Shown here in pieces: positions 1 to 64,000 of a stretch of 64,000 bases of DNA; within the stretch, counting starts at the first letter, position 1, and every line of letters starts with the position of its first letter. Below the pieces are notes generated by a model, which did not search any database, was not told the DNA's origin, and saw only the letters and a program-made list of their open reading frames with translations. The position numbers and the translations under genes are program-made. The DNA comes from an uncultured Roseburia sp. (GTDB lineage: Bacteria; Bacillota; Clostridia; Lachnospirales; Lachnospiraceae), in assembly GCA_945836255.1 (NCBI GenBank), contig CAMAKU010000002.1, positions 1 to 64,000 of the forward strand. Reading direction: 5' to 3'.

Positions 1-1
1 G

Positions 2-892
2 GCAGATGCGGCTGGACAGACCGTTGAGGCAGAAGTCATCACGGTAGATGTGATGGCAGAGCCGGAGGAACTGACGAAGACATCACAGGAAACGTTCCAG
101 ACAGAAGTTGTTGTGACAGAGCAGAAGACGGTCGCAGAAGTGGCGCAGGAGACGACCCGGCAGACTGGTACAGAAGAGGCAGAACCGGTGGAGACGGATG
201 CCACATTGCAGGCGGATACATCAGAAGTGTCCCGACAGTCTGAGATGCAACAGCAGAAAGGGCAGGGAGAGGCACAGGATGAGATGCCCCAGAACCAGAA
301 AAAGCAGGATGGACTGCATATGACAGAACAGAATGCAAAAATGGTACAGCAGCCCCAGACTTCTCAGATCAATCAGTATCATGCCACTACACAGGAGGTG
401 ACGTTGTCATCCGGTGAGACAGTGGATGTGAAGCACATTATTGATCAGATTGTGGAAGCGGCACGTACAACGATTTCCAATGAAACAACCACGATGGAAC
501 TATTGCTCAAACCGGAAGGGCTAGGCAAAATCCTAATGGAAGTATCGGAAGAGAATGGGCGTGTGACGGCACACATTTATACGCAGGATGAAAGCATCAA
601 AGAAGCGCTGGAGCAACAGATGTTCCAATTGAAGGAACAGATGAATCAATCTGCAACCAAGGTGCAATCCATCGAAGTATCGGTAGGAACCCATGAGTTC
701 GAAAAGAATCTTGAGGAAGGCCAACAGGAGCGACAGCAGGAAGAGGCACAACAGGAAAGCGGTAAGAGAAGCCGCAACATCAATCTGAACCTGAATCAAC
801 TGGATGAGTTACAGGGATTGATGACAGAGGAAGAACAATTAGTAGCAAAAATGATGCGGGATCATGGCAATACAGTGAATTTTACCGCATAG
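2..892 (+). CDS. fliK: Flagellar hook-length control protein FliK, C-terminal part (5' truncated by window)
   Basis: Frame is open from base 2 (ADAAGQTVEAEVITVDVM...). Gln/Glu-rich middle, then the FliK C-terminal domain pattern 'MELLLKPEGLGKILMEVSEENGRVTAHIYTQDESIKEALEQQMFQLKEQM'. Followed by flgD. Confidence 0.85.
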   Translation, partial: ADAAGQTVEAEVITVDVMAEPEELTKTSQETFQTEVVVTEQKTVAEVAQETTRQTGTEEAEPVETDATLQADTSEVSRQSEMQQQKGQGEAQDEMPQNQKKQDGLHMTEQNAKMVQQPQTSQINQYHATTQEVTLSSGETVDVKHIIDQIVEAARTTISNETTTMELLLKPEGLGKILMEVSEENGRVTAHIYTQDESIKEALEQQMFQLKEQMNQSATKVQSIEVSVGTHEFEKNLEEGQQERQQEEAQQESGKRSRNINLNLNQLDELQGLMTEEEQLVAKMMRDHGNTVNFTA

Positions 893-904
893 AAAGGAGA
901 ATGT

Positions 905-1558
905 ATGGCGATTGTCCAACCAATCAAAGACGGTCAGGTCGTGGTAGACGAGGCGGCCGCAAAGAAGAGCAGCGAATCTGACAAATCCAACACCTACGAT
1001 AAAGAAATGTTTCTAAAACTTCTGGTGGCAGAAATGCAGTATCAGGATCCGTTGGAACCGACCAGCAATACCGAGTATGTGGCGGAACTGGCATCTTTTT
1101 CACAGATTGAAGCAGTACAGGCAGTACAGCAACAGATGACAACCCTGGAAGCTAACTCGCTGGTGGGAAAATATGTGATTTTGCTTGATGGTGAGACTTA
1201 TGTATCGGGCAAGGTTGATTATGTGATGACAAAAGACGATGAGATGTTTTTATCCGTCAATGAAAAACTGTACAACATTAACAAACTGGATAGTGTGTGT
1301 GATGCAGAATACTATAACGGTGTACTTGGTTCGCAGACATTTGCAGAGATGATCAACGCATTGCCGGGTGTCTATACCTTAACACTTCAGGATGAGGAGA
1401 AACTTACGTCGGCCAGAAAATATTATGACGATATGACAGATTACCAAAAACAGTTTGTTTCTGCGGACAATGTAAAGACACTTGAGAGTCTGGAAGAGCG
1501 CATGGAAGTGCTGAAAGCGGCATCGGAAGCGTTGGAGTCACAGGAAAGTGAGGAGTGA
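905..1558 (+). CDS. flgD: Flagellar hook-capping protein FlgD
   Basis: 'YDKEMFLKLLVAEMQYQDPLEPTSNTEYVAELASFSQIEAVQ' is the classic FlgD N-terminus. RBS aaaggaga upstream. Confidence 0.93.
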   Translation: MAIVQPIKDGQVVVDEAAAKKSSESDKSNTYDKEMFLKLLVAEMQYQDPLEPTSNTEYVAELASFSQIEAVQAVQQQMTTLEANSLVGKYVILLDGETYVSGKVDYVMTKDDEMFLSVNEKLYNINKLDSVCDAEYYNGVLGSQTFAEMINALPGVYTLTLQDEEKLTSARKYYDDMTDYQKQFVSADNVKTLESLEERMEVLKAASEALESQESEE

Positions 1559-1562
1559 TGGT

Positions 1563-1973
1563 ATGAACCAGATCGGTAATTCCTTTACCTCTATCGAACA
1601 GGTCGCCAATCAATATCTGACCCAGGACGACAAGAAAACACAAAGGCAGAACTCAACAGGGGTATCTTTTGAAGATGTGTTGAGACAGCAACTGGCGGGT
1701 AACCGGATTGAGACCGATTCCACATTAAAATTTTCCAAACATGCGAATATGCGTCTGGAGCAGAGAGAAATCTCGCTTTCCACCGATCAGAGTCAGAGGC
1801 TGGAAGCAGGCGTACAGAAAGCAAGTGAAAAGGGGATAAAGGAGTCATTGGTGATTGTCGATTCTTTGGCGTTCATTGTGAATGTGCCAAATCAGACAGT
1901 CGTAACAGCCATGGACCAGACAGAGTCCATGGACAAAGTATTTACAAATATTGATGGAGCTGTAATTATTTAG
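1563..1973 (+). CDS. Flagellar operon protein (TIGR02530/FlgN-locus 'flg_new' type)
   Basis: 'LKFSKHANMRLEQREISLSTDQSQRLEAGVQKASEKGIKESLVIVDSLAFIVNVPNQTVVTAMD' between flgD and flgE. ORF track starts at GTG 1548, but ATG 1563 has a better RBS (gaggag). Confidence 0.85.
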   Translation: MNQIGNSFTSIEQVANQYLTQDDKKTQRQNSTGVSFEDVLRQQLAGNRIETDSTLKFSKHANMRLEQREISLSTDQSQRLEAGVQKASEKGIKESLVIVDSLAFIVNVPNQTVVTAMDQTESMDKVFTNIDGAVII

Positions 1974-2046
1974 CTGGACCTTATGGAAGCGAATGCCGTT
2001 GAATGACAGATACGGCGGATTACAGCATTTTAGGAGGTCATGAATT

Positions 2047-3726
2047 ATGATGAGAGCATTGTACTCTGGTGTGTCCGGACTTAAGACACATCAGACCAAG
2101 ATGGATGTTATCGGTAATAATATTGCCAACGTTAATACAATTGGATTTAAATCTTCTTCCGTAACGTTTTCAGATATTATGTACCAGACTACATCAGGAG
2201 CAACCGCTGCAACAGCCACAACCGGTGGAAAAAATGCAAAGCAGATCGGTCTTGGTGTTTCAACCGCGGCAACGAAGGTGAGCATTACCGCCTCCGGTGC
2301 AGCACAGTCGACAGGCGAAGCCTTCGATATTAAATTGACAGACAGTAACAGTACCAATTTCTTTATTGTGAATAATGGTTCGGAGAATCTCTTTACGAGA
2401 GCAGGATCGTTCTATATTGATGGTACCGGTAATCTTGCTATGACATCAACAGGTTATAATGTCATGGGCTGGCAGGTGGATCCCACCACAGGGGATATTC
2501 GGAAGGATACGGTTTCAGCACTGCGTATCATGCAAGCGGATAACCTGACGTCTGCACCGGAAGCAACCACCAATGCCAACGTAACCGGTTTGATCGATAA
2601 GAATGACACGAATGTAACCAGCGACAGTGGTTATTTTAGAACATTGACGTTCTATGATAATCTTGGTTATTCCTATACGGCAAAGTTTGCATTTAAGGCG
2701 GTGGATACAGATGCGGGAACGTATTCTGTGGAATTGACCAGCATCGTTGACAGCGACAATCAGGATATTTTAAAAGAATGGCTGGATAAGCAGGGCTTAG
2801 ATACTACTTCCCGCAGCGATGCATTGGATAAGATTTTTGGTAATGATACCAAGGCTGTGAAGCGTTTCACTGCAGGAAAAGATTATACCGTGGATGCGGT
2901 CAGTGGTACGGTATCCATTACGATCCCGGATGGCAATGATGCAACGACAGATACGTATTACCAATCAGACGCGGTGAAGGGCCAAGACGGTAAGCTGCTG
3001 GGATATAATTTCTGTCATAATACGGATCCGAATAAAATAGTGTTCCGCTCTATCGCGGAGATTTATGGAGTGGATGCACAGACAGCAGCATCCGGCACAT
3101 TGGCACTGGTGAAAGGCGGCCAGTTGGAACTGACCTATGACACAACCAATTATACCTTGCAGTTCAACACGTCAGATGGTACGTTCCGTTACATCAATTC
3201 CGCCGGAAATGATACAGTGATGTTGAATATGTCTTTACTGGGGGACAGTTTTGCAGATATTGAGATGGATTTCAGCCATATGCTCAATCAGGACAATGGC
3301 GGAAGTTCCACTGTGGAAGTAGAAAAAGGTGCCGATGACGGTAAGACTGGTATCGGCAAGAAATTAGGTGCATTGACCGGTGTTTCCATCGACGGAACAG
3401 GTCGTATCTATGGTTCTTATGACAATGGTAATACGGTGCTTCTGGGGCAGATCGCTGTGGCACAATTTGCAAATGCATCCGGTCTGGAAAGTCTGGGTAA
3501 TAACTGCTATGGAACGACCCTGAACTCCGGTGAATTTGATGGTATTGGTGTCGAGGTGACGGCAGATGGCGGAAGTATGACCACCGGTCAGTTGGAAATG
3601 TCCAATGTAGATTTGTCTGCTGAGTTCACGGAGATGATTACGACACAGCGTGGTTTCCAGGCAAATTCACGAATTATCACCACATCAGACACTTTGCTGG
3701 AAGAACTTGTCAATCTGAAGAGATAA
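2047..3726 (+). CDS. flgE: Flagellar hook protein FlgE
   Basis: N-term 'MMRALYSGVSGLKTHQTKMDVIGNNIANVNTIGFKSSSVTF' and C-term 'LSAEFTEMITTQRGFQANSRIITTSDTLLEELVNLKR'. Confidence 0.93.
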   Translation: MMRALYSGVSGLKTHQTKMDVIGNNIANVNTIGFKSSSVTFSDIMYQTTSGATAATATTGGKNAKQIGLGVSTAATKVSITASGAAQSTGEAFDIKLTDSNSTNFFIVNNGSENLFTRAGSFYIDGTGNLAMTSTGYNVMGWQVDPTTGDIRKDTVSALRIMQADNLTSAPEATTNANVTGLIDKNDTNVTSDSGYFRTLTFYDNLGYSYTAKFAFKAVDTDAGTYSVELTSIVDSDNQDILKEWLDKQGLDTTSRSDALDKIFGNDTKAVKRFTAGKDYTVDAVSGTVSITIPDGNDATTDTYYQSDAVKGQDGKLLGYNFCHNTDPNKIVFRSIAEIYGVDAQTAASGTLALVKGGQLELTYDTTNYTLQFNTSDGTFRYINSAGNDTVMLNMSLLGDSFADIEMDFSHMLNQDNGGSSTVEVEKGADDGKTGIGKKLGALTGVSIDGTGRIYGSYDNGNTVLLGQIAVAQFANASGLESLGNNCYGTTLNSGEFDGIGVEVTADGGSMTTGQLEMSNVDLSAEFTEMITTQRGFQANSRIITTSDTLLEELVNLKR

Positions 3727-3736
3727 TTAGTTTACG

Positions 3737-3767
3737 AAAAGGACCTGTTACGGATGCAGGTCCTTTT
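3737..3767 (+). terminator. Intrinsic terminator after flgE
   Basis: AAAAGGACCTG-ttacggatg-CAGGTCCTTTT, 11-bp stem ending in T tract. Confidence 0.8.
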
Positions 3768-3870
3768 GTTTGTTGAAAACACAGGATTTGTGGTCATCTA
3801 TTTTAGGAAAAAAATGTGCTGGAATTTTCGCAATTTGTGTAGAAATTTAGCAAATAAATGGAATTAAACG

Positions 3871-3899
3871 TAGACAAGAAAGACAAAATTTAGTAAGAT
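3871..3899 (+). promoter_or_regulatory. Candidate sigma-A promoter upstream of motA
   Basis: TAGACA (3871-3876), 17-bp spacer, TAAGAT (3894-3899). Lies downstream of the flgE terminator. Confidence 0.4.
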
Positions 3900-3969
3900 T
3901 AAATAAACGTGTAACTATGCGTTTTTGTGTGTAAAAACACAAGATATAGTTGATTAAGTAAGTGAGGCG

Positions 3970-4770
3970 GTGAGTAGATTGGATTTAGCATCGATCATAG
4001 GTTTGGTTTTGGGCGTTGTTATGTTTATCTTCGGTGTAATGTCTTCCGGAGGTAATCTGGTGGAGCAGTTTGTCCATGTCCCATCCATTCTGATTACGAT
4101 CGGCGGTTCGTTGTCGAGTACACTGACATCCTATAAGTTATCAGAATTTATTAGCGGGCTTAAGAGTATTACACTTGCCATCAAGGAACCGGCAGTGGGC
4201 AATCCGTCGGATGTGATTTCCAATATCATCAATCTCTCCAATATTTCCCGTAAGGAAGGACTTCTGGCGCTGGAAGAGGCGACACATGATATGGATGATG
4301 AGTTCCTGAAAAAGGGAATTAATCTTGTTGTCGATGGTACCGATCCGGATTTGGTGCGCGGAATTCTTGAGACGGATCTGATGAATCTGGAAGAACGGCA
4401 CAAAAAGGTGATTGGCTTCTGGGAGAAATGGGCTGAGATGGGCCCGGCCTGGGGTATGATTGGTACGTTGGTAGGTCTGGTTATTATGTTGAAGAATCTG
4501 GATGATGCTTCCACGATCGGACCGAATATGTCTACCGCTTTGCTGACGACGTTGTATGGTTCGTTGATTGCCAACTGGCTTGCAGGACCGACGGCCGCTA
4601 AGTTGAAGGCCAACAACGCCGTGGAAGTCATGATGAGAGAGATTACGGTGGAGGGACTTTTGTCGATTCAGGCAGGTGAGAACCCGCGTGTTATCGAAGA
4701 GAAACTTAAGTCATTCCTTGCTCCGTCTGACCGCAATAACAGAAGCGAAGAAGACGGAGGTGAGGCATAG
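3970..4770 (+). CDS. motA: Flagellar motor stator protein MotA
   Basis: MotA/ExbB family: 'PSILITIGGSLSSTLTSY', 'WAEMGPAWGMIGTLVGLVIMLKNLDDASTIGPNMSTALLTTLYGSLIANW'. GTG start. Confidence 0.94.
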   Translation: MSRLDLASIIGLVLGVVMFIFGVMSSGGNLVEQFVHVPSILITIGGSLSSTLTSYKLSEFISGLKSITLAIKEPAVGNPSDVISNIINLSNISRKEGLLALEEATHDMDDEFLKKGINLVVDGTDPDLVRGILETDLMNLEERHKKVIGFWEKWAEMGPAWGMIGTLVGLVIMLKNLDDASTIGPNMSTALLTTLYGSLIANWLAGPTAAKLKANNAVEVMMREITVEGLLSIQAGENPRVIEEKLKSFLAPSDRNNRSEEDGGEA

Positions 4771-5615
4771 TGGCGAGGAGGAAGCAGGAGGAGGCTCCCA
4801 AGGGTTCTCCGGCGTGGATGTCTACGTTTAGCGATTTGATGAATCTGCTTCTCTGTTTCTTTGTTTTGCTATTTTCTATGTCTACCGTAGATGCTGAGAA
4901 GTTTGAGATGGTTGTTCAGTCGCTACAGCAAAGTTTTAGTATTCTCCCGTCGGGAGGTGCTACGATTGGTGATGGCGAACTAATTTCTTCCGGTGTGAGC
5001 ATGCTGGATAAGTTCGATGTCTATTTCAACTCCTCATCCGCATTGCCGGAAGGTGATTATGAACCGGAGGATGAAGTGACTGCCACACAGTCGATTACTG
5101 CGGAAGAAGCCGAACAGGCATTGGATGCGCAGGGATTGACAGAGAGTGAACAGATGGCGGAACAGGTCAGTAGGTTGCTGGAGTCATATGGTTTGCAGGA
5201 TGATGTGGAAGTAGAGTTTAATGAACAATATACACTGATCAATCTCAACGGCGCGCTCCTTTTTAATGCGGGGGAAGCGGAAGTCCGACAGGAGGTTTTG
5301 CCGGTTCTTGAGAAGATTGCTGTGATTCTCAATAATTATTCCAACAATCTGATTGAGATTGAAGGGCATACGGATAATGTTCCACCTGCTGCAGGTGAGA
5401 CCTATGCCAGCAATGATATTCTTTCCATGTACCGGGCGCTCAATGTGGCGAATTATATGAGGGAACATACCACACTGAATCCGGCGCATATCAAGTCGTC
5501 CGGCAGAGGGGATTATGCTCCCATTGCCGATAATTCCACAGCGGAGGGCAGAGCCCGCAACCGGAGAGTGGAGATTAAGATATACAATTCCCTGAATTCA
5601 GACGGGATTGAGTAG
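4770..5615 (+). CDS. motB: Flagellar motor stator protein MotB (OmpA-like domain)
   Basis: 'PAWMSTFSDLMNLLLCFFVLLFSMSTVD' TM with motor Asp; OmpA-like 'EIEGHTDNVPP...LSMYRALNVANYMREH...SSGRGDYAPIADNSTAEGRARNRRVEIKI'. Confidence 0.94.
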   Translation: MARRKQEEAPKGSPAWMSTFSDLMNLLLCFFVLLFSMSTVDAEKFEMVVQSLQQSFSILPSGGATIGDGELISSGVSMLDKFDVYFNSSSALPEGDYEPEDEVTATQSITAEEAEQALDAQGLTESEQMAEQVSRLLESYGLQDDVEVEFNEQYTLINLNGALLFNAGEAEVRQEVLPVLEKIAVILNNYSNNLIEIEGHTDNVPPAAGETYASNDILSMYRALNVANYMREHTTLNPAHIKSSGRGDYAPIADNSTAEGRARNRRVEIKIYNSLNSDGIE

Positions 5616-5626
5616 AGAGGACAGAC

Positions 5627-6139
5627 ATGAAGAAGAATCTTATTACAGTAATTACATTAGCATTAGTAGTTGTCAATTTGGTGCTTACGGTGGTTCTGAC
5701 CATTACGATTATTCCGGAGACGCAGAAGGCAAATGAACTGATTACCAAAGTGTGCAGTGCCATTGATCTGGATTTGGAATCCGGAAGTGCTACCAGTGCC
5801 GCAAATATCCCGATTGAACAGATCGAGGTTTACAATATCGAAGACAGCATGACCATCAACTTAAAGCAAGGCGAGGATGGCAAGGATCATTTTGCCGTTA
5901 TTACCGTGTCCCTTTCCTTGGATACGAAGAATGAGGATTATAAGGATCTGCAGCCGCAGGTATCTGAGAAGGAGAAGTTGATCAAAGCAGAGATCAACAA
6001 TGTGGTGTCACAGTACACGCTTGAGGAGATTAAGAGCAATCAGAGTGCGGTTCAGCAGGAGATTCTGAAAGATTTACAGAAGATGTTTGCGTCTGATTTT
6101 ATTGTTGCCGTGGGATTCCCGGATGCACAGTATCAGTAA
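5627..6139 (+). CDS. fliL: Flagellar basal body-associated protein FliL
   Basis: Single N-terminal TM, position between motB and fliM, FliL-like C-term 'EEIKSNQSAVQQEILKDLQKMFASDFIVAVGFPDAQYQ'. Confidence 0.85.
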   Translation: MKKNLITVITLALVVVNLVLTVVLTITIIPETQKANELITKVCSAIDLDLESGSATSAANIPIEQIEVYNIEDSMTINLKQGEDGKDHFAVITVSLSLDTKNEDYKDLQPQVSEKEKLIKAEINNVVSQYTLEEIKSNQSAVQQEILKDLQKMFASDFIVAVGFPDAQYQ

Positions 6140-6175
6140 TTATTCGATAAATATAGCAACAGGTGGTGAGAAAAC

Positions 6176-7159
6176 TTGAGTGATATACTTTCTCAAAATG
6201 AGATTGATAATTTGTTACAGGCTTTAAGCAGTGGCGAAGTCGATGCGGAAGAGATGAAAGCCAGCAGCGAGAAACAAGTCAAGAACTACGATTTCTCGAG
6301 ACCATCCAAGTTTTCAAAAGAACATCTTAGAACATTGGAAATCATATTTGAACATTATGGGCGGCTGCTATCCACTAACTTGCCGGTATACCTTCGCAAG
6401 AACATACAGGTTGAGGTGATGAACTCGGAAGCAGTTACCTATATGGAGTTCTCCAACTCCCTGTCCAATCCGGTGTTGCTTGGAATTGTGAATTTCGAGC
6501 CATTGGAAGGAAACATTATTATCGAAATGGCATCCAAACTCGGTTATGCCATTGTAGACCGAATGTTGGGAGGAGAAGGCGAGCCACTGGATAAGATCCG
6601 CGAGTATTCCGAGATTGAATTGCTCATTATAGAACGGATTATGACGGCTTGCGTGCAGTTACTGCGTGAACCATGGGAGAACGTTGTAGATATTCACCCT
6701 CGTCTGGAACGAATTGAGACCAACTCTCAGTTTGCACAGATTATTTCGCCGTCTGAGATGATTGCAATTGTTACAATCAGTATTAAGATTGGTGATGTGG
6801 AAGGCTTTATGAATGTATGTCTTCCCTATATCACGCTGGAACCTGTGATGGATAAGTTGAATACCAAGTTCTGGTATTCCAATATGCAGGAACGTTCCGG
6901 TATGGAATATGCAGAGGCGATTGAATCCCTGATTTCTAAGGCAGTGATACCAGTTAAGGCGATTTTGGGGAACAGCGTGATATCCGTCAGTGATTTTTCC
7001 GGTTTACAGGTGGGCGACATTGTTCGGCTGGACACCAAGGTGAATCAGGAATTGGATGTCTATGTGGGCGATATCAAGAAATTTACTGCGCTGCCCGGTG
7101 CTTCCGGGGAGGATTATGCGGTTAGAATTACATCAGTCATAAGAGAGGAGCAGCAATAG
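6176..7159 (+). CDS. fliM: Flagellar motor switch protein FliM
   Basis: 'LSQNEIDNLLQALSSGE' CheY-binding N-term; 'YDFSRPSKFSKEHLRTLEIIFEHYGRLLSTNLPVYLR'. TTG start. Confidence 0.95.
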   Translation: MSDILSQNEIDNLLQALSSGEVDAEEMKASSEKQVKNYDFSRPSKFSKEHLRTLEIIFEHYGRLLSTNLPVYLRKNIQVEVMNSEAVTYMEFSNSLSNPVLLGIVNFEPLEGNIIIEMASKLGYAIVDRMLGGEGEPLDKIREYSEIELLIIERIMTACVQLLREPWENVVDIHPRLERIETNSQFAQIISPSEMIAIVTISIKIGDVEGFMNVCLPYITLEPVMDKLNTKFWYSNMQERSGMEYAEAIESLISKAVIPVKAILGNSVISVSDFSGLQVGDIVRLDTKVNQELDVYVGDIKKFTALPGASGEDYAVRITSVIREEQQ

Positions 7160-8347
7160 ATGAGCGACGGCGTATTATCTCAAGAAGAAATCAATGCGCT
7201 TCTAAATGGTGGTATTTCAGATGCTACAGATGATGTGGTAGAGGAAGATGAACTGACACCGGATGAGGTTGACACCATAGGCGAGATCGCCAACATCAGT
7301 ATGGGAACAGCGGCGACCACGTTGTTTTCGCTGGTCAACAAAAAGGTGGATATCTCCACACCGGTGGTCTCGATGGGTGTTTGGGACGATATCGTAGACA
7401 AATACGAAAAGCCCTGCGTTCTGGTTCGTATCGCTTATACCAAAGGACTGAATGGAAGCAATATTTTAGTTTTGAAAGAAACGGACGTGAAAGTCATTAC
7501 CGATCTGATGTTGGGTGGTGACGGTTCTAATACCGATGGGGAGATTGGAGAACTCCATCTGAGTGCCATTAGTGAGGCGATGAATCAGATGATGGGGTCT
7601 TCGGCGACATCGATGTCATCCATGTTGAATCAGATGATCGATATTAGTCCACCATCTTCGGATTTAATTGATTTACAGGAATCGTCAGACGGTGGCGATA
7701 TTGAGACCTTCTTAAAAGGCAGATTTGTGAAAATCACATTCCGAATGTTGATTGGCGATCTGGTAGACAGCGAGATCATGCAGTTATATCCGATATCGCT
7801 TGCCAAAGAGATGTGCCGTAATATCATGGCTAACATGGAAAGTGATTCGGCATCGACCGTAGATGAGGATGCGTATTCCGCCAGTGCACAGCCGCAGCCG
7901 GAACCGCAACCGCAGCCGGAACCGCAGCCACAGCCGCAGCCGCAGCCGATGGCACAGGATATGGGAATGGCACAACAGCCATATGCGCAGCCGATGCAAC
8001 AACAGGTTCCGCCACAGCAGATGCCGTACATGCAACCCTATCCGCAACAACAGGTGAATGTACAGCCTGCCCAATTTCAACCTTTTGCTGGAAACTATCA
8101 AGCACCTTTCCAGCCGGAAAATATAGATCTGATTATGGACGTTCCTTTGGAGGTTACTGTTGAGTTAGGCAGGACCCACAAGTCTATCCAGGATATTCTG
8201 GATTTTGCACCGGGAACGATCATTGAACTCAACAAGATCGCCGGCGAACCCATTGATGTTCTGGTAAATGGAAAGTATGTCGCAAAAGGTGAGGTTGTTG
8301 TGATTGAAGAATCATTTGGTATTCGAATTACCGAAATAATGAAGTAA
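7160..8347 (+). CDS. fliY: Flagellar motor switch phosphatase FliY (CheC-like + FliN/SpoA domain)
   Basis: Two CheC-type E-x2-N motifs ('GEIANISMGTAATTLFSLVNKKVDISTP', 'ISEAMNQMMGSSATSMSSMLNQMIDISPP'), P/Q/E repeat linker, C-term SpoA 'MDVPLEVTVELGRTHKSIQDILDFAPGTIIELNKIAGEPIDVLVNGKYVAKGEVVVIEESFGIRITEI'. Confidence 0.93.
   Translation: MSDGVLSQEEINALLNGGISDATDDVVEEDELTPDEVDTIGEIANISMGTAATTLFSLVNKKVDISTPVVSMGVWDDIVDKYEKPCVLVRIAYTKGLNGSNILVLKETDVKVITDLMLGGDGSNTDGEIGELHLSAISEAMNQMMGSSATSMSSMLNQMIDISPPSSDLIDLQESSDGGDIETFLKGRFVKITFRMLIGDLVDSEIMQLYPISLAKEMCRNIMANMESDSASTVDEDAYSASAQPQPEPQPQPEPQPQPQPQPMAQDMGMAQQPYAQPMQQQVPPQQMPYMQPYPQQQVNVQPAQFQPFAGNYQAPFQPENIDLIMDVPLEVTVELGRTHKSIQDILDFAPGTIIELNKIAGEPIDVLVNGKYVAKGEVVVIEESFGIRITEIMK
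7890..7950 (+). repeat. In-frame CAGCCG/GAACCG hexanucleotide repeat encoding (PQPE)n linker in FliY
   Basis: cagccgcagccggaaccgcaaccgcagccggaaccgcagccacagccgcagccgcagccg. Confidence 0.85.
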
Positions 8348-8367
8348 ATGATAAGGAGAATGAAAAC

Positions 8368-8730
8368 ATGGCAAAGAATATTTTGATTAGTGATGATGCT
8401 GCTTTTATGAGAATGATGATCAAGGATATCCTGACAAAGAATGGATATAATGTGGTCGGTGAGGCAGAAAATGGCAAGGTCGCAGTGGATAAGTATTTGG
8501 AATTAAAGCCGGATCTTGTACTGATGGATATTACAATGCCTGAGATGGATGGAATTGAAGCGCTCAAAGCAATCCGTGCAAAGGATGCAAACGCATGTGT
8601 CATCATGTGTTCTGCAATGGGACAGCAGGCAATGGTTATCGAGGCAATCCAGTCTGGAGCAAAAGATTTCATTGTTAAGCCTTTCCAGGCAGAGCGTGTC
8701 CTGGAAGCAGTGAAGAAGGTTATTGGCTAA
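8368..8730 (+). CDS. cheY: Chemotaxis response regulator CheY
   Basis: Single receiver with canonical DD, 'LVLMDITMPEMDG' and 'DFIVKPFQ'. Confidence 0.93.
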   Translation: MAKNILISDDAAFMRMMIKDILTKNGYNVVGEAENGKVAVDKYLELKPDLVLMDITMPEMDGIEALKAIRAKDANACVIMCSAMGQQAMVIEAIQSGAKDFIVKPFQAERVLEAVKKVIG

Positions 8731-8733
8731 GAT

Positions 8734-9111
8734 ATGATTCTATTATCGTCAACAGGTGAAAGTCTGTTCCAACTGCTTATTGTTCTATTTTGTTTTGTTG
8801 TGGTTCTGGTGCTGACCTATTACACTACCCGGTGGATTGCCGGTTATCAGAAGAGTCAGAGTATCAGCAGGAATCTCTCTGTGGTGGAGACACTGAAGTT
8901 GACAACGAACAAGTATATTCAGTTGATTCAGGCGGGAAAAGATACCTATTATGTGATTGCCATCGGCAAGGATGAGATCACGGTGCTGGGACAGTTGAGT
9001 GGAGATGAACTACGTGAACTCCCCACAGATAAGGATCAGGAGATTCCCACGGTCAAAGGTGATTTTTCAGATTTATTGCATAAGTTTAAAGACCAATTAC
9101 CTAAGAAATAG
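8734..9111 (+). CDS. fliO: Flagellar biosynthetic protein FliO/FliZ family
   Basis: N-terminal TM, 'SISRNLSVVETLKLTTNKYIQLIQAGKDTYYVIAIGKDEITVLGQL', upstream of fliP. Confidence 0.82.
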   Translation: MILLSSTGESLFQLLIVLFCFVVVLVLTYYTTRWIAGYQKSQSISRNLSVVETLKLTTNKYIQLIQAGKDTYYVIAIGKDEITVLGQLSGDELRELPTDKDQEIPTVKGDFSDLLHKFKDQLPKK

Positions 9112-9113
9112 TT

Positions 9114-9941
9114 ATGAGTAGTATGAGCAAAATAAAAAAAGGATATTGTATTTTTAGTCTGATGCTGGCTACCGTTGCCATTGTGGCAGCCATCTGGTTC
9201 ATGGCTTCGAGTACAGCATATGCCACAGAGTATGGAGCAACTGAGGGGGCACCCAATGCCAGTGACTGGGTTACTGGAGAAGGCGGTGTTTCTCTGACGT
9301 TTGAGTCTGACACCGGGACGCTGTCATCCTCCGTTCGTATTCTGTTGGTGATTACGGTTTTGGCGTTGGCACCATCGATTTTGATTATGCTGACGTCTTT
9401 TACAAGAATAATTATCGTGTTGCATTTCGTCCGATCTGCAATCGGTACCCAGACAGCACCACCGAATCAGGTGTTGATTGGTCTGGCGTTGTTTTTGACT
9501 TTGTTTATTATGTGGCCTACGTTTACACAGATTAATGAGCAGGCAATACAGCCGCTGGACAATGGTGAAATTACGCAGGAAGAAGCACTGGATCGGGCGG
9601 TAGTTCCGATTCGTAATTTTATGTATGGACAGACACAGGAAAAGGATTTGGACTTGTTCTGTGAGATTTCGGGAACCACCTATGAAGATTATGATGATGT
9701 GCCGTTTGTAGTGCTGGTGCCCAGTTTTATTCTGAGTGAATTGCGTCAGGCATTTATCATAGGTGTTGTCATCTACATTCCGTTTATCGTCATTGATATG
9801 GTTGTTGCATCGGTGTTGATGTCCATGGGTATGATGATGTTGCCGCCAACCACGATTTCCCTGCCGTTTAAGATTTTACTTTTTGTGCTGGCAGATGGAT
9901 GGAATCTGGTTGTGGGAGGTCTTGTGAAGACATTTTATTGA
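9114..9941 (+). CDS. fliP: Flagellar export apparatus protein FliP
   Basis: 'LSSSVRILLVITVLALAPSILIMLTSFTRIIIVLHFVRSAIGTQTAPPNQVLIGLALFLTLFIM...DMVVASVLMSMGMMMLPPTTISLPFKILLFVLADGWNLVVGGLV'. Confidence 0.96.
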   Translation: MSSMSKIKKGYCIFSLMLATVAIVAAIWFMASSTAYATEYGATEGAPNASDWVTGEGGVSLTFESDTGTLSSSVRILLVITVLALAPSILIMLTSFTRIIIVLHFVRSAIGTQTAPPNQVLIGLALFLTLFIMWPTFTQINEQAIQPLDNGEITQEEALDRAVVPIRNFMYGQTQEKDLDLFCEISGTTYEDYDDVPFVVLVPSFILSELRQAFIIGVVIYIPFIVIDMVVASVLMSMGMMMLPPTTISLPFKILLFVLADGWNLVVGGLVKTFY

Positions 9942-9957
9942 TGGGTTGTGAATTGGT

Positions 9958-10001
9958 CAGAATATTTTATGCGGTGTGATTACACCGGATAAAGTATTCT
10001 G
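9958..10001 (+). promoter_or_regulatory. Long near-perfect hairpin in the fliP-fliQ intercistronic region
   Basis: CAGAATATTTTATGCGGTGT-gatt-ACACCGGATAAAGTATTCTG: 20 positions, 19 paired (one G-U), one mismatch. Confidence 0.75.
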
Positions 10002-10028
10002 CTTATTATTTTAGATAGAGGTGATTTT

Positions 10029-10298
10029 GTGACACAAGGGCAGGTCTTAGATATTATTCGGGATGCTATCTACAATATTATCATCTGTTCGGCACCGTTG
10101 TTGTTGATTTCGTTGGTGGTCGGATTGATTGTCAGCATTTTCCAAACTGTCACGTCCATTCAGGAGCAGACATTAACCTTTGTTCCTAAGATTATTGCCG
10201 TATTTCTTGGCATGCTGATCTTTGGTGCCTTTATTCTGACCACATTAACAGATTATATTACAGAACTTTGGACAAACTTTAGCATGTATTTAGGCTAG
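10029..10298 (+). CDS. fliQ: Flagellar export apparatus protein FliQ
   Basis: 'TQGQVLDIIRDAIYNIIICSAPLLLISLVVGLIVSIFQTVTSIQEQTLTFVPKIIAVFLGMLIFG'. GTG start. Confidence 0.95.
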   Translation: MTQGQVLDIIRDAIYNIIICSAPLLLISLVVGLIVSIFQTVTSIQEQTLTFVPKIIAVFLGMLIFGAFILTTLTDYITELWTNFSMYLG

Positions 10299-10305
10299 TT
10301 TTGCT

Positions 10306-11085
10306 ATGTTAGAATATACATTTGATATTAGTACATTTGAATATTTTCTGCTGATATTGGTCCGGATTTCATGTTTTGTATTTGTTGCGCCGTTTTTTGG
10401 CGCCAACGATGTGCCAGGCAGGGTGAAGGTAGGATTGTCGGTTTTTGTGGCAATTTTGGTTTTTTATGCCGTCCCTGTGGAGCACACACCGTACGAATCG
10501 GAGATCGGATATGCGGTATTGGTTTTAAAAGAGGGAATTACAGGATTGCTGATTGGTTATGCGGCATATATTTGTAATTCCATTATATTATATGCGGGAA
10601 CCATTATCGACATGGATATCGGATTGTCTATGGCAATGGTGTTTGATCCGTCGACCGGAAGTCAGGTCAGCATTACAGGTAACTTATATAATTATTTTGT
10701 ATTGTTGTTGCTGGTTGTTTCTAATATGCATCAGTTTATTCTGCGTGCATTGATTGATTCTTTTTCCCTGATTCCTTTGGGCGGTGCCCAGTTTGAGATG
10801 GATTCTTTGTTGAGCGCCATGGTACAATACTGCACCGACTTATTTATCATAGCCTTTCGCATTGTTCTTCCCGTTTTTGCGTGTATCATGATTTTAAATG
10901 CAATCTTGGGCATTATGGCAAAAGTAGCACCGCAGATGAATATGTTTGCTGTTGGTATTCAGTTAAAACTGCTGGTTGGTCTGGCAGTATTATTTATCAC
11001 AACATTTTTGCTCCCTGATATCGCTAACTTTATTTTTAATGAGATGAAAACGATGATTGTTATGTTCATAGAAGGAATGTATTAA
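10306..11085 (+). CDS. fliR: Flagellar export apparatus protein FliR
   Basis: Multi-TM; 'FVFVAPFFGANDVPGRVKVGLSVFVAILVF...GIMAKVAPQMNMFAVGIQLKLLVGLAVLFITTFLLP'. Confidence 0.94.
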   Translation: MLEYTFDISTFEYFLLILVRISCFVFVAPFFGANDVPGRVKVGLSVFVAILVFYAVPVEHTPYESEIGYAVLVLKEGITGLLIGYAAYICNSIILYAGTIIDMDIGLSMAMVFDPSTGSQVSITGNLYNYFVLLLLVVSNMHQFILRALIDSFSLIPLGGAQFEMDSLLSAMVQYCTDLFIIAFRIVLPVFACIMILNAILGIMAKVAPQMNMFAVGIQLKLLVGLAVLFITTFLLPDIANFIFNEMKTMIVMFIEGMY

Positions 11086-11086
11086 C

Positions 11087-12208
11087 GTGTTAGAACGCAG
11101 AGACCTGTTGCTGGCATACGATCTGCAGTGGTTCGCAAAAGAAGGACCCGGTGGTGAAAAAACAGAGCCGGCGACATCAAAAAAATTAAAAGATGCCAGA
11201 GAAGAAGGCAAGGTTGCCAGAAGTCAGGAATTGAATTCTGCAGCGATGTTAATCGCGTTGTTTCTTTCTCTTAGGATTTTTATCTCTTATCTTGGGGAAG
11301 GATTTATCGGTGTCTTTCAGTTATTCTACCAGAAGATTCCCGATATTGTTGCAACGGAGCAGGATGGCATGACGGTGCATGCGGCATCTTCGATCTTAAC
11401 ACAAGGTTTTTTACAGGTGATTCGTCTCGCGGCCCCCTTTTTGATTGCCGGCGTTGTGGTCGCTGTGGTAATCAGTATTGTTCAGGTGGGGTGGACCGTT
11501 TCTGCGAAACCTTTGCAGCCCAAGCCGGATAAGTTTAATCCCATCAATGGGTTTAAACGGATTTTTTCCAAGGATGCACTCTTTAACTTGTTGATGTCCA
11601 TTCTTAAGTTGGTAGTGGTTTTTTATGTGGCGTATCTTTGTATCAAAGATCAGGCCAACAATTTGTTCCTGCTGTATGACATTCCACTGCAACAGGCGAT
11701 TGCGCTGATCGGCAATATCATTATTGATACCGGATTGCGTATCAGTCTCTGTTATCTGGTAATCGGATTGGCGGATTACGTGTATCAGCGGTTTCGCTTT
11801 AATGAAGACATGAAGATGACAAAGCAGGAAGTAAAAGACGAATACAAGAATACCGAGGGAGATCCGCTTATAAAGAGCCAGCAGCGTCAGCGTATGCGGG
11901 AGGCATCCCAAAGACGTATGATGCAGGATGTGCCCAAAGCGGATGTGGTTATTACCAACCCGACCCACATCGCCGTTGCCATCCGTTATGATGCGGAGCA
12001 GGAATCGGCACCTACCGTTCTGGCGAAGGGGGAGGATTATCTTGCCGTGAAGATTAAAGAGACGGCAAAGGAAAATAATATTGCAATCATGGAAAATAAG
12101 CCTTTAGCCCGTGCATTATATGCCACGGTGGATATCGGAGAACAGATTCCGCCGGAATTATATCAGGCAGTGGCAGAAATCCTTGCAGTTGTGTACAGTA
12201 ATCGCTAA
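11087..12208 (+). CDS. flhB: Flagellar export gate protein FlhB
   Basis: 'EKTEPATSKKLKDAREEGKVARSQELNSA' and autocleavage motif 'ADVVITNPTHIAVAIRYD'. Confidence 0.96.
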   Translation: MLERRDLLLAYDLQWFAKEGPGGEKTEPATSKKLKDAREEGKVARSQELNSAAMLIALFLSLRIFISYLGEGFIGVFQLFYQKIPDIVATEQDGMTVHAASSILTQGFLQVIRLAAPFLIAGVVVAVVISIVQVGWTVSAKPLQPKPDKFNPINGFKRIFSKDALFNLLMSILKLVVVFYVAYLCIKDQANNLFLLYDIPLQQAIALIGNIIIDTGLRISLCYLVIGLADYVYQRFRFNEDMKMTKQEVKDEYKNTEGDPLIKSQQRQRMREASQRRMMQDVPKADVVITNPTHIAVAIRYDAEQESAPTVLAKGEDYLAVKIKETAKENNIAIMENKPLARALYATVDIGEQIPPELYQAVAEILAVVYSNR

Positions 12209-12251
12209 AATTAAAGATAAGTGAAAATCATTACAGAAAGGAGGAAGCGGA

Positions 12252-14300
12252 ATGGATCTTTCCAATGTTAAGAAGACTGATATCGGCGTGGCAGCCTACT
12301 TGCTGGCAGCTATCATTTTTTTCATTATTCCGATTCCGTCCGTCCTGCTGGATGTAATGTTGGCACTGAATATTTCCATTGCATTGATTGTGCTGTTGAA
12401 TGTTCTGTTTGTCCGGGAAGTGTTGGACATGTCATTCTTTCCGACATTACTGCTTTTCACAACAATCTTTCGTATTGCGCTGAATGTATCCTCCACCAAG
12501 TTGATTTTGAGTACCGGTTCCCCCGGTAATGTGGTTGTGACTTTCGGTGAGTTTGTTGGCGGCAATGATATTATCATCGGTGCCATTATCTTTATTGTCC
12601 TGATTATTGTTCAGTTTATGGTCATCAACAAAGGTTCAGAACGTGTGGCAGAGGTGTCTGCCCGCTTTACGTTGGATGCCATGCCCGGCAAGCAGATGGC
12701 GATTGACGCGGATCTGAATACTGGTGCCATCACGGAAAAGGAAGCGAGAGAGCGCCGTGAAAAATTACAGATGGAAGCCAGTTTCTTTGGCTCCATGGAT
12801 GGTGCTACGAAGTATGTCAAAGGAGATGCCACGGCAGGTCTTTTGATTACGCTGATTAACCTGATCGGTGGAACGATCATGGGTGTGATGCGGGGTAGCA
12901 TGGATTTTGGCGATGCGATTCAGCAGTACGGTCTGCTGACCATCGGTGATGGTCTTTGTTCACAGATTCCGTCCCTTTTGATTTCACTGGCTACCGGTAT
13001 TCTGGTTACCAAGGGTTCAAAAGAGGCGGATTTCAGTGGTGTACTTGTCAAGCAGTTATTTGGCATTCCAAAGGTATTGTACATCGTTGGTGTGACGATG
13101 ATCTTTTTGGGATTGGCGACACCGTTGAATCCGGTGCTGTTTGGCGCCTTTGGTCTGGTGTTTATCATTTCAGGATCTTCCATCTCCAAGAGTATTGGGG
13201 AGGAGAGTATCGAGGAGGAAGTGGCTGCGGAGGAATCCGAAGCAGAAGAGATCCGGCGACCGGAGAATGTAGTCTCACTCTTACAGGTGGATCCCATTGA
13301 ATTGGAGTTTGGCTACGGAATTATTCCGTTGGCGGATGTGAATCAGGGAGGAGACCTGCTGGATCGTGTGGTTATGATTCGAAGGCAGATTGCTCTGGAA
13401 CTTGGTACAGTGGTACCAATCATTCGATTGCGTGACAATATTCAGTTGAATCCCAACCAGTACATTATTAAGATCAAGGGGATTCAGGTGACGGAAGGAG
13501 AGATTTTATTCGATCACTATATGGCCATGAATCCGGGATATGTGGAAGAGGAGATTACCGGTATTCCCACCTTTGAGCCATCGTTCCATCTGCCTGCCAT
13601 CTGGATTACGGATGGACAGCGGGAGCGTGCGGAAAGTCTCGGTTACACGGTGGTTGATCCTCCGTCCATTATCGCAACACATTTGACCGAAGTCATTCGT
13701 TCACATATTTCTGAATTGCTGACCAGACAGGATGTTCAGAATCTGGTTAATAATCTTAAAGAGACAAATCCGGCATTGGTGGATGAGTTGACACCGAAGT
13801 TGCTGGGACTTGGTGAGATTCAGAAGGTTCTTCAAAATCTACTGAAAGAAGGCATTTCCATTCGTGATTTGTTGTCGATCTTTGAAGTACTCGCGGATCA
13901 TGCGGCAACCACGAGAGATACGGACATCTTAACGGAATATGTGCGACAGGGATTGAAGCGTGCGATCTCTGCACGCTATTTTGTGCCCAATGAAGTGACC
14001 AATTGTATCACTTTAGATCCGAAGGTGGAACAAGATATTATGGGTTCCATCAAACAGACGGAACAAGGTGCTTATCTGACGCTGGATCCGGAACGGATTC
14101 GATCCATTATGGATTCCCTGCAGACAGAAATCACCAAATTCGAGGAGACGGGTAAGACACCGATTGTGGTGACTTCTCCCATTGTCCGCATGTATTTTAA
14201 AAAGATGACAGAAGATTATGTGAAGGATTTGATCGTTGTGTCGTACAATGAGATTGACTCCGATGTAGAATTACAATCTGTGGGGATGGTGACAGGCTAA
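12252..14300 (+). CDS. flhA: Flagellar export protein FlhA
   Basis: FHIPEP-type motif 'RFTLDAMPGKQMAIDADLNTGAITEKEARERREKLQMEASFFGSMDGATKYVKGDATAG'. Confidence 0.97.
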   Translation: MDLSNVKKTDIGVAAYLLAAIIFFIIPIPSVLLDVMLALNISIALIVLLNVLFVREVLDMSFFPTLLLFTTIFRIALNVSSTKLILSTGSPGNVVVTFGEFVGGNDIIIGAIIFIVLIIVQFMVINKGSERVAEVSARFTLDAMPGKQMAIDADLNTGAITEKEARERREKLQMEASFFGSMDGATKYVKGDATAGLLITLINLIGGTIMGVMRGSMDFGDAIQQYGLLTIGDGLCSQIPSLLISLATGILVTKGSKEADFSGVLVKQLFGIPKVLYIVGVTMIFLGLATPLNPVLFGAFGLVFIISGSSISKSIGEESIEEEVAAEESEAEEIRRPENVVSLLQVDPIELEFGYGIIPLADVNQGGDLLDRVVMIRRQIALELGTVVPIIRLRDNIQLNPNQYIIKIKGIQVTEGEILFDHYMAMNPGYVEEEITGIPTFEPSFHLPAIWITDGQRERAESLGYTVVDPPSIIATHLTEVIRSHISELLTRQDVQNLVNNLKETNPALVDELTPKLLGLGEIQKVLQNLLKEGISIRDLLSIFEVLADHAATTRDTDILTEYVRQGLKRAISARYFVPNEVTNCITLDPKVEQDIMGSIKQTEQGAYLTLDPERIRSIMDSLQTEITKFEETGKTPIVVTSPIVRMYFKKMTEDYVKDLIVVSYNEIDSDVELQSVGMVTG

Positions 14301-15644
14301 ATGACCATTAAAAAGTTTCAGGGAAAGACAAAAGAAGAGGCAATTGCACTGGCGAAGGAAGAGATGGGTTCTTCTGTTGTGATTATGAATGTCAAGGAAG
14401 TACGACAGAAAGGCTTCTGGGGTATTTTTAAGAGTAATCTGTATGAGGTGACGGCAGCAATTGAGGATGATGCGGCGCCGGTGCGCCCGTTTACGGTGCC
14501 GAAGATGGCAGAGGCGAATGTACCGGAGCATCGCATGACACAGCATTCGTTTGAGGCGGTTGCAGATGAGACGATTCCGATTCCTTCTGTGTCTGGAGTG
14601 ACGTCCACGCCAAAGGAGTCACCCGCATCCCACGCTATGGGCGCTTCCTCGACAGAACTTCGGGATGCGTTTGCTGCGGTGAATGAAGTGATGGAAAAGA
14701 CAGGGCATAAGCAGATCACGCCGTTAGAACCAAAGCAGACTACCGGATACCCTACAACAGAAGCCATGGTCAAAGAGGAGCAGAGTCCGGTGTTCCGTCC
14801 GTTGGAAACCATGGAATTTGTGGAGGAGATTTCTTCAGACCGCACCAACGAGAGCCAGGCCTTTTTTAAGATGTTATACAAGGTTTTGCTGGAGAGTGAG
14901 GTTGACGAGATTTATATTAATCAGTTTATGGACGATATGGATCGCGTCTCACACAGTACCAATGGATTGGATTTTTTGATTTCCAATGTTTATCAGAAAA
15001 TGATTTTGAAGTTGGGACAGCCGGAAGTGATTTCTTTGTCCAAGAAGAAGCCCAAGGTAGTATTTTTCATTGGGCCGACCGGCGTGGGAAAGACGACTAC
15101 CATTGCCAAGATTGCATCCAAATTCAAAGTGGAGCAGGAAAAGAAAGTGGCACTTCTGACGGCGGACACGTATCGTATCGCTGCGGCGGAACAGTTGCGC
15201 ACCTATGCCAATATTCTTGACACACCACTGGCAATCGTTTATTCTCCGGAGGATATCGGTAAAGAGATTGCGCGATTTGAAGATTATGATCTGGTACTGG
15301 TGGATACCGCAGGATTCTCCCACAAGAATGATGCTCAGCGCGAAGATATGAAGCGTCTGTTGCAGAGTTTGCCGGAGCAGTATGAAAGACAAGTGTATCT
15401 TGTGCTCAGTTCCACCACAAAATATAAGGATTTGTTAGAGATTACTGATATTTATCAGGAATTTTGTTGTTTCCATCTGATTTTTACCAAGTTAGATGAG
15501 ACGGGAGCGTATGGAAACATTTTAAATATCAAATTGCATACGGGGGCAGCACTTTCTTATGTTACAACCGGACAAAATGTGCCGGATGATATTGAGGTGG
15601 TTGATACGCAGAAATTGGTAAAACAATTATTGGGAGGCAAATAA
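14301..15644 (+). CDS. flhF: SRP-like GTPase FlhF
   Basis: 'MTIKKFQGKTKEEAIALAKEEMGSSVVIMNVKEVRQKGFWGIF'; G1 'VVFFIGPTGVGKTTTIAKIA', 'LLTADTYRIAAAEQLRTYANIL', 'LVLVDTAGFSHK'. Confidence 0.95.
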   Translation: MTIKKFQGKTKEEAIALAKEEMGSSVVIMNVKEVRQKGFWGIFKSNLYEVTAAIEDDAAPVRPFTVPKMAEANVPEHRMTQHSFEAVADETIPIPSVSGVTSTPKESPASHAMGASSTELRDAFAAVNEVMEKTGHKQITPLEPKQTTGYPTTEAMVKEEQSPVFRPLETMEFVEEISSDRTNESQAFFKMLYKVLLESEVDEIYINQFMDDMDRVSHSTNGLDFLISNVYQKMILKLGQPEVISLSKKKPKVVFFIGPTGVGKTTTIAKIASKFKVEQEKKVALLTADTYRIAAAEQLRTYANILDTPLAIVYSPEDIGKEIARFEDYDLVLVDTAGFSHKNDAQREDMKRLLQSLPEQYERQVYLVLSSTTKYKDLLEITDIYQEFCCFHLIFTKLDETGAYGNILNIKLHTGAALSYVTTGQNVPDDIEVVDTQKLVKQLLGGK

Positions 15645-16517
15645 ATGGATCAGGCCGAACAATTAAGAAATGTAATAAAACAAAAGAACCAGAATAACAT
15701 CAACAATGCCAGGGTGATTACGATTACCAGTGGCAAAGGTGGTGTGGGTAAATCCAACATGGCGGTTAATCTGGCTATCTGGTTTCGTAAGATGGGACAG
15801 CGTGTCATTATTCTGGATGCGGATTTTGGATTGGCTAATGTGGAAGTTATGTTTGGCACGGTTCCGGAATATAATCTCAGTGATCTGATCTTTGGGGGGA
15901 AAGGCATCCGTGAGATCATCACCAGAGGCCCCATGGACATCGGATTTATCTCCGGAGGGTCCGGAATTGTGGGATTGAACAATCTGACAAAAGAGCAGAT
16001 CGACTATCTGGTTCACAGTTTGTCGCTGTTGAATGATCTCTGTGACGTACTGATTATTGATACCGGTGCCGGTGTGTCGGACAGTGTTTTGGAATTTGTT
16101 TTGGCAAGCCCTGAGGTGATTCTGGTGACCACACCGGAGCCCAGTTCCATCACGGATTCGTATTCGCTGATGAAAGCACTTTATAAGAGCCCTAAGTTTA
16201 TTCGCAATGGGACCAATGTGCATCTGGTGGCCAACAAGGTCAATTCCGAGGCAGAAGGTGAAGCGGTCTACCAAAAACTGAATTCTGTTGTAGAAAAATT
16301 TTTGGATGGACGGTTGCATTATTTGGGAATGATTCCGGTGGATTCGGTGCTGGAAAAGGCGGTTCGCAACCAGAAAATGGTATCGACCTCGGCACCCAAT
16401 GCCAGATCGACCAAAGCGTTTGAGATCATCGCCCAAAATTTACTGACGGGGGACGATAAAAATCGTTATCGCTGGGGAATTACACAATTATTTAATAATT
16501 TTATGGGAAGATCATAA
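15645..16517 (+). CDS. flhG: MinD-like ATPase FlhG/YlxH
   Basis: Deviant Walker A 'ITSGKGGVGKSNMAVNLAIWFRKMGQRVIILDADFGLANVEVMFG'; downstream of flhF. Confidence 0.94.
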   Translation: MDQAEQLRNVIKQKNQNNINNARVITITSGKGGVGKSNMAVNLAIWFRKMGQRVIILDADFGLANVEVMFGTVPEYNLSDLIFGGKGIREIITRGPMDIGFISGGSGIVGLNNLTKEQIDYLVHSLSLLNDLCDVLIIDTGAGVSDSVLEFVLASPEVILVTTPEPSSITDSYSLMKALYKSPKFIRNGTNVHLVANKVNSEAEGEAVYQKLNSVVEKFLDGRLHYLGMIPVDSVLEKAVRNQKMVSTSAPNARSTKAFEIIAQNLLTGDDKNRYRWGITQLFNNFMGRS

Positions 16518-16540
16518 GATATCTGAGATGATCCAGGAGC

Positions 16541-17293
16541 ATGAAAATGAGGATTAGCGAGTTATTACCGGGATGTAAAGTAGATATTCGGATTGTGCAA
16601 TGCATGGAGAACCAGTCGGTGGAACATGCCCAACAGGGGATTTATTATTCGACGATTTTTGATGTCTATGACGATAATACCTTGGAATTGATGATGCCGA
16701 TGGTGGGTGGCAAGTTACAGTTGCTGCGCAAACATATCCGCTATGAGTTTGTTTTTTCCACGGCAAATGGTTTATATAAAGCAGAGGGGACGATCACTGA
16801 CCATGTCAAAAAAAATCAGTTCTATCTTTTGAAAGTTGAACTGACCAGCGCTCTTGAAAAATATCAGCGCAGGCAATACTATCGAGTTGCCTGCATGATT
16901 CCCATGATTTTTATGGCATTGACGGAAGAGGCTGTGGAAGCAAAGACCGTGGATGACGTGAAAGAGTGTATGAAAAATAGCAGTGAAATGAAGGTGCGAG
17001 GGATTGGTACAATTCTGGACATCAGCGGTGGCGGCGCACGATTTGTGTCGACGAATTCACTGCAGGATGTGACGTATCTTCTGCTTGAGTTTCAATTGCA
17101 GCGGGAAGGCCGGGAGGAGGAACTGGATATGGATGTCATTGCCAAGATGATTCATTCCGAGCGCATGGAGGGAAGCGACAAATATATGCATCGCGTCCAG
17201 TTCTTTTTCAAGGATAACCATACAAAAGAACAATTGATTGGCTATGTGTTCGAGGAAGAACGCAGAATCAGAAAGAAGGAACAGGGAATATAA
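16541..17293 (+). CDS. PilZ-domain flagellar brake protein (YcgR family)
   Basis: YcgR N-domain followed by PilZ signature 'RRQYYRVACMIPMIF ... GIGTILDISGGGARFVS'. Confidence 0.88.
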   Translation: MKMRISELLPGCKVDIRIVQCMENQSVEHAQQGIYYSTIFDVYDDNTLELMMPMVGGKLQLLRKHIRYEFVFSTANGLYKAEGTITDHVKKNQFYLLKVELTSALEKYQRRQYYRVACMIPMIFMALTEEAVEAKTVDDVKECMKNSSEMKVRGIGTILDISGGGARFVSTNSLQDVTYLLLEFQLQREGREEELDMDVIAKMIHSERMEGSDKYMHRVQFFFKDNHTKEQLIGYVFEEERRIRKKEQGI

Positions 17294-18399
17294 TGCAAAA
17301 GGTGCTTGTTGTTGATAACTCTGCACTCATGAGAAGAAATTACTGTGATATAATAAACGCAGACAAAGACTTTCATGTAGTTGACATGAGCATAAATGGT
17401 GAAGATGCCTACAACAAAATACACAAAAATTTCTACGATGTTGTGATTCTGGGGATGACGTCGCCCAGAGTCGACGGTGTTGGTTTACTCAGGCAGTTGC
17501 AGGAGGAACAGATTGCGATTACAGTCATTCTGATTTCCACCACCTTGCCGGAAGACATGGAGCGGGTGAGACAAGCAATGTCGCTGGGGGCATATGATTA
17601 TGTCTGTCGTTTGACACGTTTCAACGGTGTGTCCGATGATTTTGCCCGGGATTTGTTGCAGTCAATGCGTTGTGCCATGGAAGGGAAACGCGCACCACAA
17701 CATACCAGCGAGGTGGCGGATCGTGTCAGCCGGCTGACACAGCGTACGATGGATACGCTGTCATCGGCGGATGCGCAACGGCCGGCAGTCAAAACCGGAT
17801 CGCCACGAAAAGTGTCCGGCAGAAAGCGTCTGATTGCGCTGGCGTGTTCCACTGGTGGTCCACAGGCATTGCAACTTATGATGCCGATGATTCCGGCGGA
17901 TATAGGAGTTCCCATTGTGTTAGTACAGCATATGCCGGCAGGCTTTACCGATGCTCTTGCAAGGCGATTAGATCAGACTTGTGCGGTTCATGTGAAAGAG
18001 GCAAAAGACCAGGATGTGCTGGAGCCGGGATGCGTTTATATTGCACCGGGTGGCAAGCATATGGAGATTAAGCAGAATGCGAACAAGGAAGCATATGTAA
18101 GCATCAATGACAAGCCGCCGATCAACAGCCTGAAGCCTTGTGCGGATGTGATGTATGAGTCGCTGATTCATTCCGATTATGCAGAGATTATCTGTGTTGT
18201 CCTGACGGGAATGGGGATGGATGGAACCAAAGGCATTACGGCTTTGTCAAAGCACAAGAAGATTTATGTAATTACAGAAAGTCAGGATACCTGTGTTGTC
18301 TATGGTATGCCCAAATCTATTGTGAATCATGGACTGGCAGATAAAACGGTTCCTATTAACCAGATTGCAGATGCAATTATTCAGAAATTGGGGGATTAG
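17293..18399 (+). CDS. cheB: Chemotaxis protein-glutamate methylesterase CheB with degenerate receiver domain
   Basis: Methylesterase triad present ('ACSTGGPQAL', 'QHMPAGFT', 'GMGMDGTKG'). Receiver domain reads 'DNSALMRR' and 'VVILGMTSPRVDG'. Confidence 0.94.
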   Translation: MQKVLVVDNSALMRRNYCDIINADKDFHVVDMSINGEDAYNKIHKNFYDVVILGMTSPRVDGVGLLRQLQEEQIAITVILISTTLPEDMERVRQAMSLGAYDYVCRLTRFNGVSDDFARDLLQSMRCAMEGKRAPQHTSEVADRVSRLTQRTMDTLSSADAQRPAVKTGSPRKVSGRKRLIALACSTGGPQALQLMMPMIPADIGVPIVLVQHMPAGFTDALARRLDQTCAVHVKEAKDQDVLEPGCVYIAPGGKHMEIKQNANKEAYVSINDKPPINSLKPCADVMYESLIHSDYAEIICVVLTGMGMDGTKGITALSKHKKIYVITESQDTCVVYGMPKSIVNHGLADKTVPINQIADAIIQKLGD

Positions 18400-18402
18400 A
18401 AA

Positions 18403-20502
18403 ATGGATGTAAGTCAATATCTCGACATTTTTATCGACGAAACCAATGGTCACATTCAGACATTGAATGATAATATTATGATTCTTGAAAAAGAACCGGA
18501 GAATAAGGATGTGATCAATGAGATTTTCCGTGCGGCGCACTCACTTAAGGGTATGGCTGGCACCATGGGCTTTAAGAAGATGCAGCGCTTGACCCATGAC
18601 ATGGAAAATGTATTTCAGGAAGTGCGAAATGATAATATCAAGGTGAACAGTAATTTGATCGATATTCTGTTTAATTGCCTGGATGCCATTGAGGAATATC
18701 TTGAGACGGTTAAGGCGACTTCCAACGAAGGCGATAATGGCAATGAAGCATTGATTCAGCAGTTGAATGATTATCTCAGTTCTGGTGGCAGTGCGACGCA
18801 GACCACAGGTGCCGCAGAGGCGGACAAGCCAGAAGTATCGGACGCATCACAGGAGAGTTCTGACGGTAAGACCTATCTTACGATTGATGTGGATGATGTC
18901 TCTTGCAACAAGATCAAAGAAGCGCAGGAAGCAGGCTTACATGTCTATGGAATGACGGTACATATTCAGAAAGAGTGTCTCCTGAAAGCAGCCAGAGCAT
19001 TTCTGGTGTTTAAAGCGATTGAGGATTTTGGCGAGATTCTGGTGTACAATCCCAGTTCCCAGGATATTGAAGACGAGAAGTTTGAATTTGAGTTTAGTCT
19101 GGTGATTGCTTCTGAGCATGATTTGCAGCCTATGGTAGATGCGGTGAAGGCTGTATCAGAGATTGAGGGCGTTGATGCCGGTGAGGTATCTTACGAGCAT
19201 TATCTGGAGAAGACTGACCTTCCGGAAGAGTCGCAGCAAGAGGAAGAGACGAAGCCTGCTGCTAAGAGTTCTGCAGAGCCGGCAAAGACATCTGCCAGCA
19301 AGACCGCATCCAACAATAAGAATGCGAACAACAAGCCGGTAACCGCGAGAACGGTCCGTGTCGATATTGAGAAACTGGATGCCTTGATGAATCAGGTCAG
19401 TGAGTTGATCATTGCAAAGAACAGTCTGGTTGCTATCAGCGACTCAGATCAGAGCGGTGACTACAATACTCAGACCTTCCATGATCAGATCGAATATCTG
19501 GAGAGAATTACAACCAATCTCCATGAGTCTGTTATGAAGGTACGAATGGTTCCCATTGAGAGCGTTGTTAATAAGTTCCCGAGAATGATTCGAGACCTGA
19601 GCCGTAAATTAAATAAGCCTATGGAATTGTATATGTCCGGTGAAGAGACCGAACTTGACCGTACCGTTGTGGATCAGATTGGTGATCCGCTGCAGCATTT
19701 GCTTCGTAATTCTGCCGATCACGGCATTGAATCTCCGGAGGAGAGACGTAAATGCGGCAAGCCGGAGACAGGAAGTATCATTCTCAATGCATTCCAGGAA
19801 GGCAATAATGTCATCATTGAGGTAAAGGATGACGGTGCCGGTATCGATACCGAACGCGTTAAGGCAAAGGCAGTGGAACGTGGACTGGTAACGGAGGAAC
19901 AGGCAGAGAATCTTTCCCAGAAGGAGATCATTGATTTCCTGTTTATGCCGAGTTTTTCTATGGCAAAGAAGATTACTGATATCTCAGGACGTGGCGTTGG
20001 ACTGGATGTAGTAAAGTCTAACATCGAGGCATTAGGCGGCGATGTTACCGTTAAGAGTGTTAAGGGAACCGGAACGACGTTTATTGTTCGCTTGCCGTTG
20101 ACGCTTGCTATTATTCAGGCATTGATGGTAGAAGTGCGTGACGAAAAATATGCCATTGCGCTGGGATCTATTCAGAATATTGAGAGTATTCCGGTGGGTG
20201 ATATTAAGTATGTACAGGCGGAAGAAGTCATCCACTTAAGAGGTCTGGTGATTCCGCTGATTCGTCTGGATCAGTTGCTTGACTCCGCACCTAAGGAGGA
20301 GGAACCGGAGACGTTGACTGTGGTCATTGTCAAGAAGGGCGACAGTTATGCAGGACTAGTTGTTGACAATTTGATCGGTCAGCAGGAAATCGTTATTAAG
20401 TCTCTTGGTAAGTGCATCGATAACAATAAGATCATCAGTGGTGCGACCATTCTTGGTGATGGTGAAGTGGCCCTGATTCTCGATGTGAATGCAATCTTTT
20501 AG
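18403..20502 (+). CDS. cheA: Chemotaxis histidine kinase CheA
   Basis: HPt 'IFRAAHSLKGMAGTMGF', 'HLLRNSADHGIESPEER', 'DDGAGID', 'GRGVGLDVVKSNIEALGG', CheW-like C-term. Confidence 0.97.
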   Translation: MDVSQYLDIFIDETNGHIQTLNDNIMILEKEPENKDVINEIFRAAHSLKGMAGTMGFKKMQRLTHDMENVFQEVRNDNIKVNSNLIDILFNCLDAIEEYLETVKATSNEGDNGNEALIQQLNDYLSSGGSATQTTGAAEADKPEVSDASQESSDGKTYLTIDVDDVSCNKIKEAQEAGLHVYGMTVHIQKECLLKAARAFLVFKAIEDFGEILVYNPSSQDIEDEKFEFEFSLVIASEHDLQPMVDAVKAVSEIEGVDAGEVSYEHYLEKTDLPEESQQEEETKPAAKSSAEPAKTSASKTASNNKNANNKPVTARTVRVDIEKLDALMNQVSELIIAKNSLVAISDSDQSGDYNTQTFHDQIEYLERITTNLHESVMKVRMVPIESVVNKFPRMIRDLSRKLNKPMELYMSGEETELDRTVVDQIGDPLQHLLRNSADHGIESPEERRKCGKPETGSIILNAFQEGNNVIIEVKDDGAGIDTERVKAKAVERGLVTEEQAENLSQKEIIDFLFMPSFSMAKKITDISGRGVGLDVVKSNIEALGGDVTVKSVKGTGTTFIVRLPLTLAIIQALMVEVRDEKYAIALGSIQNIESIPVGDIKYVQAEEVIHLRGLVIPLIRLDQLLDSAPKEEEPETLTVVIVKKGDSYAGLVVDNLIGQQEIVIKSLGKCIDNNKIISGATILGDGEVALILDVNAIF

Positions 20503-20520
20503 TTTGGGAGGTAAAGTGTC

Positions 20521-20991
20521 ATGAAAGACGAATACGGATTGGACGTTGTTGAAAAAGAAAAAGTGCAGTACATTGTAGTATCTATTGGCAATGAACATTA
20601 CGGACTGGATATTTCTTACGTGGATAATATTGTTCGCATGTGTAAGATTACCCGGGTGCCAAAGGCACCGTTCCATTATATCGGCATTATCAATATCCGT
20701 GGTGAAGTGGTACCACTGATGAGTCTGCGCCGCAAGATGGGATTGGAAGACGATACGTTTACGGACATTTCCCGTATCATTATCTTAAAGACAGAGGAAC
20801 AGGGACTGGTAGGCGTGGTCGTGGACGAAGTGAAGGAAGTTATTGCGTTGACGGAAGATGACATTGACCGTAATGCGCAGAATTCACAGGGAGACAAGCA
20901 GAACTATATTAACGGTATCGGAAAGAACGGAGATGAATTAATCTCTATTCTGGAACTTTCAGCCATCCTGGAGGAAGGCACAATGTCGTGA
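20521..20991 (+). CDS. cheW: Chemotaxis coupling protein CheW
   Basis: 'QYIVVSIGNEHYGLDISYVDNIVRMCKITRVPKAPFHYIGIINIRGEVVPLMSLRRKMGL'. Confidence 0.95.
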   Translation: MKDEYGLDVVEKEKVQYIVVSIGNEHYGLDISYVDNIVRMCKITRVPKAPFHYIGIINIRGEVVPLMSLRRKMGLEDDTFTDISRIIILKTEEQGLVGVVVDEVKEVIALTEDDIDRNAQNSQGDKQNYINGIGKNGDELISILELSAILEEGTMS

Positions 20992-21004
20992 TTTGGAGGA
21001 CGAT

Positions 21005-21619
21005 ATGATCAGTTTACAGGAAGTAAATGAAAAGTATCTCGATGTATTGACCGAGATTGGTAATATCGGTGCCGGCAACGCTACTACAGCGATTGCTGAT
21101 ATGTTAGGACTTCGTATTGATATGAACGTGCCACAGGTGCAATTCCTTCCGGTGGAGGAGATTGGCACTTCCATTGGTGCGGAAGATGAAGTGATTGTCG
21201 GCATTATGCTAGGTGTAGGCAGTGATATTGACGGAAGTATGATGTTTTTGATGGATATGAATTCGGCCCATCATATTATTAACCGTTTGATGATGCGCCC
21301 GGATGACTATATGGAAGATTTTGACGAGATGGATCTTTCTGCTGTCAAGGAGGTCGGCAATATTATTGCAGGCTCTTATTTGTCAGCATTATCCGGTTTG
21401 ACAGGCTTGACCATTACGCCAACGGTGCCGTTTGTGGCAGTGGATATGGCGGCTGCAATCCTTAGCGTACCGGCGATTCAGTTTGGTATGTTTGGTGACA
21501 ATGCATTGATGATTAAGACAGAGTTTAGTGACGAAATGAAGATTAACGGCTATTTTATTCTTATGCCGGAAGAAGAGTCATATGAGAAAATCTTATCTTC
21601 GCTAGGTTTGCCGGTTTAG
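21005..21619 (+). CDS. cheC: CheY-P phosphatase CheC
   Basis: Two phosphatase motifs: 'LTEIGNIGAGNATTAIADML', 'AVKEVGNIIAGSYLSALSGLTG'. ATG 21005 follows ggagg; ORF track start 20993 is TTG. Confidence 0.94.
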   Translation: MISLQEVNEKYLDVLTEIGNIGAGNATTAIADMLGLRIDMNVPQVQFLPVEEIGTSIGAEDEVIVGIMLGVGSDIDGSMMFLMDMNSAHHIINRLMMRPDDYMEDFDEMDLSAVKEVGNIIAGSYLSALSGLTGLTITPTVPFVAVDMAAAILSVPAIQFGMFGDNALMIKTEFSDEMKINGYFILMPEEESYEKILSSLGLPV

Positions 21620-21622
21620 GGG

Positions 21623-22117
21623 ATGTATATGGGACAAGTAATAAAGGTTGGTATGGCAGATCTTAATATCTGCAAGGCACCGGATGTTCTGACGACGATT
21701 GGTCTGGGATCGTGTATCGGAATTGCATTGTATGATCCGGTAACGAAAATCAGTGGCCTTGCACATATTATGCTACCAGATAGTACACAAATCAGAAACA
21801 ATTCTAATATTGCCAAATTTGCCGACACAGGAATACAGAAGTTATATGATGATATGATCAAAGCCGGTGCCAATCGCACGAAGATTGTCGCCAAGATAGC
21901 CGGCGGTGCCAAGATGTTTGAATTGAGCAACGCCGGAACGCAGGGGATTAATATCGGAGAAAAAAATGCAATCGCTTCCAGAGAGAAGTTGAAATCACTG
22001 GGGATTCCGCTGATTGCCGAAGATACCGGTCTTAATTTTGGTCGGACAGTGGAATTATACAGCGAGACAGGACAATTTTTGATCAAGGCTGTGGGTAAGC
22101 AGGAAAAGTATATCTAG
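21623..22117 (+). CDS. cheD: Chemoreceptor glutamine deamidase CheD
   Basis: 'GLGSCIGIALYDPVTKISGLAHIMLPDS' (Cys/His active site). Confidence 0.94.
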   Translation: MYMGQVIKVGMADLNICKAPDVLTTIGLGSCIGIALYDPVTKISGLAHIMLPDSTQIRNNSNIAKFADTGIQKLYDDMIKAGANRTKIVAKIAGGAKMFELSNAGTQGINIGEKNAIASREKLKSLGIPLIAEDTGLNFGRTVELYSETGQFLIKAVGKQEKYI

Positions 22118-22125
22118 GAGGGCTT

Positions 22126-22398
22126 ATGAATACAAAACCGATTCCTATCATTATTACGTTGCTTGCCGCAGGCATCTCCTGTCTGGTATCGGCGATACAG
22201 GGCGTATCTTTTGGGATTTATACCAAGCGTCTGATCATTACAGTGGTTTGTTTTGCTGTGATCGGAATTGTGGTTCGAGTGGTTTTGGAACGCTCATTTG
22301 CGGTCATGGAACCGGAACCGGAGGATGAAGAACAGGAAGTCGAGGAAGACGAGAGTACCTTAGAAGATGTTCATTCTGGAGAAGAACAGGAAGAGTAA
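22126..22398 (+). CDS. Small membrane protein with acidic tail, unknown function
   Basis: Two hydrophobic segments then an acidic tail 'EPEPEDEEQEVEEDESTLEDVHSGEEQEE'; coupled between cheD and fliA with RBS aggaggg. Confidence 0.75.
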   Translation: MNTKPIPIIITLLAAGISCLVSAIQGVSFGIYTKRLIITVVCFAVIGIVVRVVLERSFAVMEPEPEDEEQEVEEDESTLEDVHSGEEQEE

Positions 22399-22418
22399 AT
22401 TAACGTCGGGGGCACAGG

Positions 22419-23189
22419 ATGAAGACGGTTGACAAGGACAAACTATGGGATTCTTATCGAAAGAAGCCAACACCGGAAATCAGAGAACAGATTATTATTG
22501 AATATGCACCACTGGTCAAGGTCGTTGCAGGACGCCTGAGTATCTATCTTGGCAGTAATGTGGAATTCGATGATCTGGTTAGTTATGGCGTGTTTGGATT
22601 GATTGATGCCATAGATAAGTTTGATTTGGATAAAGATGTTAAATTTGAGACCTACGCGAGCCTTCGCATACGTGGTTCGATTTTAGATCAGATTCGTAAA
22701 ATGGATTGGATTCCGCGGACGGTCAGACAAAAGCAGAAAAAGATTGACGAAGCCATCAAATCCGTGGAGATGCGGACGGGGAAGACGGCCACGGATGAGG
22801 AGATTGCGGAGGAACTGGGATTAAGTGACGGAGAACTGCTGGATTGGCAGTCGCAGTTAAAAGTTACGAATGTGATTTCCCTGAATGAATTTGTGGAGCA
22901 GGGAGCAGAACCGGTGATGGATGCCCACCGCAATTCGCATTTTATTCAGCCGGAGGAGATGATTTCCCAGCAGGAATTAAAGAAAATGCTGGGTGAAGCG
23001 TTGGAAACGCTGACGGAGAAGGAACGCAAAGTTGTTTTAATGTATTATTACGAAGATATGACGCTCAAGGAAATCAGTGCAGTTCTGGAAGTGTCAGAAT
23101 CTCGTGTCTCGCAATTGCACACAAAGGCGATTGCGAAGATGCGTAAACGTATGGGCAACTATCTTGGGATATTGACAAATAATGATTAA
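22419..23189 (+). CDS. fliA: Flagellar sigma factor FliA/SigD (sigma-28)
   Basis: 'IIIEYAPLVKVVAGRLSIYLGSNVEFDDLVSYGVFGLIDAIDKFD' region 2; 'LKEISAVLEVSESRVSQLHTKAIAKMRKRM' region 4. Confidence 0.96.
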   Translation: MKTVDKDKLWDSYRKKPTPEIREQIIIEYAPLVKVVAGRLSIYLGSNVEFDDLVSYGVFGLIDAIDKFDLDKDVKFETYASLRIRGSILDQIRKMDWIPRTVRQKQKKIDEAIKSVEMRTGKTATDEEIAEELGLSDGELLDWQSQLKVTNVISLNEFVEQGAEPVMDAHRNSHFIQPEEMISQQELKKMLGEALETLTEKERKVVLMYYYEDMTLKEISAVLEVSESRVSQLHTKAIAKMRKRMGNYLGILTNND

Positions 23190-23199
23190 GGGGGATGAA

Positions 23200-24798
23200 A
23201 TGGAGCAAAAAAACGGTTATTTTAGACTGCGTTGGGAAGAACAGATGGCAGTCTGTCAAATTTTTGCACCGAAAGACGATGGCGTGCCGGTTTCTTACAA
23301 GGAACTGGCTTCTTTTTTAAACAACCATGGGATTGAAGGATATAAAGAGGCAGAACTGGTTCAGGCGATTCGCAGCAATCAGGACTGCCAGGTGAATCTG
23401 ACACAGGGCGATGGAATTGAGTTCGCAGAGTCACTGGAACTACAGTGCTCGCTGGACAAGATGAAGATCACCGGTGTATTTTATCCACCCACAGAAAAGG
23501 GAAGTCTGATGAATGCACAGGATATTGAGGCTTTTTTGCGGGGAAAAGGGGTCCGCTTTGGGGTGCAGGATGATGTTATTGAAGCGTTTCTGGAACATCA
23601 CATTTACAATACCCCACTGGTATTGGCGGAAGGAAAGCAGCCGGTGCATGGTCGAGATGCGCGGATTGAATATTATTTTAATACGAATCCATCCCTGAAG
23701 CCAAAGCACAACGAGGATGGCTCCGTGGATTATCACGCATTGAATACCATCTGTGCCGTGGAAAAAGGTGACAAACTTGCCACCTTGTATCCGATGGATC
23801 AAGGTGAGCCGGGCATGGATGTATTTGGCAAGGCGATCCCACCCAGAACTGTCAAGAATCGCGTACTGGAATATGGAAGAAATATTACGGTGTCAGAGGA
23901 TGGTCTGAATCTGTATTCCGATGTGACGGGGCATGTATCACTGACGGATGGAAAGGTATTTGTCTCTGATGTCTATGAAGTGCCGGCTGATGTGGATACG
24001 ACCACCGGAGATATTGATTATGCGGGCAGTGTTCATATCCGAGGCAATGTCCGGGGCGGATTCACAGTGATTGCCAAAGACGATATTGTGGTTGAAGGTA
24101 GTGTGGAAGATGCCATGTTGCAGGCAGGCGGCGATATTATTGTAAAGTGTGGTATCCAAGGTATGCAGCGGGGGATTCTGGAAGCTCAGGGCAACGTGGT
24201 TACCAAGTATATCGAGAATGCTAAGGTGTTTGCCGGTGGATACGTGGAGACCGGTTCCATTATTTACAGTGAAGTTGGTGCGGGGGAAGATATTATTGTG
24301 GCTGAGAAAAAGGGCTTCATTAACGGTGGCGTGATTCGTGCCGGCGGCAAGGTGGAGGCCAACAGTATCGGTTCTGCTATGGGGGCAAGTACCACGATTG
24401 AAGTGGGAATCCAGCCGGAACAAAAAGAACGATATAACCAGTTGCAAAAGGAGATCGAGGCATCCAAGCAGGGTATCGCCAAAATCCAGCCGGTGGTGGA
24501 AAAATATATGCAGTTTATCAAGACGGGACAGGAACTTGACCCGAAACATAAAACCTATTTTAACCAGTTGTTGGCGCAACTTAAGCAGATGAAGCAGGAA
24601 CTGGAAGAGAACCAGAAAGAGTATGAGAGTCTGCATCAGAATATGTTAGTGGGAACCCATGCAAAAGTGTCGGTACACAAAGATATCTATCCCGGCACCA
24701 TTGTAACCATTTCGGATGCCTCCTATACCTTGAAGGACAAGCGTTCCTTCTGTTGCCTGGAGCGCAAAAACGGGGAGATTGTAATCTCTAATCTTTAA
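23200..24798 (+). CDS. DUF342 (FapA-type) protein
   Basis: 'DARIEYYFNTNPSLKPKHNEDGSVDYHALNTICAVEKGDKLATLYPMDQGEPGMDVFGKAIPPR', then beta-helical Gly-rich repeats and C-terminal coiled coil. ATG 23200 has RBS 'aaggggg'. Confidence 0.9.
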   Translation: MEQKNGYFRLRWEEQMAVCQIFAPKDDGVPVSYKELASFLNNHGIEGYKEAELVQAIRSNQDCQVNLTQGDGIEFAESLELQCSLDKMKITGVFYPPTEKGSLMNAQDIEAFLRGKGVRFGVQDDVIEAFLEHHIYNTPLVLAEGKQPVHGRDARIEYYFNTNPSLKPKHNEDGSVDYHALNTICAVEKGDKLATLYPMDQGEPGMDVFGKAIPPRTVKNRVLEYGRNITVSEDGLNLYSDVTGHVSLTDGKVFVSDVYEVPADVDTTTGDIDYAGSVHIRGNVRGGFTVIAKDDIVVEGSVEDAMLQAGGDIIVKCGIQGMQRGILEAQGNVVTKYIENAKVFAGGYVETGSIIYSEVGAGEDIIVAEKKGFINGGVIRAGGKVEANSIGSAMGASTTIEVGIQPEQKERYNQLQKEIEASKQGIAKIQPVVEKYMQFIKTGQELDPKHKTYFNQLLAQLKQMKQELEENQKEYESLHQNMLVGTHAKVSVHKDIYPGTIVTISDASYTLKDKRSFCCLERKNGEIVISNL

Positions 24799-24811
24799 GG
24801 AGGTGCCTGCT

Positions 24812-25135
24812 ATGACGATTCGTCCGGTTGATTTCAATGGAATGATCCAAAATACGCACGAAGCCGCAACCGCAAAGACCAATGAGGACCACAAGGCTGT
24901 TTTGCAACAACAGAATGTACAAGCGGCTGTGGTACGGGAAGAACAGTCGGCCAGTTCTACGGTCAGACAGATGGAGGAGTCCCAACAGCATGAATATAAT
25001 TACGAAGACGGGGACGGGGATGGCACCGGTTATGATGGGCGCGGGAGAAAACGCCCCAAAAAGAAAAAACAACTGGATGGGGATGGCACGGTTCGCATCA
25101 AAAACGGACAGCCTTCTTTCGATGTAAAGATATAA
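24812..25135 (+). CDS. Hypothetical low-complexity protein of flagellar locus
   Basis: RBS aaggagg before ATG 24812; C-term 'DGDGDGTGYDGRGRKRPKKKKQLDGDGTVRIKNGQPSFDVKI'. Confidence 0.7.
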   Translation: MTIRPVDFNGMIQNTHEAATAKTNEDHKAVLQQQNVQAAVVREEQSASSTVRQMEESQQHEYNYEDGDGDGTGYDGRGRKRPKKKKQLDGDGTVRIKNGQPSFDVKI

Positions 25136-25148
25136 GTAAGGAGTAGAT

Positions 25149-25841
25149 ATGACGGGATTACAGATTGCATTGATCTTAATTGGCGCAGTATGTATTATTG
25201 GCAGTTTCTTCATTTCGGAGAAACTGTCTTCTTCCGATTTGGAAGAAATGCAGAAGATGAGTGAAAAAGAACTCAAAGTGATTCTAGATACCGAAATGCA
25301 GAAAGCCTCATCGGATATGGAAGACCGTATTCAGTCGAAGGTGGATGACATGATGGATGATCTGGAGCGTAAAGGAGAGAAAGAGACCAACGAAAAGATC
25401 ATGGCGATCAGTGAGTATTCGGACACGGTTTTAAATGCGATGAATAAATCACATGACGAAATTGTCTTCTTATACGATATGCTTAACGACAAACAGGAAA
25501 AGGTCAGTGAACTGACAAAGGAATTGCAGTTGATGCAGTCGGCCGTAACCCAGATGGAGCAGTTGCTGGATGATAAGATTGCACTGGTGGAGGAACAGTC
25601 GGCCGGACAGGTAGAACTGGCATACGAGGAGGAACAGCGGGAAGCAGATCCGACGCTGGAAGATGCCTTCAAGACTCAGTTGACCGATGCGATGGACAAG
25701 GAAGACAGCCGGGATAATAGCGAGATTCTTCAGTTATATAAAGAAGGCGTCAGTGAAGTGGAGATCGCAAAAAAATTAGGCCGTGGTCTCGGGGAAATCA
25801 AACTGGTTCTGGGGCTGTTTGGTGAGGAGCAGAACGAATGA
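25149..25841 (+). CDS. DUF6115-like membrane-anchored coiled-coil protein
   Basis: N-terminal TM, long coiled coil, C-terminal HTH-like 'ILQLYKEGVSEVEIAKKLGRGLGEIKLVLGLF'. Confidence 0.72.
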   Translation: MTGLQIALILIGAVCIIGSFFISEKLSSSDLEEMQKMSEKELKVILDTEMQKASSDMEDRIQSKVDDMMDDLERKGEKETNEKIMAISEYSDTVLNAMNKSHDEIVFLYDMLNDKQEKVSELTKELQLMQSAVTQMEQLLDDKIALVEEQSAGQVELAYEEEQREADPTLEDAFKTQLTDAMDKEDSRDNSEILQLYKEGVSEVEIAKKLGRGLGEIKLVLGLFGEEQNE

Positions 25842-26335
25842 AACTAAAATATTATTTGCGGGGAGCAGGTGTTGGTGTGCTTGTTACCACCATCATTTTC
25901 TCTATTGCATTCGCGTTTTATGAGCCACAATTATCAAAAGAAGAGATTATCCAACAGGCATCCGCATTGGGCATGGTAATGCCGGAGGAGGAAAAGGACG
26001 GCAGTGGAACGGCAAGCGATTGGAAGAATCTGCAAGAAGATGATACGACGAGTGATGGAGATGAGGATTCTGGCAATGATACCAGTCAGGAAAATGCACA
26101 GTCGATTGAGCAGGTGGAATTCACCGTCGCAGCCGGAGATACTTCTGCAGTGGTAGCGCAACGTCTTCAGGAGATGGGATTGGTGGATGACGGTTCGTCC
26201 TTCGATCATTATCTGGCCGATCAGGATATGGACAATGCCCTTCTGCCCGGAACATACACCATTCCCAAAGGCAGTTCTTATCTGGAGATTGCACAGGTGT
26301 TGACAACGAAGCAGACAGCACCGACAGAGCAATAA
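25838..26335 (+). CDS. Short membrane protein with MltG/YceG-like N-terminal domain, lacking the catalytic domain
   Basis: TM plus 'VEFTVAAGDTSAVVAQRLQEMGLVDDGSSFDHYLADQDMDNALLPGTYTIPKGSSYLEIAQVLTTK'; overlaps upstream stop (ATGA). Confidence 0.72.
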   Translation: MKLKYYLRGAGVGVLVTTIIFSIAFAFYEPQLSKEEIIQQASALGMVMPEEEKDGSGTASDWKNLQEDDTTSDGDEDSGNDTSQENAQSIEQVEFTVAAGDTSAVVAQRLQEMGLVDDGSSFDHYLADQDMDNALLPGTYTIPKGSSYLEIAQVLTTKQTAPTEQ

Positions 26336-26342
26336 AAAGTGA

Positions 26343-26371
26343 TTGCGTTTTCCCATATGCTGTGATATAAT
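26343..26371 (+). promoter_or_regulatory. sigma-A promoter of rpsB
   Basis: TTGCGT (26343-26348), 17 bp, TATAAT (26366-26371). Confidence 0.65.
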
Positions 26372-26394
26372 TGTCAACGGCTCAAAATTAATCA

Positions 26395-26454
26395 CACATA
26401 AGGATTGGCAGAGTGGTGCCTATGATCAGGTCTTATGCCAAGTTGAATTATGTG
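26395..26454 (+). promoter_or_regulatory. Structured rpsB 5' leader with mutually exclusive pairings
   Basis: CACATAA/TTATGTG (26395-26401/26448-26454) with TTGGCA/TGCCAA (26405-26410/26436-26441), competing with CATAAG/CTTATG (26397-26402/26432-26437). Confidence 0.5.
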
Positions 26455-26480
26455 GAAGTAAATAACCAGGAGGTAAGAAA

Positions 26481-27215
26481 ATGAGTGTTATTTCAATGAA
26501 GCAGTTATTAGAGGCAGGTGTTCATTTCGGACATCAGACAAGAAGATGGAACCCTAAGATGGCTCCATACATCTACACCGAGAGAAATGGTATCTATATC
26601 ATTGATCTTCAGAAGTCTGTTGGCAAGGTGGATGAGGCATATGATGCCGTATTCGATATTGCTGAGCAGGGTGGCATCATTCTTTTCGTTGGTACGAAGA
26701 AGCAGGCACAGGATGCAATCAAGCAGGAAGCTGAGCGTTGCGGAATGTACTATGTCAATGAGAGATGGCTTGGGGGTATGCTGACCAACTTCAAGACAAT
26801 CGAGAGCAGAATTGCCAGATTAAAAGAGATCGAGGCAATGGAAGAAGATGGTACGTTTGATGTTCTTCCGAAGAAGGAAGTGACCAACCTCAAGAAAGAA
26901 TTAGAGAAATTAGAGAAGAACCTTGGCGGTATCAAGGATATGGGAAGAATCCCGGATGCTATCTTTATCGTAGATCCGAAGAAGGAGAGAATCTGCGTGC
27001 AGGAAGCGCATGCACTGGGTATTCCGTTAATCGGTATTGCAGATACCAACTGTGATCCGGAGGAGTTGGATTATGTTATTCCGGGTAATGATGACGCAAT
27101 CCGCGCTGTCAAGTTGATCGTTGGTAAGATGGCAGATGCTGTGATCGAGGCAAAGCAGGGTACTGTGGAAGTAGATCAGGAGACTGAGGAAGTAGAAGAA
27201 GTCGAAGAAGCATAA
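26481..27215 (+). CDS. rpsB: 30S ribosomal protein S2
   Basis: '[47 protein letters not shown]'. Confidence 0.98.
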
Positions 27216-27239
27216 TTAAGTGATTTGGAGGATAGGATA

Positions 27240-28172
27240 ATGGCTATTACAGCAGCTATGGTAAAAGAACTGCGTGAACTAACCGGCGCAGGTATGATGG
27301 ATTGTAAGAAGGCTCTGGGCGAGACTGACGGCGATATGGATGCTGCAGTTGAGTTCCTGAGAAAGAATGGACAGGCAAAGGCAGAAAAGAAGGCTGGACG
27401 TATTGCAGCAGAAGGTCTCTGCCGTGTTGTTGTAGATGGCAATAAGGCCGCTGTTGTTGAAGTGAACTCAGAGACAGACTTTGTTGCCAAGAATGCTGAT
27501 TTCCAGGCATATGTTGAGGCAGTTGCTAATCAGGCACTCCAGACAGAAGCCGCTGATATTGATGCATTCCTTGCAGAGACGTGGAATCTTGACACTTCTA
27601 AGACAGTCAAAGAGGCTCTGACAGAGAAGATTGCTGTCATCGGCGAGAATCTGACCATTCGTCGTTTTGCCAAGGTTGAGGCTGACAATGGATTTGTTGT
27701 TTCTTATGTTCATGGTGGCGGTAGAATCGGTGTTATTGTTAAGGCTGAGTGTGCTACGGTGAATGATGCTGCAAAAGAGGCTTGCACCAATATTGCAATG
27801 CAGATTGCTGCACTGAATCCGAAGTACATTGCAGACGAAGATGTGGATGCTGAATTCCTTGCGAAGGAAGAGGAGATTATCCGTGCACAGATCGCTAACG
27901 ATCCGAAGGAGTCTTCTAAGCCGGAGAAGGTAATCGAAGGCATGGTTAAGGGACGTCTGAACAAGGAACTCAAAGAAGTATGTCTGTTGGATCAGGTATA
28001 TGTTAAGGCAGAAGACGGCAAGCAGTCTGTAGCCAAGTATCTGGAGCAGGTTTCTAAGGAAATCGGCACAACGCTTAAGATTGCAGAGTTTGTACGTTTC
28101 GAGACAGGCGAAGGAATCGAGAAGAAGGAAGAGAACTTCGCAGAGGAAGTTGCAAAGCAGATGAATATGTAA
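27240..28172 (+). CDS. tsf: Elongation factor Ts
   Basis: 'MAITAAMVKELRELTGAGMMDCKKAL...'; ATG 27240 after ggaggata. Confidence 0.97.
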   Translation: MAITAAMVKELRELTGAGMMDCKKALGETDGDMDAAVEFLRKNGQAKAEKKAGRIAAEGLCRVVVDGNKAAVVEVNSETDFVAKNADFQAYVEAVANQALQTEAADIDAFLAETWNLDTSKTVKEALTEKIAVIGENLTIRRFAKVEADNGFVVSYVHGGGRIGVIVKAECATVNDAAKEACTNIAMQIAALNPKYIADEDVDAEFLAKEEEIIRAQIANDPKESSKPEKVIEGMVKGRLNKELKEVCLLDQVYVKAEDGKQSVAKYLEQVSKEIGTTLKIAEFVRFETGEGIEKKEENFAEEVAKQMNM

Positions 28173-28203
28173 ATTGCATTGATGCAATATTTCATGTGAT
28201 ACG

Positions 28204-28245
28204 AATGCCTTGGCTACAGTAGGATGCTGTGCCAGGGCATTTTTT
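28204..28245 (+). terminator. Intrinsic terminator after tsf
   Basis: AATGCCTTGGC...GCCAGGGCATTTTTT. Confidence 0.75.
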
Positions 28246-28264
28246 AAGAAAAAAGGTGTGTAAA

Positions 28265-29194
28265 ATGGATTTTTTAGTTGTTTTTCAGCAGATGTTGGCA
28301 CTATTTGCTATGATTTTTATTGGATATTATGTATATCGGGTACATTGGGTGACGCAGGATACGGCGGATCGTCTGTCAAAGATTTTGGTAAATATATTTA
28401 ATCCGGCATTATTGATTAATGGTGTCCTCAATCCCGGAGAAGAGATAGATGGGACGTTGCTTCTGGAGAATCTGGTCTATGTGTTTCTATATTTTGCGCT
28501 TTTGATTGTTATCTCAATCCCGTTGGTAAAATTATTGCGTGTTGGCGCCGATGAGAATCGATATCAGTTGATGTTCCTTTTTTCCAATGTGGGATTTATG
28601 GGCATTCCGGTGATGCGTTCTATCTTTGGTAATTCCTGCATTATTTTTATTACGTTTTATATTCTGATGTATAATATACTGATCTATACATTAGGAATTC
28701 TGCTGGCTCAAAAAGGAATCCCCAAGGAGCAGCGGAAAAGTGCATGGAAGAGTATGTTGAACCCCGGCGTCTTTGCAGCAATATTAGCCATTGTGATCTT
28801 TCTTTTGAAACCGGAAATCCCGGAGGGGGCAGTGACGTTCTTTGATTATGTGGGTAATGCGGTGATCCCGTTGTCCATGATGATTATCGGAATTTCCATT
28901 GCACAAATGCCGTTGAAAGCAATTTTTTGCAATGGAAAACTATATATTTTTAGCGTAATCAAACTGCTAGTGGTTCCGATTGTGTGTGTAATTTTACTGA
29001 ACCGGTTTGCGCAGACACAGATGTTGTTTTCTATTTTTATATTGATGCTGGCCATGCCTACGGGAAGTATTGTGGTGATGATTGCGCGAGAATACGGTGG
29101 AAAAATAGACCGGGAAGATATTTGTAGCAAAGGAATTTTGCTGACCACGCTTATGTCCATGCTTACGATTCCGATTGTTACTCTGTTTTTGTAG
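28265..29194 (+). CDS. AEC family (auxin efflux carrier-like) transporter
   Basis: 'FQQMLALFAMIFIGYYVYRVHWVTQDTADRLSKILVNIFNPALLINGVLN' with multiple TMs. ATG 28265 after aaggtgtg. Confidence 0.85.
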   Translation: MDFLVVFQQMLALFAMIFIGYYVYRVHWVTQDTADRLSKILVNIFNPALLINGVLNPGEEIDGTLLLENLVYVFLYFALLIVISIPLVKLLRVGADENRYQLMFLFSNVGFMGIPVMRSIFGNSCIIFITFYILMYNILIYTLGILLAQKGIPKEQRKSAWKSMLNPGVFAAILAIVIFLLKPEIPEGAVTFFDYVGNAVIPLSMMIIGISIAQMPLKAIFCNGKLYIFSVIKLLVVPIVCVILLNRFAQTQMLFSIFILMLAMPTGSIVVMIAREYGGKIDREDICSKGILLTTLMSMLTIPIVTLFL

Positions 29195-29302
29195 CGCGAA
29201 AACATTTCACCGAAAAGGGGCAAAAATCATTCACAAACCCGGTATAAATGTGCAATAAAAATACAATTATCTGACAACAAATGTATTTTCTGTCGTATTT
29301 TG

Positions 29303-29330
29303 TGGACAAAAATGCACAACATGATATAAT
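29303..29330 (+). promoter_or_regulatory. sigma-A promoter of the chemoreceptor gene
   Basis: TGGACA (29303-29308), 16 bp, TATAAT (29325-29330). Confidence 0.5.
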
Positions 29331-29359
29331 TGTATCAGTAATTCACTTAGGAGGGGGCT

Positions 29360-31453
29360 ATGAAATTCAAGAAAATTGGAACAAAAATGTTGGCATTGAT
29401 CCTGCCGGTTGTCATTGTTTCTATGTTGCTTTTGACTTTGATTAGCAGTTCATCGAGCAAAACCATCATCTATCAGCAAATTGCAAGCAGGATGCAGGCG
29501 GAATTATCTGCACAGAGCGGTGTGATGGGAGAAGAACTACATACGGTGGCTGCCATGGCACAATCGATTTCCCGTGTGATCGGCACGACATATCGTACCA
29601 CATCAATGGATACCTATGAGGTGATGCTGGGAGAATTGATTAAAGATAATGATATGGTACTGGGTAGTGGTCTGTGGTTTGAACCGTATGCCTACAGTGC
29701 ATCGGACGAGTATATGGGACCGTATGTCTATAAGGATGGCGACAGTATTGTTACGACTTATGATTACAGTAATGCCGAGTATGATTACTTTAATCAGGAG
29801 TACTATACACAGGCCAAGGCATCAGAGGAACCGGTGTTTACCGATCCGTATTATGATGAGACGTCGGATACGATTATGTCATCCTGTTCCATGCCGATTA
29901 TTGTGGATGGAAGTTTTATCGGATGTGTGACGGTGGATATCGAGTTGACGTCGATTGAAGAAGCGGTCAACAATATCAAAGTCGGTGAAGCAGGCAGAGG
30001 AATGTTGCTGACCTCCAGCGGTGTATATATCGGCGGTGTGGATGATAAAAAGATTCAGAATGCAGTGGTAATCACAGAGGATGAGCAGGAACCCGCGCTG
30101 GCGAAGGCTGGACAGGAGATCCTTGAAAAAGAGAGTGGTATGGTTAGTTATGAAGGCAGTCAGGGAGCAGTGAATCTCTACTATGCTAGAGTGGCGGCTA
30201 CCGATTGGATTCTGATTATTTCTATGCCGCAGTCGGAACTTCATGCGCCGATTGTCAGTCTGGCAGTCAAATTGATTGTATTGTGTATTATTGCACTTGC
30301 CATCGTGGCACTGGTGATTATTCTGAGCATTCGTTCCATTGCTACTGAGATTGGACGTGTCAAGGTGTTTGCCGGATCACTGGCAGAAGGCGACTTTACC
30401 GTACAGCCGCTGAAAGTGGCATCTCAGGATGAATTGGGTGTTATGGGTAATTCCCTGAATGAAATGTATGGAAGCAATAAGGATGTTATCAGCAATATTG
30501 CAGAACATGCCATTGAGATCGGTGATGCCAGTACGAAGTTGCGTGGCGCAGCCACAGAACTGGCGGATAATTTTGCAGAGATTAAGAAGCATATTGAAGA
30601 GGTCAATGGCGCGATGATGACCACCAGTGCAGCGACGGAAGAGGTGAACGCTTCAACCGAGGAAGTGCTTTCGAATGTGAATCTGCTGACGGAAGAGACC
30701 CAGAGCAGTACAGAGATGGCACTGGAGATTCGGGAGCGTGCCAGCGAGGTTGGCACCAACAGCCAGCAGGCGTTTGAATCTGCTAATGCACTGGCAAAAG
30801 AGTTTGAGGAGCGCTTGTATCAGAGTATTGAAAATGCCAAAGTGGTTGCCAGCATCGGAGAGATGGCCAATGTGATTTCTGAAATTGCAGATCAGATTAA
30901 CCTGTTGTCTCTGAATGCTTCCATTGAGGCGGCACGTGCAGGAGAAGCCGGTAGAGGCTTTGCGATTGTTGCCACGGAGATTGGTACTCTGGCAGGCAAT
31001 ACCGCAGAGGCTGTTGGCGAGATACAGAATACGATTTCACAGGTACAGCAGGCGTTTAACGGTCTGACTAAGGATGCCCAGGGAATGCTGGAATTTTTGG
31101 TGAATGATGTAACGCCGGATTACAACAATTTTGTTGAAGTGGCCAAGCAATATGGCAAGGATGCAGAGTCTATTGAGCAGTCAGCAGAGAGCATTTCCAT
31201 GATGTCTGACAGTATTAAGCAGATCATGCAGGAAGTGACCGATGCAATCCAGAGTATTGCGGAAGCAACACAGGAGACCACGATGATCAGTGGCGATATC
31301 GCTGAGAAGGTTATCTTGGTTGCGGATCATGTAGACAATGTATCTACGATGGCAGAAGAGGAAGATGCCATCGCCCGGGATCTGACTGATGTGGTGGGTC
31401 GATTCCGTTTGGAATCTGCGTCTTCCACAGAAGAATCAGAGGATAAGCAATAA
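29360..31453 (+). CDS. Methyl-accepting chemotaxis protein (Cache-type sensor)
   Basis: N-term TM, periplasmic Cache-like '[13 protein letters not shown]...[33 protein letters not shown]', HAMP, signalling tip '[40 protein letters not shown]'. Confidence 0.94.
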
Positions 31454-31467
31454 CAGATGAATCATTT

Positions 31468-31520
31468 AAGAGTCTTTCCCGCTAAGGCTATGAAAGCAAG
31501 ACCGGGAAAGACTCTTTTCT
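31468..31520 (+). terminator. Strong intrinsic terminator after MCP gene
   Basis: AAGAGTCTTTCCCG...CGGGAAAGACTCTTTTCT, 14-bp stem. Confidence 0.85.
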
Positions 31521-31522
31521 AG

Positions 31523-31550
31523 TTGCGAAAATCTCTAAATATGGTAAAAT
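31523..31550 (+). promoter_or_regulatory. Candidate sigma-A promoter of deacetylase gene
   Basis: TTGCGA (31523-31528), 16 bp, TAAAAT (31545-31550). Confidence 0.5.
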
Positions 31551-31606
31551 AAAAACATTCAGAAGCGTTATACAGTTTTTGATACAGATTCTTTAGGAGA
31601 TTACAA

Positions 31607-32533
31607 ATGAAAGAACAGGAACACAAAGTCCTGAAAGAAGAACGTGATCGACGCAAACGCGTACAGCATATCCGAACAGGCATCATCACAGTTATCTCCG
31701 TATGGATGATCTTATCGATTGTGATCACCTGCATTCTCTGTGCCAAGGTGATTTCGTTGCAGAAGCAGATCAATATCATGACGGGTAGTTATGATCAGTC
31801 TGCATCGGTAGATCAACAGGTGAACCAGTCATCAGGGGAAGATACAGCAGATGTGGTGCTGGGGCAGCCCACGACTGCGGAGGATAACAGGGCATCCGAG
31901 GGCGATCTTCATAAGGTTTATCTGACGTTTGATGACGGACCAAGCGAACATACCAATGAGATTTTAGATATTCTGGATGACTATGGGATTAAGGCGACAT
32001 TCTTTGTGGTCGGCAAGGAGGATGAGGCTTCACTGGCGGCGTATCAGCGTATCGTTGATGAAGGACACACCATTGCGATGCATTCCTATTCCCACAAGTA
32101 TAGCGATATCTATTCTTCACTGGATGCTTTTCAGACCGATCTGGAACGGATACAGAATCTGATCTATGATACCACGGGTGTTGAGTGCCGGTATTACCGC
32201 TTTCCGGGAGGAAGCAGCAATAAGGTAAGCAATACAGACATGTCGGCATATATTTCCTACTTGAATGCACAGGGCATTACTTACTATGACTGGAACGTTT
32301 CCAGTGGGGATGCAACAACGCAGGCATTTACTGCTGATGAATTAGTTGAAAATGTGATGGCGGATGTGGTAAAATACAAAACGTCGATTGTTTTATTACA
32401 TGATTCAACAGCAAAGACAACAACGGTACAGGCATTGCCTGCAATGATTGAAGCGCTGCAACAGTCCGGCGCGGTGATTTTACCGATTGATGAGGATACC
32501 ACCGTGATTCAGCACGTATGTATCCAACAATAA
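31607..32533 (+). CDS. Membrane-anchored polysaccharide deacetylase (NodB/CE4)
   Basis: 'VYLTFDDGPSEHTNEILDILDDYGIKATFFVVGKE...GHTIAMHSYSHKYSDIY...CRYYRFPGGS...VLLHDS'. Confidence 0.93.
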   Translation: MKEQEHKVLKEERDRRKRVQHIRTGIITVISVWMILSIVITCILCAKVISLQKQINIMTGSYDQSASVDQQVNQSSGEDTADVVLGQPTTAEDNRASEGDLHKVYLTFDDGPSEHTNEILDILDDYGIKATFFVVGKEDEASLAAYQRIVDEGHTIAMHSYSHKYSDIYSSLDAFQTDLERIQNLIYDTTGVECRYYRFPGGSSNKVSNTDMSAYISYLNAQGITYYDWNVSSGDATTQAFTADELVENVMADVVKYKTSIVLLHDSTAKTTTVQALPAMIEALQQSGAVILPIDEDTTVIQHVCIQQ

Positions 32534-32551
32534 TATACGGAGGAAAGAAGA

Positions 32552-33331
32552 ATGGGTTTTTTTAAAGATTTCAAGGATGATTTTTCAGAAGCAGTCAATG
32601 ATCTTGTCCCGGACGCGGAAGAGTTAGAACCGACGGAAGAGGCGACAGTGAACACATTGGATGAAGAGATTGATGTTGCGTCAGAGTTATCCAAATTGGA
32701 CGGCTTATTAGAGCAGGTGACCAAGCGTGTGGATGGTGAGCAGAGTGCAGCCGCAACGACACAGACAAATGAAGTGAATAAGACATTGGAGGATAAGATT
32801 CAGATGGATACAAAGGAAGTAGTGAATGAGACAGTTCAGACAACAGCACAGCAGCCGGTTGCTCCGGTAGCGCCGAGTGCACCGGTGGCAGATGAGACAG
32901 CTGTCATTACCGCAGGTATGAAGATCAATGGTAATGTTGAGTCTACCGGTTCTGTCGATGTTCAGGGAAGCATTGAAGGCAATATCGTATGTAACGGTAA
33001 GTTAGTTGTTACCGGTACCGTACATGGTAACAGCACATCTGCAGAGTTCTTTGCTGATGCAGCCAAGATCGAGGGTGAAGTGAATACTTCCGGTACAGCG
33101 AAGATTGGTGTAGGTTCTGTGATTATCGGTAATATCTCTGCAACATCTGCAGTTATCGCAGGTGCAGTTAAGGGTGATATCGATGTTCAGGGACCGGTGG
33201 TAGTGGATACTTCCGCAGTTGTTATGGGTAATATCAAGTCACGTTCCGTACAGATTAATAACGGAGCCGTGATTGAAGGTTTCTGCTCACAGTGTTATGC
33301 AGATGTTGATGTGGAAGGTCTGTTTGCATAA
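32552..33331 (+). CDS. Bactofilin (polymer-forming cytoskeletal protein) with long N-terminal extension
   Basis: C-terminal bactofilin repeats 'ITAGMKINGNVESTGSVDVQGSIEGNIVCNGKLVVTGTVHGNSTSAEFFADAAKIEGEV'. Confidence 0.9.
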   Translation: MGFFKDFKDDFSEAVNDLVPDAEELEPTEEATVNTLDEEIDVASELSKLDGLLEQVTKRVDGEQSAAATTQTNEVNKTLEDKIQMDTKEVVNETVQTTAQQPVAPVAPSAPVADETAVITAGMKINGNVESTGSVDVQGSIEGNIVCNGKLVVTGTVHGNSTSAEFFADAAKIEGEVNTSGTAKIGVGSVIIGNISATSAVIAGAVKGDIDVQGPVVVDTSAVVMGNIKSRSVQINNGAVIEGFCSQCYADVDVEGLFA

Positions 33332-33347
33332 GCATTTGAGAAGGTGA

Positions 33348-34046
33348 ATGATGAAAAGAGTATTATTGAAGTTAAGCGGAGAAGCGCTGGCCGGAGATAA
33401 GAAGACCGGTTTTGATGAGGATACCTGTGTACAGGTTGCCCGTCAGGTGTTGCAGTTGGTAGATTCCGGTGTTGAGGTTGGCATTGTCATTGGTGGTGGT
33501 AATTTCTGGAGAGGACGTACTTCGGAGACTATCGACCGGACGAAGGCCGATCAGATTGGTATGCTTGCCACAGTGATGAATTGTATTTATGTGTCTGAGA
33601 TTTTCCGTTCTGTGGGAATGAAGACGGAAGTGTTGACTCCATTTATCTGTGGTGCATTTACCAGATTATTTTCCAAGGATGAAGCCAATGCGTGTTTTGC
33701 TGAGGGCAAAGTGGTATTTTTTGCCGGGGGGACGGGACATCCGTATTTTTCCACCGATACAGCCACGGTATTGCGTGCCGTGGAGATTGAAGCAGATGTA
33801 ATTTTACTGGCAAAGGCGGTGGATGGTGTCTATGACAGTGATCCCAAGACGAATCCCAATGCCAAGAGATACGATACGCTCCCGATTCAGGAAGTGATTG
33901 ATAAGCAGTTGGCAGTTGTGGATTTGACAGCATCTATTATGTGTATGGAGCAGAAGATGCCCATGTATGTATTTGCCCTGCAGGAAGAGAATAGTATAGT
34001 AAAAGCGATTTCCGGCGACTTTAACGGGACCAAGGTAATCGTATAG
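33348..34046 (+). CDS. pyrH: UMP kinase
   Basis: 'RVLLKLSGEALAGDKKTGFD...VGIVIGGGNFWRGRT...KADQIGMLATVMN'. Confidence 0.96.
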   Translation: MMKRVLLKLSGEALAGDKKTGFDEDTCVQVARQVLQLVDSGVEVGIVIGGGNFWRGRTSETIDRTKADQIGMLATVMNCIYVSEIFRSVGMKTEVLTPFICGAFTRLFSKDEANACFAEGKVVFFAGGTGHPYFSTDTATVLRAVEIEADVILLAKAVDGVYDSDPKTNPNAKRYDTLPIQEVIDKQLAVVDLTASIMCMEQKMPMYVFALQEENSIVKAISGDFNGTKVIV

Positions 34047-34057
34047 TGGAGGATGGA

Positions 34058-34612
34058 ATGGACGAGAAATTACAGGTATTTGAAGACAAGATGCAGAAAT
34101 CTTATAACAACCTGATAGAGGAGTACACTACGATTCGTGCGGGCAGAGCCAATCCGCATATTCTGGACAAAATCCAAATTGATTATTATGGCGTGCCTAC
34201 TGCTTTACAGCAGGTGGCCAATGTCAGTGTACCGGAGCCCAGAATGATTCAAATCCAGCCGTGGGAAGCGTCTCTGGTCAAGGAGATTGAGAAAGCGATT
34301 CTGGTATCGGATCTCGGGTTGAATCCTACCAATGACGGTAAGGTGATTCGTCTGGCTTTCCCGGAATTGACCGAGGAGAGACGTAAGGAACTTGCCAAGG
34401 ATGTCAAGAAGCGTGGAGAGAATGCGAAGGTTGCCATCCGCAACATCCGTCGGGACGCCAATGATTCCTTCAAGAAATACGGCAAGGAAGCAGACGTTTC
34501 TGAGGATGAAGTGAAAGAATTGGAAAATCAGGTTCAAAAGTTAACAGACAAGTATATTGCAGAAGTGGATAAGGCCATTGAAGCAAAGACAAATGAGATC
34601 TTAACGGTATAG
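34058..34612 (+). CDS. frr: Ribosome recycling factor
   Basis: 'TIRAGRANPHILDKIQIDYYGVPTALQQVANVSVPEPRMIQIQPW'. ATG 34058 after ggagg. Confidence 0.96.
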   Translation: MDEKLQVFEDKMQKSYNNLIEEYTTIRAGRANPHILDKIQIDYYGVPTALQQVANVSVPEPRMIQIQPWEASLVKEIEKAILVSDLGLNPTNDGKVIRLAFPELTEERRKELAKDVKKRGENAKVAIRNIRRDANDSFKKYGKEADVSEDEVKELENQVQKLTDKYIAEVDKAIEAKTNEILTV

Positions 34613-34626
34613 TCTTTTGACCAATC

Positions 34627-34656
34627 AAAAGGACACTTTGGCAGTGTCCTTTTTTT
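34627..34656 (+). terminator. Intrinsic terminator after frr
   Basis: AAAAGGACACT-ttggc-AGTGTCCTTTTTTT. Confidence 0.85.
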
Positions 34657-34681
34657 ACAATCATAGTATGGAGGCAATGAG

Positions 34682-35389
34682 ATGAATGTTCCGAAACATG
34701 TTGCAATTATATTAGATGGCAATGGACGCTGGGCAAAGGCGAAAGGGCTGCCGCGGACGGCGGGACATACGGCAGGTGCCAAGAATGTGGAGGTCGTAGC
34801 GAGGGAAGCCTATGACATGGGGATTCAGTATCTGACGCTGTATGCGTTTTCCACGGAGAATTGGAACCGGTCGCCGGAGGAAGTGGCTGCATTAATGAAA
34901 CTTTTGGATCAGTATCTGGCCAACTGTTTGAAGACGGCGAAGAAGAATAACATGCGTATTCGCGTGATTGGGGATATCACCAGATTGGATTCGTCCATGC
35001 AAGCAAAGATTATCGAGTTGGAACGGGAATCCGCTGCATATACTGGATTGAATCTTACGATTGCCATCAATTACGGAAGCCGGGATGAGATGATCCGTAG
35101 CGTGCGCTCCTTATGTCAGGATGTGACGGAGGGGAAGGTAGCAGTGGATGAGATTTCAGAAGAGAAGTTTGCTTCCTATTTGGATACGGCTGATCTGCCG
35201 GACCCGGATCTTCTGATTCGTACCAGTGGCGAGCAGCGGCTGTCTAATTATCTGTTATGGCAGCTTGCCTATGCCGAATTTTATTTTACGCCGGTGGCGT
35301 GGCCGGATTTTCATGGAAAAGAACTGCAACGTGCCGTGGAAGCCTATGCAGATCGTGATCGCAGATATGGAAAGATTAAGGAGAACTAA
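34682..35389 (+). CDS. uppS: Undecaprenyl diphosphate synthase (isoprenyl transferase)
   Basis: 'HVAIILDGNGRWAKAKGLPRTAGHTAGAKNVE...LTLYAFSTENWNRS...DLLIRTSGEQRLSNYLLWQLAYAEFYFT'. Confidence 0.96.
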   Translation: MNVPKHVAIILDGNGRWAKAKGLPRTAGHTAGAKNVEVVAREAYDMGIQYLTLYAFSTENWNRSPEEVAALMKLLDQYLANCLKTAKKNNMRIRVIGDITRLDSSMQAKIIELERESAAYTGLNLTIAINYGSRDEMIRSVRSLCQDVTEGKVAVDEISEEKFASYLDTADLPDPDLLIRTSGEQRLSNYLLWQLAYAEFYFTPVAWPDFHGKELQRAVEAYADRDRRYGKIKEN

Positions 35390-35394
35390 TTACA

Positions 35395-36198
35395 ATGTTT
35401 AAAACGAGATTAATCAGTGGAATCATGTTGGTGGTTATTGCCCTGGTGGTCATTATCACCGGAGGCAATGTGTTACTTGGGGTTATGGGAGCTGTCTCTC
35501 TGATCGGTATGTTTGAATTATACCGTGTCTTTCAGATTGAGAAATCTGTGGCAGGTATGGTGGGATATGTGGCGGCGATTCTGTATTATCTGAATCTGCC
35601 ACTTCATTTTCTGCCGGATCGCATGATGTTGGCATTACTGTTTCTTATTGTGCTGCTGGCTGTTTATGTGTTTTCATACCCCAAATATAAAGCAGATCAG
35701 ATCATGGCATGCTTTTTTGCCCTCTTTTATGTGGCAATGATGCTTTCATTTATCTACCAGACGCGTATGCTTCCCATGGGACAATATCTGGTATGGTTGA
35801 TTTTCCTCTGTTCTTGGGGCAGTGACACCTGTGCGTATTGTGTGGGAATGCTGATTGGCAAGCATAAGATGTCTCCGGTGTTGAGCCCGAAGAAGTCGGT
35901 GGAAGGTGCTGTCGGTGGTGTTGTTGGTTCGGCACTTTTGACGGCGTTGTATGCGTATCTGTGTCGCGGTGCTATGGGCATTACGGTGACAGAGGTGTGG
36001 ATGTTGGCAGGAATCAGTGCGATTGGCGCCTTGATCTCTATGGTGGGCGATCTTGCCGCTTCAGCCATTAAACGGAACTATGACATCAAAGATTATGGAA
36101 CGTTGATTCCGGGTCATGGTGGTATCTTAGATCGATTTGACAGCGTCATCATCACGGCACCCATTATATATTTTCTTGCATCAACCATGGTTAGATAA
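35395..36198 (+). CDS. cdsA: Phosphatidate cytidylyltransferase
   Basis: Multi-TM; C-terminal signature 'SMVGDLAASAIKRNYDIKDYGTLIPGHGGILDRFDSVIITAP'. Confidence 0.95.
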   Translation: MFKTRLISGIMLVVIALVVIITGGNVLLGVMGAVSLIGMFELYRVFQIEKSVAGMVGYVAAILYYLNLPLHFLPDRMMLALLFLIVLLAVYVFSYPKYKADQIMACFFALFYVAMMLSFIYQTRMLPMGQYLVWLIFLCSWGSDTCAYCVGMLIGKHKMSPVLSPKKSVEGAVGGVVGSALLTALYAYLCRGAMGITVTEVWMLAGISAIGALISMVGDLAASAIKRNYDIKDYGTLIPGHGGILDRFDSVIITAPIIYFLASTMVR

Positions 36199-36210
36199 AG
36201 GATAAACGAT

Positions 36211-37353
36211 ATGAAACATATAGCAATTCTGGGGTCCACGGGCTCCATAGGTACACAGACACTGGACATTGTAGATCAGAATGAGGATTTGAAGGTAGTT
36301 GCTCTTGCGGCAGGAAGCAATATTACACTGCTGGAGCGGCAGGCACGTAAATATCAGCCGTCACTGGTGGCGGTGTGGGATGAGGCGAAGGCATCGGAAT
36401 TGAAGCGGCATCTATCTGACACAGAGATCAGGGTATGTGCCGGTATGGATGGCCTGTTGGCAGTGGCCACGCTGGAAGAGTCCGAAATACTGGTGACTGC
36501 CATTGTGGGAATGCTTGGTATTCGCCCGACGATCGCAGCTATTGAGGCGGGCAAGGATATTGCCCTTGCCAACAAAGAGACGCTGGTGACAGCCGGTCAT
36601 ATCATTATGCCGTTGGCGCAGAAGCATCAGGTGTCCATTCTGCCGGTGGACAGCGAACACAGTGCGATTTTTCAATCCTTAAATGGTGAAAGACATAACA
36701 AGATTGATAAGATTTTGCTGACGGCTTCCGGTGGACCGTTCCGGGGTAAGACCTATGAGGACTTGGAGCAGGTGACGGTGGAAGATGCCCTGCACCATCC
36801 CAATTGGAGTATGGGACGTAAGATTACGATTGATTCGGCGACCATGGTCAATAAGGGTCTGGAAGTCATGGAAGCCAAATGGTTGTTTGGCGTGACACCG
36901 GGGCAGATTGAGGTGGTGGTGCATCCCCAGAGCATTCTGCATTCTGCGGTTCAGTTTGAGGATGGTGCAGTCATCGGACAGATGGGAGTGCCGGATATGC
37001 GACTGCCGATTCTCTATGCATTGTTTTATCCTCAGCGGCGTACACTGTATGCGGAGGAATTGAATCTCTTTTCTGTGGGCACGCTCACGTTTGAACGGCC
37101 GGATCTGGAGACATTCTACGGCTTGTCGTTGGCGTATGATGCGCTGGATGCCGGCGGCAATGTCCCGACGGTGTTTAATGCAGCCAATGAACGGGCAGTT
37201 GCCAAATTCTTAGACGGTCAGATCCGATTCTTACAGATTCCGGAGATTATCGCTTCCTCCATGGAGGAGATTTTTTACAAAGAGGATCCTACACTGGAAG
37301 AGATTCTTGAGACAGAGACAGCAACGTATGATTTTATAGAAAGTCGGTGGTAA
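36211..37353 (+). CDS. dxr: 1-deoxy-D-xylulose-5-phosphate reductoisomerase
   Basis: 'IAILGSTGSIGTQTLDIVDQ...LANKETLVTAGHIIM...LPVDSEHSAIFQSL...LTASGGPFRG'. Confidence 0.97.
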   Translation: MKHIAILGSTGSIGTQTLDIVDQNEDLKVVALAAGSNITLLERQARKYQPSLVAVWDEAKASELKRHLSDTEIRVCAGMDGLLAVATLEESEILVTAIVGMLGIRPTIAAIEAGKDIALANKETLVTAGHIIMPLAQKHQVSILPVDSEHSAIFQSLNGERHNKIDKILLTASGGPFRGKTYEDLEQVTVEDALHHPNWSMGRKITIDSATMVNKGLEVMEAKWLFGVTPGQIEVVVHPQSILHSAVQFEDGAVIGQMGVPDMRLPILYALFYPQRRTLYAEELNLFSVGTLTFERPDLETFYGLSLAYDALDAGGNVPTVFNAANERAVAKFLDGQIRFLQIPEIIASSMEEIFYKEDPTLEEILETETATYDFIESRW

Positions 37354-37354
37354 A

Positions 37355-38389
37355 TTGAGTATTATCCTGGCAATTATTATATTTAGTGTTATTATTATTT
37401 TTCATGAACTGGGGCATTTTTTGGTTGCCAAAAAATGTGATGTCAAGGTCAATGAGTTTTGTCTGGGCTTGGGACCGACCCTGTTACATTTTACCAAAGG
37501 AGAGACCACGTATTCTTTGAAACTACTTCCCTTTGGGGGTGCCTGTATGATGGAAGGCGAAGATGAAGAGAGTACGGATGGCAGAGCGTTCAATAATAAG
37601 CCTTTGTTGCAGCGGATGGCGATTGTGGCCGCGGGACCGTTGTTTAATTTTATCATGGCCTATGTATTGTCGGTGATTCTGATTGGAGCCATCGGTTATG
37701 ATGTTCCCACGCTGGCCGGAGTGATGGAAGGGTCACCGGCAGAGGAGCAGGGGATCGAAGCAGGAGATACCATTGTCTCCCTCAATCATTACCGCGTCCA
37801 TTTTTATCAGGAAATCAGCATCTATACCTTCTTTCATCCCGGAGAGGAAGTAAAGGTCACCTATCTGCGGGACGGGGAAGAATATACCGCCATGCTGACA
37901 CCGGAGTACAATGAGGAAGCAGGACGCTATCTTTTTGGATTTCAGGGAGATTATACCCGCATTCGGGGCAATATCCCCCAGACGTTGGCGTATGGTTTCT
38001 ATGAAATGAAATACCAGATTTATTCCACATTTGAGAGTCTGAAAATGTTAGTCACGGGACGGTTGAGTGTCAATGATATGTCCGGCCCGGTGGGAATCGT
38101 TAAGACCATCGGAGATGTATATGACGAGTCGGCAGATTCCGGTGCCTTTTATATTGCCATGAACATGATTAATATTGCCATTCTTTTGTCGGCGAATCTG
38201 GGTGTGATGAATTTGCTCCCGATTCCGGCATTGGACGGTGGACGTTTGCTGTTTTTTATTGTGGAAGGTATCCGTGGCAAAAAATTAAACGAAGAGATTG
38301 AAGGTCGTATTCATTTCATTGGATTTGCTCTGTTGATGGCACTGATGGTGGTGGTCATGTTTAATGATGTTTATAAATTATTTATTTAA
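37355..38389 (+). CDS. rseP: Site-2 metalloprotease RseP
   Basis: 'FHELGHFLVAKKCDVKVNEFCLGLGP' HExxH; PDZ; 'NLGVMNLLPIPALDGGRLLF'. Confidence 0.95.
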   Translation: MSIILAIIIFSVIIIFHELGHFLVAKKCDVKVNEFCLGLGPTLLHFTKGETTYSLKLLPFGGACMMEGEDEESTDGRAFNNKPLLQRMAIVAAGPLFNFIMAYVLSVILIGAIGYDVPTLAGVMEGSPAEEQGIEAGDTIVSLNHYRVHFYQEISIYTFFHPGEEVKVTYLRDGEEYTAMLTPEYNEEAGRYLFGFQGDYTRIRGNIPQTLAYGFYEMKYQIYSTFESLKMLVTGRLSVNDMSGPVGIVKTIGDVYDESADSGAFYIAMNMINIAILLSANLGVMNLLPIPALDGGRLLFFIVEGIRGKKLNEEIEGRIHFIGFALLMALMVVVMFNDVYKLFI

Positions 38390-38412
38390 TATTGTTGATT
38401 CAGGAGGCAAAT

Positions 38413-39468
38413 ATGGGACGAAGCACAACAAAAGAGATTACAATCGGTAATCGGGTAATCGGTGGCGGTAATCCGATTCTGATTCAGTCCATGACAAATA
38501 CCAAAACAGAAGATGTGGCAGCCACTGTTGCACAAATTACACAGTTGGCACGGGCAGGGTGCGACATTATCCGCTGTGCCGTGCCTACGATGGAGGCAGC
38601 AGAAGCGCTAGGGGAGATTAAGAAGCAGGTGTCCATACCGGTGGTGGCTGACATCCATTTCGATTATCGTCTGGCAATCGCTGCCATGGAGCATGGTGCC
38701 GATAAGATTCGCATCAATCCGGGAAATATTGGCAGTGAAGAACGAATCAAAGCCGTGGTGGACGTAGCCAAAGAGCGTCATATCCCCATTCGCGTAGGGG
38801 TCAATAGCGGTTCTCTGGAAAAGGATCTCGTTGCCAAATATCATGGGGTGACGGCAGAAGGGATTGTGGAGAGTGCGTTGGATAAAGTGCATACCATTGA
38901 ACAACTGGGATATGACAACTTGGTGGTGAGCATCAAGTCTTCAGATGTTTTGATGTGTGTCAGGGCCCATGAATTGATTTCAGAACAAATGGACTATCCA
39001 CTGCATGTGGGAATCACGGAATCCGGGACGATCAACAGCGGCAATATCAAGTCTGCCATCGGTCTGGGACTGATCCTGCACCAGGGGATTGGTGATACGA
39101 TACGGGTGTCTTTGACGGGAGATCCCATAGAGGAGATCAAATCTGCCAAGCTGATTCTGCGGACTCTTGGCCTGCGGCAAGGTGGCATTGAAGTGGTGTC
39201 TTGTCCTACCTGTGGGCGTACCCAGATTGATCTGATTGGACTGGCCAATCAGGTGGAACGTATGGTAGCAGATTACCCGCTGGATATTAAGGTGGCAGTG
39301 ATGGGCTGTGTGGTCAATGGCCCCGGAGAAGCCAAAGAAGCGGATCTTGGTATTGCAGGGGGTATCGGCGAAGGCTTGGTAATCAAACACGGAGAAGTCA
39401 TCAGAAAGGTTCCGGAAGAACAGTTGCTGGATGCATTGAGATACGAATTGGATCATTGGAGTGAATAA
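38413..39468 (+). CDS. ispG: 4-hydroxy-3-methylbut-2-enyl diphosphate synthase
   Basis: 'IQSMTNTKTEDVAATVAQI...VVSCPTCGRTQIDL...VAVMGCVVNGPGEAKEADLGIAGG' (Fe-S Cys). ATG 38413 after aggaggc. Confidence 0.97.
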   Translation: MGRSTTKEITIGNRVIGGGNPILIQSMTNTKTEDVAATVAQITQLARAGCDIIRCAVPTMEAAEALGEIKKQVSIPVVADIHFDYRLAIAAMEHGADKIRINPGNIGSEERIKAVVDVAKERHIPIRVGVNSGSLEKDLVAKYHGVTAEGIVESALDKVHTIEQLGYDNLVVSIKSSDVLMCVRAHELISEQMDYPLHVGITESGTINSGNIKSAIGLGLILHQGIGDTIRVSLTGDPIEEIKSAKLILRTLGLRQGGIEVVSCPTCGRTQIDLIGLANQVERMVADYPLDIKVAVMGCVVNGPGEAKEADLGIAGGIGEGLVIKHGEVIRKVPEEQLLDALRYELDHWSE

Positions 39469-39470
39469 GA

Positions 39471-42400
39471 TTGGATAAAAGTTTTGGAGAGATTTTTCCC
39501 ACATTACAACTGGATCATGATCTGACGCAAGCCATGCAGGGAGCCGTCATTCAGAAGGTAAGTACGAACAGGGACCGGAGTGCCATTCGTATTTACCTTC
39601 ATTGTGATTCGCTGATCCCGAAACGTCGTATCTGGAAAATGGAACAGGAGATTAAAAAGCAATGCTTCCCGAAAGAGAATGTCAGTGTACATATTATGGA
39701 GTCTTTTTCCTTATCTTCCCTATATACACCTTCTAAATTATACGATGTCTACAAGGACAGTATTCTGGAGGAATTGCATGTGTACAGCGCATTGCTGTTT
39801 GGTGTTTTTAAGAAAGCAGATTTGGATTTTGATCGGGAGGATCATCTGCTGGTCACATTGGAAGATACGGTCATTGCTCATGGCTATGAGAACGAGTTGC
39901 ATGATATTCTGGATAAGATTTTCTGCCAGAGATGTCAGCAGACGCTGGTGATTGATTTCGCCTACAAGAAGCCGGCAAAAAGTAAGTACCGGGAAAATGC
40001 AATGCTTCAGATTGACAATCAGATTGCTGAGATTGCAAGAGCAAACCGGATGCGCCAGCAGCAGAGAGAACTGCTCAATAGTGAGGAAGAGGAATCGTCG
40101 CAGAGTACGAACCAGGAGCCGGGAACATCCAAAGCAAAGGCACCGGAGAAGGAGGAACATCGTTCCTTTGCCAAAGGGGGAGCCAAGCGTGGTAACTTTG
40201 TCAAACGTTCCAACAATCCGGACGTGATCTACGGTAGAGAATTTGATGATGAGCCCATTGAGATCAAAGATATCCAGGGAGAGATTGGTGAGGTGGTTAT
40301 CCGGGGACAGATTATCAGTCTGGATGCCAGACAGATCCGCAATGAGCGGACCATTCTGATGTTTGCCATCACGGATTTTACCGATACCATCGTCAGCAAG
40401 ATATTTGTTGCCAACGATCAGGTGGATGAAGTGTGTAAGGGGATTCGCAAGGGAGCCTTTATCAAGTTAAAAGGTGCTCCTATGATCGATAAGTTTGACC
40501 ACGACCTGACCATGAGTTCCGTCTTTGGAATCATGCAGATTCCTGATTTCACATCATCCCGTGGGGATCATGCGCCCGAAAAGCGTGTGGAACTGCATTG
40601 TCATACTAAAATGAGTGATATGGATGGCGTTTCTGACGTGAAGGATATCATCAAGCGCGCGGCATCCTGGGGACATAAGGCGATTGCTATCACCGACCAT
40701 GGTGCGGTTCAGGCGTTTCCCGATGCAGCGCATGCCCTTCATGATTTGCCGGCAGATTCCGACTTTAAGGTAATCTATGGCTGTGAGATCTATCTGGTGG
40801 ATGACACGAAAGGAATTGTCACCGGAGGCGGACAACAGAGTCTGGACGAGACCTATGTGGTATTTGATCTGGAGACTACGGGATTTCACCCGCAGAATAA
40901 CAAGATTATCGAGATTGGTGCGGTGAAGGTACAGAACGGAAAGATTACGGAGCGCTTCTCGGAATTTGTCAATCCTCAGGAGCCGATTCCTTTTCATATT
41001 ACCGAACTGACCAGTATTCGTGATGAAAATGTCATCGATGCAGCACCGATTGAAACGGTGTTGCCAAACTTTATGCAATTCTGTGAAGGATGTGTCATGG
41101 TGGCGCACAATGCAGACTTTGACATGAGTTTTATTCGCGCCAATTGTCATAGATTGGGGATTCCCTGTGAGTATACCTATATTGATACGGTGGCACTGTC
41201 CAGATTTTTGTTGCCGTCTCTGAGCAAATATAAATTAGACAATGTGGCGAAGGCGTTGGGGGTGTCTCTGGAACATCATCACCGTGCTGTGGATGATGCG
41301 GAGTGTACTGCAGAGATTTTTGTCAAATTTCTTGCCATGCTGAAAGAAAGAGGCTTTGAGACTTTGAATCAGATCAATCAGGAGGGGCTGGCATCAGAGG
41401 ACGCGATTCGTAAGATGCCTTCTTATCACTGTATTGTTCTTGCCAAAAATGATATTGGCCGGATCAATCTCTATCATCTGATTTCCATGTCCCATTTGCA
41501 GTATTTTTACCGCAGACCCAAGATACCGAAGAGCCTGCTGCAAAAGTATCGCGAGGGGTTGATTATTGGTTCTGCCTGCGAAGCGGGAGAGTTGTACCGT
41601 GCGATTCTCAACAGCAGACCGGAGGAAGAGATTACACGTATTGTGGATTTCTATGATTATTTGGAAATCCAGCCGTTGGGAAACAATGCATTTATGTTGC
41701 GTAAGGATGATGGGATGGTACGTACCGAGGAGGATTTGCGCAATATCAATCGTCGGATTGTGGCCTTGGGGGAAGAATTCAAAAAGCCTGTAGTGGCCAC
41801 CTGTGATGTGCATTTTTTGGATCCTCAGGATGAGATTTACCGTCGGATTATTATGGCAGGTAAGGGATTTTCTGATGCAGACGATCAGGCACCACTTTTC
41901 CTGCGCACAACAGAAGAGATGTTGGAGGAGTTCGCCTATCTGGGAAGTGCCAAGGCAGAAGAGATTGTCATTACCAATACCAATCGGATTGCCGATATGT
42001 GCGAGCCGATTTCTCCGGTGCGCCCGGATAAATGTCCGCCGGTGATTGAGAACTCGGACGAAATGTTGCGGAAGATCTGTTATGATAAGGCACATGCCAC
42101 CTATGGCGACGAGTTACCGCCGGTGGTGGTGGAGCGTCTGGAGCGAGAGTTGAATTCCATTATCGGAAATGGTTATGCGGTGATGTATATTATCGCCCAG
42201 AAACTGGTATGGAAGTCCAATGAGGATGGCTATCTGGTGGGTTCCCGTGGTTCGGTGGGGTCTTCCTTTGCGGCCACCATGGCCGGCATTACCGAAGTGA
42301 ATCCCCTTAGTGCGCATTATTTGTGTGAATATTGTCACTATGTGGACTTCGATTCCGATGAAGTAAAGGCTTTTTCCGGTCGTGCCGGATGCGATATGCC

Positions 42401-43946
42401 GGATAAGAAATGTCCGGTCTGTGGCAAGGACCTGAAGAAAGAGGGATTCGATATCCCCTTTGAGACCTTCCTGGGATTCAAGGGGAATAAGGAACCGGAT
42501 ATCGATCTGAATTTTTCCGGTGATTATCAGAGTAAAGCACATAAATATACCGAGGTCATCTTCGGCGAGGGACAGACCTTTAAGGCAGGTACGATTGGTA
42601 CGCTGGCAGACAAGACGGCCTTTGGTTACATCAAGAATTACTACGAAGAGCGTGGCATTCATAAACGAAACTGCGAGATTGACCGTATTGTACAGGGCTG
42701 TGTCGGGGTGCGCCGTACCACAGGGCAGCATCCGGGAGGTATCATTGTACTTCCCATGGGTGAAGACATCTTTTCCTTTACACCGGTACAGCATCCGGCT
42801 AATGATATGACATCGGATATTATTACCACGCACTTTGATTACCATTCCATTGATGCCAATCTGCTGAAACTGGACATTCTCGGTCACGACGATCCCACCA
42901 TGATTCGTATGCTGGAAGATCTCACCGGTCTACATGCCCAGGAGATACCGCTGGATGATAAGACGGTTATGTCGCTTTTTAAAGATACATCGGCACTGGG
43001 GGTAACACCGGAACAATTAGGAGGCTGTCCCATGGGTACGCTTGGGATTCCGGAGTTTGGAACTGACTTTGCCATGGGCATGCTTCGTGATGCCAAGCCG
43101 CAGGAGTTTTCCGACTTGATTCGTATCTCCGGGTTGTCTCATGGTACGGATGTGTGGCTGGGCAATGCCCAGACACTGATTGAGGAGGGGACAGCGACGA
43201 TTTCCACCTGTATCTGTACTCGTGATGATATCATGACCTATCTGATACATATGGGTCTTGACAGCGAGGAATCCTTCAAGATTATGGAGTCTACCCGTAA
43301 GGGAATCATTGCCAAAGGTAAGGAACCTAAGTGGGAGCAGTATCAGAAGGATATGCGGGATCATGGTGTGCCGGATTGGTATATTCATTCCTGCGAAAAG
43401 ATTAAATATATGTTCCCGAAAGCACATGCGGCGGCATACGTTATGATGGCATGGCGTATTGCATACTGTAAAGTGTTCTATCCGCTGGCATACTATGCAG
43501 CATTTTTCAGTATTCGTGCCACGTCTTTCAGTTATGAACTGATGTGTCAGGGGCAGGATAAATTGGAATACTACATTGCAGAATATAAAAAGAAAGATAA
43601 ATTATCCCAGAAAGAGGAAGGCACGCTGCGGGATATGCGAATCGTACAGGAGATGTATGCCAGAGGATTTGAATTCCTCCCCATGGATTTGTATCATTCG
43701 GATGCCCGGTATTTTCAGATTGTGGACGGCAAACTGCTGCCCCCCTTTAATTCCATCGACGGCATGGGTGACAAAGCGGCGGAATCCCTTGCCATCGCTG
43801 CGGCAGGTGGAAAGTTTCTCTCCAAAGATGATTTACGGGAGAGGAGTAAAGTCAGCAAGTCCATTATTGATCTGATGTCAGATCTGGATATTATTTCGGA
43901 TTTGCCGGAATCTAACCAATTATCTTTTTTTGATTTTACTGCATAA
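39471..43946 (+). CDS. polC: DNA polymerase III PolC-type alpha subunit
   Basis: 1491 aa; PHP 'VELHCHTKMSDMDGVSDVKDIIKRAASWGHKAIAITDHG', exonuclease 'YVVFDLETTGFHPQNNKIIEIGAVKV', 'GSRGSVGSSFAATMAGITEVNPL'. TTG start. Confidence 0.98.
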   Translation: MDKSFGEIFPTLQLDHDLTQAMQGAVIQKVSTNRDRSAIRIYLHCDSLIPKRRIWKMEQEIKKQCFPKENVSVHIMESFSLSSLYTPSKLYDVYKDSILEELHVYSALLFGVFKKADLDFDREDHLLVTLEDTVIAHGYENELHDILDKIFCQRCQQTLVIDFAYKKPAKSKYRENAMLQIDNQIAEIARANRMRQQQRELLNSEEEESSQSTNQEPGTSKAKAPEKEEHRSFAKGGAKRGNFVKRSNNPDVIYGREFDDEPIEIKDIQGEIGEVVIRGQIISLDARQIRNERTILMFAITDFTDTIVSKIFVANDQVDEVCKGIRKGAFIKLKGAPMIDKFDHDLTMSSVFGIMQIPDFTSSRGDHAPEKRVELHCHTKMSDMDGVSDVKDIIKRAASWGHKAIAITDHGAVQAFPDAAHALHDLPADSDFKVIYGCEIYLVDDTKGIVTGGGQQSLDETYVVFDLETTGFHPQNNKIIEIGAVKVQNGKITERFSEFVNPQEPIPFHITELTSIRDENVIDAAPIETVLPNFMQFCEGCVMVAHNADFDMSFIRANCHRLGIPCEYTYIDTVALSRFLLPSLSKYKLDNVAKALGVSLEHHHRAVDDAECTAEIFVKFLAMLKERGFETLNQINQEGLASEDAIRKMPSYHCIVLAKNDIGRINLYHLISMSHLQYFYRRPKIPKSLLQKYREGLIIGSACEAGELYRAILNSRPEEEITRIVDFYDYLEIQPLGNNAFMLRKDDGMVRTEEDLRNINRRIVALGEEFKKPVVATCDVHFLDPQDEIYRRIIMAGKGFSDADDQAPLFLRTTEEMLEEFAYLGSAKAEEIVITNTNRIADMCEPISPVRPDKCPPVIENSDEMLRKICYDKAHATYGDELPPVVVERLERELNSIIGNGYAVMYIIAQKLVWKSNEDGYLVGSRGSVGSSFAATMAGITEVNPLSAHYLCEYCHYVDFDSDEVKAFSGRAGCDMPDKKCPVCGKDLKKEGFDIPFETFLGFKGNKEPDIDLNFSGDYQSKAHKYTEVIFGEGQTFKAGTIGTLADKTAFGYIKNYYEERGIHKRNCEIDRIVQGCVGVRRTTGQHPGGIIVLPMGEDIFSFTPVQHPANDMTSDIITTHFDYHSIDANLLKLDILGHDDPTMIRMLEDLTGLHAQEIPLDDKTVMSLFKDTSALGVTPEQLGGCPMGTLGIPEFGTDFAMGMLRDAKPQEFSDLIRISGLSHGTDVWLGNAQTLIEEGTATISTCICTRDDIMTYLIHMGLDSEESFKIMESTRKGIIAKGKEPKWEQYQKDMRDHGVPDWYIHSCEKIKYMFPKAHAAAYVMMAWRIAYCKVFYPLAYYAAFFSIRATSFSYELMCQGQDKLEYYIAEYKKKDKLSQKEEGTLRDMRIVQEMYARGFEFLPMDLYHSDARYFQIVDGKLLPPFNSIDGMGDKAAESLAIAAAGGKFLSKDDLRERSKVSKSIIDLMSDLDIISDLPESNQLSFFDFTA

Positions 43947-43963
43947 GAAAGACGAGGAGCAAC

Positions 43964-45115
43964 ATGAAAGACTTGAGCGAAATCCGCAGAGAGATTGATG
44001 ACATTGACAGACAGATGGTCTCCCTGTATGAACAGAGAATGCAACTGGCTGCCGATGTGGCGGATTATAAGATTGCAAATCACAAAAATGTATATGACAA
44101 AGCCCGGGAACAGGACAAACTGCGCGTCATTGGAGAAATGGTGTCCGATCCCTTTGCAAAGCAGGGAGTGGTGGAACTGTTTGAACAGATTATGTCCACC
44201 AGTCGAAAAAAGCAATATCGTATTCTGGCAGAGCATGGCATGATGGAGCCCTTAGAGTATACATGCGTGGAGCAACTGGATTACAACGATAAGAAAATTG
44301 TATATCAGGGTGTGGAAGGCGCATACAGCCAGATGGCGATGAAAGCTTTCTTTGGCGAGGATTGTCAGGGCGAGGCGGTGGCAACTTGGCGGGATGCAAT
44401 GGAGGCCATTCAGAGGAAAGAGGCAGACTACGCCGTCCTTCCGTTGGAGAATTCCTCGGCTGGGATTGTGGCTGAGAATTATGATCTTCTGGTGGAGTAT
44501 GATGTTTCCATTGTTGGGGAACAGGTTATCAAAATCAACCATGCTCTGCTGGGGGTCAAGGGAGCTTCCTTATCCGATGTCTCTGTTGTCTATTCACATC
44601 CACAGGCTCTGATGCAATGTGCATCCTATCTGGAACAGAGACATCCACAGATTGAACGTAAGGCAGTCAAAAACACAGCCGCCGCTGCGCGTAAGGTAAA
44701 AGAAGATGGCTTGGTAACACAGGCGGCCATTGCCGGACGGCAAAATGCCGAGATTTACAATCTGGAAATCCTAGATGAGTCCATACAGGATTATGCACTA
44801 AACGCAACAAGATTTATTGTTGTATCAAAAGAAAAAACATACTTACAATCGGCAGATAAAGTCAGCCTTTGCTTTGAATTACCGAATGAAACCGGTTCCT
44901 TGTATCGGATTCTTTCTCATTTTATTTTCAATGGTCTGAATATGACTAAAATCGAATCAAGACCTCGGAAAGAAAAAAACTGGGAATATCGTTTCTTTAT
45001 TGATTTTCAGGGAAATCTGGCACAGGAAGCGGTACTGAATGCACTGCGGGGGCTCAAGGAGGAAACCATATCCTTTAAAATCTTAGGCAATTACCAGGCA
45101 TGTATGGATAAATAA
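43964..45115 (+). CDS. pheA: Bifunctional chorismate mutase/prephenate dehydratase (P-protein)
   Basis: Chorismate mutase 'LSEIRREIDDIDRQMVSLYEQRMQLAADVADYK', PDT 'VYQGVEGAYSQMAMKAFFG...ADYAVLPLENSSAGIV', ACT 'NETGSLYRILSHFIFNGLNMTKIESRP'. Confidence 0.95.
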   Translation: MKDLSEIRREIDDIDRQMVSLYEQRMQLAADVADYKIANHKNVYDKAREQDKLRVIGEMVSDPFAKQGVVELFEQIMSTSRKKQYRILAEHGMMEPLEYTCVEQLDYNDKKIVYQGVEGAYSQMAMKAFFGEDCQGEAVATWRDAMEAIQRKEADYAVLPLENSSAGIVAENYDLLVEYDVSIVGEQVIKINHALLGVKGASLSDVSVVYSHPQALMQCASYLEQRHPQIERKAVKNTAAAARKVKEDGLVTQAAIAGRQNAEIYNLEILDESIQDYALNATRFIVVSKEKTYLQSADKVSLCFELPNETGSLYRILSHFIFNGLNMTKIESRPRKEKNWEYRFFIDFQGNLAQEAVLNALRGLKEETISFKILGNYQACMDK

Positions 45116-45197
45116 ATCTTTTACAATTATTTTACGATATGATATCAAATAGTTTATAAAAACGGAGTATGATAAAAGGCAGACGGTACAAGGGGGG

Positions 45198-46730
45198 ATG
45201 GTAGTGAAATTATATGCATCAGTTTACATTGGTTCAAATGAAATCATTCTTAAAGTTTTTAAGGTGACTGCAGAGAAGCGTTTGAAGGAACTTGACTGTC
45301 TCCGCACACCCATTGACGTGGCGCAGGACATTTATGTTTCGGAAGAACTAAAAAAAGAGACAATCAATCGCTTGTGTAATGTCTTAAATGACATGAAAAA
45401 GACAATCGCTATGTATCAGATCAAGGATTATGAGGTGTATGCCGGTTCCTCTTTTCATGGAGCAAAAAATCGTTTCTTTGTGTTAGAGCAAATCAAACTT
45501 CGTACGGGAATTCAGGTTGTGATGCTCAGTAATTCAGAGCATCGTTTCCTCAGTTATAGAGCAGTTGCATCTTTGGATACTTTTGAACAGATGGTTTCGG
45601 AAAGTGCTGCAATTGTAGATATTGGTGGGGCAGGACTGCAGATTACGCTGTTTCAAAAGGGAAAAGTCAAAACCACACAACATATTATGTTGGGAACCGT
45701 TATGATGAGTGAGAATATGAAGCGCTTGTCCTATATGACCAATTATAAAGAGCAGGTTGCCCAGGTGATGTATAAAGAACTTGAGACGTTTGTCACCATG
45801 TATATGGCGGATATTAAGGTAAAGTATCTGATTATCCTAGGGGATTATGTGTCTACCTTAATGGAACATTCGTCAGAATACCGGATAACGGAGCCGGTCA
45901 AATTGGAACAATACATCAAATTTCTGACAGATATTAATAAGGATGTGCTATCCAATACCGTGCAGGAAATTGATATTTTGAATGCCCATGAGGAACTGGT
46001 AGAGCCGTTTTTGATGCTGCATCGCGCCATTGCTGAGATGATACCTGCCAAATATGTATATATTTCCGGTGTGTCCGTCAACGAAGGGATGGCATATCAT
46101 TATCTGGCACCCAAGAAATACCTGAAGGTCACGCATGATTTTGACGAGGATATTTTGTCTGCGGCATGGTCGATTGCAAAACGATATGGAAGTTATCAAC
46201 CACATTTGAAGGCGCTTGATAGTATATCTGTACAGATTTTTGACGTGATGCGCAAATACCATGGCCTTGGCAAGCGCCAGCGGCTTCTGATGCGCCTGGT
46301 TGCCATATTACACGACTGCGGCAAATATATCAGCATCTCTGATGCATCTATCTGTTCTTATACGATTGTCATGTCATCGGAAATCCTTGGCTTGACCCAT
46401 AAGGAACGGGAAATGGTGGCGACAGTTGTTTCCTTGAACCGCAAGCAATTGGAAGGATATGACAGTCTGGCAGACCGCTTCACGGTGGATGAGTATATGA
46501 CGGTGGTCAAACTGCTTGCCATACTTAAGGTGGCAAATGCATTAGATCGTAGCCATAAACAAAAATTTAAGAATATTAAGATGGCTGTGCGCGACGACAA
46601 ATTACATATCACGATGGAGACGAAAGATTCTATTGCTCTGGAGAAGGGTATGTTTGAAGAAAAAGCAGACTTTTTTGAAAAGGTCTTTTCTGTTCGTCCG
46701 ATTCTTCGTGAACAGCGCATTTTTGAGTAA
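45198..46730 (+). CDS. Ppx/GppA-like phosphatase with C-terminal HD domain, divergent motifs
   Basis: ASKHA-like N-half ('AAIVDIGGAGLQITLFQKGKV') plus HD-type 'LRMRLVAILHDCGKYISISD' region; directly upstream of ppk1. Confidence 0.82.
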   Translation: MVVKLYASVYIGSNEIILKVFKVTAEKRLKELDCLRTPIDVAQDIYVSEELKKETINRLCNVLNDMKKTIAMYQIKDYEVYAGSSFHGAKNRFFVLEQIKLRTGIQVVMLSNSEHRFLSYRAVASLDTFEQMVSESAAIVDIGGAGLQITLFQKGKVKTTQHIMLGTVMMSENMKRLSYMTNYKEQVAQVMYKELETFVTMYMADIKVKYLIILGDYVSTLMEHSSEYRITEPVKLEQYIKFLTDINKDVLSNTVQEIDILNAHEELVEPFLMLHRAIAEMIPAKYVYISGVSVNEGMAYHYLAPKKYLKVTHDFDEDILSAAWSIAKRYGSYQPHLKALDSISVQIFDVMRKYHGLGKRQRLLMRLVAILHDCGKYISISDASICSYTIVMSSEILGLTHKEREMVATVVSLNRKQLEGYDSLADRFTVDEYMTVVKLLAILKVANALDRSHKQKFKNIKMAVRDDKLHITMETKDSIALEKGMFEEKADFFEKVFSVRPILREQRIFE

Positions 46731-46745
46731 GCAGGAGAGTATGAT

Positions 46746-48917
46746 ATGAGTAAAAAGGAGCAATTTAAGAATCCCACGTTTTATGATAATCGGGAACTGA
46801 GTTGGATCAAATTTGAACACCGTGTGCTGGATGAGTCAAAAGACAAGAACATTCCTATCTTGGACCGGTTGAAGTTTGTGAGCATCACCTCGTCCAATCT
46901 GGATGAATTTTTTATGGTTCGCGTGGCGTCGCTTAAGGATATGGAACACGCCGGATATAAGAAAAAGGATATTGCCGGTATGACACCGACAAAGCAGTTG
47001 CAGGAGATCAATACGGCAGTGCATGCCCTGGTGGAGAAGCAGTATCATACATATAATCGGTCGCTTATGCCGCTTTTGCGCAAACAGGGAATCAATATCA
47101 TCGGCGCACATGAGGATTTAAATGAGGAACAGAGTGATTTTGTAGACCGTTATTTTCAGGAGCAGGTCTATCCGGTACTGACCCCCATGGCAGTGGACGC
47201 TTCCCGACCGTTTCCGCTGGTGCGCAATAAGACCTTGAACATTGCTGCCTTGATTCAATCCAAGAATCCGGATTCCAAGTTACAGCAGGGGAGCAGACAG
47301 GAACTGGAATTTGCCACCGTGCAGGTTCCGTCAGTGCTGCCGCGTCTGATTCCCATTCCGTCAGCACAGGGGGAGCGCTATACCTTTACCCTGTTGGAAC
47401 AGATTATTGAGAAAAATATCGACAAGTTGTTTTTGAACTATGATGTGGTGTGCGCCTATCCCTATCGTATCATGCGAAATGCGGATTTGTCTTTTGATGA
47501 AGACGAGGCATCTGACTTGCTCAAAGAGATACAGAAGCAGTTGGTAAAAAGACAGTGGGGCGAAGTGATTCGTCTGGAGATTGAGCACAAAGCCGACAAA
47601 CGTCTGCTAAAGACTTTGGCAGAAAAACTGGAAGTACGGGAAGAGGAAATCTATCGGATCAACGGACCCATCGATCTGACCTTTCTCATGAAGATGTATG
47701 GTCTGGCCGGATGTGATGATCTGAGAGAAAAGCCGTTTGTTCCTCAGAAGAATCCGCGGATTGCAGAGGACACGAATCTCTTTACTGAGATTAAGAAAGG
47801 AGATATCTTCCTGACACATCCTTATGAGACCTTTGATCCGGTGGTGGATTTCATCAAGCAGGCGGCAGTGGACCCGGATGTGCTTGCCATCAAGCAGACC
47901 CTTTACCGTGTCAGCGGTAATTCCCCAATTATTGCAGCACTGGCGAAAGCAGCAGAAAATGGTAAGCAGGTTACGGTACTGGTGGAATTAAAAGCCAGAT
48001 TTGATGAGGAAAATAATATCGTCTGGGCAAAGAAATTGGAAAAAGCGGGCTGTCATGTCATCTATGGTCTGGTGGGACTCAAGACCCACTGTAAGATTGC
48101 ACTGGTGGTTCGCAGAGAGGAAGATTCCATTACCCGTTATGTGCATCTTGGCACGGGTAATTACAATGACTCTACGGCAAAACTCTATACAGATTGCGGT
48201 ATCTTTACCTGTGCGGAGAGTTTTGGGGAAGACGCAACTGCGGTATTCAATATGTTATCCGGTTATTCGGAACCGGCACGCTGGAATAAGTTGATTGTGG
48301 CACCAATCTGGTTGCGGAATCATTTTATATCCTTGATTCAGCGGGAGATTGCCAATGCAAAAGAGGGCAAGCCGGCCTATATTGTAGCCAAGATGAATTC
48401 ACTTTGTGATCGTGAAATCATTGAGAATCTCTACGAGGCATCGGCTGCCGGCGTCCAGATTTATCTGGTCATCCGCGGTATCTGCTGCCTGCGCACCGGT
48501 ATTGACGGAATCAGTGAAAATATTCATGTAACTTCCATTGTGGGTACTTTTCTGGAGCACAGCCGGATTTTCTACTTTTATAATGACGGGCAGGAAGATA
48601 TCTATATGGGCAGTGCTGACTGGATGCCCCGGAATCTGGATCGCCGTGTGGAGATTCTGTTTCCAATCGAGGATGAGACCATCAAAGCACGGATCAAACA
48701 TATTCTGGATGTCCTGTTAAAAGATAACCTCAAAGCATATGTGATGCGCGCCGACGGTACATACAGTCGTAGCAGCAGACGAGGCAAGGCGACAGTAGGA
48801 GCACAGATGCAGTTCTGCAAAGAGGCGATGGTTCGCCCGCAGAAAGAGGAGCAGACCTGGAAAGGCAGACGATTTATCCCGGTGTGGGCGTTTGAGGATG
48901 AGAAAGATGAATCGTAA
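46746..48917 (+). CDS. ppk1: Polyphosphate kinase 1
   Basis: 'YDNRELSWIKFEHRVLDE...LDRLKFVSITSSNLDEFFMVRV...VLVELKARFDEENNIVWAKKLEKAGCHVIYGLVGLKTHCKIALVVRRE'. Confidence 0.97.
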   Translation: MSKKEQFKNPTFYDNRELSWIKFEHRVLDESKDKNIPILDRLKFVSITSSNLDEFFMVRVASLKDMEHAGYKKKDIAGMTPTKQLQEINTAVHALVEKQYHTYNRSLMPLLRKQGINIIGAHEDLNEEQSDFVDRYFQEQVYPVLTPMAVDASRPFPLVRNKTLNIAALIQSKNPDSKLQQGSRQELEFATVQVPSVLPRLIPIPSAQGERYTFTLLEQIIEKNIDKLFLNYDVVCAYPYRIMRNADLSFDEDEASDLLKEIQKQLVKRQWGEVIRLEIEHKADKRLLKTLAEKLEVREEEIYRINGPIDLTFLMKMYGLAGCDDLREKPFVPQKNPRIAEDTNLFTEIKKGDIFLTHPYETFDPVVDFIKQAAVDPDVLAIKQTLYRVSGNSPIIAALAKAAENGKQVTVLVELKARFDEENNIVWAKKLEKAGCHVIYGLVGLKTHCKIALVVRREEDSITRYVHLGTGNYNDSTAKLYTDCGIFTCAESFGEDATAVFNMLSGYSEPARWNKLIVAPIWLRNHFISLIQREIANAKEGKPAYIVAKMNSLCDREIIENLYEASAAGVQIYLVIRGICCLRTGIDGISENIHVTSIVGTFLEHSRIFYFYNDGQEDIYMGSADWMPRNLDRRVEILFPIEDETIKARIKHILDVLLKDNLKAYVMRADGTYSRSSRRGKATVGAQMQFCKEAMVRPQKEEQTWKGRRFIPVWAFEDEKDES

Positions 48918-49719
48918 AATTCTATTTGTGGATTATGATGATACGCTACTCTGTTCGGATAAGAGCGTGACAGCGGAGAATCGAAAGGCATTGTTGGAGG
49001 TATTAGCGGCAGGACATTATCTTGCCTTTACCACCGGACGGCCCTTACATGGGGCCAAGGTGTTCTTTGACCGGCTTGATTTGCCTAGGGATCACTGCTA
49101 TTTGTTGTGCTATCAAGGATGTGTCCTCTATGATCTTGCCAGGCAAGAGACGGTGATGTCAAAAACAATGGATTCGGATGCGCTGGGGGCTTTGATTGCA
49201 TTGTTGCAGGAGCGGGACATCTATTATCAGGCGTTTGCATTGGATCGGTTCTATTGCCCGGCATATACCGAAGTGACACGTCGCTACTGTGAGAATACCC
49301 GGGAACCTTATGAGGTATTGAAGACGCCGGAGCAGTTGTTGGAACAAAAGATATACAAAGTAATGGCCATAGATTTTTATGACAGACGTCCTCTGGCAGC
49401 TTTGCAACAGCAGGTGACATCGGATCCGATCTTTCCGTTTCAGAGTTTTTTCTCCAGTCCTTGGTTCTATGAATTTTGTGCCAAGGGGCAGGATAAAGGC
49501 AGCGGACTGCGCTATCTGGCAGATGTGCTGTGTATTCCCCGCTCCGATACGATTGCAGTGGGGGATGAGGAAAATGATATTCCCATGATTGAGGCGGCAG
49601 GGATTGGTGTGGCGATGTGCAATGCCAGAGATGAGATCAAGGCACATGCGGATGTTGTCACGACGAGGGATAACAATCACAGCGGTGTGGCAGAAGTCAT
49701 CCGGCGGTATCTGTTGTAG
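48907..49719 (+). CDS. HAD-superfamily (Cof-type) hydrolase
   Basis: 'ILFVDYDDTLLCSDKSVT...VGDEENDIPMIEAAGIGVAMCNARDEIKAHADVVTTRDNNHSGVAEVIRRYL'. ORF track start 48892 is TTG; 48907 or 48898 is likelier. Confidence 0.9.
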   Translation: MNRKILFVDYDDTLLCSDKSVTAENRKALLEVLAAGHYLAFTTGRPLHGAKVFFDRLDLPRDHCYLLCYQGCVLYDLARQETVMSKTMDSDALGALIALLQERDIYYQAFALDRFYCPAYTEVTRRYCENTREPYEVLKTPEQLLEQKIYKVMAIDFYDRRPLAALQQQVTSDPIFPFQSFFSSPWFYEFCAKGQDKGSGLRYLADVLCIPRSDTIAVGDEENDIPMIEAAGIGVAMCNARDEIKAHADVVTTRDNNHSGVAEVIRRYLL

Positions 49720-49804
49720 CAGCGGAATTGTCTCGCAAGAGTGGATATTTCCGTGGAAATTGTGGATGAGAACGATTGCATACACAAGATATTGTGCTTT
49801 CGTA

Positions 49805-49833
49805 TTGATTTTCTCCAAAACTCATGCTATATT
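49805..49833 (+). promoter_or_regulatory. Candidate sigma-A promoter of the orphan ncRNA
   Basis: TTGATT (49805-49810), 17 bp, TATATT (49828-49833). Confidence 0.5.
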
Positions 49834-49839
49834 ATAATA

Positions 49840-50213
49840 AAGTATTGGAAGAATACTTAGAAACCACTTAAAATATGCACCAAGGAGGGGATCAAAGCTA
49901 TCGTATTTGATGAGTATTTTAAGGTTTCGGCAGTAGCCGAGTATTCCGGTTCCGAAGATTCTGGCCAAGGACATTTGTTTTGGAATTCGCGAAGAAAGGA
50001 ATCTTCTGGAGAATTCGGAAGCATATTCAGAACCGCCTGTGATGAATTGAAACAACAATCAGGCAACACACACCAAACAGAGGGTTATGCCTCTAACATG
50101 AATGTCAGTTTTGTACAAATGGCATTCATCAAATAGTCGTTTGTGGCTAAGAAGAAACACCCGGTAGTTGAAGTGGCGCAGGGATGCGCAGTTTCAACTA
50201 CCGGGTGTTTTTT
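49840..50213 (+). ncRNA. Candidate structured non-coding RNA, class not recognised
   Basis: Promoter at 49805-49833; serial hairpins (AGTATT/AATACT, TCGGC-AGTA-GCCGA, GAAGA-aaggaa-TCTTC inside GAATTC/GAATTC, ATGAATG/CATTCAT); potential H-type pseudoknot at 50079-50097; terminator at 50155-50213; no ATG/GTG/TTG-initiated + strand ORF >=60 aa. Confidence 0.6.
50155..50213 (+). terminator. Very strong intrinsic terminator of the orphan RNA
   Basis: AAACACCCGGTAGTTGAA...TTCAACTACCGGGTGTTTTTT: 18-bp perfect stem, inner GCGCA-ggga-TGCGC, T6. Confidence 0.9.
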
Positions 50214-50232
50214 GCAATTATGAAAAAAATAG

Positions 50233-50261
50233 TTGACGTCTCGCAGATTGTGTGATAGAGT
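50233..50261 (+). promoter_or_regulatory. sigma-A promoter of infC-rpmI-rplT
   Basis: TTGACG (50233-50238), 17 bp, TAGAGT (50256-50261). Confidence 0.6.
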
Positions 50262-50280
50262 ATTCATGTTGTAAAACAAA

Positions 50281-50393
50281 GTAGAGTATCCACTCTCACC
50301 TGAGCACAGCGGTGACTCAGCGTTTATATTCCGACTTTTTTATGAATTGTTGCGAGTTTGATTGTGGATAGTCTGCCTATCCACTTTTTTTTT
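50281..50393 (+). promoter_or_regulatory. infC operon leader with attenuator (L20-leader type)
   Basis: Terminator GTGGATAG-tctgc-CTATCCAC-T9 (50364-50393); upstream TATCCAC (50287-50293) can pair with the same GTGGATA strand as an alternative. Confidence 0.65.
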
Positions 50394-50434
50394 GCAATTT
50401 TCGAATTGCCAATCTTATTTGGAGGTATAAGACC

Positions 50435-50941
50435 ATTAGCGATTTAATGATTAACGAGCAGATCAGAGACAGAGAGATTCGTCTGATTGGTTCAAACGGA
50501 GAACAGCTTGGCATTATGTCAGCAAAAGAAGCAATGAAATTGGCAGAGGAAGCAGAACTTGATCTGGTCAAGATCGCTCCGAATGCGAAGCCGCCAGTGT
50601 GCAAGATTATCGATTACGGTAAGTACCGCTATGAACTTGCCCGCAAGGAAAAGGAAGCAAAGAAGAAGCAGAAGACTGTTGAAATCAAGGAGATTCGCTT
50701 GTCGCCAAACATTGATACCAACGATTTGAACACGAAGGTCAATGCAGCCAAGAAGTTTATCGCCAAGGGGAATAAGGTCAAGATTACCTTACGTTTCCGT
50801 GGTCGTGAGATGGCACATATCGCTCACAGCAAACACATTTTAGATGATTTTGCAAAAGAGGTCGAGGATGTTGCAGTAGTGGAGAAAGCACCAAAGCAGG
50901 AAGGCAGAAGCATCAGCATGGTGTTGGCAGAGAAGAGATAA
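50435..50941 (+). CDS. infC: Translation initiation factor IF-3 (AUU start)
   Basis: 'MINEQIRDREIRLIGSNGEQLGIMSAKEAMKLAEEAELDLVKIAPNAKPPVCKIIDYGKYRYE'. In-frame ATT AGC GAT TTA ATG; ggagg (50421-50425) is placed for ATT 50435, with 9 nt between. Confidence 0.9.
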   Translation: MSDLMINEQIRDREIRLIGSNGEQLGIMSAKEAMKLAEEAELDLVKIAPNAKPPVCKIIDYGKYRYELARKEKEAKKKQKTVEIKEIRLSPNIDTNDLNTKVNAAKKFIAKGNKVKITLRFRGREMAHIAHSKHILDDFAKEVEDVAVVEKAPKQEGRSISMVLAEKR

Positions 50942-50959
50942 TTTAAGGAGGAAAATAAA

Positions 50960-51157
50960 ATGCCAAAAATTAAGACAAAAAGAGCAGCTGCAAAGCGTTT
51001 TTCTACAACGGGAACAGGAAAGTTAAAGAGAAATAAAGCTTATAAGAGCCATATCTTAACCAAGAAGACAACCAAGAGAAAGAGAAATCTCAGAAAGTCA
51101 GCAATGACAGATGCAACGAATGTTAAGAATATGAAGAAGGTTTTACCTTACTGCTAA
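50960..51157 (+). CDS. rpmI: 50S ribosomal protein L35
   Basis: '[46 protein letters not shown]'. Confidence 0.97.
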
Positions 51158-51184
51158 TTGATAGGTTAAGAGGAGGAAAGTAAA

Positions 51185-51541
51185 ATGGCAAGAGTGAAAG
51201 GCGGATTAAACGCTAAGAAGAAGCATAATAGAGTATTGAAGATGGCTAAGGGTTACAGAGGTGCAAGATCTAAGCAGTACCGTGTAGCAAAGCAGTCTGT
51301 TATGAGAGCTTTGACAAGTTCTTATGCAGGTAGAAAGCAGAGAAAGAGACAGATGCGTCAGTTATGGATTGCACGTATCAATGCTGCTGCAAGATTAAAT
51401 GGTTTGTCTTACAGCAAGTTCATGTATGGTCTGAAACTTGCAGGCGTTGAGATGAACCGTAAGATGTTAGCAGAGATGGCTGTAAACGATGCAGCGTCTT
51501 TTGCAGAGTTGGTTGAACTGGCTAAGACAAAGGTTGCCTAA
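51185..51541 (+). CDS. rplT: 50S ribosomal protein L20
   Basis: '[68 protein letters not shown]'. Confidence 0.98.
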
Positions 51542-51556
51542 GAAGACGATTGAGAT

Positions 51557-51588
51557 ATCCCGGGACAAGTTTCCGGGATTCTTTTTTT
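51557..51588 (+). terminator. Intrinsic terminator after rplT
   Basis: ATCCCGG-gacaagttt-CCGGGAT-tcTTTTTTT. Confidence 0.8.
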
Positions 51589-51698
51589 ATCAGAAACGCT
51601 GCGTGAAATAATGGTTTCCATATTTCAGGGAATGTGTTATACTATCTGAGGTAGTATATTTCATTGAGAATTTTTACGGGGTTAAAGGAGGAAAGAAT

Positions 51699-52715
51699 AT
51701 GGCAATCTTGGTTACAGGAGGCGCCGGCTATATCGGTAGCCATACATGTGTGGAACTGCTGCAGGCGGGATATGAGGTTGTGGTTCTTGACAATTTGTCG
51801 AATGCCAGTGAGAAGTCGTTGGATCGTGTGCGGGCGATTACCGGCAAGGATGTTACCTTTTACAAGGGAGATATTTTAGATCGTGATCTGCTGAATCAGA
51901 TTATGGATCGGGAGACGATTACTTGTTGTATTCATTTCGCAGGGCTTAAGGCTGTAGGTGAGTCGGTTGCGAAGCCGTGGGAATACTACAATAATAATAT
52001 TGCAGGCACCTTGACCTTGGTAGATGTGATGCGTCAACACGGTGTAAAGAATATTATTTTCTCATCATCTGCAACGGTCTATGGTAATCCGGCAGTGATT
52101 CCGATTACGGAAGAGTGCCCCAAGGGACAGTGTACCAATCCTTATGGCTGGACCAAGTCCATGTTGGAACAGATTCTGACGGATATGCAGAAGGCAGATC
52201 CGGAGTGGAATGTGATTCTGCTGCGCTACTTCAATCCGATCGGTGCGCATCCAAGCGGCACTATGGGAGAGAATCCCAATGGTATCCCCAATAACCTGAT
52301 GCCATATATTACCCAGGTGGCTGTGGGTAAATTAAAAGAACTGGGCGTCTTTGGTAATGATTATGATACGCCGGACGGCACCGGAGTCAGAGACTATATC
52401 CATGTGGTGGACCTTGCCATCGGTCATGTTAAGGCGTTGAAGAAGATTGAAGAGAAGGCAGGACTGTGTATTTACAATCTGGGAACCGGTGTGGGTTACA
52501 GTGTGCTGGACATTGTGAAGAATTTCGAGGAAGCAACGGGTGTAGAAATCCCCTATGTGATCAAACCGAGACGTGCCGGTGATATTGCAACCTGTTATGC
52601 GGATGCCACCAAGGCGAAGGAAGAACTGGGCTGGACGGCGCAGTACGGCATCAAAGAGATGTGTGCAGATTCCTGGAGATGGCAGAAGAATAATCCAAAC
52701 GGCTATGAGGACTAA
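51699..52715 (+). CDS. galE: UDP-glucose 4-epimerase
   Basis: '[35 protein letters not shown]...[12 protein letters not shown]' (SDR YxxxK). Confidence 0.96.
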
Positions 52716-52742
52716 AATATTTAAAATATTTTAAAAAAGTAC

Positions 52743-52770
52743 TTGACGGATGTATGTCGTTTGGTATATC
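52743..52770 (+). promoter_or_regulatory. sigma-A promoter of tRNA-Glu
   Basis: TTGACG (52743-52748), 16 bp, TATATC (52765-52770); AT-rich palindrome upstream. Confidence 0.6.
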
Positions 52771-52807
52771 ATTGTCTTGTTGTCGCGGTGCGGTGACAAG
52801 ACGTTAT

Positions 52808-52879
52808 GGTTCGTTGGTCAAGCGGTTAAGACGCCGCCCTCTCACGGCGGAATCAGGGGTTCGATTCCCCTACGAACTG
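52808..52879 (+). tRNA. tRNA-Glu (anticodon CTC)
   Basis: GGTTCGT acceptor pairs with ACGAACT; anticodon arm CCGCC-CTCTCAC-GGCGG; T arm AGGGGTTCGATTCCCCT; no encoded CCA. Confidence 0.93.
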
Positions 52880-52907
52880 TTGACAGCAAGTTGATATTGT
52901 TGCTAGA

Positions 52908-52941
52908 TTGAGAGTGGACAGATGTCCACTCTCAATTTTTT
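52908..52941 (+). terminator. Intrinsic terminator after tRNA-Glu / before rimP
   Basis: TTGAGAGTGGAC-agat-GTCCACTCTCAATTTTTT, 12-bp perfect stem. Confidence 0.85.
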
Positions 52942-52963
52942 AAAGAAAAGGTGGTGGAAGCAT

Positions 52964-53431
52964 ATGTCGCAAAGAGAGCAGTACGAAAGCAAAACAGAAG
53001 AATTGATACAGCCGATTCTGGATGAGATGGGATTTGAACTGGTGGATGTGGAATATGTGAAAGAGGGTCAGGAATATTTCCTTCGGGCATATATTGATAA
53101 GCCGGGAGGAATTACCATTGACGATTGTGTGGATGTCAGTAAACGGATGAATCCAATCTTAGATGAACTGGATTACATATCCGGCGCTTACACATTTGAA
53201 GTTAGTTCCCCCGGTCTTGGGAGACCACTGAAGAAGCCGAAAGATTATGAGCGCAGCATGGGGAAGGAACTGGAGATCCGCACGTATCAGGCAATTGAAC
53301 GGCAGAAAGAATTTTATGGTGTGCTTACGGCATATGATGAGAAGACGGTGACAATCACCACAGAAGATGATCAGACATTGGTATTTGATAAGTCAGACAT
53401 TGCATTGATTCGTCTGGCATTTGATTTTTAG
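52964..53431 (+). CDS. rimP: Ribosome maturation factor RimP
   Basis: 'LIQPILDEMGFELVDVEYVKEGQEYFLRAYIDKPGGITIDDCVDVSKRMNPILDE...FEVSSPGLGRPLK'. ATG 52964 (RBS ggtgg) preferred over 52922, which lies inside the terminator stem. Confidence 0.95.
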   Translation: MSQREQYESKTEELIQPILDEMGFELVDVEYVKEGQEYFLRAYIDKPGGITIDDCVDVSKRMNPILDELDYISGAYTFEVSSPGLGRPLKKPKDYERSMGKELEIRTYQAIERQKEFYGVLTAYDEKTVTITTEDDQTLVFDKSDIALIRLAFDF

Positions 53432-53466
53432 CGTACGATAACAAGGAAAATAGGAGGAAAATAAGA

Positions 53467-54672
53467 ATGAAAAACAATGAATTGTTAGAAGCGTTAAATG
53501 TATTGGAGGCTGAGAAGAATATCAGCAAAGAGGTGTTGCTTGAGGCAATCGAGAACTCTCTTCTGATCGCCTGCAAGAACCATTTCGGAAAGGCGGACAA
53601 TATCACGGTTACCATCGATCCGGAGACCTGTGAGTATCATGTGCTTGCGGCTAAGACTGTGGTTGAGACGGTGGAGGATCCGGTGGAACAGATCAGCGTG
53701 GAAGATGCACAGCAGATGGATGGCTCCTACACAGTAGGCGACGTGGTACAGGTGGAAGTGAAGTCCAGAGATTTTGGACGTATCGCCACAATGAGCGCAA
53801 AGAATACGATTTTGCAGAAGATTCGCGAAGAAGAGCGCAAGATGATTTATGATGAATATTACACCTTGGAAAAAGATGTGGTGACCGGTATTGTACAGCG
53901 TTACATCGGTAAGAACATCAGCATCAATCTGGGTAAGACGGATGCATTCCTTGCAGAAAACGAGCAGGTGAGAGGCGAGCATTTCCAGCCAACAGAGCGT
54001 ATTAAGGTGTATATTCTGGAAGTTAAGGATACTACCAGAGGTCCGAAGATTTTGGTGTCCAGAACACATCCGGAACTGGTAAAGCGTCTGTTTGAAGAGG
54101 AAGTAACCGAAGTGCGTGACGGTATTGTTGAGATCAAGGCAATCGCCCGCGAGGCAGGTAGCAGAACCAAGATGGCAGTGTGGTCTTCCGATGAGAATGT
54201 AGATCCGGTGGGCGCTTGTGTTGGTATGAATGGTAGCCGTGTCAATGCCATTGTTGACGAACTCCGTGGTGAGAAGATTGATATCATCGAGTGGAATGAG
54301 AATCCGGCCATGCTGATCGAGCATGCATTGAGCCCGGCGAAGGTGATTTCAGTTATCGCGGATGCTGATGAAAAGACAGCAAAGGTGGTTGTGCCGGATT
54401 ATCAGTTGTCTCTGGCGATTGGTAAGGAAGGACAGAATGCGCGTCTTGCAGCACGTCTGACCGGATTTAAGATTGATATCAAGAGTGAGACACAGGCAAG
54501 AGAAGCCGGCGATTTCCTCGATTATGAAAATGAATACGATGACGAATATTATGACGACGATGAATACTATGATGATGAGTATGAAGACGATTATGATGAA
54601 TATGACGACGAAGCAGATGATACGGAAGCAGTGGATGAGGCAGATGACGTATCAGAAAGTGAAGAGGTATGA
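53467..54672 (+). CDS. nusA: Transcription termination/antitermination factor NusA
   Basis: S1 + KH: '[45 protein letters not shown]...[26 protein letters not shown]'; acidic C-tail. Confidence 0.97.
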
Positions 54673-54932
54673 TCAATAAAAAGAAAACACCGATGCGCAA
54701 ATGCGTCGGTTGCAATGAAATGAAAGAAAAATCTTCTTTGCTTCGTGTCGTAAAGACGCCGGAGGGGGCATTTCTCATTGACAAGAGCGGACGCGCCAAT
54801 GGACGAGGCGCTTACCTCTGTCAGGATGTTGCCTGTCTGCGTCTTGCCATGAAGAATAAAGGTCTGGAACGTTCATTAAAATGTAAGATGCCGGAAGATA
54901 TCGTAGAACAATTGGAACAGGAGATGGATTAG
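54669..54932 (+). CDS. ylxR: YlxR-family RNA-binding protein
   Basis: 'KTPMRKCVGCNEMKEKSSLLRVVKTPEGAFLIDKSGRANGRGAYLCQD'. Confidence 0.93.
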   Translation: MINKKKTPMRKCVGCNEMKEKSSLLRVVKTPEGAFLIDKSGRANGRGAYLCQDVACLRLAMKNKGLERSLKCKMPEDIVEQLEQEMD

Positions 54933-55238
54933 ATGCAGGATAAGGCGTTGGCGATGCTTGGCTTGGCGGCTAAGGCGAATCAGGTTAAGAGCGGAGAATT
55001 TTCAACAGAAAAAGCGGTAAAGACAGGCGTGGCACGGCTTGTAATCGTAGCACAGGATGCATCAGACAATACCAAGAAGAGTTTTACGAATATGTGTGAT
55101 TTTTATAAATGCGAACTGCTTATTTATGGCACCAAAGAAGAACTGGGCAAGGCGATCGGCAAAGAGTTCCGCGCTTCTGTGGCAGTCCTGGATGAGAATT
55201 TTGCAACGGCCATAGTAAAGAAAGCCGCATTGGTATAA
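54933..55238 (+). CDS. ylxQ: L7Ae-family ribosomal protein YlxQ
   Basis: 'ALAMLGLAAKANQVKSGEFSTEKAVKTGVARLVIVAQDASDNTKKSFTNMCDFYKCEL'. Confidence 0.92.
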   Translation: MQDKALAMLGLAAKANQVKSGEFSTEKAVKTGVARLVIVAQDASDNTKKSFTNMCDFYKCELLIYGTKEELGKAIGKEFRASVAVLDENFATAIVKKAALV

Positions 55239-55262
55239 CAACTGAATAATGGAGGAAATAGT

Positions 55263-57947
55263 ATGGCAAAAGTTAGAGTTTATGAATTAGCAAAGCAATT
55301 AGATGTTCAGTCAAAAGATATTGTTTCTTTTCTGGCTGAAAACGGAATAGAAGTAAAAAGTGCAAGTGGTCTGGAACCGGATGCTCAGGCGTTGGTAGAA
55401 AAGAAATTTAAAAAGGGCACTGTGACAGAGCAGGCACCACAAACAGAGCCGGAGAAAGCCACGAAAAAGGTGGTCGCTGCTAAGGAGACGAAAGAAAAAG
55501 CAGCACCTGCCAAGGAACAACGGCCGAAGAAGAAGTCCAGCATTACAGCTGTGTTTAATGCACAGTACAGCAATCAGGCAAGACCGAGACGTGAGGGGGA
55601 TCGTCCCCGCAGAAGACCTGACGGAAGTCGTCCGGCACGCCCCAATCAGGAGCGCAGCAATAACGGCAGACCGACACAGGGAAGAATTACGGTGCGCCCG
55701 GAGAGCGAGCGGACGGTTAGACCGTCACACCGTGTACAGGAAGAACGAGAGAGGCAGGAGCGTCAGGAACGGCAGGAGCGCCGCGACAATAATGCGGCAC
55801 GCAACAACCGGACGCCAAATCGCCCGATTCGTCCTCGTGAGATGGCACCGTCAGACCGTCCCAGCAATCGCGTCAACCGCGATAATCGGGAAGATCGTCG
55901 TACGAGACCTACCGATGGAACACGTGTAAATAACCGGAATGAACGCGGAGGCGCAAGACCGTCCAATGGATTTTCCAATGATAACAGACGTGGCGGGGCT
56001 CCGGCACAGGTGGCACCGGATGAAGTGCGTCAAAAAGAAGGAAGAGATCGTGATAATAATCGTAACAAGAAGAAGCACGATTATGATCAGTTGGGCGGCA
56101 AGAAGCAGGAGCGTTTTGTAAATCTGGAGAAGAACGGTGGCAAGAAGAAAAACAAAGCGCCACAGCCAAAGCCGGCAGAAAAGGATACGGATGAGATTCG
56201 TACATTGATTCTTCCGGAACATATCACCATCAAAGAATTAGCCGACAAGATGAAAGTGCAGGCTTCTGTGATCGTTAAGAAACTGTTTATGAAGGGCGTT
56301 ATGGTGACGGTAAACCAGGACGTGGATTATGAGCAGGCAGAAGAGATTGCATTGGAATTCAACTGCATCTGTGAGCCGGAAGTCAAGGTGGATGTTATTG
56401 AGGAACTGCTTCGTGAGGAGGAAGAAGCAGAGGACGATATGGTTGCACGTCCACCGGTTGTCTGCGTTATGGGTCATGTCGATCATGGTAAGACATCTCT
56501 GTTGGATGCCATCCGTGACACTAAGGTAACCGATCGCGAAGCGGGCGGTATCACACAGCATATTGGTGCTTATATGGTATCCATCAACGGACAGAAGATT
56601 ACCTTCCTGGATACACCGGGACATGAGGCATTTACGGCAATGCGTATGCGTGGTGCGAATTCCACCGATATTGCCATTCTTGTAGTTGCAGCGGATGATG
56701 GCGTGATGCCACAGACGGTAGAGGCCATTAACCATGCCAAGGCAGCCGGAATTGAAATTATTGTTGCCATCAACAAGATTGATAAGCCGAATGCGAATAT
56801 TGAGAGAGTAAAACAGGAATTGTCGGAATATGAACTGATTCCGGAAGATTGGGGCGGAAGTACAATATTTGTTCCGGTTTCTGCACATACTCATGAAGGA
56901 ATCGACACCTTGTTGGAAATGATTCTGTTGACTGCTGAAGTACTGGAATTGAAGGCAAATCCGAAGCGAAATGCCCGTGGTCTTGTCATTGAGGCACAGT
57001 TGGATAAAGGCCGCGGTGCGGTGGCAACAGTGCTGGTACAGAAGGGAACACTTCATGTGGGTGATCCTATCGCAGCCGGAAGTTCTTATGGTAAAGTACG
57101 TGCCATGATCGATGAACACGGACGCCGAATCAAGGTGGCAACACCGTCCACACCGGTAGAGATCCTTGGCCTCAGTGATGTCCCCAATGCAGGTGAGATC
57201 TTTGTTGCCATGGATTCCGAAAAAGAAGCCAGAAGTTTTGCAGAGACCTTTATTTCTGAGGGCAAGAATAAGTTGATCGAAGACACCAAGATGAAGATGT
57301 CTCTGGATGATCTGTTCTCTCAGATTCAGTCAGGTAATGTGAAGGAATTAAATATTATTGTCAAAGCCGATGTTCAGGGCTCTGTGGAGGCTGTAAAGCA
57401 GTCTCTGGTAAAATTATCCAATGAGGAAGTCGTTGTAAAGATTATTCACGGTGGTGTTGGTGCGATTAACGAAAGTGATGTCATTCTGGCATCTGCTTCC
57501 AATGCGATTATTATCGGCTTTAACGTCAGACCGGATGCGATGGCAAAAGCAACGGCTGAACGTGAGGGCGTTGATGTACGTCTGTACAAGGTCATCTACA
57601 ACGCCATCGAAGATGTTGAGGCTGCCATGAAGGGTATGCTGGATCCGATCTATGAGGAGAAGGTCATCGGTCATGCCCAGGTACGTCAGATCTTCAAGGC
57701 ATCCGACGTGGGCAATATTGCCGGTTCTTATGTGCTGGATGGTTACTTCCAGCGTGGTTGCAAGGTGCGTGTATCCCGTGAAGGTGAGCAACTCTTTGAA
57801 GGGGAGCTGGCATCGCTCAAGCGATTTAAGGATGATGTCAAGGAAGTTAAGGCAGGATACGAATGCGGTCTTGTCATTGACGGCTTTAATGATATTGCGG
57901 AAGAAGACGTGATTGAAGCATATATTATGGTAGAAGTTCCGAGGTAG
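55263..57947 (+). CDS. infB: Translation initiation factor IF-2
   Basis: '[44 protein letters not shown]...[20 protein letters not shown]'; basic low-complexity N-domain. Confidence 0.98.
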
Positions 57948-57950
57948 AAT

Positions 57951-58304
57951 ATGAAAAAAAGAAGTATCAAGAATACCAGGATCAACGAGGAAGTGCTCCG
58001 TGAGTTGAGCAACATCCTTCGCAGTGAGATCAAAGATCCCCGTGTCAGCCCTATGTGCAGCGTGGTTGCAGTAGAGGTTGCGCCGGATCTGAAGACGGCG
58101 AAGGCCTACATCAGTGTTCTTGGTGATGAAAAGGTGCAGGAAGATACAATGGAAGGGCTACGCAGTTCTGCCGGTTATATCCGCAAACTGCTGGCAGCCA
58201 ATGTCAATCTGCGAAATACGCCACAGATTCAGTTCATTCTGGATCAATCCATCGAATATGGCGTGCGTATGTCAAAGATGATTGATGAAGTCAACGGCAA
58301 ATAG
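57951..58304 (+). CDS. rbfA: Ribosome-binding factor A
   Basis: 'RINEEVLRELSNILRSEIKDPRVSPMCSVVAVEVAPDLKTAKAYISVLGD'. Confidence 0.96.
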   Translation: MKKRSIKNTRINEEVLRELSNILRSEIKDPRVSPMCSVVAVEVAPDLKTAKAYISVLGDEKVQEDTMEGLRSSAGYIRKLLAANVNLRNTPQIQFILDQSIEYGVRMSKMIDEVNGK

Positions 58305-58316
58305 AGGAGGCAGTGT

Positions 58317-59273
58317 ATGCGTTTGGAAGAACAACTGCGGGGCGTCAGCAGTGTGGCAATTGCGGGGCATATTCGCCCAGACGGTGATTGTGTCGGGTCG
58401 TGTCTTGCGGTATATAACTACATCACAACCTATTTTCCACAGATCCGGGTTCAGGTGTTTTTAGAGCCGATTCCTACCATCTTTCACTTTTTGCAGGGGG
58501 CGGCACAGATTCAGGAGGCATCCGCTACGGATGAGGCGTTTGATCTTTGCATTGTGCTGGATTGTGGCGATACAGGCAGATTAGGAGATGCGGTAAAGTT
58601 CTATACTTCGGCAGACCATACCGTCTGTATTGACCATCATGTGAGCAATCAATCCTTTGCGGATGTCAATCTGATTGTACCGGATGCCAGTTCTACCTGT
58701 GAATTGGTCTATGGGGTGCTGGAACCGGAACGTATCACCAAATCCATTGCGGAATGTATCTATACCGGTATGATTCATGATACAGGGGTATTTCAGTATT
58801 CCTGTACTTCGAAATCTACCATGGAGATTGCCGGAAGACTGATGGATATGGGGATTGATTATCCCTCGATTGTTGACAAGACGTTTTATGAGAAGACCTA
58901 TGCCCAGAACCGTGTGCTGGGGCAGGCACTTTTAAAAAGCCGTTTATATGAAGATGCCAAATGCATCGGTTCCGTGATTACCAGAGAGGAAATGGAGCAG
59001 TTTTCGGTGCTGCCGAAACACTTGGATGGTATCGTAAGCCAGCTTCGCGTCACAAAAGAAGTGGAAGTGGCAATCTTCTTGTATGGTCTGGAGGAAGGCA
59101 GTTATAAAGTCAGCACCAGATGCAAGGGTGATACGGTGGATTTGTCACAGATCGCTATGAAGTATCACGGCGGCGGTCATAAGAAGGCGGCAGGATTTAC
59201 ATTACAGGGGGATGACCCCTGGGCGCTGATCGAACAAATTGTGGCCGATGTGAAAGAGCAGTTGCAGGATTAG
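58317..59273 (+). CDS. nrnA: Bifunctional oligoribonuclease/PAP phosphatase NrnA (DHH/DHHA1)
   Basis: 'IAGHIRPDGDCVGSCLAVYNY...CIVLDCGDTGRLGD...CIDHHVSNQSF...YHGGGHKKAAGFTL'. Confidence 0.93.
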   Translation: MRLEEQLRGVSSVAIAGHIRPDGDCVGSCLAVYNYITTYFPQIRVQVFLEPIPTIFHFLQGAAQIQEASATDEAFDLCIVLDCGDTGRLGDAVKFYTSADHTVCIDHHVSNQSFADVNLIVPDASSTCELVYGVLEPERITKSIAECIYTGMIHDTGVFQYSCTSKSTMEIAGRLMDMGIDYPSIVDKTFYEKTYAQNRVLGQALLKSRLYEDAKCIGSVITREEMEQFSVLPKHLDGIVSQLRVTKEVEVAIFLYGLEEGSYKVSTRCKGDTVDLSQIAMKYHGGGHKKAAGFTLQGDDPWALIEQIVADVKEQLQD

Positions 59274-59279
59274 GTGAAG

Positions 59280-60176
59280 ATGAAGAGCGGAATTATCAAT
59301 GTACATAAAGAGGCTGGGTACACATCTTTTGATGTGGTTGCCAAAATGCGTGGAATTCTTCACGAAAAGAAGATCGGACATACCGGGACACTGGACCCGG
59401 AGGCGACGGGCGTGCTGCCGATCTGCATCGGAAAGGCCACAAAGGTATGTGATCTTTTGACCGATAAGGATAAAGTCTATGAGGTCGTAATGCATCTGGG
59501 AATAGAGACTGACACTCAGGATATGACTGGGCAGGTGTTGCGGCAAAAAGAGGTTTTGGTGACACCGGAGGAAGTGACGGAGACGATTTTGTCTTTTCAG
59601 GGAGAAATTGCGCAGATTCCACCCATGTATTCTGCACTGAAAGTGAATGGGCAGAAGTTATGTGATCTGGCGAGAAAAGGAATTACGGTGGAACGCAAAC
59701 CACGTAATGTGGTGATTTATTCCATTCGCATCTTACAGATGGCTCTGCCTATGGTGAAAATGGAGGTGCATTGTTCCAAGGGAACGTATATCCGCACGTT
59801 ATGTCAGGATATCGGACAGCAATTGGGATGCGGCGCCTGTATGGAGCAACTGGTTCGCACTCGGGTGGCGCAATTTGCGCTGGCAGACAGCGTGACACTG
59901 GCACAGGTGGAGCAACTGGTTGCGCAAGAAGCGGTGGAGCAGATTCTGCTTCCCGTGGATCGGGTGTTTGCTTCGTATCCGGCGATTCAGGCAAAGACCT
60001 GCGCCGATCACAAACTGCAAAACGGCAATGCTATTTTTGCGGAGGAGGTCTGCCAGGAGGTATCGGAGCGTCGGGAGAAAGAACTGGTTCGCATGTATCT
60101 GTCAGATGGCAGATTTGTGGGTATTTTTTGTTGGAAGGAACATCAATTTTCTCCGGAAAAGATGTTTTTAGAATAA
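59280..60176 (+). CDS. truB: tRNA pseudouridine(55) synthase TruB
   Basis: 'GIINVHKEAGYTSFDVVAKMRGILHEKKIGHTGTLDPEATGVLPICIGKATK'. Start is 59280 ATG or 59274 GTG. Confidence 0.96.
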   Translation: MKSGIINVHKEAGYTSFDVVAKMRGILHEKKIGHTGTLDPEATGVLPICIGKATKVCDLLTDKDKVYEVVMHLGIETDTQDMTGQVLRQKEVLVTPEEVTETILSFQGEIAQIPPMYSALKVNGQKLCDLARKGITVERKPRNVVIYSIRILQMALPMVKMEVHCSKGTYIRTLCQDIGQQLGCGACMEQLVRTRVAQFALADSVTLAQVEQLVAQEAVEQILLPVDRVFASYPAIQAKTCADHKLQNGNAIFAEEVCQEVSERREKELVRMYLSDGRFVGIFCWKEHQFSPEKMFLE

Positions 60177-60179
60177 CGT

Positions 60180-61121
60180 ATGAAAGTAATTACTTCTTTA
60201 CTGAACAATTACATAGATGAGCAGACAGCGGTGACGGTGGGCAAGTTTGACGGCATCCATAAAGGACATGAACTTCTGACGAAGAAATTGCTGGAGCAGA
60301 AAGCACAGGGGCTGGCACCTTGCGTTGTGACCTTTGATATCTCTCCCCGTATTCGTCTGGGTAAAGATATGACCAAACTGTTGATTACTAATGAGGAGCG
60401 ACTTCATCTGCTGGATAGGGCCGGCATCGATTATCTGGCACAGTGTCCCTTTGAGCAGGAAATTATGCATCTGGAACCGGAAACCTTTATTGAACTCCTG
60501 GTGGAACATTTCCATATGAAGTATCTGGTTTGCGGTACGGATTTCTGTTTCGGCCGTAAAGGGCGCGGCAATGTTACCTTGCTACGGGAACTGGCACAGA
60601 CCTACGGATTTACGCTGGAAGTGCTGGAAAAACTACAACAGGATCACAGAGACATCAGCAGCACCTTTGTGCGGGAAGAAATTGCCAAGGGCAATGTCCG
60701 CAAAGGGAATGAATTGTTAGGGTATCGCTATTTTGTCTGGGGGCGCGTGGTGCATGGAAAGCATCTGGGTACTCGGATCGGGATTCCTACAATTAATTTG
60801 ATTCCCCCGGAGGACAAGTTGTTACCCCGTTACGGTGTCTATGTTACGGAAATTGAGATTGATCACCATCGCTATCACGGTGTAACCAATGTGGGGGTCA
60901 AACCTACGGTGACCGGGGAACAACGGGTGGGGATTGAGACTCATATTCTTGATTTTGATCAGGATGTTTATGAAAAACAGGTGCGGGTGGCGTTTTTGGA
61001 ACATATCCGCGATGAACAGAAATTCGATTCCGTAGATGCACTGCGGGCACAGATGCAGAAAGACAAACAATTTGCCCTCCAGTTTTTTAACCGTCAGGAG
61101 CCTCTTTCGTTACAAAAATAA
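60180..61121 (+). CDS. ribF: Bifunctional riboflavin kinase/FAD synthetase
   Basis: 'VTVGKFDGIHKGHELLTKKLLEQ...STFVREEIAKGNVRKGNELLGYRYFVWGRVVHGKHLGTRIGIPTINL'. Confidence 0.95.
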   Translation: MKVITSLLNNYIDEQTAVTVGKFDGIHKGHELLTKKLLEQKAQGLAPCVVTFDISPRIRLGKDMTKLLITNEERLHLLDRAGIDYLAQCPFEQEIMHLEPETFIELLVEHFHMKYLVCGTDFCFGRKGRGNVTLLRELAQTYGFTLEVLEKLQQDHRDISSTFVREEIAKGNVRKGNELLGYRYFVWGRVVHGKHLGTRIGIPTINLIPPEDKLLPRYGVYVTEIEIDHHRYHGVTNVGVKPTVTGEQRVGIETHILDFDQDVYEKQVRVAFLEHIRDEQKFDSVDALRAQMQKDKQFALQFFNRQEPLSLQK

Positions 61122-61127
61122 GAAATG

Positions 61128-61144
61128 TGTTACAAAAATGTTAC
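61128..61144 (+). promoter_or_regulatory. WalR (YycF)-type double box
   Basis: TGTTAC-AAAAA-TGTTAC exactly fits TGTWAH-N5-TGTWAH, 7 bp upstream of the -35. Confidence 0.6.
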
Positions 61145-61151
61145 AAAAAGA

Positions 61152-61180
61152 TTGACATCATCGTTACATGTTGTTATAAT
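61152..61180 (+). promoter_or_regulatory. Perfect consensus sigma-A promoter
   Basis: TTGACA (61152-61157), 17 bp, TATAAT (61175-61180). Confidence 0.9.
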
Positions 61181-61188
61181 GGCAAAGA

Positions 61189-61214
61189 ACAGTAGTTAAG
61201 ACTGCTGTTTTTTT
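61189..61214 (+). terminator. Promoter-proximal terminator/attenuator hairpin
   Basis: ACAGTAG-ttaaga-CTGCTGT followed by T run (61208-61214); begins within a few nt of the expected TSS. Confidence 0.65.
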
Positions 61215-61240
61215 GTGAGATTTTTTTGATGGAGGATACT

Positions 61241-62287
61241 ATGAAGAATCGGATCATTCGTGCTTTTTCCTTGGCGTGTATCGGTTGTATGCTGTTTGCA
61301 CATTGCAAGGACCAATCCTTGGAACAGAATTCTCAGCAGATGCTGACCGCCGGTATTGTATCGTCTTCGACGGTGAATATTGATGCGGCAAGCCAGCGTC
61401 CACAGGTTACTGACTCCAATGTGGCTGTTTCGGCCAGCGCAGCACAGAATCTTTATGGTTATACAAATCTCGGTGTGGCGAATGTGGAGGGTAATATCAA
61501 TATCCGCGATGCTGCCGGCACAGAGGGCTCAATCGTAGGCAAGTTACCGGAGAATGCCGGTTGTGAGATTTTGTCTACGGAAGGCGAATGGACGTATATT
61601 TCTTCCGGTGAAGTGGAAGGCTATGTCCTTTCGGAATATATTTTGACAGGTGACGCAGCAAAGACCCGTGCAGATGAGGTGGCGCGTTATGTGGCGACAG
61701 TGACTACAGATGGACTTCGTGTTCGCTTGGAGCCGAATACCACCTCGGAGATTCTTGCCACGATGCCCAAGGGAGAAGAATTGGAGATTGTCGCTGAGAC
61801 TGGTGCGTGGGTTCAGGTGAATATTGATGGAGAATATGGATATGTTAGTGCGGAATATGTCACTTGTGAGACGCGGCTGACGGATGCCATGACACTTGCG
61901 GAGGCACGATTTGGTGAAGGCGTGTCGGATGTCCGTGTGGATTTGGTTAGTTATGCGACGCAGTTCGTAGGGAATCCTTATGTCTGGGGCGGAACGAGTC
62001 TGACCCGAGGTGCGGATTGCTCCGGATTTGTTCTCTCTGTTTATGCAAAATATGGTATTTATCTGCCACATTCATCCAGAGCACAGGCCAATTATGGTAC
62101 GAGAGTCAGCACATCGGAATTAAAGCCCGGCGATCTTCTGTTTTACGGTAGTGGCAAGAGTATTAGCCATGTAGCAATTTATATTGGTGGCGGGCAGATT
62201 GTACATGCCAGCACAGAGAAGACCGGTATCATTATTTCCGGTGCGTTTAACCGGACGCCGATCTGTTGTACTAGTTTATTAGACTAA
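61241..62287 (+). CDS. Secreted SH3b-SH3b-NlpC/P60 cell-wall endopeptidase
   Basis: Signal-like N-term; SH3b 'VEGNINIRDAAGTEGSIVGKLPENAGCEIL' and 'TDGLRVRLEPNTTSEILATMPKGEELEIV'; NlpC/P60 'FVGNPYVWGGTSLTRGADCSGFVLSVYAKYGIYLPHSSRAQ...SHVAIYIGGGQIVHAS'. ATG 61241 after ggagg. Confidence 0.94.
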   Translation: MKNRIIRAFSLACIGCMLFAHCKDQSLEQNSQQMLTAGIVSSSTVNIDAASQRPQVTDSNVAVSASAAQNLYGYTNLGVANVEGNINIRDAAGTEGSIVGKLPENAGCEILSTEGEWTYISSGEVEGYVLSEYILTGDAAKTRADEVARYVATVTTDGLRVRLEPNTTSEILATMPKGEELEIVAETGAWVQVNIDGEYGYVSAEYVTCETRLTDAMTLAEARFGEGVSDVRVDLVSYATQFVGNPYVWGGTSLTRGADCSGFVLSVYAKYGIYLPHSSRAQANYGTRVSTSELKPGDLLFYGSGKSISHVAIYIGGGQIVHASTEKTGIIISGAFNRTPICCTSLLD

Positions 62288-62316
62288 TTATTTTATCGAT
62301 TAAAATGTAATTTATT

Positions 62317-62345
62317 GTTTACAAGGACAGATTCGTATGTTACAA
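62317..62345 (+). promoter_or_regulatory. sigma-A promoter of rpsO
   Basis: TTTACA (62317-62322), 17 bp, TACAAT (62340-62345). Confidence 0.6.
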
Positions 62346-62361
62346 TCTGTTGGTATGGTTT

Positions 62362-62416
62362 TACCCGTATTCGGTGATTGGATACTCCGACCTTTTGCTG
62401 AATACAGGCGTATGAT
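62362..62416 (+). promoter_or_regulatory. Structured rpsO leader (possible S15 autoregulatory element)
   Basis: acccGTATTCggtgattggatactccgaccttttgctGAATACaggcgtatga, with GTATTC/GAATAC closing and an inner CGG/CCG; between rpsO promoter and RBS. Confidence 0.4.
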
Positions 62417-62436
62417 ATGATTAGGAGGTAACAGAC

Positions 62437-62703
62437 ATGATTTCTAAGGAAAAAAAGACAGCAATTATGGAAGAGTATGCCAGAACTCCTGGCGATACAG
62501 GTTCACCAGAGGTACAGGTGGCTGTATTGACAGCAAGAATTCAGGAGTTGACAGAGCATCTTAAGGAGAACCCGAAGGATTTCCATTCCAGACGAGGTAT
62601 GCTTAAGATGATCGGTAAGAGACGTAATCTTCTGGCATATCTGAAGGATATTGATATCGAGAGATATCGTTCTTTGATTGAGCGTTTAGGCTTAAGAAAA
62701 TAA
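62437..62703 (+). CDS. rpsO: 30S ribosomal protein S15
   Basis: '[88 protein letters not shown]'. Confidence 0.98.
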
Positions 62704-62713
62704 TTTGCTTATC

Positions 62714-62746
62714 TGGGCGGGGTAGATTTCTATTCCGCCCAATTTT
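62714..62746 (+). terminator. Possible weak terminator after rpsO
   Basis: TGGGCGGGGTAGAtttcTATTCCGCCCA followed by ATTTTA (poor T tract). Confidence 0.5.
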
Positions 62747-62808
62747 ACCGTATGGAGATGAGCGATTGATCGCTGATACGAAGCGGGGTTACACGACAGA
62801 GAATGCAT

Positions 62809-62858
62809 CCGAGACCACTGATAAGTACAGAGGATTCTGTGTTTATCAGTAGTTTCGG
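62809..62858 (+). promoter_or_regulatory. Long hairpin in pnp 5' leader, RNase III-like substrate
   Basis: CCGAGACCACTGATAAGTACAGA-ggat-TCTGTGTTTATCAGTAGTTTCGG: 23 positions, 22 paired (3 wobbles), one mismatch. Confidence 0.8.
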
Positions 62859-62896
62859 GTATCTGTCTTAACAAATACAATGTAAGGAGATTAGAT

Positions 62897-64000
62897 ATGA
62901 CAAAAACATTTACCATGGAATTGGCAGGAAGAACTCTGCGTGTTGATGTTGGCAGAGTGGCAGCACAGGCAAATGGCGCTGCATTTATCCAGTATGGTGA
63001 GACGACGGTTCTGTCTACGGCTACAGCATCTGAGAAGCCGAGAGAGGGCATTGACTTTTTCCCACTGAGCGTAGAATTTGAAGAGAAATTGTATTCGGTA
63101 GGTAAGATTCCGGGCGGATTTAATAAGCGAGAGGGTAAGGCATCGGAGAATGCTGTTCTGACGGCACGTGTGATTGACCGTCCGATGCGTCCGTTGTTCC
63201 CGAAGGATTATCGCAATGATGTTACGTTGAATAATATGGTTATGAGTGTTGACCCGCAGGCACGTCCGGAGTTGGTTGCTATGCTGGGGGCATCCATTTC
63301 TACCTGTATTTCTGATATCCCATTTGATGGACCTTGTGCTATGACACAGGTGGGTATGATTGACGGGGAATTTATCATCAACCCTTCACAGGAGCAGTGG
63401 GATAAGGGTGATTTGAAGTTGACGGTGGCATCTACTGCGCAGAAGGTTATCATGATCGAAGCTGGTGCTAATGAGATCCCCGAAGATAAGATGATCGAAG
63501 CCATCTATATGGCACATGATATTAACCAGACCATTATTGCATTTATCAATCAGATGGTAGCGGAAGTAGGTAAGCCGAAGCATACTTATACAAGTTGTGC
63601 AATTCCGGAAGAGATGTTTGCAGCAATGCGCGAGATTGTGACACCGGAAGAGATGGAAGAGGCAGTATTTACGGACCAGAAGCAGGTACGTGAAGAGAAT
63701 ATCCGTCAGGTAACGGAGAAGTTCGAGGAAGCATTTGCAGATAAAGAAGATTGGTTGGAAGTTCTGGGAGAGGCTGTATATCAGTACCAGAAGAAGACAG
63801 TTCGTAAAATGATTCTCAAGGATCACAAGCGCCCGGATGGCAGAAGAATCGATCAGATTCGTCCGCTGGCTGCAGAAGTGGATCTGATTCCTCGTGTCCA
63901 TGGTTCTGCGATGTTTACCCGTGGTCAGACACAGATCTGCGATGTGGTTACACTGGCACCCCTTTCCGAAGTTCAGAAGGTGGATGGACTGGATGAGAAC
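62897..64000 (+). CDS. pnp: Polynucleotide phosphorylase, N-terminal part (3' truncated by window)
   Basis: 'MTKTFTMELAGRTLRVDVGRVAAQANGAAFIQYGETTVLSTATASEKPREGIDFFPLSVEFEEKLYSVGKIPGGFNKREGKASENAVLTARVIDRPMRPLFPKDYRNDV'. Open to window end, so absent from the ORF track. Confidence 0.97.
   Translation, partial: MTKTFTMELAGRTLRVDVGRVAAQANGAAFIQYGETTVLSTATASEKPREGIDFFPLSVEFEEKLYSVGKIPGGFNKREGKASENAVLTARVIDRPMRPLFPKDYRNDVTLNNMVMSVDPQARPELVAMLGASISTCISDIPFDGPCAMTQVGMIDGEFIINPSQEQWDKGDLKLTVASTAQKVIMIEAGANEIPEDKMIEAIYMAHDINQTIIAFINQMVAEVGKPKHTYTSCAIPEEMFAAMREIVTPEEMEEAVFTDQKQVREENIRQVTEKFEEAFADKEDWLEVLGEAVYQYQKKTVRKMILKDHKRPDGRRIDQIRPLAAEVDLIPRVHGSAMFTRGQTQICDVVTLAPLSEVQKVDGLDEN

Follow-up and report, generated by a model that had tools for sequence, protein, structure and literature searches.

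A CheB methylesterase with a pseudo-receiver domain in an uncultured Roseburia and its relatives

Introduction

The role of phosphorylation feedback on the chemotaxis methylesterase CheB is described as a long-standing open question, with a role in precise adaptation ruled out (PMC5809149). With CheB-D56E or a receiver-less CheB, Escherichia coli is reported in the same paper to keep precise adaptation while its activity becomes bimodal. In Bacillus subtilis, phosphorylation is reported to be needed for CheB activity and adaptation also uses CheC and CheD; a modelling study found it implausible that selective methylation is regulated through CheB phosphorylation (PMC340952). The CheB of Campylobacter jejuni has been described as having no response-regulator domain (PMC3879368). 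Pseudo-receivers are an established class, making up about 6% of the receivers in a representative bacterial set, and a pseudo-receiver whose kinase is encoded next door is called a rare setting (PMC12632262). The DD2 and D/K positions are reported to be commonly lost in pseudo-receivers and aspartate-less receivers (PMC12632262, PMC4395418). CheB does not occur in the searched text of either of these two papers, where an entry in a supplementary table is possible. Literature searches on pseudo-receiver CheB and on CheB in Pseudobutyrivibrio returned no description of a CheB that kept its receiver while being stripped of the phosphosite.

Here we describe the CheB encoded in a stretch of 64,000 nucleotides from an uncultured Roseburia sp. 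(Lachnospiraceae; GenBank assembly GCA_945836255.1, contig CAMAKU010000002.1, positions 1 to 64,000 of the forward strand), which is referred to below as the window.

Domains and phosphorylation residues of the window CheB

The CheB of the window was encoded by an open reading frame at 17293-18399 on the forward strand (368 aa). It scored 200.8 bits with PF01339 (cutoff 24), 57.8 bits with PF00072 (cutoff 30.2) and 323.6 bits with the NCBIfam CheB model NF001965 (cutoff 293). These scores, the N-terminal position of the PF00072 domain and the che-operon context identified the protein as a member of the CheB family. Residue columns were assigned by aligning it with 160 CheB proteins and the CheY of the window, which gave the following parts:

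17293-17670, forward strand: receiver-like (pseudo-receiver) domain, residues 1-126 (PF00072; predicted (beta-alpha)5 fold)
17314-17319, forward strand: acidic pair columns, Asp8 (gat) retained and Asn9 (aac) in place of the second Asp (alignments, codons)
17452-17454, forward strand: phospho-acceptor column, Gly54 (ggg) in place of Asp (alignment)
17551-17556, forward strand: Glu87-Asp88, which begins alpha4 and marks the 25-member clade described below (alignment)
17608-17610, forward strand: invariant-Lys column, Arg106 (cgt) (alignment)
17617-17619, forward strand: Arg109, a basic residue of the beta5-alpha5 loop that marks the same clade (alignment)
17671-17825, forward strand: interdomain linker, partly disordered, with a predicted helix at residues 138-157 (AF2 model)
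17833-18378, forward strand: methylesterase catalytic domain PF01339 (Pfam; structure match to 1chd and 3sft)
17848-17850, 17929-17931 and 18220-18222, forward strand: catalytic residues Ser186, His213 and Asp310 (alignment)
17863-17865, forward strand: Gln191 immediately past STGGP, a clade marker in the catalytic domain where K/R is found elsewhere (alignment)

A sequence-only reading of this DNA had proposed that the phospho-acceptor Asp is replaced by Gly, that the acidic pair reads DN instead of DD, that the Lys region is altered and that the methylesterase Ser/His/Asp residues are intact. The 160-CheB alignment bore out all four points: Gly54 occupied the acceptor column, Asp8-Asn9 the columns of the metal-binding acidic pair and Arg106 the column of the invariant, phosphate-coordinating Lys, while Ser186, His213 and Asp310 were present and invariant across the clade alignment. 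The Thr/Ser column held Ser82, as in canonical receivers. Three of the five phosphorylation residues were missing, which by residue content places the domain among pseudo-receivers as defined in PMC12632262, and the lack of an Asp in the acceptor position makes it an aspartate-less receiver (ALR) as well. A substitute acceptor Asp was sought at the end of beta3 and none was found in the alignment. Nor is there any other acidic residue at the beta3 end: Asp49 opens beta3 in almost every CheB, and Asp61 follows seven residues after Gly54, in the loop. Judged by its residues, the window CheB is a methylesterase carrying a pseudo-receiver, and it almost certainly does without phosphorylation of the Asp54 type.

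We considered a sequencing or assembly error at codon 54, since the genome is a draft of 170 contigs with a completeness of 83% and a single transition separates ggg from gag (Glu), the codon found in two congeners. However, the domain also differs independently at Asn9 and Arg106, and degeneracy extends to every related genome, which renders such an error extremely improbable.

Distribution among related CheB proteins

The CheB sample consisted of 160 distinct proteins from related and named genomes, to which 94 further orthologues of the family were then added. Outside a clade of 25 members, 216 of 218 distinct orthologues had all five phosphorylation residues, and the column of Lys106 held K in all 218 aligned rows. 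The later batch of family orthologues was intact throughout (94/94). With so few exceptions outside the clade, the pseudo-receiver state is more than a chance occurrence. Residue 54 or 106 was changed in 19 rows, and a tree built from the methylesterase domain only placed 18 of them within this one 25-row clade, which had a support of 100/100. The pseudo-receiver CheB is carried by a group of bacteria from the gut and rumen.

The clade comprised three subclades. Subclade C (seven rows) was formed by the window genus and two Lachnospiraceae drafts (L076, L081). All seven members lacked at least one of the five residues and had a broken acidic pair. At position 54 the window had G, three congeners had E, and the fourth congener and both drafts had D; position 106 was R in five rows, M in one and K in one. 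Subclade A (12 rows) kept the acidic pair; position 54 was N in ten members and E in two, and position 106 was R in ten, H in one and K in one, i.e. the Lys was lost in 11/12. Subclade B consisted of Pseudobutyrivibrio (six rows), with all five residues present. The question of whether the Asp-to-Gly exchange is clade-wide, raised by the sequence-only reading, thus has a divided answer: the pseudo-receiver state was clade-wide, but glycine itself was found in the window genome only.

The three subclade C relatives with Asp54 are not ALRs, and they might retain a slow or metal-independent phosphorylation. Glu was the natural residue at position 54 in five clade members. We considered a conserved D-to-E phosphomimic as a general explanation and regard it as unlikely, because position 54 was not fixed as Glu but held N, E, D or G depending on the clade member. 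Phosphomimic models of this kind are reported to have been disproved in some cases (PMC12632262).

Some deviating CheBs were observed elsewhere. Of the two exceptions among the 218 orthologues outside the clade, one (L028 1495-2571, reverse strand, genome G041) had Asn54 with the other phosphorylation residues intact, a lone case that is possibly recent. In the other (L042 197-1381, forward strand, genome G027) the acidic pair was broken, reading Ser-His, and the Thr/Ser column held Phe. In three genomes from another family of the order (G101, G119, G130), some CheB matches lay in open frames of about 205-215 aa, which are probably methylesterase domains without any receiver.

Two routes of loss and shared, probably earlier changes

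The phosphosite was apparently lost at least twice. In subclade A the acceptor was lost with the acidic pair intact, while in subclade C the pair was broken and three members still had Asp54, which indicates independent loss. Pseudobutyrivibrio grouped with subclade C in the methylesterase tree as well as in a tree of seven operon genes. A grouping of A and C without Pseudobutyrivibrio was not rejected by the concatenated operon tree (p-AU 0.156), so the case for independent loss rests mainly on the differing lost residues and the methylesterase tree.

The clade was further marked by residues common to all three subclades, Pseudobutyrivibrio with its intact phosphosite included. Glu87-Asp88 was exactly ED in 22 of the 25 members and in three proteins outside. 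Position 109 was R in 19, H in three and K in one of the 25, and R in 10/218 outside; Arg109 and Glu87-Asp88 never occurred together outside the clade. Leu57 was present in 18/25 members (Ser in the window) and in 1/218 outside. Two further markers lay in the catalytic domain: Gln191, next to the STGG of the active site, was found in 24/25 members and in none of the 218 others, and Val206 in 25/25 and 8/218, respectively. From this distribution we infer that remodelling of a region of the receiver and of a patch close to the active site preceded the loss of the phosphosite. Our guess is that the clade-specific residues form a contact between the domains.

Predicted fold and selection on the receiver

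In the AlphaFold2 (AF2) model, the strands and helices of the window receiver (E2-7 to H115-129) mostly had pLDDT values of 89-97, falling to about 73-78 around beta4-alpha4 and beta5-alpha5. The pTM was 0.60 for the window CheB and 0.57 for a canonical control from Pseudobutyrivibrio (L077), the domain arrangement being fixed in neither. Compared with the full-length structures 1a2o and 6ymz, the window model had an rmsd of about 13 Å and a TM score of 0.53-0.61, while the catalytic-domain crystal structures 1chd and 3sft matched it with TM scores (target) of 0.90-0.94. Because AF2 leaves the domain arrangement unfixed, the step of a remodelled interface rests on the clade-specific residues.

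The receiver dN/dS was 0.07-0.19 in close pairs, with dS near saturation. Among the 22 receiver positions with the highest conservation, 15 were each retained in 13 or more of the 19 pseudo-receivers, most notably those of the alpha1 motif SALMR...CDII. Both results argue that the receiver domain is kept, and at the sequence level it is under purifying selection. At a catalytic-domain identity of 0.55-0.65, the mean receiver identity was 0.42 in subclade A versus 0.55 in canonical pairs, indicating faster evolution than in canonical receivers.

This faster divergence, together with larger damage in single members (L047, L178), would fit a receiver that is simply decaying toward loss, comparable to the receiver-less Campylobacter CheB. 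The low dN/dS argues against decay, bearing in mind that dS is near saturation, as do the reading frames, which were open in all members, the fold predicted with high confidence and the 15 of 22 key positions kept in most members. We consider decay quite unlikely.

Chemotaxis genes in the operon and in the genome

The chemotaxis partners encoded in the window were:

8368-8730, forward strand: CheY with a canonical receiver (Pfam, alignment)
18403-20502, forward strand: CheA, with the Hpt/P1 domain and its phospho-His motif, the response-regulator-binding P2 domain, the kinase domain and the CheW domain all present (Pfam; P1/P2 alignment)
20993-22117, forward strand: CheC and CheD, a CheY-P-dependent adaptation module (PF04509, PF03975)

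The canonical state of CheY, likewise proposed in the sequence-only reading, was confirmed by Pfam and the receiver alignment. The CheC/CheD/CheY-P branch is typical of Firmicutes. In the loci compared, those with a canonical receiver and those with a pseudo-receiver shared the gene order flhF-flhG-pilZ-cheB-cheA-cheW-cheC-cheD-sigD. The stop codon of the PilZ/YcgR-like gene (16541-17293) overlaps the start codon of cheB at 17293 (taATG), which suggests that the two genes are translationally coupled. A FliY-like gene at 7160-8347 has a Gln/Pro-rich repeat linker (QPQPEPQPQP...), as seen by eye in the list of open reading frames.

In nearly all subclade A genomes, and in G454 and G197 of subclade C, the single full-length CheB was the one with the pseudo-receiver. 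One of the genomes (G226) had an additional CheB match, a short fragment of 48 positions. The single-CheB pseudo-receiver genomes, among them G362 and G370 with a completeness of 99-100%, carry one CheR; none was found in the G038 draft. Where counted, the pseudo-receiver genomes encoded 6-22 methyl-accepting chemotaxis proteins (MCPs). A sole CheB accompanied by one CheR and 6-22 MCPs makes a lost or redundant pathway unlikely. In the sister subclade A, phospho-controlled demethylation appears to have disappeared from the cell altogether.

All five genomes of the window genus encoded a second CheB with intact residues, adjoining a second CheR. In the window genome it was located on another contig (C7) in a second chemosensory cluster, cheR-cheB-cheY-cheA-cheW, and its receiver was canonical. 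This cluster (L067 6253-13732, forward strand) also contained a PAS-type histidine kinase and a receiver protein whose C-terminal half resembles an HD-GYP domain by eye; an MCP gene lay just downstream (C7:14409-14876). Since the genome also encodes this canonical CheB, which could supply phospho-regulated demethylation in the window genome and its genus, phospho-controlled demethylation would be lost from the CheB of the flagellar operon, not necessarily from the whole cell.

The constant presence of a second, intact CheB in the genus led us to consider a division of labour, in which the canonical CheB performs phospho-regulated demethylation and the flagellar CheB has been relaxed as redundant. 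However, the canonical protein sits in a cluster with its own cheY, cheA and cheW, and nearly all sister-subclade genomes, as well as G454 and G197, have the pseudo-receiver CheB as their sole full-length CheB. Such a division of labour is therefore improbable.

Proposed regulation of the pseudo-receiver CheB

The proposal of the sequence-only reading that Asp phosphorylation does not control this CheB is strongly supported at the sequence level: the site is gone, the loss is clade-wide and occurred by two routes, and the catalytic domain, the P1/P2 domains of CheA and CheY are conserved. Constitutive activity and regulation between proteins, the two modes which that reading had suggested, are both candidates. 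Phospho-control of the window CheB has very likely been lost. The reading as a whole, in which CheB is ungated by CheA phosphorylation and its activity is fixed by the domain interface, appears probable from the sequence comparisons.

CheA would no longer be able to switch the window CheB through phosphorylation, and a fixed contact of the receiver with the catalytic domain, itself remodelled, would determine how active CheB is. Adaptation would then rest on substrate selection, with CheB preferring active receptors as in site-less E. coli CheB mutants, and on the CheC/CheD/CheY-P branch. The receiver would be kept as a structural or docking element and would no longer act as a phosphate switch.

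The window CheB may be phosphorylated at a different residue or be regulated by a partner. The main rival to fixed activity is a new protein input: the pseudo-receiver might have acquired a phosphate-independent signal, whereby binding of CheY-P, CheC/CheD, the P2 domain of CheA or a receptor tail opens or closes CheB. The retention of the receiver under purifying selection is consistent with such an input, as are the alpha1 face (S10 A11 L12 M13 R14 ... C18 D19 I20 I21), almost invariant despite the loss of phosphorylation, and the fixation in the clade, intact-site Pseudobutyrivibrio included, of L57, E87-D88, R109, Q191 and V206. The same alpha1 motif is, however, conserved in canonical CheBs and hence need not mark a new partner, and when catalytic-domain identity is the same, receivers diverge faster in the clade than among canonical CheBs. 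We regard a new input as rather unlikely. Adaptation feedback that reaches CheB by protein contact, e.g. with CheY-P or CheC/CheD at the remodelled alpha4/beta5 side, and so replaces phosphotransfer is unlikely as well. If it were true, the surface changes shared with the intact-site Pseudobutyrivibrio would be the first step of the rewiring. Between fixed activity and a new input we lean slightly towards fixed activity, and the simplest reading is that the clade runs CheB without phospho-feedback.

Comparison with known systems

Pseudo-receivers were known already, and a CheB retaining its receiver without the phosphosite is new among the literature searched. In natural lineages that carry flagellar genes, a complete che operon and numerous receptors, the phosphosite has been given up, apparently on two occasions. 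With the intact Pseudobutyrivibrio, the pseudo-receiver lineages form matched natural pairs in which the worth of the feedback and the compensation for its loss can be studied. The clade also lets one ask what role a retained pseudo-receiver has while the kinase is still encoded next door. A cautionary point is that annotation as CheB does not guarantee phospho-control.

The window CheB shares with the CheBs of E. coli/Salmonella (1a2o) and Pectobacterium (6ymz) the order receiver-linker-methylesterase, the Ser/His/Asp residues, the receiver fold and the alpha1 motif SALMR...IIN, but is without their phosphorylatable Asp, acidic pair and Lys. It resembles the C. jejuni CheB in having no control via phosphorylation of its own receiver. 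In C. jejuni the whole domain is absent, whereas in the window CheB the domain is kept, predicted to be folded and under selection, and its chemistry is gone. Among pseudo-receivers, it stands out as part of an enzyme whose kinase gene adjoins its own. Like the laboratory variants CheB-D56E and CheBc of E. coli, which are site-deficient yet catalytically active, clade members have a CheB with a deficient site, and the Glu of the former variant is the natural residue 54 in some of them. The E. coli mutants, however, are engineered single changes, whereas the loss in this clade is natural, repeated and spread over several residues.
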